A stretch of DNA of 64,000 nucleotides from Aeromicrobium sp. (GTDB taxonomy: Bacteria; Actinomycetota; Actinomycetes; Propionibacteriales; Nocardioidaceae). The DNA is taken from assembly GCA_025965435.1 (NCBI GenBank), contig JAOPWZ010000116.1, forward strand, positions 1-64,000, given 5' to 3'. The notes under the pieces are model-generated. The model was not told where the DNA came from, did no database searches, and worked only from the letters and a program-made list of their open reading frames with translations. The position numbers and the translations under genes are program-made. This document shows, one piece after another, positions 1 to 64,000 of this stretch (the stretch's first letter is position 1; every line of letters starts with the position of its first letter).

Positions 1-1620
1 CGCGACGAGGACGTCGCCCACCAGCTGCGGGCGGAGTACTGCCTCAAGATCGTCGGCGAGGTCACCGCGCGCAAGGAGGGCAACGAGAACCCCAACCTCG
101 CGACCGGCGCCGTCGAGGTCGTGGCCTCCGAGGTCGAGGTCCTGAGCGCGGCGGCGCCGCTGCCGTTCCCGATCAGCGACCACGTCGACGTCGGCGAGGA
201 GGCGCGGCTCAAGCACCGCTACCTCGACCTGCGTCGCTCGGGCCCCAACGCCGCGCTGCGTCTGCGCTCGAAGGTCAACAAGGCCGCGCGCGACGTGCTC
301 GATGCGCACGAGTTCGTGGAGATCGAGACGCCGACCCTCACGCGCAGCACGCCCGAGGGTGCCCGCGACTTCCTGGTCCCCGCGCGCCTCCAGCCCGGCA
401 GCTGGTACGCCCTGCCCCAGAGCCCGCAGCTGTTCAAGCAGCTGCTGATGGTCGCCGGCATGGAGCGCTACTTCCAGATCGCCCGCTGCTACCGCGACGA
501 GGACTTCCGCGCCGACCGGCAGCCGGAGTTCACCCAGCTCGACATCGAGATGAGCTTCGTCGACCAGGCGGACGTCCTCGAGCTGATGGAGGGCATCCTC
601 AAGAAGATGTGGGCCCTCATCGGGTACGACATCCCGACCCCCATCCCGCACATGACGTACGCCGAGGCCATGCGTCGCTTCGGCTCCGACAAGCCCGACC
701 TGCGGATGGGCCAGGAGCTCGTCGAGTGCACCGAGTTCTTCAAGGACACCTCGTTCCGGGTGTTCCAGGCCGAGTACGTCGGCGCGGTCGTCATGCCCGG
801 CGGTGCCTCGCAGCCGCGTCGGCAGTTCGACGCCTGGCAGGAGTGGGCCAAGCAGCGCGGCGCCAAGGGCCTCGCGTACGTCACGATCTCCGAGGACGGC
901 GAGCTCGGCGGTCCGGTCGCCAAGAACCTGTCCGACGCCGAGCGCGCCGGACTGGCCGACCACGTCGGGGCGAAGCCGGGCGACTGCATCTTCTTCGGTG
1001 CCGGTGCGACCAAGTCGACCCGCGGTCTGCTCGGTGCGGCGCGCCTGGAGATCGGCCAGCGCTGCGACCTCATCGACCGGTCCGCGTGGGAGTTCGTCTG
1101 GATCGTGGACGCCCCGTTGTTCGAGCCGTCCGGCGACGCCGTCGCCTCCGGTGACGTGGCCGTCGGCGCCGGCGCCTGGACCGCGGTGCATCACGCGTTC
1201 ACCTCGCCGCAGGACATCGAGACGTTCGACACCGATCCCGGCAACGCGCTGGCCTGGGCCTACGACATCGTCTGCAACGGCAGCGAGCTGGGCGGCGGGT
1301 CGATCCGGATCCACCGCGAGGACATCCAGAAGCGGGTCTTCGCAATCATGGGCATCGAGGAGGACGAGGCGCAGGAGAAGTTCGGCTTCCTGCTCGACGC
1401 CTTCACCTTCGGCGCACCGCCGCACGGCGGCATCGCGGTCGGCATGGACCGGATCTGCGCGATGCTCGCCGGCGCGGACTCGATCCGTGAGGTCATCGCG
1501 TTCCCCAAGTCCGGTGGCGGCTACGACCCGCTGACGGCGGCTCCTGCCCCCATCACGGGCGAGCAGCGCCGCGACGCCGGCGTCGACTGGAAGCCCGAGG
1601 CCAAGAAGTCCGACGACTAG
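1..1620 (+). CDS. aspS: Aspartyl-tRNA synthetase, 5' end cut by window
   Basis: Charges tRNA with aspartate in the cytoplasm (class IIb synthetase). The reading frame is open from base 1, so the N-terminus, about 50 residues including part of the OB-fold anticodon domain, lies outside; 539 residues are visible. Class II motif 2 is seen as [19 protein letters not shown], the bacterial insertion (GAD-type) domain lies in the middle, and motif 3 reads [14 protein letters not shown] near the end. The C-terminal segment [19 protein letters not shown] is typical of actinobacterial AspRS. Actinobacterial enzymes are often non-discriminating (Asp-tRNA(Asn) as well); the sequence alone does not settle that here. 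Confidence 0.97.
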
Positions 1621-1623
1621 GCT
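1618..1623 (+). promoter_or_regulatory. Candidate -10 box of a leaderless rarA transcript
   Basis: TAGGCT lies 6 bases before the rarA ATG and overlaps the aspS stop codon. No Shine-Dalgarno sequence precedes the ATG, so transcription would begin at or next to the start codon. No clear -35 is visible. Confidence 0.45.
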
Positions 1624-1629
1624 CGTCCC

Positions 1630-2994
1630 ATGAGCTCTGACGGACTGTTCGACATCCCGGACACTCCGCCGACGACGGGCAGCGGCGGAGGCAGCCTCAG
1701 CGGCAACACCCACGCCTCGGCGCCGCTGGCCGTCCGGATGCGGCCGCGGTCGCTGGACGAGCTCGTGGGCCAGCAGCACCTGCTGGCCCCCGGCTCGCCC
1801 CTGCGGCAGATGATCGACGGCAACCAGCCGCTGACGATCCTGCTGTGGGGCCCACCGGGAACCGGCAAGACGACGATCGCGAGCCTGCTCAGCGCTCACA
1901 CCGACCGCCGGTTCGTCGAGGTCTCGGCGGTGTCGGCGGGGGTCAAGGAGGTCCGCGAGACGATCGCCGGCGCCCGGCGCGCCCTGGCGCAGAGCGGCGT
2001 CGAGACCGTCCTGTTCGTCGACGAGGTCCACCGGTTCAGCAAGTCGCAGCAGGACGCACTGCTGCCCGGCGTGGAGAACCGCTGGGTGTCGCTCGTCGCC
2101 GCGACGACCGAGAACCCGCACTTCAGCGTCATCTCGCCGCTGCTGAGCCGCTCGCTGCTGCTGACCCTCGAGAGCCTGACCGACGACGACATCGGCGTGC
2201 TGGTCGACCGCGCACTGACCGACGAGCGTGGGCTGGCGGGCGTCGTGACGCTCACCGACGAGGCCAGGTCGCACCTCGTGCGGCTCGCCGGCGGTGACGG
2301 TCGCCGGGTGCTGACCTATCTGGAGGCGGCCGCCGGCGCCGCGACCAGCCAGGGCAAGGACGAGATCGACGTGGAGGACGCCGCGCTCGCGGTCGACAAG
2401 GCGGCGGTCCGCTACGACCGCCAGGGCGACCAGCACTACGACGTCATCAGCGCCTTCATCAAGTCGATCCGCGGATCGGACGTCGACGCCGCGCTGCACT
2501 ACCTGGCCCGGATGATCGAGGCGGGGGAGGATCCCCGCTTCATCGCGCGCCGGCTGATGATCCACGCGAGCGAGGACATCGGCATGGCTGATCCGACCGC
2601 GCTGCCGCTGGCCACGGCCACGGCGCAGGCCGTCGCGATGATCGGCTTCCCCGAGGCCCGCATCCCGCTGGCGCAGGCGGTCATCCACCTGGCCGCGGCG
2701 CCCAAGTCGAATGCGGTCATCGTCGCGATCGACGCGGCCATCGCCGACGTGCGGGCCGGCAAGGTCGGTGCGGTGCCGCCGGCGCTGCGCGACGCCCACT
2801 ACTCGGGCGCCAAGAAGCTGGGTCACGGCCACGACTACCAGTACCCGCACAACGACGTCCGCGGCGTCGTCGGACAGCAGTACGCCCCGGACGACGTCGA
2901 CGGCACGACGTACTTCGAGCCCGGCGAGCACGGCTTCGAGGCGCGCCTGAGCGAGCGGCTCGCCATCATCCGCAAGATCCTCCGCGACCGCTGA
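1630..2994 (+). CDS. rarA: Replication-associated recombination protein A (AAA+ ATPase, MgsA/RarA family)
   Basis: Clamp-loader-like AAA+ ATPase that acts at stalled replication forks. Of 454 residues, Walker A is GPPGTGKT at 74-81 and Walker B is VLFVDE at 127-132, followed by HRF and the sensor 1 region TTENPHF. The C-terminal half carries the RarA tetramerisation domain ([24 protein letters not shown], in part, and the [11 protein letters not shown] segment). Length matches the family. The first 30 residues are low-complexity. The start follows the aspS stop by 9 bases and has no ribosome-binding site, consistent with a leaderless mRNA. Confidence 0.95.
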
Positions 2995-3059
2995 CAGGCC
3001 CGGACGGCCCGCAGCGCCTATCCTTCGGCTAACAGGAGAGTCACGTCACGGGGGGCACG

Positions 3060-4205
3060 ATGCGGAACAGATGGTTGCGAGCGGTACCGGCTGGGGTGGT
3101 GCTGGCGGTGGCGGCGTCGCTGATGACGGCGAGCCCGTCCGCTGCGGCAGGGGGCCGGGTGCTGACCCTGGTCATGAACTCGGGCGTCGACACCTCGTTC
3201 GTGCGGGGCGAGACGGTGTGGCTGGGGGGAACCCTCGCGTCCAGCAGCGGCCGGCGGATCTCGGGCCGCACGGTGGTCGTGCACCGTGTGACGTCGAAGG
3301 GCCGCACCCGCGTCGACTCGCGCACGACCGGCCGGAACGGCTCGTACCGCTTCGCGCTGCGGGCGCGCTCGGGCGCCACCTACGTCGCATCCGTCGGCAC
3401 GCTGCGCAGCAAGAAGCTCACCCTGAAGCGGGTCACGACCCGCTCGCTCGAGCAGCGGGAGGCGTCGTTGGCGTCGGAGCTGGGCGGGGCGACGTCCGGC
3501 GTGGAGAGCCACGACGGCGCGCGGTGGCGCTCGTACCGTCGGGGGATGCTGGTGGAGCGCGGCGGCGTGACCTGGCTGGTCCGGGCGCGCGCCTGGCGTG
3601 AGTACCGCGACCAGGGAGGACCGGCCCGGTCGTTGGGAGCGCCGACCCGCGACGCCAGGTGCGATCTGCTCGAGGGGGGCTGCCTGCAGCACTTCACGAA
3701 CGGGGCGATCTACACCAACCCGAAGGCGCGTGACACCGCCGTCTCGCAGGAGGGCCCGGACAACCGGCTCGCCGGGCTCGTGGCCGTCGCCCGGTCGCAG
3801 GTCGGCTACCGCGAGCCGGGATACCGCAAGAGCAAGTACAACCGCTGGATGGGGCGCACCGGCCCGAACGACCCGTGGTGCGGCTACTTCGTGTCGTGGC
3901 TCAGCCACGCCTCCGGCGATGGCCGCGCCATCGTCCGTGCCACGACGTTCCCCGCGCAGATCAGGGCGGAGAAGGCCCGCAAGCGGATCACCTCCAAGCC
4001 GGCGATCGGGCGGCTGGCCTACATCGACCTGTTCAACGACGGTCGCACCAAGCACATCGGCATCGTCAGCAAGTTCGACGACAAGCACGTGTGGATCGTG
4101 GAGGGCAACGTCGACGCCAAGGGCAAGTCGTCGCTCCCGCGTGGCGTCCACGTCGTGAAGCGCAGCCGGGAGCGGGTCAACTACTACGCGACTCCGCGCT
4201 TCTGA
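3060..4205 (+). CDS. Secreted CHAP-like amidase/endopeptidase candidate with LGFP-like segment
   Basis: Probably exported and acting on the cell wall; substrate unknown. Residues 1-30 form a signal peptide (RNRWLR, hydrophobic core, SPSAAA cleavage region). Residues 35-125 resemble an Ig-like carbohydrate or spacer fold. Residues 170-225 look like one LGFP repeat (EYRDQGGPARSLGAP, then HFTNGAIY), a module found in actinobacterial wall proteins. Residues 237-381 resemble a CHAP domain: PWCGYFVSW with Cys274 as candidate nucleophile, His332 in KHIGIVS, and Glu348/Asn350 in VEGN. It stands alone between rarA and small membrane genes. Start chosen for the signal peptide; a G-run (GGGGGG) 4 bases upstream may serve in ribosome binding. 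A TATCCT at 3019-3024 may be the -10 box. Confidence 0.8.
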   Translation: MRNRWLRAVPAGVVLAVAASLMTASPSAAAGGRVLTLVMNSGVDTSFVRGETVWLGGTLASSSGRRISGRTVVVHRVTSKGRTRVDSRTTGRNGSYRFALRARSGATYVASVGTLRSKKLTLKRVTTRSLEQREASLASELGGATSGVESHDGARWRSYRRGMLVERGGVTWLVRARAWREYRDQGGPARSLGAPTRDARCDLLEGGCLQHFTNGAIYTNPKARDTAVSQEGPDNRLAGLVAVARSQVGYREPGYRKSKYNRWMGRTGPNDPWCGYFVSWLSHASGDGRAIVRATTFPAQIRAEKARKRITSKPAIGRLAYIDLFNDGRTKHIGIVSKFDDKHVWIVEGNVDAKGKSSLPRGVHVVKRSRERVNYYATPRF

Positions 4206-4243
4206 CGGACCCCTCGGCTGGGCCGCGGTGCGCATCACCGCGA

Positions 4244-4249
4244 TAGGCT
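4244..4249 (+). promoter_or_regulatory. Candidate -10 box of a leaderless transcript
   Basis: TAGGCT stands 7 bases before the ATG at 4257, with no Shine-Dalgarno sequence. It has the same geometry as before rarA. Confidence 0.45.
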
Positions 4250-4256
4250 CGTCCTC

Positions 4257-4730
4257 ATGTCGGCAGAGGGCTGGATGCTTGTGGCGACCGCGGTCTTGGC
4301 CGTGGTCGCGATCGGTGCTGCCCTCGTCGCGGTGCGCGCCGTGCGCCAGATCTCCCGGACGTCGCCCGCCGAAGCCGCCGTCCAGCAGACGGTCCACCGC
4401 CCCGCCGAGATCGTCATCCACGAGACCCGCGCCGCCGACACCGAGATGCCTGCGCCGCGCGTCGTCGAGGGACGCCTCGTCGTCCCGCCGACGCAGCACC
4501 AGGTGGTGCAGACGGCCCTCGGCCGTCCCGGCGTGCGCCTGTCGGTGTTCGTCCACGGTGCGGCACACGCCCTGCGGGCCGAGAGCCGCGATCGCATCTC
4601 GGCGCTGATGCGTCGCGAGTACCGCCGCCGCCGGCGTGAGCGCCTGCAGGCCGGACGGCGCGCCGTCCGGGCCGCGCGGCCCGGTCCTGCGCAGCCCACC
4701 CCGCCGTCCGACCAGTGGTTGAGCTCATGA
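4257..4730 (+). CDS. Small membrane protein upstream of alaS (position of DUF948 proteins)
   Basis: Function unknown. In 157 residues there is one N-terminal membrane segment (about 5-27, MLVATAVLAVVAIGAALVAV), then a Pro/Ala/Val-rich region and a very basic stretch (MRREYRRRRRERLQAGRR) near 117-134. Many actinobacteria carry a DUF948 protein at this place, two genes before alaS; I cannot confirm the family from motifs, and the match is positional. Its stop overlaps the next start (ATGA), so the two are probably translated together. Confidence 0.7.
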   Translation: MSAEGWMLVATAVLAVVAIGAALVAVRAVRQISRTSPAEAAVQQTVHRPAEIVIHETRAADTEMPAPRVVEGRLVVPPTQHQVVQTALGRPGVRLSVFVHGAAHALRAESRDRISALMRREYRRRRRERLQAGRRAVRAARPGPAQPTPPSDQWLSS

Positions 4731-5008
4731 AATCGCGCATCGTGTGGTTCGTGGCCGGCTCGGCCGCCGGCGTCTACTCCGCCGCGAAGGCCCGCCGCGT
4801 CGCCTACCGCCTCTCGGCCCCCGGCGTCGTCGACCAGGCCTCGGCCCTCGGGGTCGGCTGGCGCGCGTTCAGCGCCGAGCTGCGCGACGGCATGCAGGCC
4901 CGCGAGCAACAGATCGTCCACCGGCTGACGGACGCCTCCGCGCCGCCTGCCCTCGGCCTCGACGAGGCCCCCATCGACCAGACGTCACTCGACCAGAAGG
5001 CCACCTGA
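4727..5008 (+). CDS. DUF6167-like small protein
   Basis: A 93-residue protein of unknown function immediately before alaS. It begins MKSRIVWFVAGSAAGVYSAA, a short hydrophobic N-terminal segment of the kind seen in DUF6167 proteins, followed by an amphipathic region (FSAELRDGMQAREQQIV). The ATG at 4727 was chosen over the GTG at 4715 because it gives a 4-base ATGA overlap with the upstream gene. Its stop overlaps the alaS start by one base (TGATG). Confidence 0.75.
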   Translation: MKSRIVWFVAGSAAGVYSAAKARRVAYRLSAPGVVDQASALGVGWRAFSAELRDGMQAREQQIVHRLTDASAPPALGLDEAPIDQTSLDQKAT

Positions 5009-7665
5009 TGCACACTGCGGAGATCCGCCGCCGCTTCCTCGACCACTTCGAGAAGGCAGGACACACCGTGGTGCCCTCGGCGCCGCTGTTGTTCGACGAT
5101 CCCAACCTGCTGTTCGTCAACGCCGGCATGGTGCCGTTCAAGCCGTACTTCCTGGGCCAGGAGACCCCGCCGTGGAACCGTGCGACGAGCGTCCAGAAGT
5201 GTGTGCGCACCCTCGACATCGAGGAGGTCGGCAAGACCACGCGGCACGGCACGTTCTTCCAGATGAACGGCAACTTCTCGTTCGGTGACTACTTCAAGGA
5301 AGGGGCCATCACGCACGCGTGGGGCCTCATCACCGGCTCCGTCGACGACGGCGGCCTGGGCATCGACCCCGACAAGATCTGGGTCACGGTGCTGCACACC
5401 GACCAGGAGTCGCGGGCGCTGTGGAAGAAGGTCGCGGGCCTGCCCGACGAGCGCATCCAGGATCGGGGCCTGCTCGACAACTACTGGCACATGGGTGTGC
5501 CCGGCCCCGGCGGCCCGTGCAGTGAGATCTACGTCGACCGCGGGCCCGAGTTCGGTCCGGACGGCGGCCCCGTCGTCGACGAGGACCGCTTCCTGGAGAT
5601 CTGGAACCTGGTGTTCATGCAGGAGGAGATCTCCAACGTCCGCGCCAAGGACCAGTTCGACGTCATCGGCGAGCTGCCCAACAAGAACATCGACACCGGC
5701 ATGGGCCTGGAGCGCGTCGCCTACCTGCTGCAGGGCAAGGGCAACCTCTACGAGATCGACGAGGTCTTCCCGGTCATCGAGAAGGCGTCGGAGATCTCCG
5801 GACGCACGTACGGCAAGGACCACACCGACGACGTTCGCTTCCGCGTCATCGCCGATCACGTCCGCAGCGGGTTGATGCTGATGGGCGACGGCGTCACGCC
5901 GGGCAACGAGGCGCGCGGCTACGTCCTGCGCCGCCTGCTGCGCCGCGCCGTGCGCTCGATGCGCCTGCTGGGGTTCGACGACCCGGCACTGCCGCTGCTG
6001 CTGCCGGTCAGCCTGGAGCGCATGAAGGCGTCGTACCCCGAGCTCGAGGCCGACTTCCCGCGCATCGAGCAGATCGCGTACGCCGAGGAGGAGACCTTCC
6101 GCCAGACGCTGGGCAAGGGCACCCAGATCTTCGAGACGGCCGCGGTCGCGGTCAAGGAGAAGGGCGACTCAGCGCTGTCCGGCGACCAGGCCTTCGCGCT
6201 GCACGACACCTACGGCTTCCCGATCGACCTGACGCTCGAGATGGCGTCCGAGCAGGGGCTCAGCGTCGACGAGGACGGCTTCCGGGCGCTCATGGCCGAG
6301 CAGCGCTCACGCGCCAAGGCCGATGCCAAGTCCAAGAAGGGCAGCCACGCCGACACGACGGTCTACCGCTCGGCCCTCGACGCCAACGGCCCGACGGACT
6401 GGCAGGCCTACACGACGCTGACCACCGAGTCGCGCGTCCTCGCCCTGATCGCCGCCGGCGCCACGGTGCCGGCGATCGGCGCGGGCTCGGTCGGCGAGGT
6501 CGTGCTCGACCGCACGCCGTTCTACGCCGAGTCCGGCGGACAGCACGCCGACGCCGGGCACCTGCAGTGGGACGGCGGACGGGCCGAGGTGCTCGACGTC
6601 CAGCGGCCCGTGCGCGGTCTCGTCGTGCACCAGATCCGCGTGCTCGAGGGTGAGCTGACGCTCGACCGCACGGTCGAGGCGGCCGTCGACCCGGAGTGGC
6701 GCCGCGGTGCACGCCAGGCCCACTCGGGCACGCACGTCGTGCACGCAGCGCTGCGCGAGGTGCTCGGCCCCACGGCGCTGCAGTCCGGCTCGTTCAACCG
6801 TCCGGGCTACCTGCGCCTCGACTACGGCTGGAGTGGCGGGCTCTCGCCCGACCAGCTGTCCGGGGTCGAGGAGGCGTCCAACCGCGCGCTGCGGGCCGAC
6901 CTGCCCGTGACGGCCAAGACGATGTCGCTGCCCGAGGCCCGCGAGTGGGGCGCGCTGGCGCTGTTCGGCGAGACGTACGGCGAGGACGTGCGCGTCGTCG
7001 AGATCGGCGGCCCGTGGTCGCGTGAGCTCTGTGGCGGCACGCACGTCGAGCGGTCGTCGCAGATCGGCACCGTCGTCATCACGTCGGACGGCTCGGTCGG
7101 TGCGGGCAACCGCCGTGTCGAGGCGCTCGTCGGTCTCGAGGGCTTCCAGTACCTGGCCCGGGAGCGCGATGTCGTCCGGCAGCTCACCGACCTGCTCAAG
7201 ACCCAGCCAGAGGACGTCCCGGGCCGGGTCCAGGACCTCATGGAGCGTCTCAAGGCCGCCGAGAAGGCCGCCGAGAAGATCAAGGCCGCCCAGCTGCTGG
7301 GCGCAGCGGGTGACGTCGCCAACAGTGCCAAGGACCTGGGTGGCGTCGCGTACGTCGGCCATCATGCGGCCGGCGCGGGCGGGGGAGACGTGCGCACGAT
7401 CGCGCTCGACATCCGCAAGCGACTGGCCGATCGTCCCGCGGTCGTGGTCGTCATCGGCGACGCGGGCGACAAGCCGGCTGCTGTCGTGGCGCTCAACGAC
7501 GCCGCGCAGGAGCGCGGCCTCTCGGCCAACGAGCTCATCAAGGTGGTCGGCCAGCACATCGGCGGCCGCGGCGGTGGCAAGGCCGATGTCGCACAGGGTG
7601 GCGGCACGGACGTGGCGGCGATCCCCGCCGCCCTGGCCGCGGTCGAGGCCGCCCTCGGCGCGTGA
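5008..7665 (+). CDS. alaS: Alanyl-tRNA synthetase
   Basis: Charges tRNA(Ala) and edits Ser/Gly-tRNA(Ala). The 885-residue length is normal. The start MHTAEIRRRFLDHFEKAGH is the canonical N-terminus; an open frame continues upstream to 4744 but is only read-through of the preceding gene in another frame. The N-terminal catalytic core includes FVNAGMVPFKPYFLG and the zinc/editing site is HSGTHVVH (His572, His576) plus CGGTH (Cys675, His679). The C-terminal C-Ala domain ends in the GGRGGGKADVAQGGG segment. It overlaps ruvX by 4 bases. Confidence 0.98.
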   Translation: MHTAEIRRRFLDHFEKAGHTVVPSAPLLFDDPNLLFVNAGMVPFKPYFLGQETPPWNRATSVQKCVRTLDIEEVGKTTRHGTFFQMNGNFSFGDYFKEGAITHAWGLITGSVDDGGLGIDPDKIWVTVLHTDQESRALWKKVAGLPDERIQDRGLLDNYWHMGVPGPGGPCSEIYVDRGPEFGPDGGPVVDEDRFLEIWNLVFMQEEISNVRAKDQFDVIGELPNKNIDTGMGLERVAYLLQGKGNLYEIDEVFPVIEKASEISGRTYGKDHTDDVRFRVIADHVRSGLMLMGDGVTPGNEARGYVLRRLLRRAVRSMRLLGFDDPALPLLLPVSLERMKASYPELEADFPRIEQIAYAEEETFRQTLGKGTQIFETAAVAVKEKGDSALSGDQAFALHDTYGFPIDLTLEMASEQGLSVDEDGFRALMAEQRSRAKADAKSKKGSHADTTVYRSALDANGPTDWQAYTTLTTESRVLALIAAGATVPAIGAGSVGEVVLDRTPFYAESGGQHADAGHLQWDGGRAEVLDVQRPVRGLVVHQIRVLEGELTLDRTVEAAVDPEWRRGARQAHSGTHVVHAALREVLGPTALQSGSFNRPGYLRLDYGWSGGLSPDQLSGVEEASNRALRADLPVTAKTMSLPEAREWGALALFGETYGEDVRVVEIGGPWSRELCGGTHVERSSQIGTVVITSDGSVGAGNRRVEALVGLEGFQYLARERDVVRQLTDLLKTQPEDVPGRVQDLMERLKAAEKAAEKIKAAQLLGAAGDVANSAKDLGGVAYVGHHAAGAGGGDVRTIALDIRKRLADRPAVVVVIGDAGDKPAAVVALNDAAQERGLSANELIKVVGQHIGGRGGGKADVAQGGGTDVAAIPAALAAVEAALGA

Positions 7666-8123
7666 CGACCAGGCGCGGCCGGCGGCTCGGCGTCGACGTG
7701 GGGGACGTGCGCATCGGCGTCGCGATCAGCGACCCGGACGGCATCCTGGCCACCCCCGTCGAGACCGTCGCCGCCGGACCGGCAGCGATCGGCCGGCTGG
7801 CCCAGATCGTGCGCGAGAACGAGGTGTTCGAGTGCATCGTCGGGCTGCCGACGGGCCTGTCGGGCCGCGAGGGCCCCGCAGCGATCAAGGTGCGGGCCTT
7901 CTGCACCGACCTGCAGACCGCGATCGACCCGGTGCCGATCAGGCTGTTCGACGAGCGCATGTCGACGATCACGGCAGACTCGAACCTGCGCGCCAGTGGA
8001 CGCTCCGGGCGCGGCAAACGCAGCATCATCGACCAAGCGGCCGCTACGGTTATTCTTCAGACCGCGTTGGACTCGGAGCGGACCCGCGGGTCCGCCCCCG
8101 GCGAGAGCATGAGGGAAACATGA
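7662..8123 (+). CDS. ruvX: RuvX/YqgF-type RNase H-fold nuclease (putative Holliday junction resolvase)
   Basis: A 153-residue RNase H-like protein of the YqgF family, implicated in 16S rRNA 5' maturation and proposed as a Holliday junction resolvase. The N-terminal strand RLGVDVGDVRIGVAISD carries the first conserved Asp; VGLPTGLSGREG and FDERMSTITAD supply further family motifs, and IDQAAATVILQTALD ends the fold. The start is GTG overlapping the alaS stop (GTGA). The stop overlaps the mltG start (ATGA). Confidence 0.93.
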   Translation: MTTRRGRRLGVDVGDVRIGVAISDPDGILATPVETVAAGPAAIGRLAQIVRENEVFECIVGLPTGLSGREGPAAIKVRAFCTDLQTAIDPVPIRLFDERMSTITADSNLRASGRSGRGKRSIIDQAAATVILQTALDSERTRGSAPGESMRET

Positions 8124-9265
8124 GCGAGAACGACAGTGGACTGGACCTGATCACGGGTGGTCCGGACGAGCCCGGGGGCCCCGCAGGACCGGGCCGGCGA
8201 CGGGCCGAGCGCCCGCCCCGCAACTTCTGGCGTCGCCGGATCATCGCGTTGGTCGTGGTCGTGCTCCTGATCGCTGCTGCGGTGTTCGTGGGCGGCAAGG
8301 TCAAGGACCGGTTCTTCTCCAGCGCCGATGACTACACGGGCCAGGGCACGGGAAGCATCGTCGTGACGATCCCGCCCGGCGCCGACGGTCAGCAGATGGC
8401 CAATATCTTGTTCAAGGCCGGTGTGGTCAAGAGCGCCGACGCGTTCTACCAGCTGGCGCTGACGGACAAGCGGTTCGCGACGATCCAGGCCGGCTCGTTC
8501 AAGCTCCGCAAGGAGATGTCGGCCGACTGGGCCATGCGAGAGCTGAGCGACCGGGGCAACCGCGCCGAGGGCAAGGTGACGATCCCCGAGGGCTCCCGCG
8601 TGGGCGAGATCGTGACGGCCATCGCCGCCAACACCGACATCAAGGAGGACGACCTCACCGCGGCGCTCGACAAGCCCGAGACGCTGGGCCTGCCGGACGT
8701 GGCCAAGCTCAACCCGGAGGGCTACCTGTACCCGGCGACGTACGAGGTCGCGCCCGGCACGACGGCCACCGAGCTGCTTCAGCAGATGGTCAACAAGACC
8801 CTCGCCGTGGCGAAGTCGCTGGACATCGGCACCCGCGCCAAGGCCCTGGGCCTGACCGGTGAGCAGGTCCTCACGGTCGCGAGCATCCTGGAGTTCGAGG
8901 GCAAGCTCGACGAGGACTACCCCAAGATCGCCCGGGTCCTCTACAACCGCATCGCCGACGGCATGCCGCTGCAGCTCGACTCGACCGTGTCGTACGTCAG
9001 CGGCCGGGAGGGCGACGTCTGGACGACGCCGGAGGAGCGCGCCAACCCGTCGCTCTACAACACGTACCAGAACCCGGGGTTGCCGCCCGGGCCGATCGGC
9101 TCGCCGGGGGAGAAGACCATCGAGGCCGCGCTGAACCCGGCGGAGGGCTCGTGGCTGTACTTCCTGGCGACCGATCTGGAGACCGGCGAGACGACCTTCA
9201 GCAACACCTATGCGGAGCACGTCAAGGCGTGCAAGGCGGCCTTCGGCGCCGACACCCAGTGCTGA
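8120..9265 (+). CDS. mltG: Endolytic murein transglycosylase
   Basis: Membrane-anchored enzyme that cuts nascent peptidoglycan glycan strands. Of 381 residues, 1-40 are cytoplasmic and basic, 41-58 form one transmembrane helix, a LysM-like region follows (VVTIPPGADGQQMANILFKA), and the YceG domain fills the rest. The catalytic Glu is in ASILEFEG (Glu258, with Glu260 close by), followed by ARVLYNRIADGMPLQLDSTV and the conserved YNTY...GLPPGPI segment. The ATG at 8120 overlaps the ruvX stop. The typical actinobacterial order alaS-ruvX-mltG-aroE is kept. Confidence 0.95.
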   Translation: MSENDSGLDLITGGPDEPGGPAGPGRRRAERPPRNFWRRRIIALVVVVLLIAAAVFVGGKVKDRFFSSADDYTGQGTGSIVVTIPPGADGQQMANILFKAGVVKSADAFYQLALTDKRFATIQAGSFKLRKEMSADWAMRELSDRGNRAEGKVTIPEGSRVGEIVTAIAANTDIKEDDLTAALDKPETLGLPDVAKLNPEGYLYPATYEVAPGTTATELLQQMVNKTLAVAKSLDIGTRAKALGLTGEQVLTVASILEFEGKLDEDYPKIARVLYNRIADGMPLQLDSTVSYVSGREGDVWTTPEERANPSLYNTYQNPGLPPGPIGSPGEKTIEAALNPAEGSWLYFLATDLETGETTFSNTYAEHVKACKAAFGADTQC

Positions 9266-9275
9266 GCGCCTGCTG

Positions 9276-10079
9276 ATGCTCTGCGCCATCCTGGGCTCGC
9301 CGGTCGCCCATTCGTTGTCACCTGCCATGCACCGAGCGGCCTACGCCGCGCTCGACCTCGACTGGGCGTACGAACGGGTCGAGGTCGGCGAGGGCGGGCT
9401 CGCCGCGTTCATGACCGCCCTCGGTGATGACGTTCGCGGCCTGTCGGTCACGGCCCCGTTGAAGCGGGAGGCGGCAGCGTTCGCCCACCAGCGCAGCGAG
9501 GACGTCGAGGTGCTCGGCGTGGCCAACACGCTCGTCATCGAGGACGGACTGGTCTCGGCCCACAACACCGACGTCCCCGGCGCCGCCGCCGCGCTCGACG
9601 AGCTCGGCGTCAAGCCGCCGATCGTCGCCCGGATCCTGGGTGGCGGTGCCACCGCCGCGTCGGTGGCCCTGACCCTCGTGCGCCTCGGCGTCGAGGAGAT
9701 CGAGTTCGTGGTGCGCGACCCGTCGAGGGCCGCGGAGGCCGAGGCCGTCGCTCGCGGCCGCGGCATCGGCGTCACCGTCCGGCTCCTCGACGAGCCGCTG
9801 ATCAACCGGGTCGACCTCTTGGTGTCGACGATTCCCGGCGACGCGATCGGTACGCGGTCGCACGAGCTCGTCGACTCCTCGCGCGCCGTCTTCGACGTCG
9901 TCTACGACCCGTGGCCGACCGTGCTGGCCCACGCGGCCGCGGACTCGAGCACCCCGCTGGTCACCGGGCTCGACCTGCTCGCCCACCAGGCCGCGTTCCA
10001 GGTGGAGCTGATGACCGGCTCCTACGTCTCTCCACAGGTGTTGCGCGAGGCCGCCCTCGCCGAGCTCTCTGCTCGCTAA
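9276..10079 (+). CDS. aroE: Shikimate dehydrogenase (NADP)
   Basis: Reduces 3-dehydroshikimate to shikimate. It has 267 residues. The substrate site is SLSPAMH near the N-terminus, with catalytic Lys63 in VTAPLK and Asp99 in HNTDVPG. The nucleotide loop is LGGGATAASVAL. Start MLCAILGSPVAHS is at the family's usual place, 10 bases after mltG; longer in-frame starts would run into mltG coding sequence. It is the first of a run of shikimate genes. Confidence 0.94.
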   Translation: MLCAILGSPVAHSLSPAMHRAAYAALDLDWAYERVEVGEGGLAAFMTALGDDVRGLSVTAPLKREAAAFAHQRSEDVEVLGVANTLVIEDGLVSAHNTDVPGAAAALDELGVKPPIVARILGGGATAASVALTLVRLGVEEIEFVVRDPSRAAEAEAVARGRGIGVTVRLLDEPLINRVDLLVSTIPGDAIGTRSHELVDSSRAVFDVVYDPWPTVLAHAAADSSTPLVTGLDLLAHQAAFQVELMTGSYVSPQVLREAALAELSAR

Positions 10080-10087
10080 GGTGGATC

Positions 10088-10768
10088 GTGATCATCCTCA
10101 TCGCCGCCGTCGCGGCGGCGCTCATCGGCGCCCTGGGCCCGTTGGTCCTGCGCCGGCTGCCGGAGCCCCCCCAGCCCGATGACGACAAGCTGCCGTACGC
10201 GGTGCTGTCGGAGTTCCGCTTCCTCGCCGCAGGTCTCGCGATCTTCGCCGCCGTGCTCGCGGGGATCGTGGCCTGGCGCATCGACGAGACCGAGCTCGTC
10301 CCGGTCTGGGTCGTGCTGGCGGGCGTCGGCTCGTGGCTGTCGTTCATCGACTGGCACACCCGTCTGCTGCCCTTCCTGATCGTCGCCCCGCTGTACGCCG
10401 TGACGCTCCTCCTCGTGGCGATGGGTGCGCTGCTGTTGAACGATCTCGACGTCCTGGTGAACGCGCTGATCTCGAACGTGATCGTGTTCGCGGTCTTCTT
10501 CGCCTGCTACTGGCTCGGACGCCGCTTCTTCGGCGGGGCCTTCGGCTACGGCGACGTCCGGCTCTCCGGTGTGCTGGCCCTCGCGCTCGGCGCGCTGGGC
10601 TCGAGCGAGGTCTTCGTGGGCATGTACGGCGGGTTCATCCTCGGCGCGGTGCTGGGCATCGTGCTGTCGAAGCTCAAGATCGTCGATCCGAAGGAGTATG
10701 CCTTCGGGCCCTACATGGTGATCGGCGCGGTGATCGGTGCCGCGTGGGGCCCGGCGATCTACCGGTGA
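10088..10768 (+). CDS. A24 family prepilin peptidase (short form)
   Basis: Integral membrane aspartyl protease of 226 residues with about six or seven hydrophobic segments. The two catalytic Asp motifs are visible: FIDWHTRLLP and GYGDVRLSGVLALALG, followed by the late FGPYM motif. It lacks the N-terminal zinc/methylase domain of large PilD proteins. The GTG at 10088, 8 bases after aroE, is preferred because upstream in-frame sequence lies within aroE. No pilin genes are in the window, so its substrate is probably encoded elsewhere (Tad/Flp or type IV pilins). Confidence 0.85.
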   Translation: MIILIAAVAAALIGALGPLVLRRLPEPPQPDDDKLPYAVLSEFRFLAAGLAIFAAVLAGIVAWRIDETELVPVWVVLAGVGSWLSFIDWHTRLLPFLIVAPLYAVTLLLVAMGALLLNDLDVLVNALISNVIVFAVFFACYWLGRRFFGGAFGYGDVRLSGVLALALGALGSSEVFVGMYGGFILGAVLGIVLSKLKIVDPKEYAFGPYMVIGAVIGAAWGPAIYR

Positions 10769-10830
10769 GCCCCACCAAGCTGCGTGGACGCGTGCGGGGC
10801 TGAGCGAGGGGGCATGGGAGAATCGTGCCC

Positions 10831-12009
10831 ATGCTTCGTTGGTTGACCGCTGGTGAGTCCCATGGTCCTGCGCTCGTCGCCGTCCTCGAAGGGCTGCCGG
10901 CCGGTGTGCAGGTGACCAGCAAGGAGATCCAGGCGGCCCTGGCACGTCGACGTCTCGGCTACGGCCGCGGCGCGCGCATGGCCTTCGAGCAGGACGAGCT
11001 CGAGATCGTCGGCGGCCTGCGCCACGGCTCCACGATGGGCAGCCCCATCGCCCTGCGCATCGGCAACAGCGAGTGGCCCAAGTGGGAGCAGGTCATGGCG
11101 GCCGACCCGGTCGACACCGAGATCCTCGACGGGCTCAAGCGCAATGCCCCGCTGACCCGCCCGCGGCCCGGCCACGCCGACCTGGCGGGCATGCAGAAGT
11201 ACGGCTTCGAGGAGGCGCGCCCGGTGCTGGAGCGGGCCAGTGCGCGTGAGACGGCTGCCCGGGTCGCGCTCGGCGAGATCGCGGCGCAGTTCATCCACCA
11301 GGCGACCGGCGCCACGATCGTCTCGCACGTCGTCGAGCTCGGCACCGTCCGCGCACCAGCCGGTGTCATCCCGACCCACGCCGATGTCGAGGCGCTCGAC
11401 GCGGATCCCGTCCGCTGCTTCGACGCCGACACGAGCGCCGCGATGGTGGCCGAGATCGACCTGGCCCACAAGGAGGGCGACACCCTCGGTGGCGTCGTCG
11501 AGGTCGTCGTCGAGGGCCTGCCCCCGGGCCTCGGCTCCTACACGCACTGGGACAAGCGGCTCGACGGCCGCCTGGCCCAGGCGCTCATGGGCATCCAGGC
11601 CATCAAGGGCGTCGAGCTCGGTGACGGCTTCGAGCTCGCGCGCACCCGCGGCTCGCTGGCGCACGACGAGATCGTCCCGACCGCCGACGGCATCCGCCGG
11701 GTGTCCGGCCGGGCCGGCGGCACCGAGGGCGGCATGACGACCGGCGAGATCCTGCGGGTCCGCGCCGCCATGAAGCCCATCGCGACGGTGCCGCGCGCCC
11801 TGCGGACGATCGATGTCGAGACCGGTGAGGAGGCGCGCGCCCACCACCAGCGGTCCGACGTCTGCGCCGTGCCCGCTGCCGGCATCGTCGCCGAGGCCAT
11901 GGTCGCGCTGGTCGTCGCCGACTCCCTGGTCGAGAAGTTCGGTGGTGACTCGGTCGAGGAGACCCGACGCAATGTCGAGGGCTACCTCGCCAACCTGAGG
12001 CTCCGTTGA
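10831..12009 (+). CDS. aroC: Chorismate synthase
   Basis: Converts EPSP to chorismate using reduced FMN. It has 392 residues. The N-terminus [21 protein letters not shown] is canonical, [11 protein letters not shown] and GSPIAL follow, and [14 protein letters not shown] contains a catalytic His region. The ATG at 10831 is chosen over the GTG at 10825 for family fit; it lies 10 bases after GGGAG (possible ribosome-binding site) and 7 bases after GAGAAT (possible -10 box). Its stop overlaps the aroK start. Confidence 0.96.
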
Positions 12010-12515
12010 GTCCGCTGCTCGTCCTGGTGGGGCCTCCCGGCGCCGGCAAGACGACGACGGCGCGCGCGGTCGCCAGGCGACTTGGGACGACCTTCCGCGA
12101 CACCGACCAGGACATCGCGGAGCTGGCCGGCGCGGAGGTGTCGGAGATCTTCATCGACCACGGCGAGCAGCACTTCCGCGAGCTCGAGGAGCAGGCCGTG
12201 GCCACGGCCCTGGTCGAGCACGACGGGGTGCTCGCCCTGGGCGGCGGCGCCGTGCTCAGCGAGAAGTCGCGCCAGCTGCTCACGGGGCACCGGGTCGTCT
12301 TCCTCGACGTCGGCCTGGCGGCCGCCGTCTCCCGTGTCGGCATGAATAGCAACCGGCCGCTCCTGCTCGGCAACGTACGTTCGCAGCTGAAGGGACTCAT
12401 GGACCGCCGACGCCCCCTGTACGACGAGGTCGCCCGTTTCACGGTCGTCACCGACACCCTCCAGCCGGCCGAGGTCGTCGATCGGGTGCTCCAGCTCGTC
12501 GAGGAGGATGCGTGA
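12006..12515 (+). CDS. aroK: Shikimate kinase
   Basis: Phosphorylates shikimate at O3. It has 169 residues with Walker A GPPGAGKT at 9-16, the shikimate-binding DTDQDIAE motif, the FRELEEQAV segment and the GGGAVL loop. The start is TTG at 12006, overlapping the aroC stop (TTGA); no other start leaves the P-loop with a proper N-terminal strand. It overlaps aroB by 4 bases, so aroC, aroK and aroB are probably translationally coupled. Confidence 0.94.
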
Positions 12516-13606
12516 GCACCCGGCTGACGGTCCCGACCGCGCATCCGTACCAGGTCGTGATCGGCAACGGCGTGCACGACGAGCTGCGGGGCCTGGTCGG
12601 CCTCGGCAGCGGCGTCATGCGCGTCGCGATCATCCACGCCCCGACCATGGCCGACCACGCCCGGCGGCTGCGCGAGCCGCTGCTGGACGACCACCTCGAG
12701 GTGCATCTCATCGAGGTGCCCGACAGCGAGCAGGCCAAGACCGCCGACGTCCTCACGTTCTGCTGGAAGATCCTGGGGGAGGCGGGGTTCACCCGCTCCG
12801 ACGTCATCGTCGGCCTCGGAGGTGGCGCGACCACCGACCTCGCCGGGTTCGTGGCCGCCAGCTGGCTGCGGGGCGTGCGGTTCGTCAACGTGCCGACGAC
12901 GGTGCTCGGCATGGTCGACGCCGCGGTCGGCGGCAAGACCGGCATCAACACCGCCGAGGGCAAGAACCTCGTCGGGGCGTTCCACGAGCCGGTCGGCGTG
13001 CTGTGCGACCTGGACGTGCTGCACGGGCTCCCGGCGCGTGAGCTGCGCAGCGGGATGGCCGAGGTCATCAAGTGCGGATTCATCGCCGACCCGTCGATCC
13101 TCGACCTCGTCGAGGCGGCGCCCGACTCCGTCCGCGACCCGATGTCGCCCATCGTGGCCGAGCTGATCACCAAGGGGATCGCGGTCAAGGCACGGACCGT
13201 CGCCGGCGACCTGCGCGAGACCGGGGCCGACGGCTCGATCGGCCGTGAGGCGCTGAACTACGGGCACACCTTCGGGCACGCTGTCGAGCGCTTCGAGCGG
13301 TACCGTGTCCGTCACGGCGAGGCGATCTCGATCGGCATGGTGTTCGTCGCCGAGCTCGCGCACCGCTCGGGGCTCATCGAGAAGGACCTGCTCGACCGGC
13401 ACCGCGCGATCCTGTCGAGCATGGGTCTGCCCGTGAGGTACCGGCCCGGCATCTGGGAGGCCTTGGCGACCACGATGCGCCTGGACAAGAAGACCCGCGG
13501 CGACCAGCTGCGTTTCGTCGTCCTGGAGTCTCTCGCCCAGCCCGTCATACTCGCCGGGCCGGACGAGTCGCTCCTGCTCGGTGCGTACCAGGCGGTGGCG
13601 TCATGA
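12512..13606 (+). CDS. aroB: 3-dehydroquinate synthase
   Basis: NAD- and metal-dependent enzyme that cyclises DAHP to 3-dehydroquinate. It has 364 residues. The NAD-binding loop GLGGGATTDLAGFVAASWLRG, metal ligands in the EVIKCGF region and in NYGHTFGHAVE, and the DKK(T)RG segment near the C-terminus match the family. The start is GTG with GTGA overlap to aroK; the stop overlaps the next ATG. Confidence 0.96.
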   Translation: MSTRLTVPTAHPYQVVIGNGVHDELRGLVGLGSGVMRVAIIHAPTMADHARRLREPLLDDHLEVHLIEVPDSEQAKTADVLTFCWKILGEAGFTRSDVIVGLGGGATTDLAGFVAASWLRGVRFVNVPTTVLGMVDAAVGGKTGINTAEGKNLVGAFHEPVGVLCDLDVLHGLPARELRSGMAEVIKCGFIADPSILDLVEAAPDSVRDPMSPIVAELITKGIAVKARTVAGDLRETGADGSIGREALNYGHTFGHAVERFERYRVRHGEAISIGMVFVAELAHRSGLIEKDLLDRHRAILSSMGLPVRYRPGIWEALATTMRLDKKTRGDQLRFVVLESLAQPVILAGPDESLLLGAYQAVAS

Positions 13607-14670
13607 CGACCTCAGCACGTCGTGCGGCCCTGTGCGCGGCCCTGACCGAGCGGGGACTGGCGGGAGTGCTCGTCACGACGCTCGTGAACGTCCGCTACCT
13701 GACCGGGTTCACCGGGTCCAACGGCGCGCTGCTCGTGCCGGTCGAGGGTGAGCCGGTGTTCTTCACCGACGGCCGTTACCGCGACCAGGCCGACGAGGAG
13801 CTGCCGGACGTCGCGCACGTCATCGGCCGCGACCTGCTGACCGGTGCGGCCGAGCGCATGGCATCTGGCCGCTGGGGGCTGGAGACGCACACCCTCAGCG
13901 TCGACGGCCACCACCGGCTGGTGGAGCTCGCGCCGGACGTCGAGCTGGTCGCAGCCGGCCGGGTCGTGGAGGAGCTGCGCGAGGTCAAGGACGAGCCCGA
14001 GATCGAGGCCCTGCGCCGGGCCTGCGACATCTCCACGCAGGCGCTGGAGCAGGTGCTCGCCGGGCCGCTCGTGGGCCGTACCGAGCGCGCGGTCGCCCGT
14101 GACTTGGAGGCGCGGATGCTCGACCTCGGCGCCGAGGCGATCGCGTTCGAGACGATCCTCGCGTGCGGCGACCACACCGCGATCCCTCACCACCACCCGA
14201 CGGACCGGGTGCTGGCGCGCGGCGACCTGCTCAAGATCGACTTCGGGGCACGGGTCGACGGCTACCACGCCGACTGCACCCGCACGGTCGTCCTGGGACC
14301 CGCCGACGACTGGCAGAAGGAGGTCCATGCCGCCGTCCGGGAGTCACAGGCCGCGGGCCTGGAGCTGCTGCGCGAGGGCGTCGCGGTGAGCGCGTCGGAC
14401 GCCGCCGCACGAGGTTCGCTGCAGTCCACGGGGTGGCTCGACGCCTTCACGACGGGCCTGGGCCACGGCGTCGGGCTCGAGATCCATGAGGACCCGTTCA
14501 TCGCGGGCTCACACGCAGGTAAACTGTCCAGTCGCACCGTCCTCACGATGGAACCGGGCATCTACGTGCCGGGTCGTGGGGGAGTGCGCATCGAAGACAC
14601 CGTCCTCGTGACCGCGGGTGCCCCCGAGGTACTCACCACGATGACCAAAGACCTCCTGGAGATCGGCTGA
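13603..14670 (+). CDS. M24 family Xaa-Pro peptidase
   Basis: Dinuclear-metal aminopeptidase of the PepP/PepQ type, commonly found before efp. Of 355 residues, 1-125 form the creatinase-like N-terminal domain ([19 protein letters not shown]) and 130-355 the pita-bread fold. All five metal ligands are present: Asp213, Asp224 ([12 protein letters not shown]), His288 (GLGHGVG), Glu317 (MEPGIYVPG) and Glu331 (RIEDTV). Exact specificity (Xaa-Pro aminopeptidase or prolidase) cannot be read from sequence. It overlaps aroB by 4 bases and efp by 1. Confidence 0.9.
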
Positions 14671-15233
14671 TGGCCACCACGAACGACATCAAGAACGGCA
14701 TGGTCCTCGACCTCGACGGACAGCTCTGGTCCGTCATCTGGTTCCAGCACCACAAGCCCGGCAAGGGTGGGGCCATGGTCAAGACCACGCTCAAGAACAT
14801 CATGAGCGGCAAGACCGTCGACAAGACGTTCAACGCGGGTCTGAAGATCGAGACCGCCAACGTCGACAAGCGCGACTTCACGTACCTGTACCACGACGGC
14901 GACTCGTACGTCTTCATGGACAAGACGACGTACGACCAGCTCAACGTCACCGACGCCGTCGTCGGCGACGCCAAGGACTACATGCTCGACAACCAGGACG
15001 CGATGCTCGCGCTGCACGAGGGTGTGCCGCTGTACATCGAGCTGCCGGCGTCGGTCGAGCTGCTGGTCGAGTACACCGAGCCCGGCCTCCAGGGAGACCG
15101 CTCGAGCGGCGGCACCAAGCCCGCGCGCCTCGAGACCGGCAAGGAGATCCAGGTGCCGCTGTTCATCGTCAACGGCGAGAAGATCAAGGTCGACACCCGC
15201 GACGGCAGCTATCTCGGTCGCGTGTCGTCCTGA
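14670..15233 (+). CDS. efp: Translation elongation factor P
   Basis: Relieves ribosome stalling at polyproline. It has 187 residues in three beta-barrel domains. The loop that enters the peptidyl-transferase centre reads HHKPGKGGA with Lys32 at the tip. Neither epmA/epmB-type nor other modification genes are in the window; actinobacterial EF-P is known to work with an unmodified Lys in some species. The start overlaps the upstream stop (TGATG), and nusB begins in the same way at its end. Confidence 0.97.
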
Positions 15234-15643
15234 TGTCAGCCCGGACCAAGTCACGCAAGCGCGCACTCGACATCCTCTTCGAGTCGGAGGCGCAGAGCCT
15301 CCCGCCCGGAGGGACGCTGGCTGACCGGCGGGCCGATGGGGAGTACCCCGTCAACGAGTACGCGGTGATGCTGGTCGAGGGCGTCGTCGCCCACCGCGAT
15401 CGTCTCGACGAGATCATCACGGAGAACGCGAAGGACTGGACGCTGGAGCGCATGCCGGCCGTCGACCGCAACCTGCTGCGCCTCGGCGCGTTCGAGATCC
15501 TCTACGTCGAGGACGTGCCCGATGTCGTCGCCGTGAGCGAGGCCGTGAACCTCGCCGCCGATCTGTCGACCGATGAGTCGCCGTCGTTCGTCAATGGCCT
15601 GCTGAGCCGGATCGTCGAGCTCAAGCCGAGCCTCACGGTCTGA
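15233..15643 (+). CDS. nusB: Transcription antitermination protein NusB
   Basis: RNA-binding partner of NusE in rRNA antitermination. The 136-residue all-helical protein begins [21 protein letters not shown], the canonical arginine-rich N-terminus, and ends with AVNLAADLSTDESPSFVNGLLSRI, the usual NusB C-terminal motif. It is the last gene of the aro-pepP-efp-nusB run; a long palindrome follows 20 bases downstream. Confidence 0.96.
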   Translation: MSARTKSRKRALDILFESEAQSLPPGGTLADRRADGEYPVNEYAVMLVEGVVAHRDRLDEIITENAKDWTLERMPAVDRNLLRLGAFEILYVEDVPDVVAVSEAVNLAADLSTDESPSFVNGLLSRIVELKPSLTV

Positions 15644-15663
15644 GCGCAGCGCCGCCACGCACG

Positions 15664-15703
15664 ATGAGGGTTTGCGGTAGCAGGAGCGACCGCAAACCCT
15701 CAT
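15664..15703. terminator. Perfect 15-bp palindrome after nusB, probable terminator
   Basis: The arms ATGAGGGTTTGCGGT (15664-15678) and its exact reverse complement (15689-15703) surround a 10-base loop. No T-run follows, so it would be a U-less terminator or a processing/pausing structure. It separates nusB from the pyr leader. Confidence 0.55.
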
Positions 15704-15756
15704 GGTCGGTCGGACGGGCGCGCCGAGCCGCTGCCGGGGAGCAGGAGGCCCGCTGG

Positions 15757-15762
15757 TAGTCT
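15757..15762 (+). promoter_or_regulatory. Candidate -10 box of the pyr operon
   Basis: TAGTCT lies 66 bases before pyrR and upstream of the PyrR-binding element. No convincing -35 is visible at 16-18 bases. Transcription from about 15769 would give a leader of roughly 54 bases. Confidence 0.35.
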
Positions 15763-15793
15763 GGGCGGGTAATCACGACATCCTTTAACGGCC

Positions 15794-15816
15794 GTCCCGA
15801 GAGGCGGAGAAGGAGG
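15794..15816 (+). promoter_or_regulatory. PyrR-binding RNA element overlapping the pyrR ribosome-binding site
   Basis: GTCCCGAGAGGCGGAGAAGG fits the known PyrR-binding loop consensus (UCCAGAGAGGCU type) and runs directly into AAGGAGG at 15810-15816, the Shine-Dalgarno 6 bases before the pyrR ATG. No terminator/antiterminator pair is seen. The layout matches PyrR-dependent translational repression described in mycobacteria: UMP-bound PyrR would mask the ribosome-binding site of its own mRNA. Confidence 0.75.
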
Positions 15817-15822
15817 TCAGAC

Positions 15823-16413
15823 ATGGTCGCGTCCGATGACGCCGCACGTGCTGACGCTGCGCACACACCGCTCGATCAGACCGCTCGCACGGTCCTCGAC
15901 GAGCAGGACATCTCCCGGGCGCTGACCCGCATCACGCACGAGATCCTCGAGCGGAACCGTGACTCGTCCGGACTCGTGCTCCTGGGCATCCCGACGCGCG
16001 GAGTGCACCTGGCCCGTCGCATCGCCGAGCGGATGTCCGAGGTCGAGGACCGCACGATCACCGCCGGGGCGCTCGACATCACGATGTACCGCGACGACCT
16101 GAGGCTCAAGCCGGCCCGGGCGCTCGAGCACACCGAGATCCCCGACGACATCGACGGCAAGGTCGTCGTGCTGATCGACGACGTGCTGTTCTCCGGGCGG
16201 ACGATCCGCGCCGCGCTCGACGCGCTCAACGAGCTCGGACGTCCCAAGGCCGTCCAGCTCGCCGTGCTGATCGACCGTGGGCACCGTGAGCTGCCGATCC
16301 GGGCCGACTTCGTCGGCAAGAACCTGCCGACGTCGCTGGTCGAGCGGGTCAAGGTGTCGCTGGTCGAGACCGACGACCTGGACGCCGTCGCGATCCGGGG
16401 GGAGTCGGCATGA
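15823..16413 (+). CDS. pyrR: Bifunctional pyr operon regulator / uracil phosphoribosyltransferase
   Basis: RNA-binding regulator of pyr mRNA with UPRTase activity. Of 196 residues, the PRPP-binding loop is [20 protein letters not shown], and the conserved [16 protein letters not shown] and [15 protein letters not shown] segments are present. The first 20 residues are extra compared with Bacillus PyrR, as is usual in actinobacteria. A strong AAGGAGG site fixes the start. It overlaps pyrB by 4 bases (ATGA) and heads the pyrimidine operon. Confidence 0.95.
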
Positions 16414-17387
16414 TCAAGAACCTCCTGAGCGCCGGCGACCTCGACCGCGCCGACGCGATCCGCATCCTCGACACCGCCGAGGAGCTGCTGGGCGTCGCGA
16501 GCCGTCCGATCAAGAAGCTGCCCACCCTGCGCGGACGCACCGTGGTCAACCTCTTCTTCGAGGACTCGACCCGCACCCGCATCTCGTTCGAGGCGGCCGC
16601 CAAGCGGCTCAGCGCCGACGTCATCAACTTCTCGGCCAAGGGCTCGAGCGTGTCGAAGGGCGAGAGCCTGAAGGACACCGCCCTGACGCTGCAGGCGATG
16701 GGCGCGGACGCCGTCATCATCCGTCACCACTCCTCGGGCGCCCCGCACCGGCTCGCCCAGGCCAAGTGGACCAAGGGTGCGGTCATCAACGCCGGCGACG
16801 GCACGCACGAGCACCCCACCCAGGCGTTGCTCGACGCGTTCACGATGCGCCGGCACCTCACCGGATCGGTGGGGGGCGACCTGCAGGGCAAGAACGTCAC
16901 GATCGTGGGCGACGTGCTCCACAGCCGGGTCGCCCGCTCCAACGCGCTGCTGCTCGACACCCTCGGGGCCAACGTCACGCTGGTCGCCCCGCCGACGCTC
17001 CTGCCGGTCGGCGTGGACCACTGGCCGGTCAAGACGTCGTACGACCTCGACAGCTCGCTGGAGAAGGCCGATGCCGTGATGATGCTGCGTGTGCAGGCCG
17101 AGCGCATGAATGCGTCCTACTTCCCGAGCGCCCGGGAGTACTCCCGCCGCTACGGTCTCGACACCACCCGGCTGAACCGGCTGCCCGACCACGCCATCGT
17201 GATGCACCCCGGACCGATGAACCGAGGCATGGAGATCACCGCCGACGTCGCCGACCACGTCCGGTCGGTCATCGTCGAGCAGGTCACCAACGGCGTCGCG
17301 GTCCGCATGGCCGTCCTGTACCTCCTGCTCGGCGGCGCGGCTGACGAGAGCACGACCGAAGACTCCTCCACAAAGGACCGTGAATGA
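16410..17387 (+). CDS. pyrB: Aspartate carbamoyltransferase catalytic chain
   Basis: Forms carbamoyl-aspartate. It has 325 residues. The carbamoyl-phosphate loop [11 protein letters not shown] (STRTR 53-57), the [11 protein letters not shown] loop, RHHSSGAPH and the HPTQALLD motif are all present, as is the [10 protein letters not shown] aspartate-binding segment. No pyrI regulatory chain is present, as in most Gram-positive bacteria. It overlaps both neighbours by 4 bases. Confidence 0.97.
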
Positions 17388-18679
17388 CCAGCACCGTGAT
17401 CCGGGGAGCGCGCCTCCTCGGTGCAGAGCCCACCGACATCGCCTTCGAGGACGGTGTCATCACCGCGGTCGGTGACGGCGCCACCGGGCACGACGCGATC
17501 GACGGAACCGGTCTCGTCGCGCTGCCCGGTCTCGTCGACCTCCACACGCACGTGCGCGAGCCCGGTCGCGAGGACGCGGAGACGGTGCTCACCGGCTCGA
17601 TGGCGGCCGCGCGCGGCGGATTCACCTGTGTGCACGCGATGGCCAACACCGAGCCCGTCGCGGACACGGCCGGCGTGGTCGAGCAGGTCTGGCGACTCGG
17701 CCGCGAGGGCGGCTACTGCGACGTGCAGCCCGTCGGCGCCGTCACGGTCGGTCTGCAGGGCGCGCAGCTCGCGGAGCTCGGCGCGATGGCCGACTCCGCC
17801 GCCGGTGTCAGGGTCTTCTCCGACGACGGCAAGTGCGTGTCGGACGCCGTGCTGATGCGCCGGGCGCTGGAGTACGTCAAGGCGTTCGACGGCGTCATCG
17901 CGCAGCACGCGCAGGAGCCCCGGCTCACCGAGGGTGCCCAGATGAACGAGGGCCCGCTCTCCGGCGAGCTCGGGCTGGTCGGCTGGCCCGCGGTCGCCGA
18001 GGAGGCGATCATCGCCCGCGACGTGCTGCTGGCCGAGCACGTCGGGTCGCGGCTGCACGTCTGCCACCTCTCGACCCGCGGCTCCGTCGAGATCATCCGA
18101 TGGGCCAAGAGCCGCGGCATCGACGTCACGGCCGAGGTCACGCCGCACCACCTGCTGCTGAGCGACGACCTCGTGCGCAGCTACGACCCGATCTACAAGG
18201 TCAACCCGCCGCTGCGCTCCAACGACGACGTCGAGGCGGTCCGCGAGGGCCTGGCCGACGGCACGATCGACATCGTCGCGACCGACCATGCGCCGCACCC
18301 CATGGAGGACAAGGAGTGCGAGTGGTCGGCGGCCGCCTTCGGCATGCTCGGCCTCGAGACCGCACTGTCGGTCGTCCAGCAGACGATGGTCGACACCGGC
18401 CGCCTGACGTGGGCGCAGGTCGCCGACAAGATGTCGACCAAGCCCGCCTCGATCGGACGCGTCGAGAACCAGGGTCGCCCGCTCGCGGTGGGGGAGCCGG
18501 CCAACATCGTGCTGGTCGATCCCTCGGCGAAGCGCACGATCGACCCCCGCGACACCGCCTCGCTGTCGCGCAACAACCCGTACTCCGGACTCACGCTGCC
18601 GGGCGAGGTCGTGGCGACCTTCCTGCGCGGCAGACCAACCGTCCGTGACCGTGCACTCGTGGAAGGCAGCAACGCATGA
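17384..18679 (+). CDS. pyrC: Dihydroorotase (class I)
   Basis: Zinc amidohydrolase that closes the dihydroorotate ring. It has 431 residues: [10 protein letters not shown] carries the HxH metal pair (His54, His56), further ligands lie in AQHAQEP and CHLSTRGS, and the catalytic Asp is in VATDHAPHP. Length and motifs fit the single-chain bacterial class I enzyme. It is followed directly by carA with an ATGA overlap; the extra membrane gene often found between pyrC and carA in actinobacteria is absent. Confidence 0.96.
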
Positions 18680-19865
18680 CGAACGACGTTTCGACAGGCT
18701 CGACGGGCGAGGCGATGTTGGTGCTCGAGGACGGCCGCGTGTTCCGCGGCGACTCGTTCGGCGCGATCGGCGAGACGATCGGCGAGATCGTGTTCTCGAC
18801 CGGCATGACCGGCTACCAGGAGACCCTGACCGATCCGTCGTACAAGGGTCAGATCGTGGCCATGACGGCGCCGCACATCGGCAACACGGGCGTCAACGAC
18901 GAGGACTTCGAGTCGCGCCGCATCTGGGTCGACGGCTACATCGTCCGCGATCCCGCCCGGGTCCGCAGCAACTGGCGGTCGAACCGCAGCCTCGACCAGG
19001 AGCTCGCGGCCCAGGGAGTCGTCGGCATCAGCGGCATCGACACGCGCGCACTGACCCGCCACCTGCGCGAGCGCGGTTCCATGCGCGGAGCGGTCAGCTC
19101 GACCAGCACGGACGTCGCCGCGATCCTGGCGCGCGTGCAGGCAGCGCCGTCCATGAAGGGCGCCAACTTCCTGGCCGACGTCACGACCGACACGACGTAC
19201 GTCGTGCCGGCCGTGGGGGAGAAGCGGTTCACGGTCGCCGCGATCGACCTCGGCATCAAGGGGATGACCCCCCGCCGCCTCGCCGAGCGGGGCATGGAGG
19301 TCCACGTCATGCCGGCCACGACGACGTACGACGAGATCGTGGCCCTCGCGCCCGACGGCGTCTTCATGTCCAACGGGCCCGGCGACCCGGCTGCCGCCGA
19401 GCAGGCCGTCGCCCTGCTCAAGCAGGTGCTGGCGGCGAGGATGCCGTACTTCGGCATCTGCCTCGGCAACCAGATCTTCGGCCGTGCGCTCGACCTGGGC
19501 ACCTACAAGCTGGTCTACGGCCACCGAGGCATCAACCAGCCCGTGCAGGACCTCACGACCGGCAAGGTCGAGATCACCTCGCACAACCACGGCTTCGCCG
19601 TCGACGCGCCCACCGAGGGCACGTTCGAGACCCCCTTCGGGCCGGGTCGGGTCACCCACGTGTGCCTGAACGACGACGTCGTCGAGGGACTCGCCCTGCT
19701 CGACCAGGCGGCCTTCAGCGTCCAGTACCACCCCGAGGCGGCCGCCGGCCCGCACGATGCGGCCTACCTCTTCGACCGATTTGTTGATCTGATGCAGGAG
19801 AATTCCGTGGTTTCGACCCTTCGACAGGCTCAGGACAAGCCGAGCTCAACCGACGGGGGTGTCTG

Positions 19866-19866
<1 letters not shown>
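18676..19866 (+). CDS. carA: Carbamoyl-phosphate synthase small (glutaminase) chain, ends modified by a short repeat
   Basis: Supplies ammonia from glutamine for carbamoyl phosphate, used in both pyrimidine and arginine synthesis. It has 396 residues. The class I amidotransferase triad is in YFGICLGNQ (nucleophile Cys262) and [14 protein letters not shown] is also present. Both termini contain translated copies of a dispersed repeat: DVSTGST at residues 4-10 (bases 18688-18704) and the last 20 or so residues ([19 protein letters not shown], bases 19810-19858), beyond the usual family end near LFDRFVDLM. The core is intact, so function is expected to be normal. Confidence 0.96.
18688..18704 (+). 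repeat. Short dispersed repeat copy inside the 5' end of carA
   Basis: GTTTCGACAGGCTCGAC shares the core TTCGACAGGCTC with the copy at the 3' end of the same gene and, reversed, with the copy at the start of argH. It is read in frame as VSTGST. Confidence 0.5.
19817..19834 (+). repeat. Short dispersed repeat copy inside the 3' end of carA
   Basis: CCCTTCGACAGGCTCAGG is identical over 18 bases to the reverse complement of 59453-59470 at the start of argH. It sits in a longer repeat-like stretch, 19810-19858, that forms the extra C-terminal residues of CarA. Confidence 0.75.
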
Positions 19867-23192
<3,326 letters not shown>

Positions 23193-23217
23193 CCCGTCAG
23201 CGGGGAGGTGGGCTGCG

Positions 23218-24033
23218 ATGAGCTTCGGTTCCAGGGCGCGGGTGGCGATGCAGGCCTACGGCCCCGCATGCATCGGGATCGACCCGCATGCCTCGTTGCT
23301 CGAGGCGTGGGGGCTGACCGACGACGTCGAGGGGCTCGACCGGTTCGCGACCATCTGCGTCGAGGCGTTCGCCGGCCAGGTGGCGTTCGTCAAGCCGCAG
23401 TCGGCGTTCTTCGAGCGCTTCGGAGCCAGGGGAGCGGTCGTCCTCGAGCGGACGATCGAGGACCTGCGGCACACCGGCTCGCTGGTGATCCTCGACGTCA
23501 AGCGCGGTGACATCGGCTCGACCGCCCAGGCGTACGCCGACGCGTACCTCGACGACGACGCCCCCATGGCGGCCGACGCGATCACGGTCAGCCCGTTCCT
23601 GGGCTTCGGATCGCTCGATCCCTTCTTCGACGTCGCGGAGAAGAACGACGCCGGCGTGTTCGTGCTGGCCCTGACCTCCAACCCGGAGGGACCCGAGGTC
23701 CAGCACGCGCGCGCCGGGGACCGCAGCGTCGCGGGCAGCGTCCTGTCGCAGCTGGCCGGCCTCAACGCCGGCGCCACCCCGATGGGCTCGTACGGGGCCG
23801 TGGTGGGTGCCACGATCGGCAGCGCCACGGAGGACCTCGCGATCAACGGGCCGATCCTCGTGCCCGGCTTCGGTGCGCAAGGCGGCACGGTCGACGACAT
23901 CCGGCGCCTGTTCGGCGGCGTCATCGACAACGTGATCCCGTCGACGTCGCGGGGCGTCCTCGCAGCGGGTCCTGACGTGACGGCGCTGCGCGAGGCTGCG
24001 TCGCGCGTCAACGCCGAACTTGTAGGGTCGTGA
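23218..24033 (+). CDS. pyrF: Orotidine-5'-phosphate decarboxylase (PyrF type 2)
   Basis: Decarboxylates OMP to UMP. It has 271 residues and belongs to the longer type 2 family used by mycobacteria and other actinobacteria. The catalytic DxKxxD motif is DVKRGD at 93-98 (Lys95), followed by IGSTAQAYADAYL; the phosphate-binding end reads VPGFGAQGGT and STSRGVL. It lies 25 bases after carB with a GGGGAGGTGG ribosome-binding site. pyrD, often placed before pyrF, is absent. Confidence 0.95.
   Translation: MSFGSRARVAMQAYGPACIGIDPHASLLEAWGLTDDVEGLDRFATICVEAFAGQVAFVKPQSAFFERFGARGAVVLERTIEDLRHTGSLVILDVKRGDIGSTAQAYADAYLDDDAPMAADAITVSPFLGFGSLDPFFDVAEKNDAGVFVLALTSNPEGPEVQHARAGDRSVAGSVLSQLAGLNAGATPMGSYGAVVGATIGSATEDLAINGPILVPGFGAQGGTVDDIRRLFGGVIDNVIPSTSRGVLAAGPDVTALREAASRVNAELVGS
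24023..24028 (+). promoter_or_regulatory. Candidate -10 box for the lipoprotein gene
   Basis: TAGGGT overlaps the last codons of pyrF and lies 39 bases before the ATG at 24068. A -35 is not clear. Confidence 0.3.
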
Positions 24034-24067
24034 CTCCCAGCATGGCCGTTGATCGAGGAGACATCGA

Positions 24068-24496
24068 ATGAACAAGACCGCTGCGGTGCTGGTCACCGCT
24101 GTCGTGTCGATGACCGTGCTGGCGGGCTGCAGTGGCGAGGACCCCTACTGTGCGGCGGTCAAGGAGCAGAAGTCGGTGCTCGACTCGTTCGGCAAGAAGC
24201 GCACCGATGCGAGCTTCGCGACCTACGCCAAGGCGGTGCGGGCCATCACCTCGACCGCGCCCGACACGATCAAGGACGACTGGGCGAAGCTCGGCAGCGT
24301 GACCGACGGTGTCGTCAAGGCCCACCAGAAGGCCGGCATCAAGCTCGAGGACATGACTCCCGAGAACCTGCAGAAGGTCGACAGCGACGACCTCAAGACG
24401 CTCAACGCCGCGTACGAGAAGTTCAACGGCACGACCACGCAGCGGACGGCGGTCGTCAAGGACGTCAAGACCGCGTGCGACATCACCCTGAAATGA
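24068..24496 (+). CDS. Small putative lipoprotein, function unknown
   Basis: A 142-residue exported protein. The signal peptide ends in the lipobox VLAGC with Cys21 as the lipidated residue. The mature part is mostly predicted helix, acidic and lysine-rich, with two further cysteines (PYCAAV and TACDI) that could form a disulfide between the ends of a helical bundle. A GAGGAG ribosome-binding site lies 8 bases before the ATG. I do not recognise the family; it sits between pyrF and mihF. Confidence 0.75.
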   Translation: MNKTAAVLVTAVVSMTVLAGCSGEDPYCAAVKEQKSVLDSFGKKRTDASFATYAKAVRAITSTAPDTIKDDWAKLGSVTDGVVKAHQKAGIKLEDMTPENLQKVDSDDLKTLNAAYEKFNGTTTQRTAVVKDVKTACDITLK

Positions 24497-24527
24497 CCCA
24501 TCGCACGCTCCCAGAGAGGTGACCCGA

Positions 24528-24866
24528 GTGGCACTCCCGATACTCACCCCCGAACAGCGCCGAGCTGCCCTGGAGAAGGCTGCCGCCGCGCGACAGCTGC
24601 GCGCCGACGTCAAGGTGCGCCTCAAGTCGTCGAGCGCCAGCCTGACCGACGTCATCCAGGAGGCCAAGGTCGACGAGGTGATCGCCAAGCTGCGGGTCGT
24701 CGACCTGCTCCAGTCGATGCCCGGCGTGGGCAAGGTGCGCGCGCAGGAGATCATGCAGCGCATCGGGATCGCCAACAGCCGACGACTGCGTGGGCTCGGC
24801 GTCAACCAGGTCTCGGCCCTTCTCGCGGAGTTCGCCGACCGTGCCGAGCGTCCCAGTCGTGCCTGA
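24528..24866 (+). CDS. mihF: Actinobacterial integration host factor (mIHF)
   Basis: Nucleoid-associated DNA-binding protein, essential in mycobacteria and unrelated to enterobacterial IHF. It has 112 residues: a basic N-terminal helix ([21 protein letters not shown]) and a helix-two-turn-helix core, with [21 protein letters not shown] and the conserved RRLRGLG. The GTG at 24528 gives the family start (V)ALPILTPEQ and lies 8 bases after AGAGAGGT; the GTG at 24519 adds three non-conserved residues. It is followed by gmk, the standard pairing. Confidence 0.94.
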
Positions 24867-25446
24867 CCAGCCCAGCCGGTCCCGGCTCGTCGTCCTGGCC
24901 GGGCCGACGGCCGTCGGCAAGGGCACTGTCGCCACCTGCGTGCGCGAGCAGCATCCGGACATCTGGATCTCCGTGTCGGTCACCACGCGCCCGGCCCGTC
25001 CGGGCGAGATCGACGGCGTCCACTACCACTTCATCGCCGACGACGAGTTCGACCGGCTGGTCGCCGAGGACGGGCTGCTGGAGTGGGCGGTCGTCCACAG
25101 CGCCGCCAAGTACGGCACGCCGCGGGCTCCCGTCGAGGAGCGGCTGGCGGCCGGTGTCCCCGCCCTGCTCGAGATCGACCTGCAGGGCGCGCGGCAGGTG
25201 CGCGCGACGATGCCCGAGGCGCTGATGTGCTTCCTGAAGCCACCGAGCTTCGAGGAGCTGGAGCGCCGCCTCGTCGGCCGGGGCACGGAGGGCCCGGAGG
25301 AGCGGGAGCGCCGATTGAGGACGGCGCGCACCGAGCTGGCCGCTGAGGCGGAGTTCGACGTGACGATCGTGAACACCGATGTCGAGACCGCGTGCGAAGA
25401 ATTGGTAGACTTGTTCAGATCCGGCACCAGCCGGGTCAATTCTTGA
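24859..25446 (+). CDS. gmk: Guanylate kinase
   Basis: Phosphorylates GMP to GDP. It has 195 residues from the chosen GTG, which overlaps mihF by 8 bases. The P-loop is GPTAVGKGT, followed by the GMP-binding [19 protein letters not shown] segment and [17 protein letters not shown] at 24841 is an alternative start; no good ribosome-binding site distinguishes them. The family usually begins only a few residues before the P-loop strand, which favours the shorter form. Confidence 0.93.
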
Positions 25447-25482
25447 CTCTTCTTTTCCATCAACCGCTTTCTGTGAGGCTCA

Positions 25483-25785
25483 GTGTCCACGACACGCTCA
25501 ACTGCCATCGGCATCACCAACCCGCCCCTCGACGACCTGCTCGAGAAGGCGGACAGCAAGTACAAGCTCGTCCTCTACAGCGCCAAGCGCGCGCGTCAGA
25601 TCAACGCCTACTACTCGCAGCTCGGCGAGGGCCTGCTCGAGTACGTCGGACCGCTCCTGGAGACGGGTGTGCAGGAGAAGCCGCTGTCGATCGCGCTGCG
25701 CGAGATCAACGCCGACCTCCTGACGGTCGAGGACATCGATCCCGAGGCCGAGGCAGCCGCTGCGGCCGCGGCTGAGAAGGCCTGA
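25483..25785 (+). CDS. rpoZ: RNA polymerase omega subunit
   Basis: Assembly subunit of RNA polymerase. In 100 residues the family motifs [18 protein letters not shown] and [16 protein letters not shown] are clear, followed by [15 protein letters not shown]; the C-terminus is an Ala/Glu tail. The start is GTG, 5 bases after GAGG. The order gmk-rpoZ-coaBC is standard. Confidence 0.95.
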
Positions 25786-25807
25786 CCCACCCCTCGGGGT
25801 GACCCAC

Positions 25808-27013
25808 ATGGTTATCGAGGTCGTCCTGGGCGTCTCCGGCGGCATCGCGTCCTACAAGGCCGCGGAGCTGGTGCGCCTGTTCACCGAGTCCGGACACAGC
25901 GTCCGCGTCGTCCCCACGGAGTCTTCACTGAACTTCGTGGGGGCTGCCACGTGGGAGGCGCTGAGCGGCAAGCCCGTGCAGGTCGGCGTGTTCGAGCACG
26001 TCGACGAGGTCGCGCACGTGCGCATCGGCCAGGGGGCCGATCTCGTGCTGGTCGCTCCCGCCACCGCGAACGTGCTGGCGAAGGCCGCCCACGGCCTCGC
26101 CGACGACCTGCTCACCAACACGCTGCTCACGGCCCGCTGCCCGGTGATGTTCGCCCCCGCGATGCACACCGAGATGTGGGAGAACGCCGCGACGCAGGCC
26201 AATGTCGCGACGCTGCGGGCCCGCGGGCACATCGTGCTCGAGCCTGCGGTGGGACGCCTGACCGGCGTCGACACCGGCAAGGGACGCCTGCCCGCCCCGA
26301 CCGAGATCTTCCGCGCCGCCCTCAACGTCCTCGAGGACCGCGCGCTGGACCTGACCGGCCGGCACGTGGTGATCTCCGCCGGAGGCACCCGCGAGTTCCT
26401 CGATCCCGTGCGGTTCCTCGGCAACCGTTCGTCCGGACGCCAGGGGTATGCGCTCGCAGAGGCCGCGGTCGCCCGGGGAGCGCGCGTCACGGTCGTCGCC
26501 GCCAACGTCACGCTCCCGCCGCCCGCCGGCGTCGACGTCGTCCCCGTCGTCAGCACCGAGGAGCTGCGTCAGCAGATGCACCTCGCGACCGCCGATGCCG
26601 ACGCCGTCGTCATGGCCGCCGCGCCGGCCGACTTCCGGCCCGCGGAGTTCGTCGACGCCAAGATCAAGAAGACTCCCGACGGCGTGGCTCCCCAGATCCA
26701 CCTGGTCGAGAATCCGGACATCCTCGTCGAGCTGGTCGCGGCCCGCACCAGCAAGCATCCCGTGATCGTCGGCTTCGCTGCCGAGACCGGCGATGCCGAC
26801 GCCACCGTCATCGAGCACGCCCGCGCCAAGCTCGCCCGCAAGGGCTGCGACCTGCTGGTCGTCAACGACGTCAGCGACGGCAAGGTCTTCGGCCGCGACG
26901 ACACCGAAGCCGTCGTGCTCGGAGCCGACGGTAGCCTCATCGACGTCCCGCCAGGTCCCAAGAGCGGGCTGGCGCACACGGTCTGGGACGCCGTCGTCCA
27001 CCGCTTGGACTGA
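25808..27013 (+). CDS. coaBC: Bifunctional phosphopantothenoylcysteine decarboxylase / phosphopantothenate-cysteine ligase
   Basis: Two successive steps of coenzyme A synthesis. Of 401 residues, about 1-185 form the FMN-dependent CoaC domain ([14 protein letters not shown], active-site His in [27 protein letters not shown]), and the rest forms CoaB ([21 protein letters not shown], then the KIKK segment). The ATG at 25808 is preferred over the in-frame GTG at 25799 because a CGGGG run lies 8 bases before it. Confidence 0.95.
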
Positions 27014-27040
27014 GCAGCACCCACAGACCGTCTCGATCGT

Positions 27041-27046
27041 TACACT
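27041..27046 (+). promoter_or_regulatory. Candidate -10 box of metK
   Basis: TACACT lies 29 bases before the metK start codon. No SAM riboswitch is recognisable in the short gap. Confidence 0.4.
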
Positions 27047-27075
27047 TTTCGACAGCCACCAACCCAGGAGAAAAT

Positions 27076-28269
27076 GTGAGCCGCTTCTTCACGTCCGAGT
27101 CAGTGACCGAGGGTCACCCGGACAAGATCGCCGACCAGATCAGCGACAGCGTCCTGGACGCCCTGCTCGCCGTCGACCCCAAGAGCCGTGTGGCCTGTGA
27201 GACGTTCATCACGACGGGCCTGATCGTCGTGGGTGGAGAGGTCACCACCGAGGCGTACGCCGACATCGCCAAGATCGCTCGCGACCGCGTGCTGGAGATC
27301 GGCTACGACTCCTCCGTCAAGGGCTTCGACGGCGCCTCGTGCGGCGTGCAGATCACGCTCGACGCGCAGTCGCCCGACATCGACCAGGGCGTCGACACGG
27401 CCTTCGAGGGCCGCACGCAGGGGTCGGCCGATCCGCTCGACCTGCAGGGCGCCGGCGACCAGGGCCTGATGTTCGGCTTCGCGGTCGACGAGACGCCCGA
27501 GCTGATGCCGCTGCCGATCACCAGCGCGCACCGCCTCGCCGAGCAGCTGACCGCCGTCCGCAAGGACGGCACGCTGCCGTACCTGCGTCCCGACGGCAAG
27601 ACCCAGGTCACGGTCGAGTACGACGACAACGACAAGCCCGTGCGCGTCGACACCGTCGTGCTGTCGACGCAGCACGAAGAGGGCATCGACCTGGAGTCGC
27701 AGCTCGCGGTCGACATCAAGAAGCACGTCGTCGACGTGGTTCTGGCCGACTTCGACATCGACACCGCCGACTACCGGCTGCTGGTCAACCCGACCGGCAA
27801 GTTCGTCATCGGTGGCCCCATGGGCGACGTGGGCCTGACCGGCCGCAAGATCATCGTCGACACCTACGGCGGATACGCCCGCCACGGCGGCGGCGCGTTC
27901 TCCGGCAAGGACCCGAGCAAGGTCGACCGTTCCGCCGCGTACGCGATGCGCTGGGTCGCCAAGAACATCGTCGCGGCCGGCCTGGCCACGAAGGTCGAGG
28001 TCCAGGTCGCCTACGCGATCGGCAAGGCGCACCCGGTCGGCTTCTACGTCGAGGCCTTCGGCACCGAGACCGTCCCGGTCGACAAGATCCGCGAAGCCGT
28101 CCTGGAGGTCTTCGACCTGCGCCCGGCCGCGATCATCCGCGATCTCGACCTTCTGAAGCCCATCTACGCGCAGACCGCTGCCTACGGCCACTTCGGTCGT
28201 CAGCTCCCCGGCGTCGTGTGGGAGACCACCGACCGCGCCGAGGCGCTCAAGGCAGCAGCGTCGAAGTAG
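27076..28269 (+). CDS. metK: S-adenosylmethionine synthetase
   Basis: Makes SAM from ATP and methionine. It has 397 residues. The N-terminal [18 protein letters not shown], the central [12 protein letters not shown] and the C-terminal [16 protein letters not shown] carry the ATP, metal and methionine sites. The start is GTG, 5 bases after AGGAG; the ATG two bases earlier runs at once into a stop. Located between coaBC and priA as in most actinobacteria. Confidence 0.98.
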
Positions 28270-28300
28270 GGCTGTCTCAGCGGGCTGGTAGAACAGCACC

Positions 28301-30289
28301 GTGACCAGCGACGAGGGACCAGAGCAGCTTGCTCTGGTCCCTTCGGCGTCCCCGGCCCGCCAACGGGCTGCGAAGCCCGCCCCGGCGGCGGCGCCCCTGC
28401 TGCCCGTGGCCCGCGTCGTCGTCGACTCCGGGCTCGCGCACCTCGACCGGTTCTTCGACTACCTCGTGCCCGAGCAGCTCGCGGTCAGTGCGGTGCCCGG
28501 GTGCCGGGTCAAGGTGCGCTTCGCCGGACGCCTCGTCGACGGGTACGTCGTCGAGCGGGTCGAGCGCAGCGATCACGACGGACGGCTCGGCTTCCTGGCC
28601 AAGGTGGTCTCCCCGGAGGCCGTCCTCACGCCGGAGGTGCTCAGGCTGGCGCGTGCCGTCGCCGATCGGTACGCCGGCGCGCTCGGTGACGTCCTGCGGC
28701 TCGCCGTCCCGCCGCGCCACGCCCGGGCCGAGAAGGTCGTCGGCACCCCCAGCGACGCCCCGTTGCCCATCGGCAGCGTCGAGGGCTGGCAGACCTATGT
28801 GCACGGCCTGACGTTCGTGGCGTCCTTGCGGGCCGGCGAGCGTCCGCGTGGCTGGCTGACGGCCGTGCCGGGCCCCGACCCGGCCCGGCTCGTGGCCGAG
28901 GCGGTGCTCGCGACGTTGGGCTCGGGCCGGGGATCGGTCGTGTGCGTGCCCGATGCGCGCGACGTCGCCCGGTGGGACGCGGTGTTCACCGAGATCCTGG
29001 GGGAGGGGCGCCACGTCGTGCTCACCGCCGCGCAGCAGCCCGAGGCTCGCTACCGGTCGTTCCTCGCGGCCGCACGCGGCGACGTCCGGGTGGTGCTCGG
29101 CACCCGTGGGGCTGCCTTCGCGCCGGTGCGCGACCTCGGCCTGGTGGCGATGTGGGACGACGGCGACGACCTGTTCGCCGAGCCCCGCGCCCCGTACCCC
29201 CACGCCCGCGAGGTGCTGCTCCTGCGCTCGACACAGCAGGACACCGCGCTGCTCATCGGTGGCTATGCGCGCACCGCCGAAGGCCAGTCGCTGATCGAGA
29301 GCGGCTGGTGCACCGAGCTCGCCGCCGAGCAGCGCACGCGCCGGCGCGCCTGGCCACGGCTCGCCGTGACGGACGGCTCGACCGCCGGCTCGAGCCCCGT
29401 CCGGCTCCCGCACGAGGCCTTCCGGGCGATCCGGTCCGCCGAGGGATCGGTGCTCGTGCAGGTGCCCCGCCGGGGCTACCGCGACTCGCTGTCGTGCCAG
29501 ACGTGTCGCGAACCGGCCCGCTGCACGACCTGTCAGGGCCCGTTGGGGCAGCCGTCCGCCTCCGCGCCGGTGGCGTGCCGCTGGTGCGGACGCACGGCGT
29601 CGCCATGGGCCTGTCCGCACTGCCACGGCACCCGGCTGAGGTCGCCGGTCGTCGGCGCCCTGAGAACGGCCGAGGAGTTCGCCCGCGCCTTTCCCGAGCT
29701 GGAGGTCGTCACTTCCGGTGGTGCCTCGATCCTGTCCGACCTGCCGGCAGGACGCCGCCTGGTGCTGGCGACGCCGGGGGCGGAGCCGCACGTCGAGGGC
29801 GGGTACGACGTCGTGATGCTGCTCGACACCTGGTTGATGATGGCGCGCGAGGACGTGCGCGTCGACGAGGAGTCGCACCGGCGGTGGTTCAACGCCCTGG
29901 CACTGGCCCGTCCCGGCGGCCGGGCCGTCGCGGTCGGAGATGCCCAGACGCTGCAGGCCCTGGTGCGGGCCGACCCGGCCGGATTCGCTGCCCGCGAGCT
30001 GGCTGCCCGCGCCGAGACCCACCTCCCGCCGACGGCCCGACTGGCCACCGTCGACGGCCCCGACGACGTCCTGGCGGCGCTCGCCGAGCGTGCATGGACG
30101 CCGCACACCGAGGTGCTCGGACCCGTGCCCGTCGACCAGCGGTCACCCGACGCCGGACAGCGACTGATCCTGCGGGCGCCACGACGCGAGGGCGCCGCGC
30201 TGGCGGCGGCGCTGGCTGCGGTGGCCGCCGAGCGCAGCGCCGCCAAGCAGCCCGGCCTGCGCGTCCAGGTGGATCCGCCCACCTTCTGA
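28301..30289 (+). CDS. priA: Primosomal protein N' (PriA), actinobacterial form lacking helicase motifs
   Basis: Replication-restart factor, 662 residues. The N-terminal 3'BD domain (VARVVVDSGLAHLDRFFDYLVP) and the zinc-binding region with eight Cys (399, 402, 408, 411, 426, 429, 438, 441) are kept. The ATPase core is degenerate: where Walker A should stand there is VPGPDPARL (about 189-197), and the DEEH box is replaced by MWDDGDD (284-290). This loss is known for actinobacterial PriA, so a structural rather than helicase role is likely. The start is GTG; a strong hairpin overlaps codons 5-14. Without a visible ribosome-binding site the start is somewhat uncertain. Confidence 0.9.
   Translation: MTSDEGPEQLALVPSASPARQRAAKPAPAAAPLLPVARVVVDSGLAHLDRFFDYLVPEQLAVSAVPGCRVKVRFAGRLVDGYVVERVERSDHDGRLGFLAKVVSPEAVLTPEVLRLARAVADRYAGALGDVLRLAVPPRHARAEKVVGTPSDAPLPIGSVEGWQTYVHGLTFVASLRAGERPRGWLTAVPGPDPARLVAEAVLATLGSGRGSVVCVPDARDVARWDAVFTEILGEGRHVVLTAAQQPEARYRSFLAAARGDVRVVLGTRGAAFAPVRDLGLVAMWDDGDDLFAEPRAPYPHAREVLLLRSTQQDTALLIGGYARTAEGQSLIESGWCTELAAEQRTRRRAWPRLAVTDGSTAGSSPVRLPHEAFRAIRSAEGSVLVQVPRRGYRDSLSCQTCREPARCTTCQGPLGQPSASAPVACRWCGRTASPWACPHCHGTRLRSPVVGALRTAEEFARAFPELEVVTSGGASILSDLPAGRRLVLATPGAEPHVEGGYDVVMLLDTWLMMAREDVRVDEESHRRWFNALALARPGGRAVAVGDAQTLQALVRADPAGFAARELAARAETHLPPTARLATVDGPDDVLAALAERAWTPHTEVLGPVPVDQRSPDAGQRLILRAPRREGAALAAALAAVAAERSAAKQPGLRVQVDPPTF
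28315..28341 (+). terminator. Perfect 12-bp hairpin within the start of priA
   Basis: GGGACCAGAGCA and its exact reverse complement flank a 3-base GCT loop, 46 bases after the metK stop. No T-run follows. It could terminate or attenuate metK transcription or limit priA translation. Confidence 0.45.
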
Positions 30290-30304
30290 CGGAGATGCGC
30301 CGCA

Positions 30305-30310
30305 TAGACT
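30305..30310 (+). promoter_or_regulatory. Candidate -10 box of a leaderless fmt transcript
   Basis: TAGACT stands 6 bases before the fmt GTG, and no Shine-Dalgarno sequence is present. Confidence 0.45.
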
Positions 30311-30316
30311 CGGCCC

Positions 30317-31252
30317 GTGAGAATCGTCTTTGCAGGAACCCCCGAGACGGCGCTCCCGTCCCTCGAGGCGCTGGTGGCCAGCCGCCATGACGTCGTCGCG
30401 GTCATCACCCGTCCCGACGCACCGGCGGGCCGTGGTCGCACCCTGACGCCGTCACCGGTCGCGCTGGCGGCCGAGGCGCACGGCATCGAGGTGCTCAAGC
30501 CCGCGAAGCCCTCCGACCCGGACTTCATGGCGCGACTGCGCGAGCTCGCTCCCGACTGCGTGCCGATCGTCGCCTACGGCGCGCTGATCCGGCGCGAGGC
30601 GCTCGACATCCCGCCCTACGGCTGGATCAACCTGCACTTCTCGGTGCTGCCGTCGTGGCGTGGCGCCGCGCCGGTGCAGCGGGCCATCATGGCCGGTGAC
30701 GAGGTCACCGGCGCCACCGTCTTCAGCCTGGTCGAGGAGCTCGACGCTGGCCCCGTGCTGGGCACCATCACCGAGCTGATCCGTGACGACGACACCACGG
30801 CCGAGCTGCTCGAGCGGCTGGCCGACTGGGGCAGCAAGCTGCTCGTCGACGTCGTCGACCACATCGAGGACGGCGACATCGCGGCCGTTCCGCAGCCCGA
30901 GGACAACATCTCCTACGCGCCGAAGCTCACGACGGAGGAGGGGCGCATCGACTGGAACCGCCCCGCCTTCGCGATCGACCGGCACATCCGCGGCTGCACC
31001 CCGGCGCCCGGAGCCTGGACGACCTTGGGCGATGACCGGATCAAGATCGGTCGCGCCACGATCGCCGACGACCGCACGCTCGAGCCCGGCCGGATCTCGG
31101 TCGGCAAGCGCGAGGTGCGGGTCGGCACGACCACGACCGACCTCATCCTGGGCGACGTGCAGGCCGTCGGCAAGAAGCGCATGGCGGCGGCCGACTGGGC
31201 CCGCGGCACGACCTTCGACGCCGAGCCGAGCTTCTCGGGAGATCCGGCATGA
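30317..31252 (+). CDS. fmt: Methionyl-tRNA formyltransferase
   Basis: Formylates initiator Met-tRNA using 10-formyl-THF. It has 311 residues. The N-terminal [18 protein letters not shown], the folate-site segment [18 protein letters not shown] (usually HxSLLP) and the C-terminal Formyl_trans_C domain are clear. The start is GTG without ribosome-binding site; a -10 box immediately upstream suggests a leaderless mRNA. It overlaps rsmB by 4 bases. No def (deformylase) gene is in the window. Confidence 0.96.
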
Positions 31253-32532
31253 CCGATCCCGTGCGGTCTGTCGCGTTCCATGCCCTGCGTGCGGTCGGGG
31301 AGAAGGACGCCTACGTCAACCTGATCCTTCCGGGGATGCTCGACGAGCACCACATCGAGGGCCGCGACGCGGCCTTCGCGACCGAGCTCGTGCACGGCAC
31401 CCTGCGCCGCCAAGGCACCTACGACGCGATCATCGACCACGTCGCCAGCAAGGGCATCGGGTCGATCGACGCGCCGGTGCTCGACGCCCTGCGGCTCGGT
31501 GCCCACCAGCTGCTCAACATGCGGGTGCCGGCGCACGCCGCGGTCTCCACGACGGTCGACGTCGTCCGCCGCGAGATCGGCCACAAGCCCGTCCACTTCG
31601 CCAACGCCCTGCTGCGCAAGATCGGGCAGAAGGACCTCGACGGCTGGCTCGCGATCGTCACGAAGGATCTCGAGGGTGACGAGGACCGCGCTGTCCGGAC
31701 GTCGCACCCGCTGTGGATCGTGCGGGCACTGCACGAGGCGCTCGGCGGCCACGCCACCCAGATCGACAAGCTGCTCGCGGCCGACAACGTCCCGCCGCGG
31801 GTGACGCTGGTCGCCCGACCGGGCCTGAGCACCCCCGAACAGCTCCCCGGCACGCCCGGACTGCTGTCGCCGTACGCCCGCATCCTCGACGAGGGCGGCG
31901 ACCCCGGCGCCATCGCGGAGGTGCGCGACGGACGCGCGGGCGTGCAGGACGAAGGATCTCAGCTCGTCGCGATCGCGCTGGCCGAGGCGCCTCTCGAGGG
32001 TCCGGACGAGCGATGGCTCGACCTGTGCGCCGGCCCCGGTGGCAAGGCGGCCCTGCTGGCGGCGCTGGCCGGCTCCCGCGGCGCGACGCTGGTCGCCAAC
32101 GAGATGCAGGAGCACCGCGCCGAGCTCGTCCGGCACGGCGTGCGCCGGCTCGACAACGTCGAGGTGACGGTGTTCGACGGCCGTGAGGGTCCGTGGGAGG
32201 CCGGGACGTTCGACCGCGTGCTCGTCGACGCGCCGTGCACCGGCCTCGGCGCACTGCGCCGGCGCCCGGAGTCGCGCTGGCGCCGCAAGCCGTCAGATCT
32301 CGACGGCCTCGTCCCGCTGCAGGAGGCGCTGCTCACCCGCGCGCTCGACCTGGTGCGGCCCGGGGGAGTCGTCGCGTACGCGACCTGCTCACCGCACGTG
32401 CGGGAGACCCGCGGTGTGGTCGACGCGGTCACCGTCGCCCGCGACGACGTCGAGATCGAGTCCACGCACCAGTGGTGGCCCCACATCGACGGCACCGATG
32501 CGATGTTCTGTGCCCTGATCCGGCGTCGATAG
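31249..32532 (+). CDS. rsmB: 16S rRNA (cytosine-967-C5) methyltransferase-like protein
   Basis: RsmB/Sun-type m5C RNA methyltransferase. Of 427 residues, about 1-140 are a NusB-like RNA-binding domain and the rest a Rossmann methyltransferase. The SAM site is [18 protein letters not shown]; the two catalytic cysteines are in DAPCTGLG (Cys330) and YATCSPH (Cys380). The target C967 is inferred from family. It is coupled to fmt by an ATGA overlap. Confidence 0.93.
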
Positions 32533-32535
32533 GGT
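32530..32535 (+). promoter_or_regulatory. Candidate -10 box of a leaderless rpe transcript
   Basis: TAGGGT overlaps the rsmB stop codon and lies 7 bases before the rpe ATG. A GGGG run directly before the ATG is too close to act as a ribosome-binding site. Confidence 0.4.
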
Positions 32536-32542
32536 TCGGGGC

Positions 32543-33214
32543 ATGGGCATCCAGATCACCCCCAGCATGCTGTCGGCCGACTTCGCGAACCTCGAGGCCG
32601 AGGCCGCGCGCATCAGCGGCGCCGACTGGCTGCACATGGACGTCATGGACAACCACTTCGTGCCCAACCTGACGCTGGGCGCCCCGGTCATCGAGGCGCT
32701 GGCCAAGGTCGCGCAGCAGCCGATCGACGCGCACCTCATGATCGAGGACCCCGACCGGTGGGCGCCCGCCTACGTCGAGGCGGGTGCCGGCAGCATCACG
32801 TTCCACGTCGAGGCGGCCGCCGCTCCGGTCCGGCTGGCCCGCGAGATCCGGGCCAAGGGCGCCCGCGCGTCGATGGCCCTCAAGCCGGCCACTCCGATCG
32901 AGCCGTACGCCGACCTGCTGCCCGAGCTCGACATGGTGCTGATCATGACCGTCGAGCCGGGCTTCGGCGGTCAGAAGTTCCTCGACCTGTGCCTGCCCAA
33001 GATCCGGCGGACGCGCGAGCTGATCGAGCAGCACGGCGGTGACATCTGGCTCCAGGTCGACGGGGGGGTCTCGGTCGAGACGATCGAACGGTGCGCCGAA
33101 GCCGGTGCGGACGTCTTCGTGGCCGGTTCTGCCGTCTTCGGGGCCGATGATCCCGACGACATGGTGGCGCAGCTGCGCGCGCTCGGCTCGGATGCCGGAC
33201 GTCACATCCACTGA
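32543..33214 (+). CDS. rpe: Ribulose-phosphate 3-epimerase
   Basis: Interconverts ribulose 5-phosphate and xylulose 5-phosphate; ribulose 5-phosphate is also the riboflavin precursor used by RibBA downstream. The 223-residue TIM barrel has [16 protein letters not shown] at the start, metal-binding [35 protein letters not shown] and the phosphate-binding [11 protein letters not shown] end. It directly precedes the riboswitch-controlled rib operon. Confidence 0.96.
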
Positions 33215-33229
33215 CGGGATGGGCCCGGC

Positions 33230-33235
33230 TAGAAT
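33230..33235 (+). promoter_or_regulatory. Candidate -10 box of the rib operon
   Basis: TAGAAT would start transcription at about 33242, some 17 bases before the first riboswitch stem. A 6-bp hairpin (33242-33258, TTCGC loop) lies between. No clear -35 is seen. Confidence 0.5.
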
Positions 33236-33258
33236 GGCGGTACGAGCTTCGCGCTCGT

Positions 33259-33385
33259 GTGCTCCGGGGTCGGTGTAATTCCGAACCGGCGGTCATAGTC
33301 CGCGACCCGCGTCCCACCTCGGTGGGGCACGGTTGAGCCGGTGAAATTCCGGCACCGACGGTGAAAGTCCGGATAGGAGGAGCAT
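33259..33385 (+). ncRNA. FMN riboswitch (RFN element)
   Basis: Conserved RFN segments appear in order: a closing stem (GTGCTCC with GGAGCAT), GGGGTCGGTGTAATTCCGAA, ACCGGCGGTCATAGTCCGCGA in two parts, the GAGCCGGTGAAATTCCGGCA block and CCGACGGTGAAAGTCCGGAT. It precedes ribD and the whole riboflavin set, and FMN binding is expected to shut them down. No T-run terminator is seen between it and ribD; the 94-base stretch to the ATG has a GTGGCG/CGCCAC hairpin and the ribosome-binding site, so control is likely at translation or by Rho. Confidence 0.93.
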
Positions 33386-33479
33386 GTGTCGTGGCGCTGC
33401 GCGCCACGGCGGGCGGCCAGCACCTGGTCACCGACGAACCCCGGGGTGTGCGAGTGAGACATCACCCACCCGGAGGATC

Positions 33480-34517
33480 ATGGCAACCGACATCGAGATC
33501 AGCGCGATGCAGCGCGCCCTCGAGGCAGCAGCGACCGTGCGACGGGCGTTGCCGAACCCGCGAGTGGGCTGTGTGCTGCTCGCGCCGGACGGCCGGGAGA
33601 TCGCGGTGGGCCTCCACCGCGGCGCCGGCACGCCCCACGCCGAGGTGGACGCCCTCGCACAGGCCGGCGACGCGGCCCGGGGAGCGACCGCGGTCGTGAC
33701 CCTCGAGCCGTGCAACCACACGGGTCGCACCGGCCCGTGCGCGCAGGCCCTGATCGAGGCCGGAGTGGCCCGGGTCGTCTTCGGGCAGATCGACCCCGAC
33801 CGCACCGCGTCCGGAGGAGCATCCACGCTCCGGGCCGCAGGTGTCGACGTCGAGGCCGGCGTCATGGCCGAGGAGGCCACCGACCTCAACGTCGAGTGGA
33901 CGTTCGCCGTGACGTCCGGACGTCCGTTCGTGACGTGGAAGTACGCCGCCACGCTCGACGGCCTGAGCGCGGCCCCCGACGGCACCAGCAAGTGGATCAC
34001 CAGCGACATCGCACGGCGTGACGTGCAGACCTTCCGAGCCGGAGCCGACGCGATCGTGGCCGGTACCGGAGCGGTCCTGGCCGACGATCCCCGCCTGACG
34101 GTGCGCGACGCCGACGACATGCCCCTGCCGTTCGACCAGCAGCCGCTGCGGGTCGTCGTCGGTGAGACGCGCATCCCCAACTACTTCCGGGTGTTCGACC
34201 GGGTCGCGCCGACGCTGATGATCCAGTCGCGCGATCCCGAGACGGTGCTGCAGAAGCTCGTCGAGAACGGCATCCGGCACATCTGGCTCGAGGGCGGCCC
34301 GCGGCTCGCCGGTGCGTTCTGGAACGCCGGCGTCATCGACCGCATCGTCGGCTACATGGCTCCCGCGATGCTCGGATCGGGCCGCGCGGCCCTGGAGGGC
34401 GAGGCGACCACCTTGGCCGACCTGCGCCCCATCAACATCGAGGACCTGCGGATGGTGGGTCCTGACATCCGCATCATCGGCACTCCCGGACGTATGCAGC
34501 GAGAGGACTTCGACTGA
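33480..34517 (+). CDS. ribD: Bifunctional riboflavin biosynthesis deaminase/reductase
   Basis: Carries out steps 2 and 3 of riboflavin synthesis. Of 345 residues, the deaminase half has the zinc motif HAEVDALAQAG and EPCNHTGRTGPC; the reductase half has VTWKYAATLDG and the LEGGPRLAGAF end. The open frame reaches back through the leader to 33384, but the ATG at 33480 gives the family start MATDIEISAMQRALEAA and has GGAGG 3 bases upstream, a rather short spacing. It overlaps ribE by one base. Confidence 0.95.
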   Translation: MATDIEISAMQRALEAAATVRRALPNPRVGCVLLAPDGREIAVGLHRGAGTPHAEVDALAQAGDAARGATAVVTLEPCNHTGRTGPCAQALIEAGVARVVFGQIDPDRTASGGASTLRAAGVDVEAGVMAEEATDLNVEWTFAVTSGRPFVTWKYAATLDGLSAAPDGTSKWITSDIARRDVQTFRAGADAIVAGTGAVLADDPRLTVRDADDMPLPFDQQPLRVVVGETRIPNYFRVFDRVAPTLMIQSRDPETVLQKLVENGIRHIWLEGGPRLAGAFWNAGVIDRIVGYMAPAMLGSGRAALEGEATTLADLRPINIEDLRMVGPDIRIIGTPGRMQREDFD

Positions 34518-35161
34518 TGTTCACCGGTCTCATCGAGGAGAAGGGCACCGTCACCGCGGTGGAGGAGCTCGGCGACTCCGTGCGCCTGACGATCCGTGGC
34601 CCCGTCGTCACGTCCGACGCCGGCCACGGCGACTCGATCGCGGTCAACGGCTGCTGCCTGACGGTCATGAGCCAGGACGGCGACACCTTCGGGGCCGACG
34701 TCATGAAGGAGTCGCTCGATCGCACCTCGCTGGGCGATCTCGGCATCGGCTCTGAGGTCAACCTGGAGCGGGCCACGCAGGCGGGAGCACGTCTCGGCGG
34801 CCACATCGTGCAGGGACACGTGGACGGCACGGGGCACATCCTGGACCGCACGCCCAGCGAGCACGGTGGCGTCGTGGAGTGGGAGATCGTCCGCATCGCC
34901 CTGCCCGCCGAGCTGGCCAGGTACCTGGTCGGCAAGGGATCCATCACGGTCGACGGCACGTCGCTGACGGTCGTCGAGGTCGTCGACGCAGATCCGTCGG
35001 CGGGCGGCTCGTCGTGGTTCTCGGTGTCGCTGATCCCCACCACGCTCGCCGACACCACGCTCGGCACCAAGGCACCGGGCGACCGGGTCAATCTCGAGGT
35101 GGACATCCTCGCCAAGTACGTCGAGCGCCTGCTGGGCGCTCCGGAGAAGGGACAAGCATGA
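34517..35161 (+). CDS. ribE: Riboflavin synthase alpha chain
   Basis: Dismutates two 6,7-dimethyl-8-ribityllumazine to riboflavin. It has 214 residues: two lumazine-binding repeats, the first starting [12 protein letters not shown] and the second about [24 protein letters not shown] and [11 protein letters not shown] are equivalent segments. Start TGATG overlaps ribD, the stop overlaps ribBA (ATGA). The symbol ribC is used for the same gene in some species. Confidence 0.96.
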
Positions 35162-36390
35162 GCGAGCACGAGAGCGTCCGCCTCGACAGCATCGAGCGCG
35201 CGATCGAGGACTTCCGCACGGGCAAGGCGATCGTGGTCGTCGATGACGAGAACCGCGAGAACGAGGGCGACATCATCTTCGCCGCGAGCAAGGCGACGCC
35301 CGAGCTCATGGCCTTCCTGGTGCGCTACTCCAGCGGCCTGATCTGCGCGCCCATCACCGGCGAGATCCTCGATCGCCTCGCGATCCCGCTCATGACGCCG
35401 CACAACCGCGAGAAGATGCGGACCGCGTACACCGTCTCGATCGATGCGCGGGACGGCATCACGACCGGCATCTCCGCCGCCGACCGGGCTCGCACCTGCC
35501 GGGTGCTCGCCGACTCGGCGACCGAGCCGTTCGAGCTCAACCAGCCGGGCCACATCATCCCGCTGCGGGCCAAGCCCGGGGGAGTGCTCGAGCGCGCCGG
35601 CCACACCGAGGCGGCCGTCGACTTCGCCCGGCTCGCCGGCCTGACGCCTGCCGGGGTGATCGGTGAGGTGCTCAACGACGACGGCACGCTGATGAGGGCG
35701 CCCCAGCTGCGGGAGTTCGCCGACGAGCACGACATCGCGCTGGTCTCGATCGAGGACCTGCAGATCTACCGGCGCCTGCACGAGTCGCAGGTCGACCGTC
35801 TCGCGACGACCCGTCTGCCGACCGAGTTCGGAGAGTTCACGGCGCACGGCTACCGCGACCGCATCGAGGGATCCGAGCACATCGCCTTGATCCACGGCGA
35901 TCCCGGCACCCAGGACGTGCTGGTCCGCATCCACTCCGAGTGCCTCACCGGTGACGTGTTCGGCTCCCGTCGCTGCGACTGCGGGCCGCAGCTCGAGCTG
36001 TCGATGACGGAGATCACCGCAGCGGGCGCCGGCATCGTCGTGTACCTGCGCGGCCACGAGGGACGCGGCATCGGCCTGCTGCACAAGCTGCGTGCGTATG
36101 CGCTGCAGGACGCCGGCAGCGACACCGTCGACGCCAACCTCGAGCTGGGCTTCGGCGAGGACGAGCGCGACTACGCCGCCGGCGCGCAGATCCTGCGTGA
36201 CCTGGGCGTCACGTCGGTCCGTCTGCTGACCAACAACCCCGGCAAGACCACGGCCCTCGAGGCGTACGGGGTCAAGGTCAGCGAGCGACTTCCCCTGGTC
36301 ATCGCCCCGACCGAGGACAGCCTGCGATACCTGCAGACCAAGGCCGAGCGCATGGGCCACGATCTTCCCGGACTGGAGAACCTGTCATGA
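35158..36390 (+). CDS. ribBA: Bifunctional DHBP synthase / GTP cyclohydrolase II
   Basis: Provides both branches of riboflavin synthesis: DHBP from ribulose 5-phosphate and the pyrimidine from GTP. Of 410 residues, about 1-205 are RibB ([25 protein letters not shown]-type segment) and about 206-410 RibA, with the zinc cysteines in [18 protein letters not shown] and the [10 protein letters not shown] loop. An open frame extends upstream to 34879 in another reading of ribE, but the ATG at 35158 has the ATGA overlap and the family N-terminus. Confidence 0.96.
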
Positions 36391-36857
36391 GCGGTGCAGG
36401 AGCGCCCGATCTGACGATCGACGCAGCCGGAGCCACGGTCGTGATCGTGGCCTCGAGCTGGCACACGCAGGTCATGGACGGCCTGATCGCCGGTGCGCAG
36501 GCCGCACTCGCCGACGCCAACGTCACCGACGTGAGCCTCGTGCGGGCGCCCGGGTCGTTCGAGCTGCCGATCCTGTGCCAGGCCTACGCGCGTCAGGGCT
36601 GTGACGCCGTCATCGCCCTCGGTGTCATCATCCGCGGTGGCACGCCGCACTTCGAGTACGTCTCGGCGGCCGCGACCGATGGACTGAACCGGGTGGCGCT
36701 CGACACGGGCGTGCCGATCGGCTTCGGCTTGCTGACGACCGACGACGAGGCGCAGGCCCTGGACCGGGCCGGCCTGGCCGGCTCCCGCGAGGACAAGGGA
36801 CGTGAGGCCGTCGAGGCCGCACTGTCCACCTGGAACGTCCTGCGCACCCTCGCGTGA
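36387..36857 (+). CDS. ribH: 6,7-dimethyl-8-ribityllumazine synthase
   Basis: Penultimate step of riboflavin synthesis; forms icosahedral or pentameric shells in the family. It has 156 residues. [26 protein letters not shown] and [16 protein letters not shown] (catalytic His region) are seen. Overlaps ribBA by 4 bases. It is the last rib gene; hisE follows after 22 bases with its own -10 box. Confidence 0.95.
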
Positions 36858-36865
36858 CGCACCGA

Positions 36866-36871
36866 TAGACT
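36866..36871 (+). promoter_or_regulatory. Candidate -10 box of a leaderless hisE transcript
   Basis: TAGACT lies 8 bases before the ATG at 36880 and only 2 bases before the ATG at 36874, which favours the later start. No Shine-Dalgarno sequence is visible. Confidence 0.4.
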
Positions 36872-36879
36872 CCATGGCG

Positions 36880-37143
36880 ATGAAGACCTTCGATGACCTC
36901 TTTGCCGAGCTGACCGACAAGGCAGCCCAGCGCCCCGAGGGCTCGCGCACCGTCGCCGAGCTCGATGCCGGCGTCCACTCGATCGGCAAGAAGCTCGTCG
37001 AGGAGGCCGCCGAGTCGTGGATGGCCGCCGAGCACGAGGGAGCCGAGCGGACCGCTGAGGAGATCAGCCAGCTGCTCTACCACGCGCAGGTCATGATGAT
37101 CGCCTCCGGCATCACGCTCGACGACGTCTACGCGCATCTGTGA
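36880..37143 (+). CDS. hisE: Phosphoribosyl-ATP pyrophosphatase
   Basis: Second step of histidine synthesis. It has 87 residues of the MazG-like all-helical fold: [22 protein letters not shown], then [15 protein letters not shown] and [14 protein letters not shown] with the metal-binding acidic residues. The ATG at 36880 matches the family N-terminus MKTF; the ATG at 36874 would add MA. It lies 82 bases upstream of hisG, the usual actinobacterial pair; no gene is seen in that gap. Confidence 0.93.
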
Positions 37144-37225
37144 CGGATCGGCCGGCGCCCTCCCCGAGCCGCTGACCGGTCCGTGCCTCCGCCGCCAGTC
37201 ACAGAACTTCTGAGAAGAGAACCCG

Positions 37226-38071
37226 ATGCTCAAGATCGCCGTACCCAACAAGGGCGCCCTGGCCGAGGCCGCCGCCCAGATGCTTGCCGAGGCCGGCTAC
37301 CGCCAGCGCCGCAACGCCAAGGACCTCGTCACGCTGGACCCCGAGAACGATGTCGAGTTCTTCTACCTGCGCCCGCGTGACATCGCGATCTACGTGGGGG
37401 AGGGCACGCTGGACGTCGGGATCACCGGCCGCGACCTGCTGCTCGACTCCGGCGCGCACGCGGTGGAGAACGTCGAGCTGGGCTTCGGCGCCTCGACCTT
37501 CCGGTTCGCCGGTCCCGTCGGCAAGCTGTCGAGCGTCGGCGACCTGCAGGGTCTGCGCATCGCGACGTCGTACGAGGGCATCGTCGGCGCCTACCTCGCC
37601 GAGCGCGGCATCACGGCCGACGTCGTGCGGCTCGACGGTGCCGTCGAGTCGTCGATCCGCCTCGGTGTCGCCGACGCGATCGCGGATGTCGTGGAGACCG
37701 GGAGCACCCTGCGGCAGGCCGACCTCGAGGTGTTCGGCGAGCCGATCCTGTCGTCGGAGGCCGTGCTCATCACGCAGCAGGATGCGGCCGAGCCGGTCGG
37801 CTTCGACGTGTTCAAGCGGCGGCTCGACAGCGTCATCGTGGCGCGGACGTACGTCATGATGGACTACGACATCCGGGTCGACCAGGTCGACCGTGCCGTC
37901 GAGCTGACGCCGGGCATCGAGTCGCCGACGGTGTCCCCGCTGCACCGCGAGGGATGGGTCGCGGTGCGCTCGATGGTGCCGCGCGACGGGGCCCAGAAGA
38001 TCATGGACCAGCTCTACCAGCTGGGTGCCCGCGGCATCCTGGTCACGGACATCCTCGCGTGCCGGATCTGA
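37226..38071 (+). CDS. hisG: ATP phosphoribosyltransferase (long form)
   Basis: First and committed step of histidine synthesis. The 281-residue length shows the long form with a C-terminal regulatory domain (from about 210) that mediates histidine feedback, so no HisZ is needed. The catalytic half has MLKIAVPNKGALAEAA, GITGRDLLLDSG and ADAIADVVETGSTLRQADLE. A purine-rich AGAAGAGAA precedes the ATG. It overlaps the next gene by 13 bases. Confidence 0.96.
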   Translation: MLKIAVPNKGALAEAAAQMLAEAGYRQRRNAKDLVTLDPENDVEFFYLRPRDIAIYVGEGTLDVGITGRDLLLDSGAHAVENVELGFGASTFRFAGPVGKLSSVGDLQGLRIATSYEGIVGAYLAERGITADVVRLDGAVESSIRLGVADAIADVVETGSTLRQADLEVFGEPILSSEAVLITQQDAAEPVGFDVFKRRLDSVIVARTYVMMDYDIRVDQVDRAVELTPGIESPTVSPLHREGWVAVRSMVPRDGAQKIMDQLYQLGARGILVTDILACRI

Positions 38072-38472
38072 GGACGTTCCGCCCCGGCGGCGCGCGCATC
38101 GTCTCGTACGCCGTCGCGGTCATCATGCTCGGGCTGACGGCGGTCATCGCCTTCGCGCTGCCCGACGAGATCGCCTTCACGACCGCCGAGACGGTCACGC
38201 TGTGGATCATCATCATCGCGGTGCTGGTCCTGCTCCACGGGGTCGGCCGCAGCTTCGTGAAGGCGACGGACACCGGCATCGAGGTGCTGAACGGGTACCG
38301 CCGCCGTCAGCTGGCCTGGACCGAGGTCGAGGGCATCGCGATGAACACCGGCGCCCCGTGGCCGACCCTCGTCACGAAGGACGACGAGCGGATCATGCTG
38401 TTCGCGATCCAGGGCACCGACGGCAGGTACGCCCGCGAGGCCGTCGCCTACCTGCGCGGACGGGTGCGATGA
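38059..38472 (+). CDS. PH-like domain membrane protein downstream of hisG
   Basis: A 137-residue protein with two hydrophobic helices (about 14-34 and 44-64) followed by a small PH-like beta domain (GIEVLNGYRRRQLAWTEVEGIAM...GRYAREAVAYLRGRVR). Proteins of this type commonly follow hisG in actinobacteria; function unknown. The GTG at 38059 is the only start that keeps the first helix intact without running far into hisG. It overlaps the next gene by 4 bases. Confidence 0.75.
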   Translation: MPDLRTFRPGGARIVSYAVAVIMLGLTAVIAFALPDEIAFTTAETVTLWIIIIAVLVLLHGVGRSFVKATDTGIEVLNGYRRRQLAWTEVEGIAMNTGAPWPTLVTKDDERIMLFAIQGTDGRYAREAVAYLRGRVR

Positions 38473-38948
38473 CCCACGGACACGACCGGTCGCTGGCCGG
38501 CCCGCAGTTCCCCGGCGACGACGGAACGGTCTATCCGGAGCTTGCCGCGGCGTTCGGCGACGACATCGCCGTGCTGCAGGCCTTGCCCACCGTCCGGGTG
38601 TTCGTGCCGATCGTCGCGCTGCTCGGCGAGACGCCGGCCGAGGGGGACAAGAACGCCGACATGGCGGCGGTCCTCATGACCGGTGCCGACGGCCGTCAGG
38701 CGCTGCTCGCGTTCAGCAGCGTCGCGACCATGGCCGTATGGGACCCGCAGGCCCGTCCCGTCCCGATTCTGGGCAAGGACGCCGCCCGCGCGACCCTCGA
38801 CGAGGGTGCCTCGGCGATCCTGGTCGATCTGGGCAACCCGACGTTCACGGTGATCGAGAGCGATGACGTCCAGCACCTCGCCGCGGGCCACCGCCTCGTG
38901 CGGAGTGCTGCGGGCACCGCCTGGATCAGCGCGCCGCCGAGCAGCTGA
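38469..38948 (+). CDS. SseB-like N-terminal domain protein
   Basis: A 159-residue protein resembling the SseB family: VFVPIVALLGE..., DMAAVLMTGADGRQALLAFSSVATM, then PVPILGKDAARATLDEGASAILVDLGNP. Members are small cytoplasmic proteins of unclear role in actinobacteria. The ATG at 38469 overlaps the preceding stop. The gene is convergent with the minus-strand ACT/GNAT gene, and the two stop codons adjoin with no spacer or terminator. Confidence 0.8.
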   Translation: MTHGHDRSLAGPQFPGDDGTVYPELAAAFGDDIAVLQALPTVRVFVPIVALLGETPAEGDKNADMAAVLMTGADGRQALLAFSSVATMAVWDPQARPVPILGKDAARATLDEGASAILVDLGNPTFTVIESDDVQHLAAGHRLVRSAAGTAWISAPPSS

Positions 38949-39953
38949 CTAGCTCGCGGCGACGCTGCGGACGTCGCGCAGCGGCACCGTGATGTGCACG
39001 TTGCCGTCGTGGCGCTCGACCCGGGCGACGAAGCCGGCCTGGCCGACGGATCGCAGCAGCTTGTCGTTCGAGCCGGCCGTGACGAAGGTCAGCCGGGCGG
39101 CGCCCTCCTGCTTGGCGACCCCTGCCGCGTACTTGACCACGCGGGTGCCCAGACCGTGGCCCTGCCAGACGTCCTCGATGATGAGCTGGAAGGTCCAGGT
39201 CGCGTCGAGGTGCTCGAGCACGCCGTGGCCGACGACGTCGTGGCCCATCTGCACCACGATGGCGGTGCCGGTGTCGGGCACGACGAGGCGTCGAGCCATC
39301 CGGGTGGTCATCGGCATCTTGAGCGGCACCTGGTACCGGTTGTACAAGGTATCGACGCTGCACCGTTCGTGCAGGGCCGAGACGGCCTCGATGTCGGCGA
39401 GCGTCGCCCGACGGACGACCGGCTCGGCCGTGCCCGGCGACGGGGTGATGAGCGGGACGTCGTTGCCGGCATCGCTGACCAGCGACAGCAGCGCCTGCGC
39501 GCGGGTCCGCTCGACCGGGGTGAACGGGATCGCGCGGGTGATGCGGAGCTCGGAGCCGCTGCGATGCGTCAGCACCAGGACGTCGTGGCCCGTGTAGTCG
39601 GCGACATCAGGGGGTTCGGTCTCCAGCAGCTCGCGCAGGACCTCCTCGACGTCCCGCTCCTCCTCGAGGATCTGGTGGACGCCCCGCAGGTAGCGAGTCG
39701 GCGGGTCGGTCAGCGACGAGTCGGTGACCCGGGTGGCCGACACCGCCGACCCCCCGGCCGCGGCGAACAGCTCGGCGACCCTGACGTCGGTCCAGCCGTC
39801 GGGTGCGCTGACGACGAACTCGTCCGTCACCCGCGGTGTCGTCGCCAGGACCTGGAGGGCGACGATGTTGAGGTCGGCGCGGCCGCAGGCCAGCGCGATC
39901 TCGGCCAGCATCCCGGGCCGGTCGTGAAGAGTTGTCCGTACGCGCCACTGCAT
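38949..39953 (-). CDS. ACT-domain / GNAT acetyltransferase fusion protein
   Basis: A 334-residue cytoplasmic protein. Residues 1-75 look like an ACT domain (MQWRVRTTLHDRPGMLAEIALACGR, only partly quoted, then ADLNIVALQVLAT), a small-molecule sensor fold. Residues about 165-330 form a GNAT acetyltransferase: VRRATLADIEAVSALHERCS, GTAIVVQMGHDVVGHGVLE, and the acetyl-CoA loop WQGHGLGTRVVKYA. This suggests an amino-acid-regulated acetylase, but its substrate is unknown. ATG at 39953 is taken as start; a GTG lies two codons earlier. No ribosome-binding site; the promoter faces that of infC. Confidence 0.75.
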   Translation of the reverse strand: MQWRVRTTLHDRPGMLAEIALACGRADLNIVALQVLATTPRVTDEFVVSAPDGWTDVRVAELFAAAGGSAVSATRVTDSSLTDPPTRYLRGVHQILEEERDVEEVLRELLETEPPDVADYTGHDVLVLTHRSGSELRITRAIPFTPVERTRAQALLSLVSDAGNDVPLITPSPGTAEPVVRRATLADIEAVSALHERCSVDTLYNRYQVPLKMPMTTRMARRLVVPDTGTAIVVQMGHDVVGHGVLEHLDATWTFQLIIEDVWQGHGLGTRVVKYAAGVAKQEGAARLTFVTAGSNDKLLRSVGQAGFVARVERHDGNVHITVPLRDVRSVAAS

Positions 39954-40053
39954 GCCCACATCGTGCAGCAGGGATCTTGCGCTGCCGCGTCGTCCGTGTT
40001 TCGGCGGTGCAACATCGGCCGCGGCGGCCGCCGCCACGTCCGGGCGCGTCGAT

Positions 40054-40083
40054 TTCGCAACCGGGTGCCGTCGCTGGTAGCCT
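40054..40083 (+). promoter_or_regulatory. Candidate promoter of infC-rpmI-rplT
   Basis: TTCGCA (40054-40059) and TAGCCT (40078-40083) are 18 bases apart, the best -35/-10 pair in the region. Transcription from about 40090 gives a leader of some 210 bases. Confidence 0.5.
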
Positions 40084-40170
40084 TGAGGCCGAAGTGGAGT
40101 CACCTCCCACCTGCACGGTTCACGACTGTGGGGTAAGCCAGATGTGTTGCCTGCGGTGCAGACCGCGTGC

Positions 40171-40203
40171 AAGAGGTCAATGGTTGCGCACTTTCCGGCG
40201 TGA
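40171..40203 (+). other. Possible 7-codon leader ORF (MVAHFPA) before infC
   Basis: ATG at 40180 follows AAGAGG (40171-40176) by 3 bases and a stop comes at 40201-40203, 18 bases before the terminator hairpin. Position resembles a leader peptide, but codon content shows no obvious control residue. Confidence 0.3.
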
Positions 40204-40221
40204 GTCGGGAATGTGGCGTTG

Positions 40222-40258
40222 GTGGCGTCCGTTTCGTACGGGGGCCACTTTTCTTTTT
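40222..40258 (+). terminator. Intrinsic terminator/attenuator in the infC leader
   Basis: An 11-base stem (GTGGCGTCCGT with ACGGGGGCCAC, one mismatch and one G-T pair) closes on a TTCGT loop and is followed by TTTTCTTTTT. It ends 43 bases before the infC start codon and has no gene upstream on this strand to terminate, so it most likely attenuates infC-rpmI-rplT. It is the only classic U-tract terminator I found in the window. Confidence 0.75.
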
Positions 40259-40301
40259 CCCGGAAATGTCCGTGGCCCTCCACACGACCCCAGGAGGATC
40301 C

Positions 40302-40991
40302 ATCACCACAGAGCTGCGCGTCAACGACCGAATCCGAGTGCCCGAAGTACGCCTCGTCGGTCCTGGCGGTGAACAGGTCGGCATCGTTCGTATCGAAGAT
40401 GCCCTGCGACTGGCGGCGGAAGCCGACCTCGATCTCGTCGAGGTGGCGCCCACAGCTCGTCCGCCCGTCTGCCGTCTCATGGACTACGGCAAGTTCAAGT
40501 ACGAGACCGCACAGAAGGCACGCGAGTCCCGCCGCAACCAGACCAACACCATCATCAAAGAGATGAAGTTGCGTCCGAAGATCGATCAGCACGACTACGA
40601 CACCAAGAAGGGTCACGTCGTCCGATTCCTCAAGGCCGGCGACAAGGTCAAGATCACCATCATGTTCCGTGGCCGCGAGCAGCACCGCCCCGAGCTGGGC
40701 TACCGCCTGCTGCAGCGCCTGGCCGCCGACGTCGAGGATCTCGGTTTCATCGAGTCCAACGCCCGTCAGGACGGCCGCAACATGACGATGGTGCTCGGTC
40801 CGCACAAGAAGAAGTCCGAGGCCCAGGCCGAGGTCAAGGCCGAGAAGGTCAAGAGCATGGACGCGAAGGCAGCCGACAAGGCAGCCGAAGAGGCCGAGGT
40901 CAAGGCCCATCGCGAGGCCGCCCAGGCGGTCGCCACACCCAAGAAGCCACGTCGTCGTTCAGAGAACCTCGACCCAGACATGGAGGCATAA
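40302..40991 (+). CDS. infC: Translation initiation factor IF-3, AUC start codon
   Basis: Keeps 30S subunits free and checks start codons. The frame has no ATG or GTG at the conserved N-terminus; ATC at 40302 lies 4 bases after AGGAGG (40292-40297) and yields (M)[22 protein letters not shown], matching mycobacterial IF-3. A non-canonical start permits autoregulation, known for infC in other bacteria. An in-frame ATG at 40266 without ribosome-binding site is less likely. Of 229 residues, 1-80 are the N-domain and 85-170 the C-domain; a Lys/Glu/Ala-rich tail of about 60 residues is extra compared with E. coli IF-3. Confidence 0.93.
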
Positions 40992-41185
40992 TGCCGAAGT
41001 TCAAGCCCCACTCGGGGATGAAGAAGCGCGTCAAGGTCACGGGCAGCGGCAAGCTCCGTCGTGAGCAGACCAACCGTCGCCACCTGCTCGAGGTCAAGTC
41101 GTCCTCGCGCAAGCGGCGCCTCGAGGGCTCCACGGCCGTCTCGAAGGCCGATGTGCCCCGCGTGAAGAAGATGCTCGGTCTCTGA
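40991..41185 (+). CDS. rpmI: 50S ribosomal protein L35
   Basis: A 64-residue basic protein with [22 protein letters not shown] at the start, partly quoted, and the conserved [16 protein letters not shown] core. It overlaps the infC stop by one base (TAATG). Standard infC-rpmI-rplT order. Confidence 0.98.
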
Positions 41186-41242
41186 CCGCGTTCCACCCCT
41201 CCCACGGACTAGCAAGTCCACTGATTCTTAAGGAGAACTGAG

Positions 41243-41635
41243 ATGGCACGCGTCAAGCGCTCAGTCAATGCACAGAAGAAGCGCCGTCAGACACTCGAGC
41301 GAGCTGCGGGCTACCGCGGTCAGCGCTCACGGCTGTACCGCAAGGCCAAGGAGCAGGTCACTCACTCGCTGGTCTACAGCTACCGTGACCGCAAGGCCAA
41401 GAAGGGCGACTTCCGTCGTCTCTGGATCCAGCGCATCAACGCTGCGGTCCGCGCCGAGGGCATGACGTACAACCGCTTCATCCAGGGCCTCAAGGCCGCT
41501 GGTGTCGAGGTCGACCGCAAGATCCTGGCCGAGCTGGCCGTCAACGAGCCGGCCGCGTTCTCGGCCCTCGTGCAGACCGCGAAGGACAACCTTCCGGCCG
41601 ACGTCAACGCTCCGAAGGACGGCGCCGCGGCCTGA
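41243..41635 (+). CDS. rplT: 50S ribosomal protein L20
   Basis: Early-assembly 50S protein. It has 130 residues beginning [19 protein letters not shown], with [15 protein letters not shown] and the C-terminal [18 protein letters not shown] segment. AAGGAGA lies 6 bases before the ATG. In several phyla L20 binds its own leader mRNA; here it might act on the infC leader, but that is only inferred. The C-terminus extends about 10 residues past E. coli L20. Confidence 0.98.
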
Positions 41636-41669
41636 CCGCGGTACCTCAACAGAGTTGAACCACCACGAC

Positions 41670-42503
41670 GTGGCGAGTCCTCCACCCGATCCCGGGCCAG
41701 GCGAGCTCACCGTCCGCTCAGGACGCGTGAAGCACGCCAGGAGGCTCGCCACTCGTGCGTTCCGGGCCGAGCAGCGCGAGTTCCTCGCCGAGGGTCCCCA
41801 AGCGGTGCGGGAAGCCCTCGCGCACGGCGGTGCCGTGCTTGAGGTCTTCGCCACGGTCGACGCGACGAAGCAGCACACCGACCTCGTCGCGGCCGCACGT
41901 CGCGGCGACGGCACGTGGCACGTCGTGACCGACGACGTCGTTGAGGCGATGACCGACACGGTCCAGCCACAGGGTGTCGTTGCCCGGTGCGCGATGCTCG
42001 ACCGGCCCCTGGCGGCATTGCTGGACCGGGATCCCTCGTTCCTGGTCGTGTGCGCCGACATCCGCGATCCCGGCAACGCCGGTGCGGTGATCCGCTGCGC
42101 CGACGCCGCCGGAGCCCACGGGGTGGTGTTCGTCGGCGACAGCGTCGACCCGTACAACCCCAAGTCGGTGCGCGCCACGGTCGGCAGCATCTTCCACGTG
42201 CCGATCGTCGTGGCCCGCGACATCCCCGCCTCGCTGGCGGCCCTGCAGGAGGCCGGGCTGGTCGTGCTGGCCGCGGACGGCAAGGGCGACGTCGGCCTCT
42301 TCGACGACTCACTCGACCTGTCGGTCCCCACGGCCTGGCTCATGGGCAACGAGGCGTGGGGCCTGCCCGACGACGTCCGGGCGCTGTGCGACTCGGTCGT
42401 CGCGGTGCCGATCTTCGGCCGCGCCGAGAGCCTCAACCTCGCGACGGCCGCGGCCGTCTGTCTCTACGCGACCGCCCGCGCTCGGGTGGGTCGGTCCGGA
42501 TGA
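41670..42503 (+). CDS. SpoU/TrmH family RNA 2'-O-methyltransferase
   Basis: SPOUT-fold methyltransferase, usually annotated as a 23S rRNA methyltransferase. Of 277 residues, about 1-105 form the substrate-binding N-domain (RSGRVKHARRLATRAFRAEQ) and the rest the knot: motif 1 ADIRDPGNAGAVIRCADA, motif 2 WLMGNEAWGLP and motif 3 PIFGRAESLNLATAAAVCLY. GTG at 41670 is chosen; a TTG at 41655 is also possible and neither has a clear ribosome-binding site. This gene commonly lies between rplT and pheS in actinobacteria. Confidence 0.9.
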   Translation: MASPPPDPGPGELTVRSGRVKHARRLATRAFRAEQREFLAEGPQAVREALAHGGAVLEVFATVDATKQHTDLVAAARRGDGTWHVVTDDVVEAMTDTVQPQGVVARCAMLDRPLAALLDRDPSFLVVCADIRDPGNAGAVIRCADAAGAHGVVFVGDSVDPYNPKSVRATVGSIFHVPIVVARDIPASLAALQEAGLVVLAADGKGDVGLFDDSLDLSVPTAWLMGNEAWGLPDDVRALCDSVVAVPIFGRAESLNLATAAAVCLYATARARVGRSG

Positions 42504-42538
42504 CGCGATGCGGTTCGGCAGAACTGGTCCATCGGTAC

Positions 42539-42544
42539 TAGATT
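42539..42544 (+). promoter_or_regulatory. Candidate -10 box of a leaderless histidine kinase transcript
   Basis: TAGATT is 8 bases before the ATG at 42553, with no ribosome-binding site between. Confidence 0.4.
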
Positions 42545-42552
42545 CACTGCCC

Positions 42553-43611
42553 ATGCAGCCTGCCCAGCAGACGGTCTTCGACGACTACCCGGACGGCGTC
42601 ATCATCGCCGGTGCGGATGGGATCGTCGAGTACGTCAATGCGCGGATCAAGGTCATGGCGCGGGCCGAGGGCGACGAGATGCTCGGCATGCACCTGTCCG
42701 ACGCCGTCCCGTTCGACGACCTCAACGGCAACTCGTGGTTCGACTGCACACGGCCCTACGACGGCCTCAACATCCGCACCCGCACCTCCGAGTCGTCGTG
42801 GTGGTCGCCCAGGGGCAGCGAGTACCTGATCACCGCCAGCCTGGTCAGGCAGCGGCGCGGGGGACCGGTGCAACGCGTCATCGTGAGCGTGCGCAACGCC
42901 CGCATCCGCAACCTGGCCGACCGTGAGCGGTCCGACCTCGTGGCCACGGTCGCCCACGAGCTGCGCTCGCCTCTCACCGGCATCAAGGGGTTCACCTCGA
43001 CGCTTCTGACCAAGTGGGACAAGTTCTCCGAGGAGCAGCGGCAGCTGATGCTGGAGACGGTGGACGCCGATGCCGACCGGCTCAGCCGGCTCATCACCGA
43101 GCTGCTTGACGCCGCTCGCATCGACGCCGGACGGCTCACGCTGAAGCGCGGACCGGTCCGGCTCGCGGAGGTCGTGCGCCACGTGCTCACGAACGTCTCC
43201 GGCGGCGCCACCGAGCCGTTCGAGATCAGCATCACCGACGACGTAGACCTGATCTGGGGCGACAGCGACCGGATCCACCAGGTCGTCACCAACCTGGTCG
43301 AGAACGCGATGCGCCACGGCTTCGGGCTGCGCGAGATCGTCGTGCAGAACACCCGTCGGGCCAATCCGGGGGCCGGTGTGTCCCTGGAGGTCCACGACAA
43401 CGGTCCGGGCATCCCGGTCGAGATGCGGCAACGGGTGTTCAGCCGGTTCTGGCGGTCCGGTCCCGGTGCCGGCAGCGGGCTCGGCATGTACATCGTGCGA
43501 GGCATCGTCGAGGAGCACGGGGGGACGATCGAGATCCGTGACGCCGACGGCGGGGGCGCCCTGATCCGGGTGTGGTTCCCCATCAACGAGCCGGACTCGA
43601 TGTCCGACTGA
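42553..43611 (+). CDS. Soluble PAS-domain sensor histidine kinase, orphan
   Basis: A 352-residue kinase without membrane segments. About 5-115 form a PAS domain (FDDYPDGVIIAGADGIVEYVN), 125-190 HisKA with the phospho-acceptor His135 in ATVAHELRSPLTGIKG, and 240-350 HATPase_c with VTNLVENAMRHG (N box), DNGPGIP (G1) and GLGMYIV (G2). No response regulator is adjacent. The ATG at 42508 would add 15 residues; 42553 is preferred because the PAS domain starts at once and a -10 box lies just upstream. Confidence 0.88.
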   Translation: MQPAQQTVFDDYPDGVIIAGADGIVEYVNARIKVMARAEGDEMLGMHLSDAVPFDDLNGNSWFDCTRPYDGLNIRTRTSESSWWSPRGSEYLITASLVRQRRGGPVQRVIVSVRNARIRNLADRERSDLVATVAHELRSPLTGIKGFTSTLLTKWDKFSEEQRQLMLETVDADADRLSRLITELLDAARIDAGRLTLKRGPVRLAEVVRHVLTNVSGGATEPFEISITDDVDLIWGDSDRIHQVVTNLVENAMRHGFGLREIVVQNTRRANPGAGVSLEVHDNGPGIPVEMRQRVFSRFWRSGPGAGSGLGMYIVRGIVEEHGGTIEIRDADGGGALIRVWFPINEPDSMSD

Positions 43612-43618
43612 GGGTCAC

Positions 43619-43624
43619 TAGACT
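43619..43624 (+). promoter_or_regulatory. Candidate -10 box of pheST
   Basis: TAGACT lies 44 bases before the pheS GTG. No T-box or leader peptide is recognisable in the gap. Confidence 0.35.
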
Positions 43625-43668
43625 GACCGGGTCGATAGACAGACAGCTCTTCGAAAGACAGGTTTGAC

Positions 43669-44772
43669 GTGTCCGCCCCCAACTCCTCGTACGACCCGGT
43701 GGAGGTCACCCCTCTGCGATCCGACGAGATCGACCGCATGCGCGACGAGGCCCTCGCGGCGATCGCGGCGGCCGTCACGCTGGACGACCTCAAGCAGGTC
43801 CGCATCGACCATGTCGGTGACCGCTCGCCGATCGCCCTCGCCAACCGCGAGATCGGCGCGTTGCAGCCCCAGGCGCGCAAGGAGGCCGGCCAGCGGGTCG
43901 GTCAGGCCCGCGGCGCGATCAACCAGGCGCTCGCTGCGCGCACCGCCGAGCTGGAGGAGGCGGAGGAGCAGCAGGCGCTCGTCACCGAGGCCGTCGACGT
44001 CACCCTGCCGTGGGACGTCCAGCCGATCGGCGCCCGCCACCCCGTCACGACCCTGTCCGAGCACATCGCCGACATCTTCGTCGCGATGGGCTGGGAGATC
44101 GCCGAGGGCCCCGAGGTCGAGGCCGAGTGGCTCAACTTCGATGCGCTGAACCTCGGTCCCGATCATCCGGCGCGGACGATGCAGGACACGTTCTGGGTGA
44201 CGCCCGAGCGCGCGGCGATGGTGCTGCGCACCCACACGTCGCCGGTGCAGGCCCGCACGATGCTGACCCGCACGCCTCCCATCTACGTCGCGTGCCCCGG
44301 CCGGGTGTTCCGCACCGACGAGCTCGACGCGACCCACTCGCCGGTGTTCCACCAGGTCGAGGGCCTCGCGATCGACGAGGGCCTGTCGATGGCCCACCTC
44401 AAGGGCACGCTCGACCACTTCGCCCAGGCCATCTACGGCGACGGCATGACCACACGGTTCCGTCCGTCGTACTTCCCGTTCACCGAGCCGAGCGCCGAGA
44501 TGGACCTGCTCTGCTACGTGTGCCACAACGAGCCCGATGCCGTGGCGGCGTGCCGCACCTGCAAGGGCGAGGGCTGGGTCGAGTGGGGCGGTTGCGGGGT
44601 GGTCAATCCGCGGGTGCTGATCGCCTGTGGCATCGACCCGGAGCGGTACTCCGGCTTCGCCTTCGGCATCGGCATCGATCGCACCATCACGTCCCGCTAC
44701 GACATCGCCGACCTGCGCGACCTGTTCGACGGCGACATCCGTTTCACCGAACCGTTCGGAGTCGAGCTGTAA
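43669..44772 (+). CDS. pheS: Phenylalanyl-tRNA synthetase alpha chain
   Basis: Catalytic subunit of the alpha2-beta2 enzyme. Of 367 residues, the N-terminal coiled coil (about 15-110) binds tRNA; the class II core has HPARTMQDTFWV, LRTHTSPVQARTM, FHQVEGLAIDEGLS, RPSYFPFTEPSAE and the motif 3 FAFGIGIDR. Four Cys in CYVCHN and ACRTCKG suggest a bound zinc, as in several bacterial PheS proteins. Start is GTG; it overlaps pheT by one base. Confidence 0.97.
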   Translation: MSAPNSSYDPVEVTPLRSDEIDRMRDEALAAIAAAVTLDDLKQVRIDHVGDRSPIALANREIGALQPQARKEAGQRVGQARGAINQALAARTAELEEAEEQQALVTEAVDVTLPWDVQPIGARHPVTTLSEHIADIFVAMGWEIAEGPEVEAEWLNFDALNLGPDHPARTMQDTFWVTPERAAMVLRTHTSPVQARTMLTRTPPIYVACPGRVFRTDELDATHSPVFHQVEGLAIDEGLSMAHLKGTLDHFAQAIYGDGMTTRFRPSYFPFTEPSAEMDLLCYVCHNEPDAVAACRTCKGEGWVEWGGCGVVNPRVLIACGIDPERYSGFAFGIGIDRTITSRYDIADLRDLFDGDIRFTEPFGVEL

Positions 44773-47288
44773 TGAAGGTTCCTGTCTCCTGGCTCCGCCA
44801 GTACGTCGACCTGCCCGCCGACCTGTCCACGGTCGACCTCGCGGCCCGTCTGACGGCGTTCGACCTCAAGCTCGAGGAGATCGTCTCGTCGGGCATAAGC
44901 GGACCGCTCGTGGTCGGCCGCGTCCTGAACCTCGTCAAGGAGGAGCAGAAGAACGGCAAGACGATCAACTGGTGCCGGGTCGACGTCGGTGCGCACAACG
45001 ATCCGTCCGTTCCCGACGCCCCGGGCGAGGACGTCCCGTCACGCGGCATCGTCTGCGGGGCGCACAACTTCGTCGAGGGCGACCTGGTGGTCGTCTCGCT
45101 GCCCGGCACGGTGCTGCCCGCCCTGGGATTCGAGATCTCGGCGCGCAAGACGTACGGGCACGTGTCCGACGGCATGATCTGCTCGTCCGCCGAGCTCGGG
45201 CTGCCCGGAGATGCGAGCGGCATCATCGTGCTCGAGCCCGGCTCCGCGGCCCCCGGCGACGACGCGATCGCGCTGCTGGGCCTGGGGGAGGAGGTCCTCG
45301 ATCTCGAGGTCAACCCCGACCGTGCCTATGCGCTGTCGCTGCGCGGCGTCGCCCGCGACGCCGCGATCGCGTTCGGCGTGCCGTTCCACGACCCGGCGGA
45401 CGTCGAGGCCGAGACGGTCGCGACTGCCGGTCCGGGCGCGTACCCGGTGCAGGTGCAGGACCCCACGGCCTGCCCGGTGTTCGCCGCGCTGACGGTGACC
45501 GGTGTGGATCCCTCCGCCGTCACGCCCCCGTGGCTGGCGCAGCGCATCGAGCTGGCCGGCATGCGGTCGATCTCGTTGGCCGTCGATGTGACGAACTACG
45601 TCATGCTCGAGCTCGGCTTTCCGATCCACGGCTACGACCGCTCCCTCCTCAAGGGCCCGCTGGTCGTCCGTCGCGCGTCCGACGGCGAGAAGCTCACGAC
45701 GCTGGACGGTGTCACCCGCACGCTGACCGCCGAGGACGCCGTCGTCACCGACGACCGCGGCCCGGTGGGTCTCGGCGGTGTCATGGGCGGCGAGGAGGTC
45801 GAGATGACGTCCACGACGACCGATGTCGTGATCGAGGCGGCCGTGTGGACCGCGCCGATGATTGCCCGCACCGCCCGGACCCAGCGCCTGACGTCGGAGG
45901 CGGCGAAGCGCAACGAGCGGGGCGTCGACCCGACCCTGCCCGCCCACGCCGCGCGTCGCGTCGCCGATCTGCTCGTCGAGCACGGCGGTGGCACGTTGGA
46001 GGACGGCCTCACGCTGATCGGTGAGGCCCCCGTGCCTGCCGACATCGTCCTGCGGGCCGATCTGTCGGCTCGGGTCACCGGTGTCGACATCGACACGATC
46101 GCTGCGGTGGAGGCCCTCGAGGCCAATGGCTGCGCGGTCGAGGTCGACCACGACTGGCTGACCGTCACGCCGCCCCCGTGGCGACCCGACCTGACCGATC
46201 CGTACGACGTCGTCGAGGACGTCCTGCGCGTCGTCGGCTACGACCAGGTGCCGTCGGTCATCCCCGTGGCCCCGGCGGGGCGCGGACTGAGCGTGGCCCA
46301 GAAGCTGCGCCGCCGGGCGGGCAACATCCTGGCCGGCGAGGGACTCGTCGAGGTCAAGACCTTCCCGTTCGCCGGTCCGGCCGACTGGGACCGCATGGGC
46401 CTGCCGGCCGACGACGTCCGCCGTCGGCAGGTGCTGCTGGAGAACCCGCTGTCCGCGGAGGAGCCCGGCCTGACCACGACCCTGCTGTCGGGCCTGCTCC
46501 GCAGCCTGGTGCTGAACATCGGGCGCGGGCACGCCGACGTCCACATCACCGAGACGGGACGCGTCTTCCTCCCGCAGGCCGTCGAGGCGGAGGCACCGAT
46601 CTACGGGGTCGACCGGCGTCCGACGGTCGAGGAGCTCGACGCGTTCGCGGCGGTCCTGCCGCACCAGCCGTATCACGTGGGCCTCGTCATGAGCGGCGAA
46701 CGTGTGCGCTCCGGGTGGGCCGGCGCCGGTCGCCCCGTCACCTGGGCCGATGCCGTGGCGGTCGTGCGCCACCTCGCGACGGCGCTGCACGTCGACATCG
46801 AGGTCGAGGCCGCTGACCAGGCGCCGTGGCATCCGGGCCGGTGCGCCGCGATCGTCCTCGACGGCGTCACGATCGGTCATGCCGGTGAGCTGCACCCGCG
46901 GGTGCTCAAGGCCTACGGCCTGCCGCCGCGGGTCGTCGCGGCGGAGGTCGACCTCGACGCCCTCATCGCGGCGTCGCCGGCCGTCGGTCCGCGTCCGGAC
47001 TTCTCGGCGTACCCCGTGGCCAAGGAGGACCTGGCCCTGGTCGTCGACGTCTCGGCCGCTGCCGGCCCGCTGGCGACGACGCTGGCCTCGTCCAGCCCGC
47101 TGATCGAGTCGGCGCGGCTGTTCGACGTCTACACCGGTGAGCAGGTGGCCGAGGGCAAGAAGTCGCTGGCGTTCGCGCTGCGTCTGCGGGCTCCCGACCG
47201 CACCCTGACCGACGAGGACATCAAGGGCGCCCGCGAGGCCGCGGTCAGTGCAGCGGCCTCGCAGCACGGAGCCACCCTCCGCACCTGA
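44772..47288 (+). CDS. pheT: Phenylalanyl-tRNA synthetase beta chain
   Basis: Editing and tRNA-binding subunit. It has 838 residues in the usual order: an EMAP/OB tRNA-binding domain near the N-terminus (LVVGRVLNLVKEEQ), the B3/B4 editing domain, B5, a catalytic-like domain and the C-terminal FDX-ACB anticodon domain (DFSAYPVAKEDLALVVDVS). The ATG at 44772 overlaps the pheS stop (TAATG) and gives MKVPVSWLRQYVDL, the canonical start. Confidence 0.97.
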   Translation: MKVPVSWLRQYVDLPADLSTVDLAARLTAFDLKLEEIVSSGISGPLVVGRVLNLVKEEQKNGKTINWCRVDVGAHNDPSVPDAPGEDVPSRGIVCGAHNFVEGDLVVVSLPGTVLPALGFEISARKTYGHVSDGMICSSAELGLPGDASGIIVLEPGSAAPGDDAIALLGLGEEVLDLEVNPDRAYALSLRGVARDAAIAFGVPFHDPADVEAETVATAGPGAYPVQVQDPTACPVFAALTVTGVDPSAVTPPWLAQRIELAGMRSISLAVDVTNYVMLELGFPIHGYDRSLLKGPLVVRRASDGEKLTTLDGVTRTLTAEDAVVTDDRGPVGLGGVMGGEEVEMTSTTTDVVIEAAVWTAPMIARTARTQRLTSEAAKRNERGVDPTLPAHAARRVADLLVEHGGGTLEDGLTLIGEAPVPADIVLRADLSARVTGVDIDTIAAVEALEANGCAVEVDHDWLTVTPPPWRPDLTDPYDVVEDVLRVVGYDQVPSVIPVAPAGRGLSVAQKLRRRAGNILAGEGLVEVKTFPFAGPADWDRMGLPADDVRRRQVLLENPLSAEEPGLTTTLLSGLLRSLVLNIGRGHADVHITETGRVFLPQAVEAEAPIYGVDRRPTVEELDAFAAVLPHQPYHVGLVMSGERVRSGWAGAGRPVTWADAVAVVRHLATALHVDIEVEAADQAPWHPGRCAAIVLDGVTIGHAGELHPRVLKAYGLPPRVVAAEVDLDALIAASPAVGPRPDFSAYPVAKEDLALVVDVSAAAGPLATTLASSSPLIESARLFDVYTGEQVAEGKKSLAFALRLRAPDRTLTDEDIKGAREAAVSAAASQHGATLRT

Positions 47289-47300
47289 GCCGCAACCCAA

Positions 47301-47397
47301 CGCTGACGGGTCACTTCTGGCCCCACGACGGGTCACTTCTGTCTCCTGCGGGGGGCCAGCATCGACCCCTCAGGGGGCCAGAAGTGACCCGTCAGCG
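47301..47397. repeat. 24-bp perfect palindrome with internal repeat between pheT and lemA
   Basis: The arm at 47301-47324 is the exact reverse complement of 47374-47397; the shared core is TGACGGGTCACTTCTGG. A direct copy of GACGGGTCACTTCTG also occurs at 47327-47341 inside the 49-base loop. It fills the gap between two convergent genes and could terminate both, though no T-run follows on either strand. Confidence 0.7.
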
Positions 47398-47407
47398 ATC
47401 GGGGGCT

Positions 47408-47968
47408 CTAGAAGGTGACGGTGGGGGCGGTCTCCTGGCCCTCGGGGGCGTTGTAGAACTCGCGGGCCTTCACGCCGGCGACACCGGTGAACAGCAGCCA
47501 GGGGATCGTCTGGACGATCTTGTTGAGCGACGCCACTGCGTCGTTGTAGTACTGGCGCGCGAACGAGATCTTGTTCTCGGTGTCGGAGAGCTCCTTCTGC
47601 AGCTCCAGGAAGTTCGTGGACGCCTTGAGGTCGGGGTAGGCCTCGGCGACGGCCAGGACGTCGACGATGGCCCGGTCGAGCTGGGCCTGCGCGGCGGCCT
47701 TCTCCGGCACGGTGCCGTTGTCGGCAGCGGCCTTGACGGCCGTGCGCGCCCGCGTCACCTCCTCGAACACCCCGCGCTCGTGCTGGGCGTAGCCCTTGAC
47801 GGTGTTGACGAGGTTCGGGATCAGGTCGGCGCGACGGGTCAGCTGCACGTCGATGCCACCGAGCGCCTCCTGCGCACCGATGTCGAGGCGGCGCAGCTTG
47901 TTGAAGGCGTAGGCGGCGAACAGCGCCACCAGGACGATGATGCCGACGATGGACAGAAGAACGACCAT
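47408..47968 (-). CDS. lemA: LemA family protein
   Basis: Membrane-anchored protein of unknown role, 186 residues. One N-terminal helix (VVLLSIVGIIVLVALFAAYA) is followed by a long helical domain with RRLDIGAQEALGGIDVQLTRRADLIPNLV, partly quoted, and the conserved FARQYYNDAVASLN. AGGAGA lies 6 bases upstream on its strand. It is downstream of the DUF2207 gene, the common pairing. Confidence 0.95.
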   Translation of the reverse strand: MVVLLSIVGIIVLVALFAAYAFNKLRRLDIGAQEALGGIDVQLTRRADLIPNLVNTVKGYAQHERGVFEEVTRARTAVKAAADNGTVPEKAAAQAQLDRAIVDVLAVAEAYPDLKASTNFLELQKELSDTENKISFARQYYNDAVASLNKIVQTIPWLLFTGVAGVKAREFYNAPEGQETAPTVTF

Positions 47969-48017
47969 GGATGTCTCCTAGGACAGGGATGGGGGGATCG
48001 GAGCAGGGACTGCGGGT

Positions 48018-49832
48018 CTACCAGGAGCCGCCACCGCCGCCGCCACCACCGCCGCCACCGCCGCCGCCACCGCCGCCACCACCGCCGGAGGACGACGACT
48101 GCGTGGCCGCGTAGGCGCTGATCGAGGAGGCCAGCGACGACTCGAAGCCGGAGAAGGCGTCGGCGCTGCCGAACGTGCCGCCCGGCGCGGCCGAGCCCGT
48201 CCCGCCGGCGAACCACACCGGGGTGGGGGCCGGCGAACCGGTCGTGACCTCGTACTTGCGGGCCCATCGATCGGCGCAGTCGAAGGCGACGGCGTACGGG
48301 ATGTAGGCCGTGTAGAGGTCCTGACGGCTGCTGAAGTCGAACCGGTCCTTGGCCGAGGTCGTCGACAGCATGCGCTCGAACCCGCCGGCCCGCGACCACA
48401 GCTCGCGGCCCAGCGGGGTGCGCCGCCTGCCGATCCCCGCCGTGAACAGTCCCGCTCCGCCGAACGCGATGCCCGCGAGCGGCAGGAGGTACATGGAGAC
48501 CGGCGGGTGCAGGAAGATCCCGATGCCCAGGAGGGCGACCGCGGCGGCGCCGACCACGATGCGGGCGATGGTCTCGGACGTCACCGAACGTTGCGCGCCG
48601 ATGCCGTCGGCCCACGTGCTGGTCTGGGCCTCGAGGGCATCACGCGTCGCCTCCAGCTGCTGGCCGGCCTCGACGGACTTCTTGCTGGCCGTGAACGTCG
48701 CCCCGGGCTGGGTGACTCCCAGGGACGTCCCGACGAACCGGGTGACGTCGTCGGTCGCGGCCCAGGCGGCCTCGTCACCGACGCCGGTGACGGTCCAGGT
48801 CGTGCCGTCGTCGTCGTGCGACAGCGTCGTGAGACCCTGCTCGGCCTGGTAGAGCAGCGTGGCCACGAGACTGCGCTCGGGTGCCTCCTCGCTCGTCAGG
48901 TAGGCCGTCTGGACCGGCCCGAGGCCCGGCGGCGGCTCGTACATGACCGGATAGCCCGGCTGCTCTTCACGCGACCGGCGCTCGAGCGCGTACGCGAGGC
49001 CACCGAGCACGAGGGTGAGCACGAGGATGGCGGTCAGGTTGCCCGCGGACTGCCCGATGGCCCGGTCGGCCTGGACGGGCCACGGCACCGTCACCCGGTC
49101 CGGTGTCTCCATCGGCAGGCCGATGCGGACCGTCACCGGGGTGCGCGGCGGCAGCGGTCCCGTAGAGACGATCACGTTGTCGGTGCCACCGCCCTCGATG
49201 CCGCACGTGCCCGAGCTGTCGAACCCCGAGGTGCACTGCACCAGGCCGGATACCGCCGGCAGGGTCATCCGGACCGTGGTCTTCTCGATCTCCATCTGCC
49301 AGCCCTCGGGCACGACGTTCCAGTGGAACACCGACTCGGCGGGCTCGTCGTCGGCCCAGCTCGACGAGGCGAACGAGCCGTTGCCGGCGGTGGCGGGAGA
49401 CAGCGCACCCTTGACGACATAGCTGATCGTGTACGTGTGGGCACCGGGCTCGACGGTCGCGTCGGGATCGCCGATCTTCGCGACGCGCAGCTTGCGGCCC
49501 ATCTGCCACTGCAGGTCGAACGGGACGCTCTTGCCGTCGAGCTCGACCTTGATCTGCTCGGGATTGAGCCGCACGTGCGGGTCGGTGGGGTCGGCCAGGT
49601 CCCAGAAGCGGAAGATGCCGTGCCGGCCGGCCGGGAACTCCGTCGTCAGGGTCTCCTTGGCCACGAGCGTGCCCTCGGCCGTGAGGATGTAGTCGACCTG
49701 GTAGTCCGTGATCCGGACCGGATCGGGTCCTGTCGCCTCGTCGTCCCCCCCGACGAGCGCCGACGCGGCGGGCAGGACCAGGAGGGCCGTCGCCACCAGG
49801 AGCACGACGACGCGCAGGACGATCCGATTCAT
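48018..49832 (-). CDS. DUF2207 membrane protein with polyglycine tail
   Basis: A 604-residue predicted membrane protein. It has a signal peptide (MNRIVLRVVVLLVATALLVLPA), an extracellular DUF2207 domain (about 35-240: YQVDYILTAEGTLVAKETLTTEFP in part, then ILRFWDL-like segment), a helix near 255-275, a cytoplasmic part and two further helices near 425-465. It ends in Ser4, about 20 glycines and SW, a tail typical of proteins paired with LemA. Function unknown. It is 49 bases upstream of lemA. Confidence 0.9.
   Translation of the reverse strand: MNRIVLRVVVLLVATALLVLPAASALVGGDDEATGPDPVRITDYQVDYILTAEGTLVAKETLTTEFPAGRHGIFRFWDLADPTDPHVRLNPEQIKVELDGKSVPFDLQWQMGRKLRVAKIGDPDATVEPGAHTYTISYVVKGALSPATAGNGSFASSSWADDEPAESVFHWNVVPEGWQMEIEKTTVRMTLPAVSGLVQCTSGFDSSGTCGIEGGGTDNVIVSTGPLPPRTPVTVRIGLPMETPDRVTVPWPVQADRAIGQSAGNLTAILVLTLVLGGLAYALERRSREEQPGYPVMYEPPPGLGPVQTAYLTSEEAPERSLVATLLYQAEQGLTTLSHDDDGTTWTVTGVGDEAAWAATDDVTRFVGTSLGVTQPGATFTASKKSVEAGQQLEATRDALEAQTSTWADGIGAQRSVTSETIARIVVGAAAVALLGIGIFLHPPVSMYLLPLAGIAFGGAGLFTAGIGRRRTPLGRELWSRAGGFERMLSTTSAKDRFDFSSRQDLYTAYIPYAVAFDCADRWARKYEVTTGSPAPTPVWFAGGTGSAAPGGTFGSADAFSGFESSLASSISAYAATQSSSSGGGGGGGGGGGGGGGGGGGGSW
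48027..48086 (-). repeat. Trinucleotide tract coding polyglycine
   Basis: Twenty consecutive GGC/GGT codons on the minus strand form a GC-rich microsatellite at the 3' end of the DUF2207 gene. Confidence 0.9.
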
Positions 49833-49838
49833 GGCTGC

Positions 49839-49844
49839 ATCCTA
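49839..49844 (-). promoter_or_regulatory. Candidate -10 box of a leaderless DUF2207-lemA transcript
   Basis: On the minus strand TAGGAT stands 6 bases before the ATG at 49832, and no Shine-Dalgarno sequence is present. Confidence 0.45.
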
Positions 49845-49899
49845 GGGCGACCGAGAGGTCACGGACCGCGAACGTCCCACGCGACGTCCGCCCGTCTTC

Positions 49900-54693
<4,794 letters not shown>

Positions 54694-54697
<4 letters not shown>

Positions 54698-55845
54698 GCG
54701 TGACCGCAGCACAGGGCTTCACCGCACAGGGGGTGGCGGCCGGCCTCAAGTCGACCGGTGCGCCGGACGTCGCCGTGGTCGTCAACCACGGCCCCTCGAA
54801 GGCCGCCGCCGCGGTCTTCACCAGCAACCGGTGCAAGGCCAATCCGGTGCTGTGGAGCCAGGAGGCCATCAAGACCGGTTCGGCCGTCGCCGTGGCCATC
54901 AACTCCGGCGGGGCGAACTGCTACACCGGGGCGGAGGGCTTTGCGATCACCCACCGGACCGCCGAGACCGTCGCCGAGCTGCTGGGCGTCGGCGCGATCG
55001 ACGTGCAGGTCTGCTCGACCGGGCTGATCGGGCTGCTCAACGACAGCGAGGCGCTGCTGTCCGGCGTGCGCGCCGCCGTCGAGGGCCAGAGCGTCGACGG
55101 TGGCCACACCGCCGCGACGGCCATCATGACGACCGACAGCGTCGCCAAGGAGGCCGTGGCCCGCGGCGACGGCTTCACGGTCGGCGGCATGGCAAAGGGG
55201 GCCGGCATGCTGGCTCCCGCTCTCGCGACGATGCTCGTCGTCGTCACGACCGACGCCGACGTCGACTCCGCGACGGTCGATGCCGCGCTGCGGTCCGCGA
55301 CGGCGCAGACCTTCGACCGCCTCGACTCCGACGGCTGCCAGTCGACCAACGACACCGTGCTGCTGATGGCGTCAGGCGCCTCGGGCACCCGCCCCGATGC
55401 CGACGCGTTCACGGCCGCCGTCACCGACGTGTGCCGCGACCTCGCGATGCAGCTGCTCGCCGACGCGGAGGGGGCCGACCACGAGATCGCGATCGAGGTC
55501 GTCAACGCGGCATCGGTCGACGACGCGCTCGAGGTCGGTCGCTCGGTCGCCCGCAGCAACCTGTTCAAGTGCGCGATCTTCGGCAAGGACCCCAACTGGG
55601 GACGCATCCTCGCCTCGGTGGGCACGACGCAGGCCGCCTTCGACCCCGCCGACCTCGACGTCGCCCTGAACGGCGTCTGGGTGTGCCGCAACAGCGGCCC
55701 GGGGGAGTCGCCCGACTCCATCGACCTCGACGCCCGCGCGGTGTCGGTGATCATCGACCTCAAGTCCGGCGACCAGTCGGGCACCATCTGGACGAACGAC
55801 CTGACCCAGGCCTACGTCCACGAGAACTCGGCGTACTCCTCATGA
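54694..55845 (+). CDS. argJ: Glutamate N-acetyltransferase / amino-acid acetyltransferase
   Basis: Recycles the acetyl group from N-acetylornithine to glutamate and in many bacteria also makes N-acetylglutamate. It has 383 residues and self-cleaves before the nucleophile Thr179 in [14 protein letters not shown]. The [10 protein letters not shown] motif near the C-terminal third is present. Start ATG 8 bases after GGAGG. Confidence 0.96.
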
Positions 55846-56809
55846 CTGATGACCAGCAGACCGACCATGAATGGCATCCCGACGAGTGGAAGAAGGCGAC
55901 CGACAAGGCCGCCACGCTCGCGAAGGCCCTGCCGTGGCTGAAGAAGTACCACGGCACGGTCATCGTGGTGAAGTACGGCGGCAACGCGATGACCGACGAG
56001 GCGCTCAAGCGCGCCTTCGCCGAGGACATCGTGTTCCTGCGGCTGGCCGGCTTCAAGCCCGTCGTGGTGCACGGGGGCGGCCCGCAGATCAGCGCGATGC
56101 TCGACAAGCTCGGCATCGAGTCGGAGTTCCGCGGCGGCCTGCGGGTGACGACGCCCGAGACGATGGACGTCGTCCGCATGGTGCTCACGGGTCAGGTGGG
56201 TCGCGAGCTCGTCGGCCTGCTCAACCAGCACGGCGACCTCGCCGTAGGCCTCTCCGGTGAGGACGGCGGTCTGTTCACGGCCGAGAAGACGATGCCGGTG
56301 ATCGACGGCGTCGAGACCGACATCGGCCTGGTGGGCGAGGTCGTGGGCGTGCGCCCCGAGGCAGTGCAGGACCTGATCGAGGCCGGACGCATCCCGGTCG
56401 TCTCGACCGTCGCGCCCGACGCGTCGGGGCAGGTGCACAACGTCAACGCCGACACCGCAGCGGCCGCACTGGCGGTGGCGCTCGGCGCCGAGAAGCTGCT
56501 GGTGCTGACCGACGTCGAGGGCCTCTACGCCGACTGGCCGAACAGCTCGGACGTCATCGGCGAGATCAGCCCCGAGTCGCTCGCCGAGCTCATCCCGACG
56601 CTGTCGAGCGGCATGATCCCGAAGATGACCGCCTGCCTCAAGGCGGTCGAGGAGGGCGTCAAGCGCGCGACCGTCATCGACGGCCGTGAGCCGCACGCCG
56701 TCCTGCTGGAGATCTTCACCGACGAAGGCGTCGGCACCCAGGTCGTGCCCGGAGCGCCGACCCGCGTCCGCACGGCGCTTTACGCGACGAGCGTCGACAA
56801 GGACAAGAG

Positions 56810-56813
<4 letters not shown>
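55842..56813 (+). CDS. argB: Acetylglutamate kinase
   Basis: Second step of arginine synthesis and usual point of arginine feedback. It has 323 residues: [14 protein letters not shown] (ATP site), [28 protein letters not shown] and [12 protein letters not shown]. The N-terminal helix (about 10-32, [19 protein letters not shown]) is of the kind that allows hexamer formation in arginine-sensitive enzymes. The ATG at 55842 has an ATGA overlap with argJ; the longer open frame upstream is a shadow of argJ. Confidence 0.96.
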
Positions 56814-60847
<4,034 letters not shown>

Positions 60848-60865
60848 CCGGTTCAGGCGGGTGGC

Positions 60866-60871
60866 TAGGCT
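60866..60871 (+). promoter_or_regulatory. Candidate -10 box of a leaderless cyclophilin transcript
   Basis: TAGGCT is 6 bases before the ATG at 60878 and no Shine-Dalgarno sequence is present. Confidence 0.45.
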
Positions 60872-60877
60872 CGCGGC

Positions 60878-61552
60878 ATGCGTTCTCGCCTTCTCGCCGT
60901 CGCGGCGTCCACGGTCCTGCTGTCCATCCTCACGGCGTGTGGGGGCTCCGACGACGAGCCCGCAACTGACGCTTCCGCGTCGGCCGACGCCACACCGTCC
61001 GCCAGCGCCCCGGCGCCGGCCGCCGACGGCACGTGCACGTACGCCGAGGCGACGGAGGCCGGCAAGAAGGCCGAGCTGCCCCCGAGCGAGCCGACGAGCC
61101 TCGATGCGGTGACCATCAAGACCAACCGCGGCACCATCAAGGCGACCCTGACGCCCGAGGCCGCCCCGTGCACCGTCAGCTCGTTCGCATCGCTGGCCAA
61201 GCAGGGCTACTTCGACGGCACCAAGTGCCACCGGCTGGTGCAGGGATTCGTGCTGCAGTGCGGTGACCCCTCGGCCACCGGAACGGGTGGCCCGGGCTAC
61301 AGCTTCGGCGACGAGCTGACCGGCTCCGAGACCTACCCGGCCGGCACGCTGGCGATGGCGAACGCCGGACCCGACACGAACGGCTCGCAGTTCTTCATCG
61401 TCCTCGCCGACGCCGACCTCCCGCCGGACTACACGGTCTTCGGCTCCGTCGACGCAGCCGGTCTGAAGGTCGCCCAGGAGATCGAGAAGGAAGGCAACGG
61501 ACCCGACGGCGTCGCGCCGGCCAAGGACGTCATCCTCGAGTCCGTCAGCTGA
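60878..61552 (+). CDS. Lipoprotein cyclophilin-type peptidyl-prolyl isomerase
   Basis: Extracellular prolyl isomerase anchored by lipid. Of 224 residues, 1-21 are a signal peptide with lipobox ILTAC (Cys21), followed by an Asp/Ala/Ser/Pro-rich linker to about 48. The cyclophilin domain begins near 70: TNRGTIKATL, FDGTKCHRLVQGFVLQCGDP, GTLAMANAGPDTNGSQFFIVLAD and YTVFGSV. Activity is expected from the conserved catalytic loop. The next gene starts 6 bases after the stop. Confidence 0.93.
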   Translation: MRSRLLAVAASTVLLSILTACGGSDDEPATDASASADATPSASAPAPAADGTCTYAEATEAGKKAELPPSEPTSLDAVTIKTNRGTIKATLTPEAAPCTVSSFASLAKQGYFDGTKCHRLVQGFVLQCGDPSATGTGGPGYSFGDELTGSETYPAGTLAMANAGPDTNGSQFFIVLADADLPPDYTVFGSVDAAGLKVAQEIEKEGNGPDGVAPAKDVILESVS

Positions 61553-61557
61553 CCTCG

Positions 61558-62139
61558 GTGGCGCCGGCGACCCCGGAGGACGTGGCGGAGCGGGCCCGCG
61601 GACTGCTCGGACGGGTGCTCCACGGCCACGGCGTGGCCGTGCGCATCACCGAGGTCGAGGCGTACGGGGGAGTCGACGATCCCGCCTCGCACGCCTTCAC
61701 CCGGACGCCGCGCAGCGACATCATGTACGGGCCGCCGTGGCGCCTGTACGTGTATCGCTCGTACGGGATGCACTTCTGCGCCAACATCGTCACGGGCCCC
61801 ACGGACCGGGCCGCGGCGGTGCTGGTGCGCGCCGGCGAGGTCGTCGAGGGCGTCGAGACGGCCCGTGCGCGCCGCCTCGGTGTGAAGGACCCCGCCCTGG
61901 CGCGGGGGCCGGGCAACCTCGCCCGGACGCTGGGCATCACCCTCGACGACCTCGGCACCGACCTGCACGCGGACGAAGGTGTCCGGCTGGGCCCGCCGCC
62001 GGACGGTGCTCCGCCGATCACGGCCGGTCCACGCGTCGGCGTCTCGAAGGCGGCGGACGTGCCGTGGCGCTTCTGGGTCACGGGTGACCCGACGGTGTCG
62101 GCGTACCGTCGCAGCCCGCGCGCTCCCGCCCAGGGGTAG
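61558..62139 (+). CDS. mpg: DNA-3-methyladenine glycosylase (AAG/MPG type)
   Basis: Removes alkylated purines from DNA. It has 193 residues: ARGLLGRVLHG at the start, catalytic Glu in RITEVEAYGGVDDPASHAF, then YGPPWRLYVYRSYGMHFCANIV and GPGNLARTLGI. GTG at 61558 is the start giving the family N-terminus. It ends 27 bases from the convergent response-regulator gene. Confidence 0.92.
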   Translation: MAPATPEDVAERARGLLGRVLHGHGVAVRITEVEAYGGVDDPASHAFTRTPRSDIMYGPPWRLYVYRSYGMHFCANIVTGPTDRAAAVLVRAGEVVEGVETARARRLGVKDPALARGPGNLARTLGITLDDLGTDLHADEGVRLGPPPDGAPPITAGPRVGVSKAADVPWRFWVTGDPTVSAYRRSPRAPAQG

Positions 62140-62166
62140 CCCCGCGGTCGACCTCACGCAGTCCCG

Positions 62167-62826
62167 TCAGCGCCAGCGGTACCGGCGCTCGGGCCGGCCG
62201 GCGTTGCCGTAGTTGAGCCGGACAGCGGCGAGGCCTTGGTCGACGAAGTACTCGAGGTAACGCCGGGCGCTGACGCGCGACAGGCCGACCCGGTCGCCGC
62301 AGTCGGCCGCCGACAGCTCCGGGTTCTGGGCGAGCGCATCGGCGACGAGCTGGGCCGACTCCGGGCTGAGCCCCTTCGGAAGGTCGGCCGAGCTCGACGG
62401 CGGCCCGCCGAACGCGCGGTCGATGGTCGCCTGGTCGGGAGCTCCCGCCGCGAGGGTCGTGAGGGCCTCGCGGACGCGCTGCATCCGTGCTGCGAAGTCG
62501 ACGTACTCGAACGGCTTGACGAGATACTGCATCGCTCCGCCGTGCAGCGCCGTCCGCACGGCCTCGGCATCACGTTCGGCCGTCACCATCACGACGCCGA
62601 CGGCGCTGCCGTCCGCCCGCAGCTGCTGCAGGACCTCCAGCCCGCTCATGTCGGGCAGGTGGACGTCCAGCAGCACGAGATCCGGTGAGAGATCGGCGCA
62701 CATCCTCAGCGCCTCCGCGCCGCTGCGGGCCGTGCCGGCGACGGAGAAACCCGGCGTGCGATCGACGAACCTGGCGTGGATGCCGGCGACCATGAAGTCG
62801 TCGTCGACGACGAGCACCGAGATCAT
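62167..62826 (-). CDS. CitB/DcuR-family response regulator
   Basis: DNA-binding regulator of a two-component pair. Of 219 residues, the receiver has the acid pocket VVDDD (8-10), phospho-Asp54 in LLDVHLPDMSG, Thr82 and Lys104 in LVKPF. The C-terminal region (about 155-215) holds a winged/HTH segment, SAADCGDRVGLSRVSARRYLEYF, partly quoted, as in DcuR/CitB proteins. It overlaps the kinase stop by 4 bases. Targets are not visible; such pairs usually sense di- or tricarboxylates. Confidence 0.93.
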   Translation of the reverse strand: MISVLVVDDDFMVAGIHARFVDRTPGFSVAGTARSGAEALRMCADLSPDLVLLDVHLPDMSGLEVLQQLRADGSAVGVVMVTAERDAEAVRTALHGGAMQYLVKPFEYVDFAARMQRVREALTTLAAGAPDQATIDRAFGGPPSSSADLPKGLSPESAQLVADALAQNPELSAADCGDRVGLSRVSARRYLEYFVDQGLAAVRLNYGNAGRPERRYRWR

Positions 62827-64000
62827 GCGGCCTCCTTGGGCAGACGGACGTGGAACACCGCGCCCGCGTCGTGGGTGACGGTCACGGTGCCACCGCGCTG
62901 GGTGCAGATGAGACGGACGAGCGGCAGCCCGATGCCTCGTCCGCCGAGGACGTCGAGCTTGGTCGAGAAGCCGCGCGTGAAGATCGCGTCGGCGAGCTCC
63001 GACGGTACCCCGGGCCCGTTGTCGCGCACGACGAGGTCGATCTGCGACCCCGTCTCGGTCAGGTCGACCGTGACGGCGGGGGAGGCGCCCGCCTTGCAGG
63101 CGTCGACGGCGTTGTCCACGAGGTTGCCGATGATCGTGGTCAGGTCGGCGGAGGTCGCCGGTCCCAGAGCGCCGAGCCGCGAGCTCGGCGTCAGGGTGAG
63201 GGTGACTCCGGCCTCGGCGGCGACGCTCGACTTCGCGATCAGCAGTGCAGCGACCGCAGGGTCGGACACCCGTTGGGTCACCGCATCGCTGATCTCGGCG
63301 CGTCGGCGGGTCAGGACGCCGACCAGGGACGTCACCTCGTCGTACTCGCCGAGCTGCACGAGCCCGGAGATGGTGTGCAGCTGGTTGGCGAACTCATGGG
63401 TCTGGGCGCGCAGCGTGTCGGTGATCGACAGGTTCGAGCTGAGCTGGCTCTGCATCGACACCAGATCGGTGCGGTCGCGCATCGTGGTCACGGCACCGAT
63501 GCCCTGACCACGGCTGGAGGCCGATCGCTGGTTGAACACCACGACGCGCTCGCCGACCAGGAGCGCGGTGTCCTGGCTGTGGGTACCGGCGGTGAGCACC
63601 TGGACGACCTGGTCGTCCAGACCCAGCGCGTCCAGCGTCCGCCCCACGACGTCCTCGTCGAGCCCCAGCAGGGCCCGGGCGCCGTCGTTGACCATCGTGA
63701 CCCGGTTGTCGGTGCCGACGGCGATGACGCCCTCGCGAATGCTGTGCAGCAGTGCCTCGCGGTGGTCCGCGAGCGTCGCGAACTCGTGTGGTGCGAGGCC
63801 GCGCGTCCGTCGCTTCACCAGCCGCGCCAGCAGCCAGGAGCCGGCGATGCCGAGCCCGGCGCCCACCCCGAGGTACAGGATGAGCTCGTCCGCGGCGTTG
63901 GTGAGCCGGGTCCACGTCGAGGGGTAGCGCTCCTCCGCGATCGCGAGCCCCACCAGGTCCCCGGTGTCGTCGAGGATCGGGGCGTGGCCCGCGACGAAAC
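62823..64000 (-). CDS. CitA/DcuS-like sensor histidine kinase, 5' end cut by window
   Basis: Partner of the response regulator. The frame is open to the window end, so the sensor's N-terminal helix and most of its extracellular Cache/PAS domain are missing; the visible end VAGHAPILDDTGDLVGLAIAEE fits the last strands of a CitA-type sensor. Then come one membrane helix (LILYLGVGAGLGIAGSWLLA), a cytoplasmic PAS domain (LLHSIREGVIAVGTDNRVTM), the phospho-acceptor His in QTHEFANQLHTISGLVQ, and HATPase_c with IIGNLVDNAVDAC, DNGPGVP and GGRGIGLPLV. A GTG at 63953 is an internal codon, not the likely start. Confidence 0.92.
   Translation of the reverse strand, partial: FVAGHAPILDDTGDLVGLAIAEERYPSTWTRLTNAADELILYLGVGAGLGIAGSWLLARLVKRRTRGLAPHEFATLADHREALLHSIREGVIAVGTDNRVTMVNDGARALLGLDEDVVGRTLDALGLDDQVVQVLTAGTHSQDTALLVGERVVVFNQRSASSRGQGIGAVTTMRDRTDLVSMQSQLSSNLSITDTLRAQTHEFANQLHTISGLVQLGEYDEVTSLVGVLTRRRAEISDAVTQRVSDPAVAALLIAKSSVAAEAGVTLTLTPSSRLGALGPATSADLTTIIGNLVDNAVDACKAGASPAVTVDLTETGSQIDLVVRDNGPGVPSELADAIFTRGFSTKLDVLGGRGIGLPLVRLICTQRGGTVTVTHDAGAVFHVRLPKEAA

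Follow-up and report, generated by a model that had tools for sequence, protein, structure and literature searches.

A probable L20-type autoregulatory attenuator in the infC-rpmI-rplT leader of an Aeromicrobium species and its class

The closest described system is the L20 leader of Bacillus, in which ribosomal protein L20 binds the junction of helices H1 and H2 and the terminator is stabilised (PMC6097659; PMC10931766). The marks of this leader are an AA dimer and two consecutive G-C pairs that match the L20 site of 23S rRNA (PMC7247131), and its range has been given as Firmicutes and Thermotogales only (PMC3766115) or as a narrow distribution within Firmicutes (PMC6097659). The L20 operator of Escherichia coli rpmI-rplT, a pseudoknot with an irregular hairpin, likewise serves L20 autoregulation through mimicry of that rRNA site, but it acts on translation and leaves infC outside its control (PMC10931766). 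For Actinobacteria a 2021 study states that almost nothing is known on the autoregulation of ribosomal proteins (PMC8470358), and our literature search found no paper describing an L20 leader in these bacteria. One RNA of Streptomyces coelicolor, Scr1601, whose expression was confirmed (PMC8388888, citing the original study), is filed as RF02830, an independent small RNA gene restricted to Streptomyces and with no regulatory role assigned.

Here we analysed a window of 64,000 nucleotides from Aeromicrobium sp. (assembly GCA_025965435.1, contig JAOPWZ010000116.1, positions 1 to 64,000 of the forward strand), the source genome being 59% complete. Judging from sequence comparison, we consider it highly probable that the infC leader in this window is an L20-type autoregulatory transcription attenuator of infC-rpmI-rplT. 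The features of the locus are collected in Table 1.

Table 1. Features of the infC-rpmI-rplT locus and its leader in the window
Feature	Position	Strand	Remarks
-35 element, weak	~40054-40059	+	
Extended -10 element TGGTAGCCT	40075..40083	+	pattern TGnTAnnnT, conserved within genus
Invariant AA dimer + G (AAG)	40092..40094	+	invariant in 55/55 diverse leaders
P1 hairpin: 40096-40099 GGAG with 40104-40107 CUCC, loop 40100-40103	40096..40107	+	covariation, minimum-energy fold
Proposed antiterminator strand GUCACC in P1 apex	40099..40104	+	complementary to GGUGGC 40221-40226
P2: ACCU 40109-40112 with GGGU 40131-40134; inner stem 40114-40120/40124-40130	40109..40134	+	pairing and compensatory changes
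Intrinsic terminator: hairpin 40221-40249, T-rich tract TTTTCTTTTT 40249-40258	40221..40258	+	
Shine-Dalgarno AGGAGG 40292-40297 and AUC start 40302-40304 of infC	40292..40304	+	start conserved
infC, translation initiation factor IF3, 229 aa	40302..40991	+	Pfam IF3_N, IF3_C
rpmI, ribosomal protein L35	40991..41185	+	Pfam Ribosomal_L35p
rplT, ribosomal protein L20 (inferred ligand; third operon gene)	41243..41635	+	Pfam Ribosomal_L20

The first-pass annotation of this stretch had described a good promoter pair, about 210 nt of leader, no same-strand gene upstream, and a strong hairpin with a ten-base T-rich tract ending 43 nt before infC. The hairpin and its tract were confirmed, the stem pairing GGUGGC.GUCCG with CGGGG.GCCACU at about -18.6 kcal/mol. 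The leader length was borne out as well, since the extended -10 element places the transcription start at about 40090-40091, and the 5' end of the RNA (about 40090) would therefore lie immediately 5' of the conserved core described below. The upstream neighbour is indeed a divergent gene (ACT/GNAT, 38949-39953, minus strand). As for the promoter pair, the extended -10 element stood while the -35 element did not, being weak, and the promoter scan gave no 9-of-12 match. The pattern TGnTAnnnT was found 16-18 nt 5' of the conserved AAG in all 36 same-genus leaders, and it had 0 occurrences in the 32,668 nt of DNA upstream of these leaders. A simple terminator scan missed the hairpin of the window because the stem has an internal mismatch.

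Some other elements of the surroundings deserve mention in their own right. A small terminator-like hairpin, GGACTAGCAAGTCC, followed by a weak T run, lies between rpmI and rplT (41206-41229, plus strand), and a gene for a SpoU-type rRNA 2'-O-methyltransferase (41676-42503, plus strand) stands directly 3' of rplT and is possibly co-transcribed with it. An ordinary FMN riboswitch aptamer (RF00050, 97 bits) precedes the riboflavin genes at 33256-33388 on the plus strand.

Leaders of infC were taken from genomes of the same genus and order, and the sampling was extended to about 34 further families of the class. Scoring of 167 leader loci showed the element that occupies the 5' leader of infC-rpmI-rplT in the window to be conserved 5' of infC in 163, distributed over about 38 families. 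An intrinsic terminator, one of the features by which an L20 leader is recognised, stands 5' of infC in 135/163 of them; by the criteria set it is absent from the other 28, so that some lineages may use another read-out. Strong terminators were present in 29 of 48 sampled leaders, compared with 0-4 of 48 in dinucleotide shuffles. The consensus of the core is AA-G-N-[P1]-C-ACC-[P2]-GGU or, with P1 written out, AAG-N-[GGAG..CUCC]-C-ACC..GGU, and nearly all leaders contain AAG-N-GGAG-loop-CUCCCACC-(hairpin)-GGU. In the window G40094 pairs with C40108, and base 40095, which is not conserved, is bulged.

Analysis of the pairing in an alignment of 55 diverse leaders (alignment A1) supported the helices of this core. 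All P1 cells were paired (100%), with compensatory changes in two pairs, and the same kind of change was found in the two P2 pairs that follow the C-G pairs 40110-40133 and 40111-40132. Taken together, P1 and the outer P2 helix were paired in 97.8% of cells and showed changes on both sides in 21 cells, against 4.5 in shuffles (0/500 shuffles reached 21), and every slid control of this pairing was much worse than the true register. The inner P2 helix also covaries, and the automatic alignment places part of it out of register. The fold of the leader itself was better than that of its shuffles (z = -3.6), the minimum-energy structure including P1, P2 and the terminator. Conservation with covariance among relatives, proposed earlier as a check of the leader, was thus found, with more compensatory changes than in any shuffle. 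In other families (L062-L167) the leader is longer and has an outer stem formed by GACC, 5' of the AAG core, and GGUC, 3' of P2, with exact complements in 42 leaders; together with an extra hairpin this stem yields a multi-branch junction. The outer stem is absent in the window's genus.

The invariant letters of the leader are exactly the AA dimer, the G-C pair beside the bulge and the ACC/GGU pairs. At the H40/H41 junction of 23S rRNA, the binding site of L20, the bacterial consensus RF02541, which we read on the 23S rRNA of one same-genus genome (locus L172), runs GGU-CCCUAA-G-u-[H41]-c-ACC, with u as the bulged base and with pairs formed between G and c and between GGU and ACC. The leader resembles this junction in the AA dimer, in the G-C pair beside a bulged base, in the helix and ACC/GGU pairing and in the two consecutive G-C pairs, and differs from it by a permutation, the GGU strand lying 5' of the AA dimer in the rRNA and 3' of ACC in the leader. 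P1 corresponds to H41 of the rRNA and, in the Bacillus L20 leader, to helix H1. The marks published for the L20 leader (PMC7247131) were all found in the actinobacterial leaders, the AA dimer in 55/55 and the C-G pairs 40110-40133 and 40111-40132 in 55/55 and 54/55, respectively.

The comparison with Bacillaceae comprised 80 infC loci, of which three were scanned with Rfam and have a leader that is RF00558. All 80 leaders contain AAG-N-[stem]-CACC, and their cores, AAG-N-[AGAAGC ACCC GCUUCU]-C-ACCUG..CAGGU, have the same architecture as those of actinobacteria. Reciprocal searches with a covariance model built from actinobacteria only (R1) and another built from Bacillaceae only (R2) recovered the H1/H2 junction architecture in both directions: R1 gave 47 matches at E up to 1 on 230 kb of Bacillaceae infC loci, all of them at the leader, and R2 gave 29 matches on 78 actinobacterial sources, of which 28 coincide exactly with the core and one lies within 5 nt of it. 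On the window R1 had a single significant match (40090-40142, E 3e-10; next E 0.03), while R2 reached a weak 6.4 bits, nevertheless the best match of the stretch, and the tie of the window to the Bacillus leader is hence made mainly through R1 and the window's relatives. The Rfam model for the L20 leader, to which the first-pass annotation had pointed, did not recognise the window: RF00558 stayed below its cut-off there despite the matching architecture, and it gave no match above cut-off in 40 genomes of the class. Both leaders share the operon, the core, the downstream terminator and the complementarity between the P1 loop and the 5' arm of the terminator. The actinobacterial leader differs from RF00558 in being GC-rich, in its P1 stem of 4 pairs instead of 6, in a loop that varies in both sequence and length, in covariation with the terminator, whereas the Bacillus loop is nearly fixed as ACCC, and in the outer GACC/GGUC stem added in many families.

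Because the core matches, residue for residue, the L20 site of both 23S rRNA and the Bacillus leader, L20 is by far the best candidate for the ligand, a choice that had earlier been left between L20, IF3 and ribosome stalling. An attenuator whose P1-P2 domain responds to something else, be it IF3, another ribosomal protein or a ribosome-assembly factor, appears improbable to us. It would agree with infC being the first gene and with enterobacterial IF3 regulating its own synthesis (PMC10931766), but the invariant residues coincide with those of the L20 site on 23S rRNA and of the L20 leader in Bacillus; moreover, IF3 binds 16S rRNA, and its control can work through the AUC start without any need for P1-P2.

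The start codon of infC in the window is AUC (at 40302) and not AUG, and this is so in 161/163 leaders, the remaining two having AUA and AUU. In 58 leaders the stretch from the last in-frame stop to the AUC contains no ATG, GTG or TTG, indicating that this rare start is real. In E. coli the autocontrol of IF3 acts through a rare AUU start. The conservation of a rare start codon points to autoregulation of IF3 at translation, and by analogy with enterobacteria, where infC of E. coli is under the control of its own product (PMC10931766), a second tier of control in which IF3 limits its own translation at the AUC start is plausible. Apparent AUA starts of infC were seen in three genomes of other classes (L193, L196 and L187). 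Two further candidates in this part of the leader were rejected. Masking of the Shine-Dalgarno sequence (40293-40297) by CCUCC at 40277-40281 is possible in 32/36 same-genus leaders, yet not clearly above shuffles (28/36 with 6 pairs against 33% in shuffles, the sequences being related), and a likeness of CACCUCC to the 3' end of 16S rRNA was dropped, as it falls partly inside the loop, which varies between families.

Under the L20 reading, the P1-P2 domain would mimic the H40/H41 junction to which L20 binds on 23S rRNA. With L20 in short supply, the terminator 5' arm would pair with the P1 loop as it emerges, formation of the hairpin would be blocked and transcription would read through into infC-rpmI-rplT. 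When L20 exceeds free 23S rRNA, the protein would bind the P1-P2 junction, the loop-arm pairing would be lost or disfavoured and the terminator would form, with the synthesis of IF3, L35 and L20 very likely being halted. Both the binding of L20 to this leader and its favouring of termination are inferred, the direction of the effect being borrowed from Bacillus.

The loop-arm pairing recurs across families with different letters: CCACC/GGUGG in the window's genus, CCAUC/GAUGG (L048), GUCGUC/GACGAC (L056), GGCCUGAC/GUCAGGCC (L057-L060), GGCUCC/GGAGCC (Streptomyces-type L080), GCCCGA/UCGGGC (L090), GCCUGC/GCAGGC (L096) and GCCUCGG/CCGAGGC (L147). With one leader taken per family, own loops performed better than shuffled ones in 20/20 draws, with no more than 2 of 500 shuffles reaching the observed value in any draw and z between -3.2 and -5.3. 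When the loop was set against the rest of its own leader, the terminator arm was the better pairing partner in 28 of 29 families. The family-wise comparison of own with foreign loops was less sharp (21/29 families, Wilcoxon p 0.026), the 8 families without a better-than-foreign match including notably those with very short loops. Given the complementarity of the P1 loop and the terminator 5' arm, and their covariation from family to family, the pairing of the two is likely the antiterminator. This may apply to the Bacillus leader too, in which the complementarity was found in 79/80 Bacillaceae leaders despite the nearly fixed loop.

In the window this pairing is short (6 pairs, one of them G-U) and weaker than the terminator, which would agree with a leader that does no switching at all and holds a constitutive partial terminator, or gives rise to a stable small RNA acting in trans; the discrete short RNA of Streptomyces (RF02830; PMC8388888) would also agree with this. 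We give such an explanation only a slight chance, as a constitutive terminator leaves unexplained the rRNA-like core, the covarying complementarity of loop and arm, and the fixed place 5' of infC throughout the class. The window is below the gathering cut-off of RF02830, which was reached in three loci, L080, L086 and L123, called Streptomyces on the strength of the Rfam match only, and in these the model takes in the 5' domain and extends as far as the U-tract of the infC terminator. On this sequence evidence Scr1601 is the infC leader in Streptomyces, its 3' end at the U-tract being that of a terminated leader, and it could be reclassified from small RNA gene to cis-regulatory element. Attenuation by a ribosome stalling on a translated short upstream ORF and so selecting the antiterminator, as amino-acid operon leaders of actinobacteria can do (ilvB1 of Mycobacterium tuberculosis; PMC13236596), is most improbable because no upstream ORF is conserved before the terminator among the 36 same-genus leaders, only 9 of which have a Shine-Dalgarno-preceded start with an ORF of at least 4 codons, at differing places, and because the P1 loop length shifts by 1-2 nt between close species.

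The attenuator for IF3, L35 and L20 first proposed from the window is thus supported by the class-wide promoter, core and terminator, by loop-arm covariation and by Scr1601. Within the class R1 found strong sites, with E from 1e-13 to 1e-5, and all that were checked lay at infC. In other classes of the phylum a match just 5' of infC was obtained in 4 of 20 genomes taken in order, and in 6 of 10 genomes preselected for already having matches, suggesting that the leader reaches beyond the class in a less uniform or more divergent form; weak model matches away from infC in these classes were discarded as chance.

Whether the likeness between the leaders of Bacillota and Actinomycetota reflects common ancestry is a matter on which we incline slightly to doubt. 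It is conceivable that one L20 leader, combining the rRNA-mimicking core with the loop-terminator switch, is common to both by descent, and the likeness may also be convergence forced by the mimicry of rRNA. If ancestry is the right explanation, this would be among the oldest ribosomal-protein leaders known, in which loop and terminator arm drifted together while the L20 site stayed fixed. These results suggest that an L20-type leader is present in essentially the whole actinobacterial class, as opposed to surveys in which the motif is nearly Bacillus-type-only. The infC leader would account for Scr1601, an orphan 'sRNA' of Streptomyces, and provides a circuit, open to testing, by which three translation genes may be controlled.
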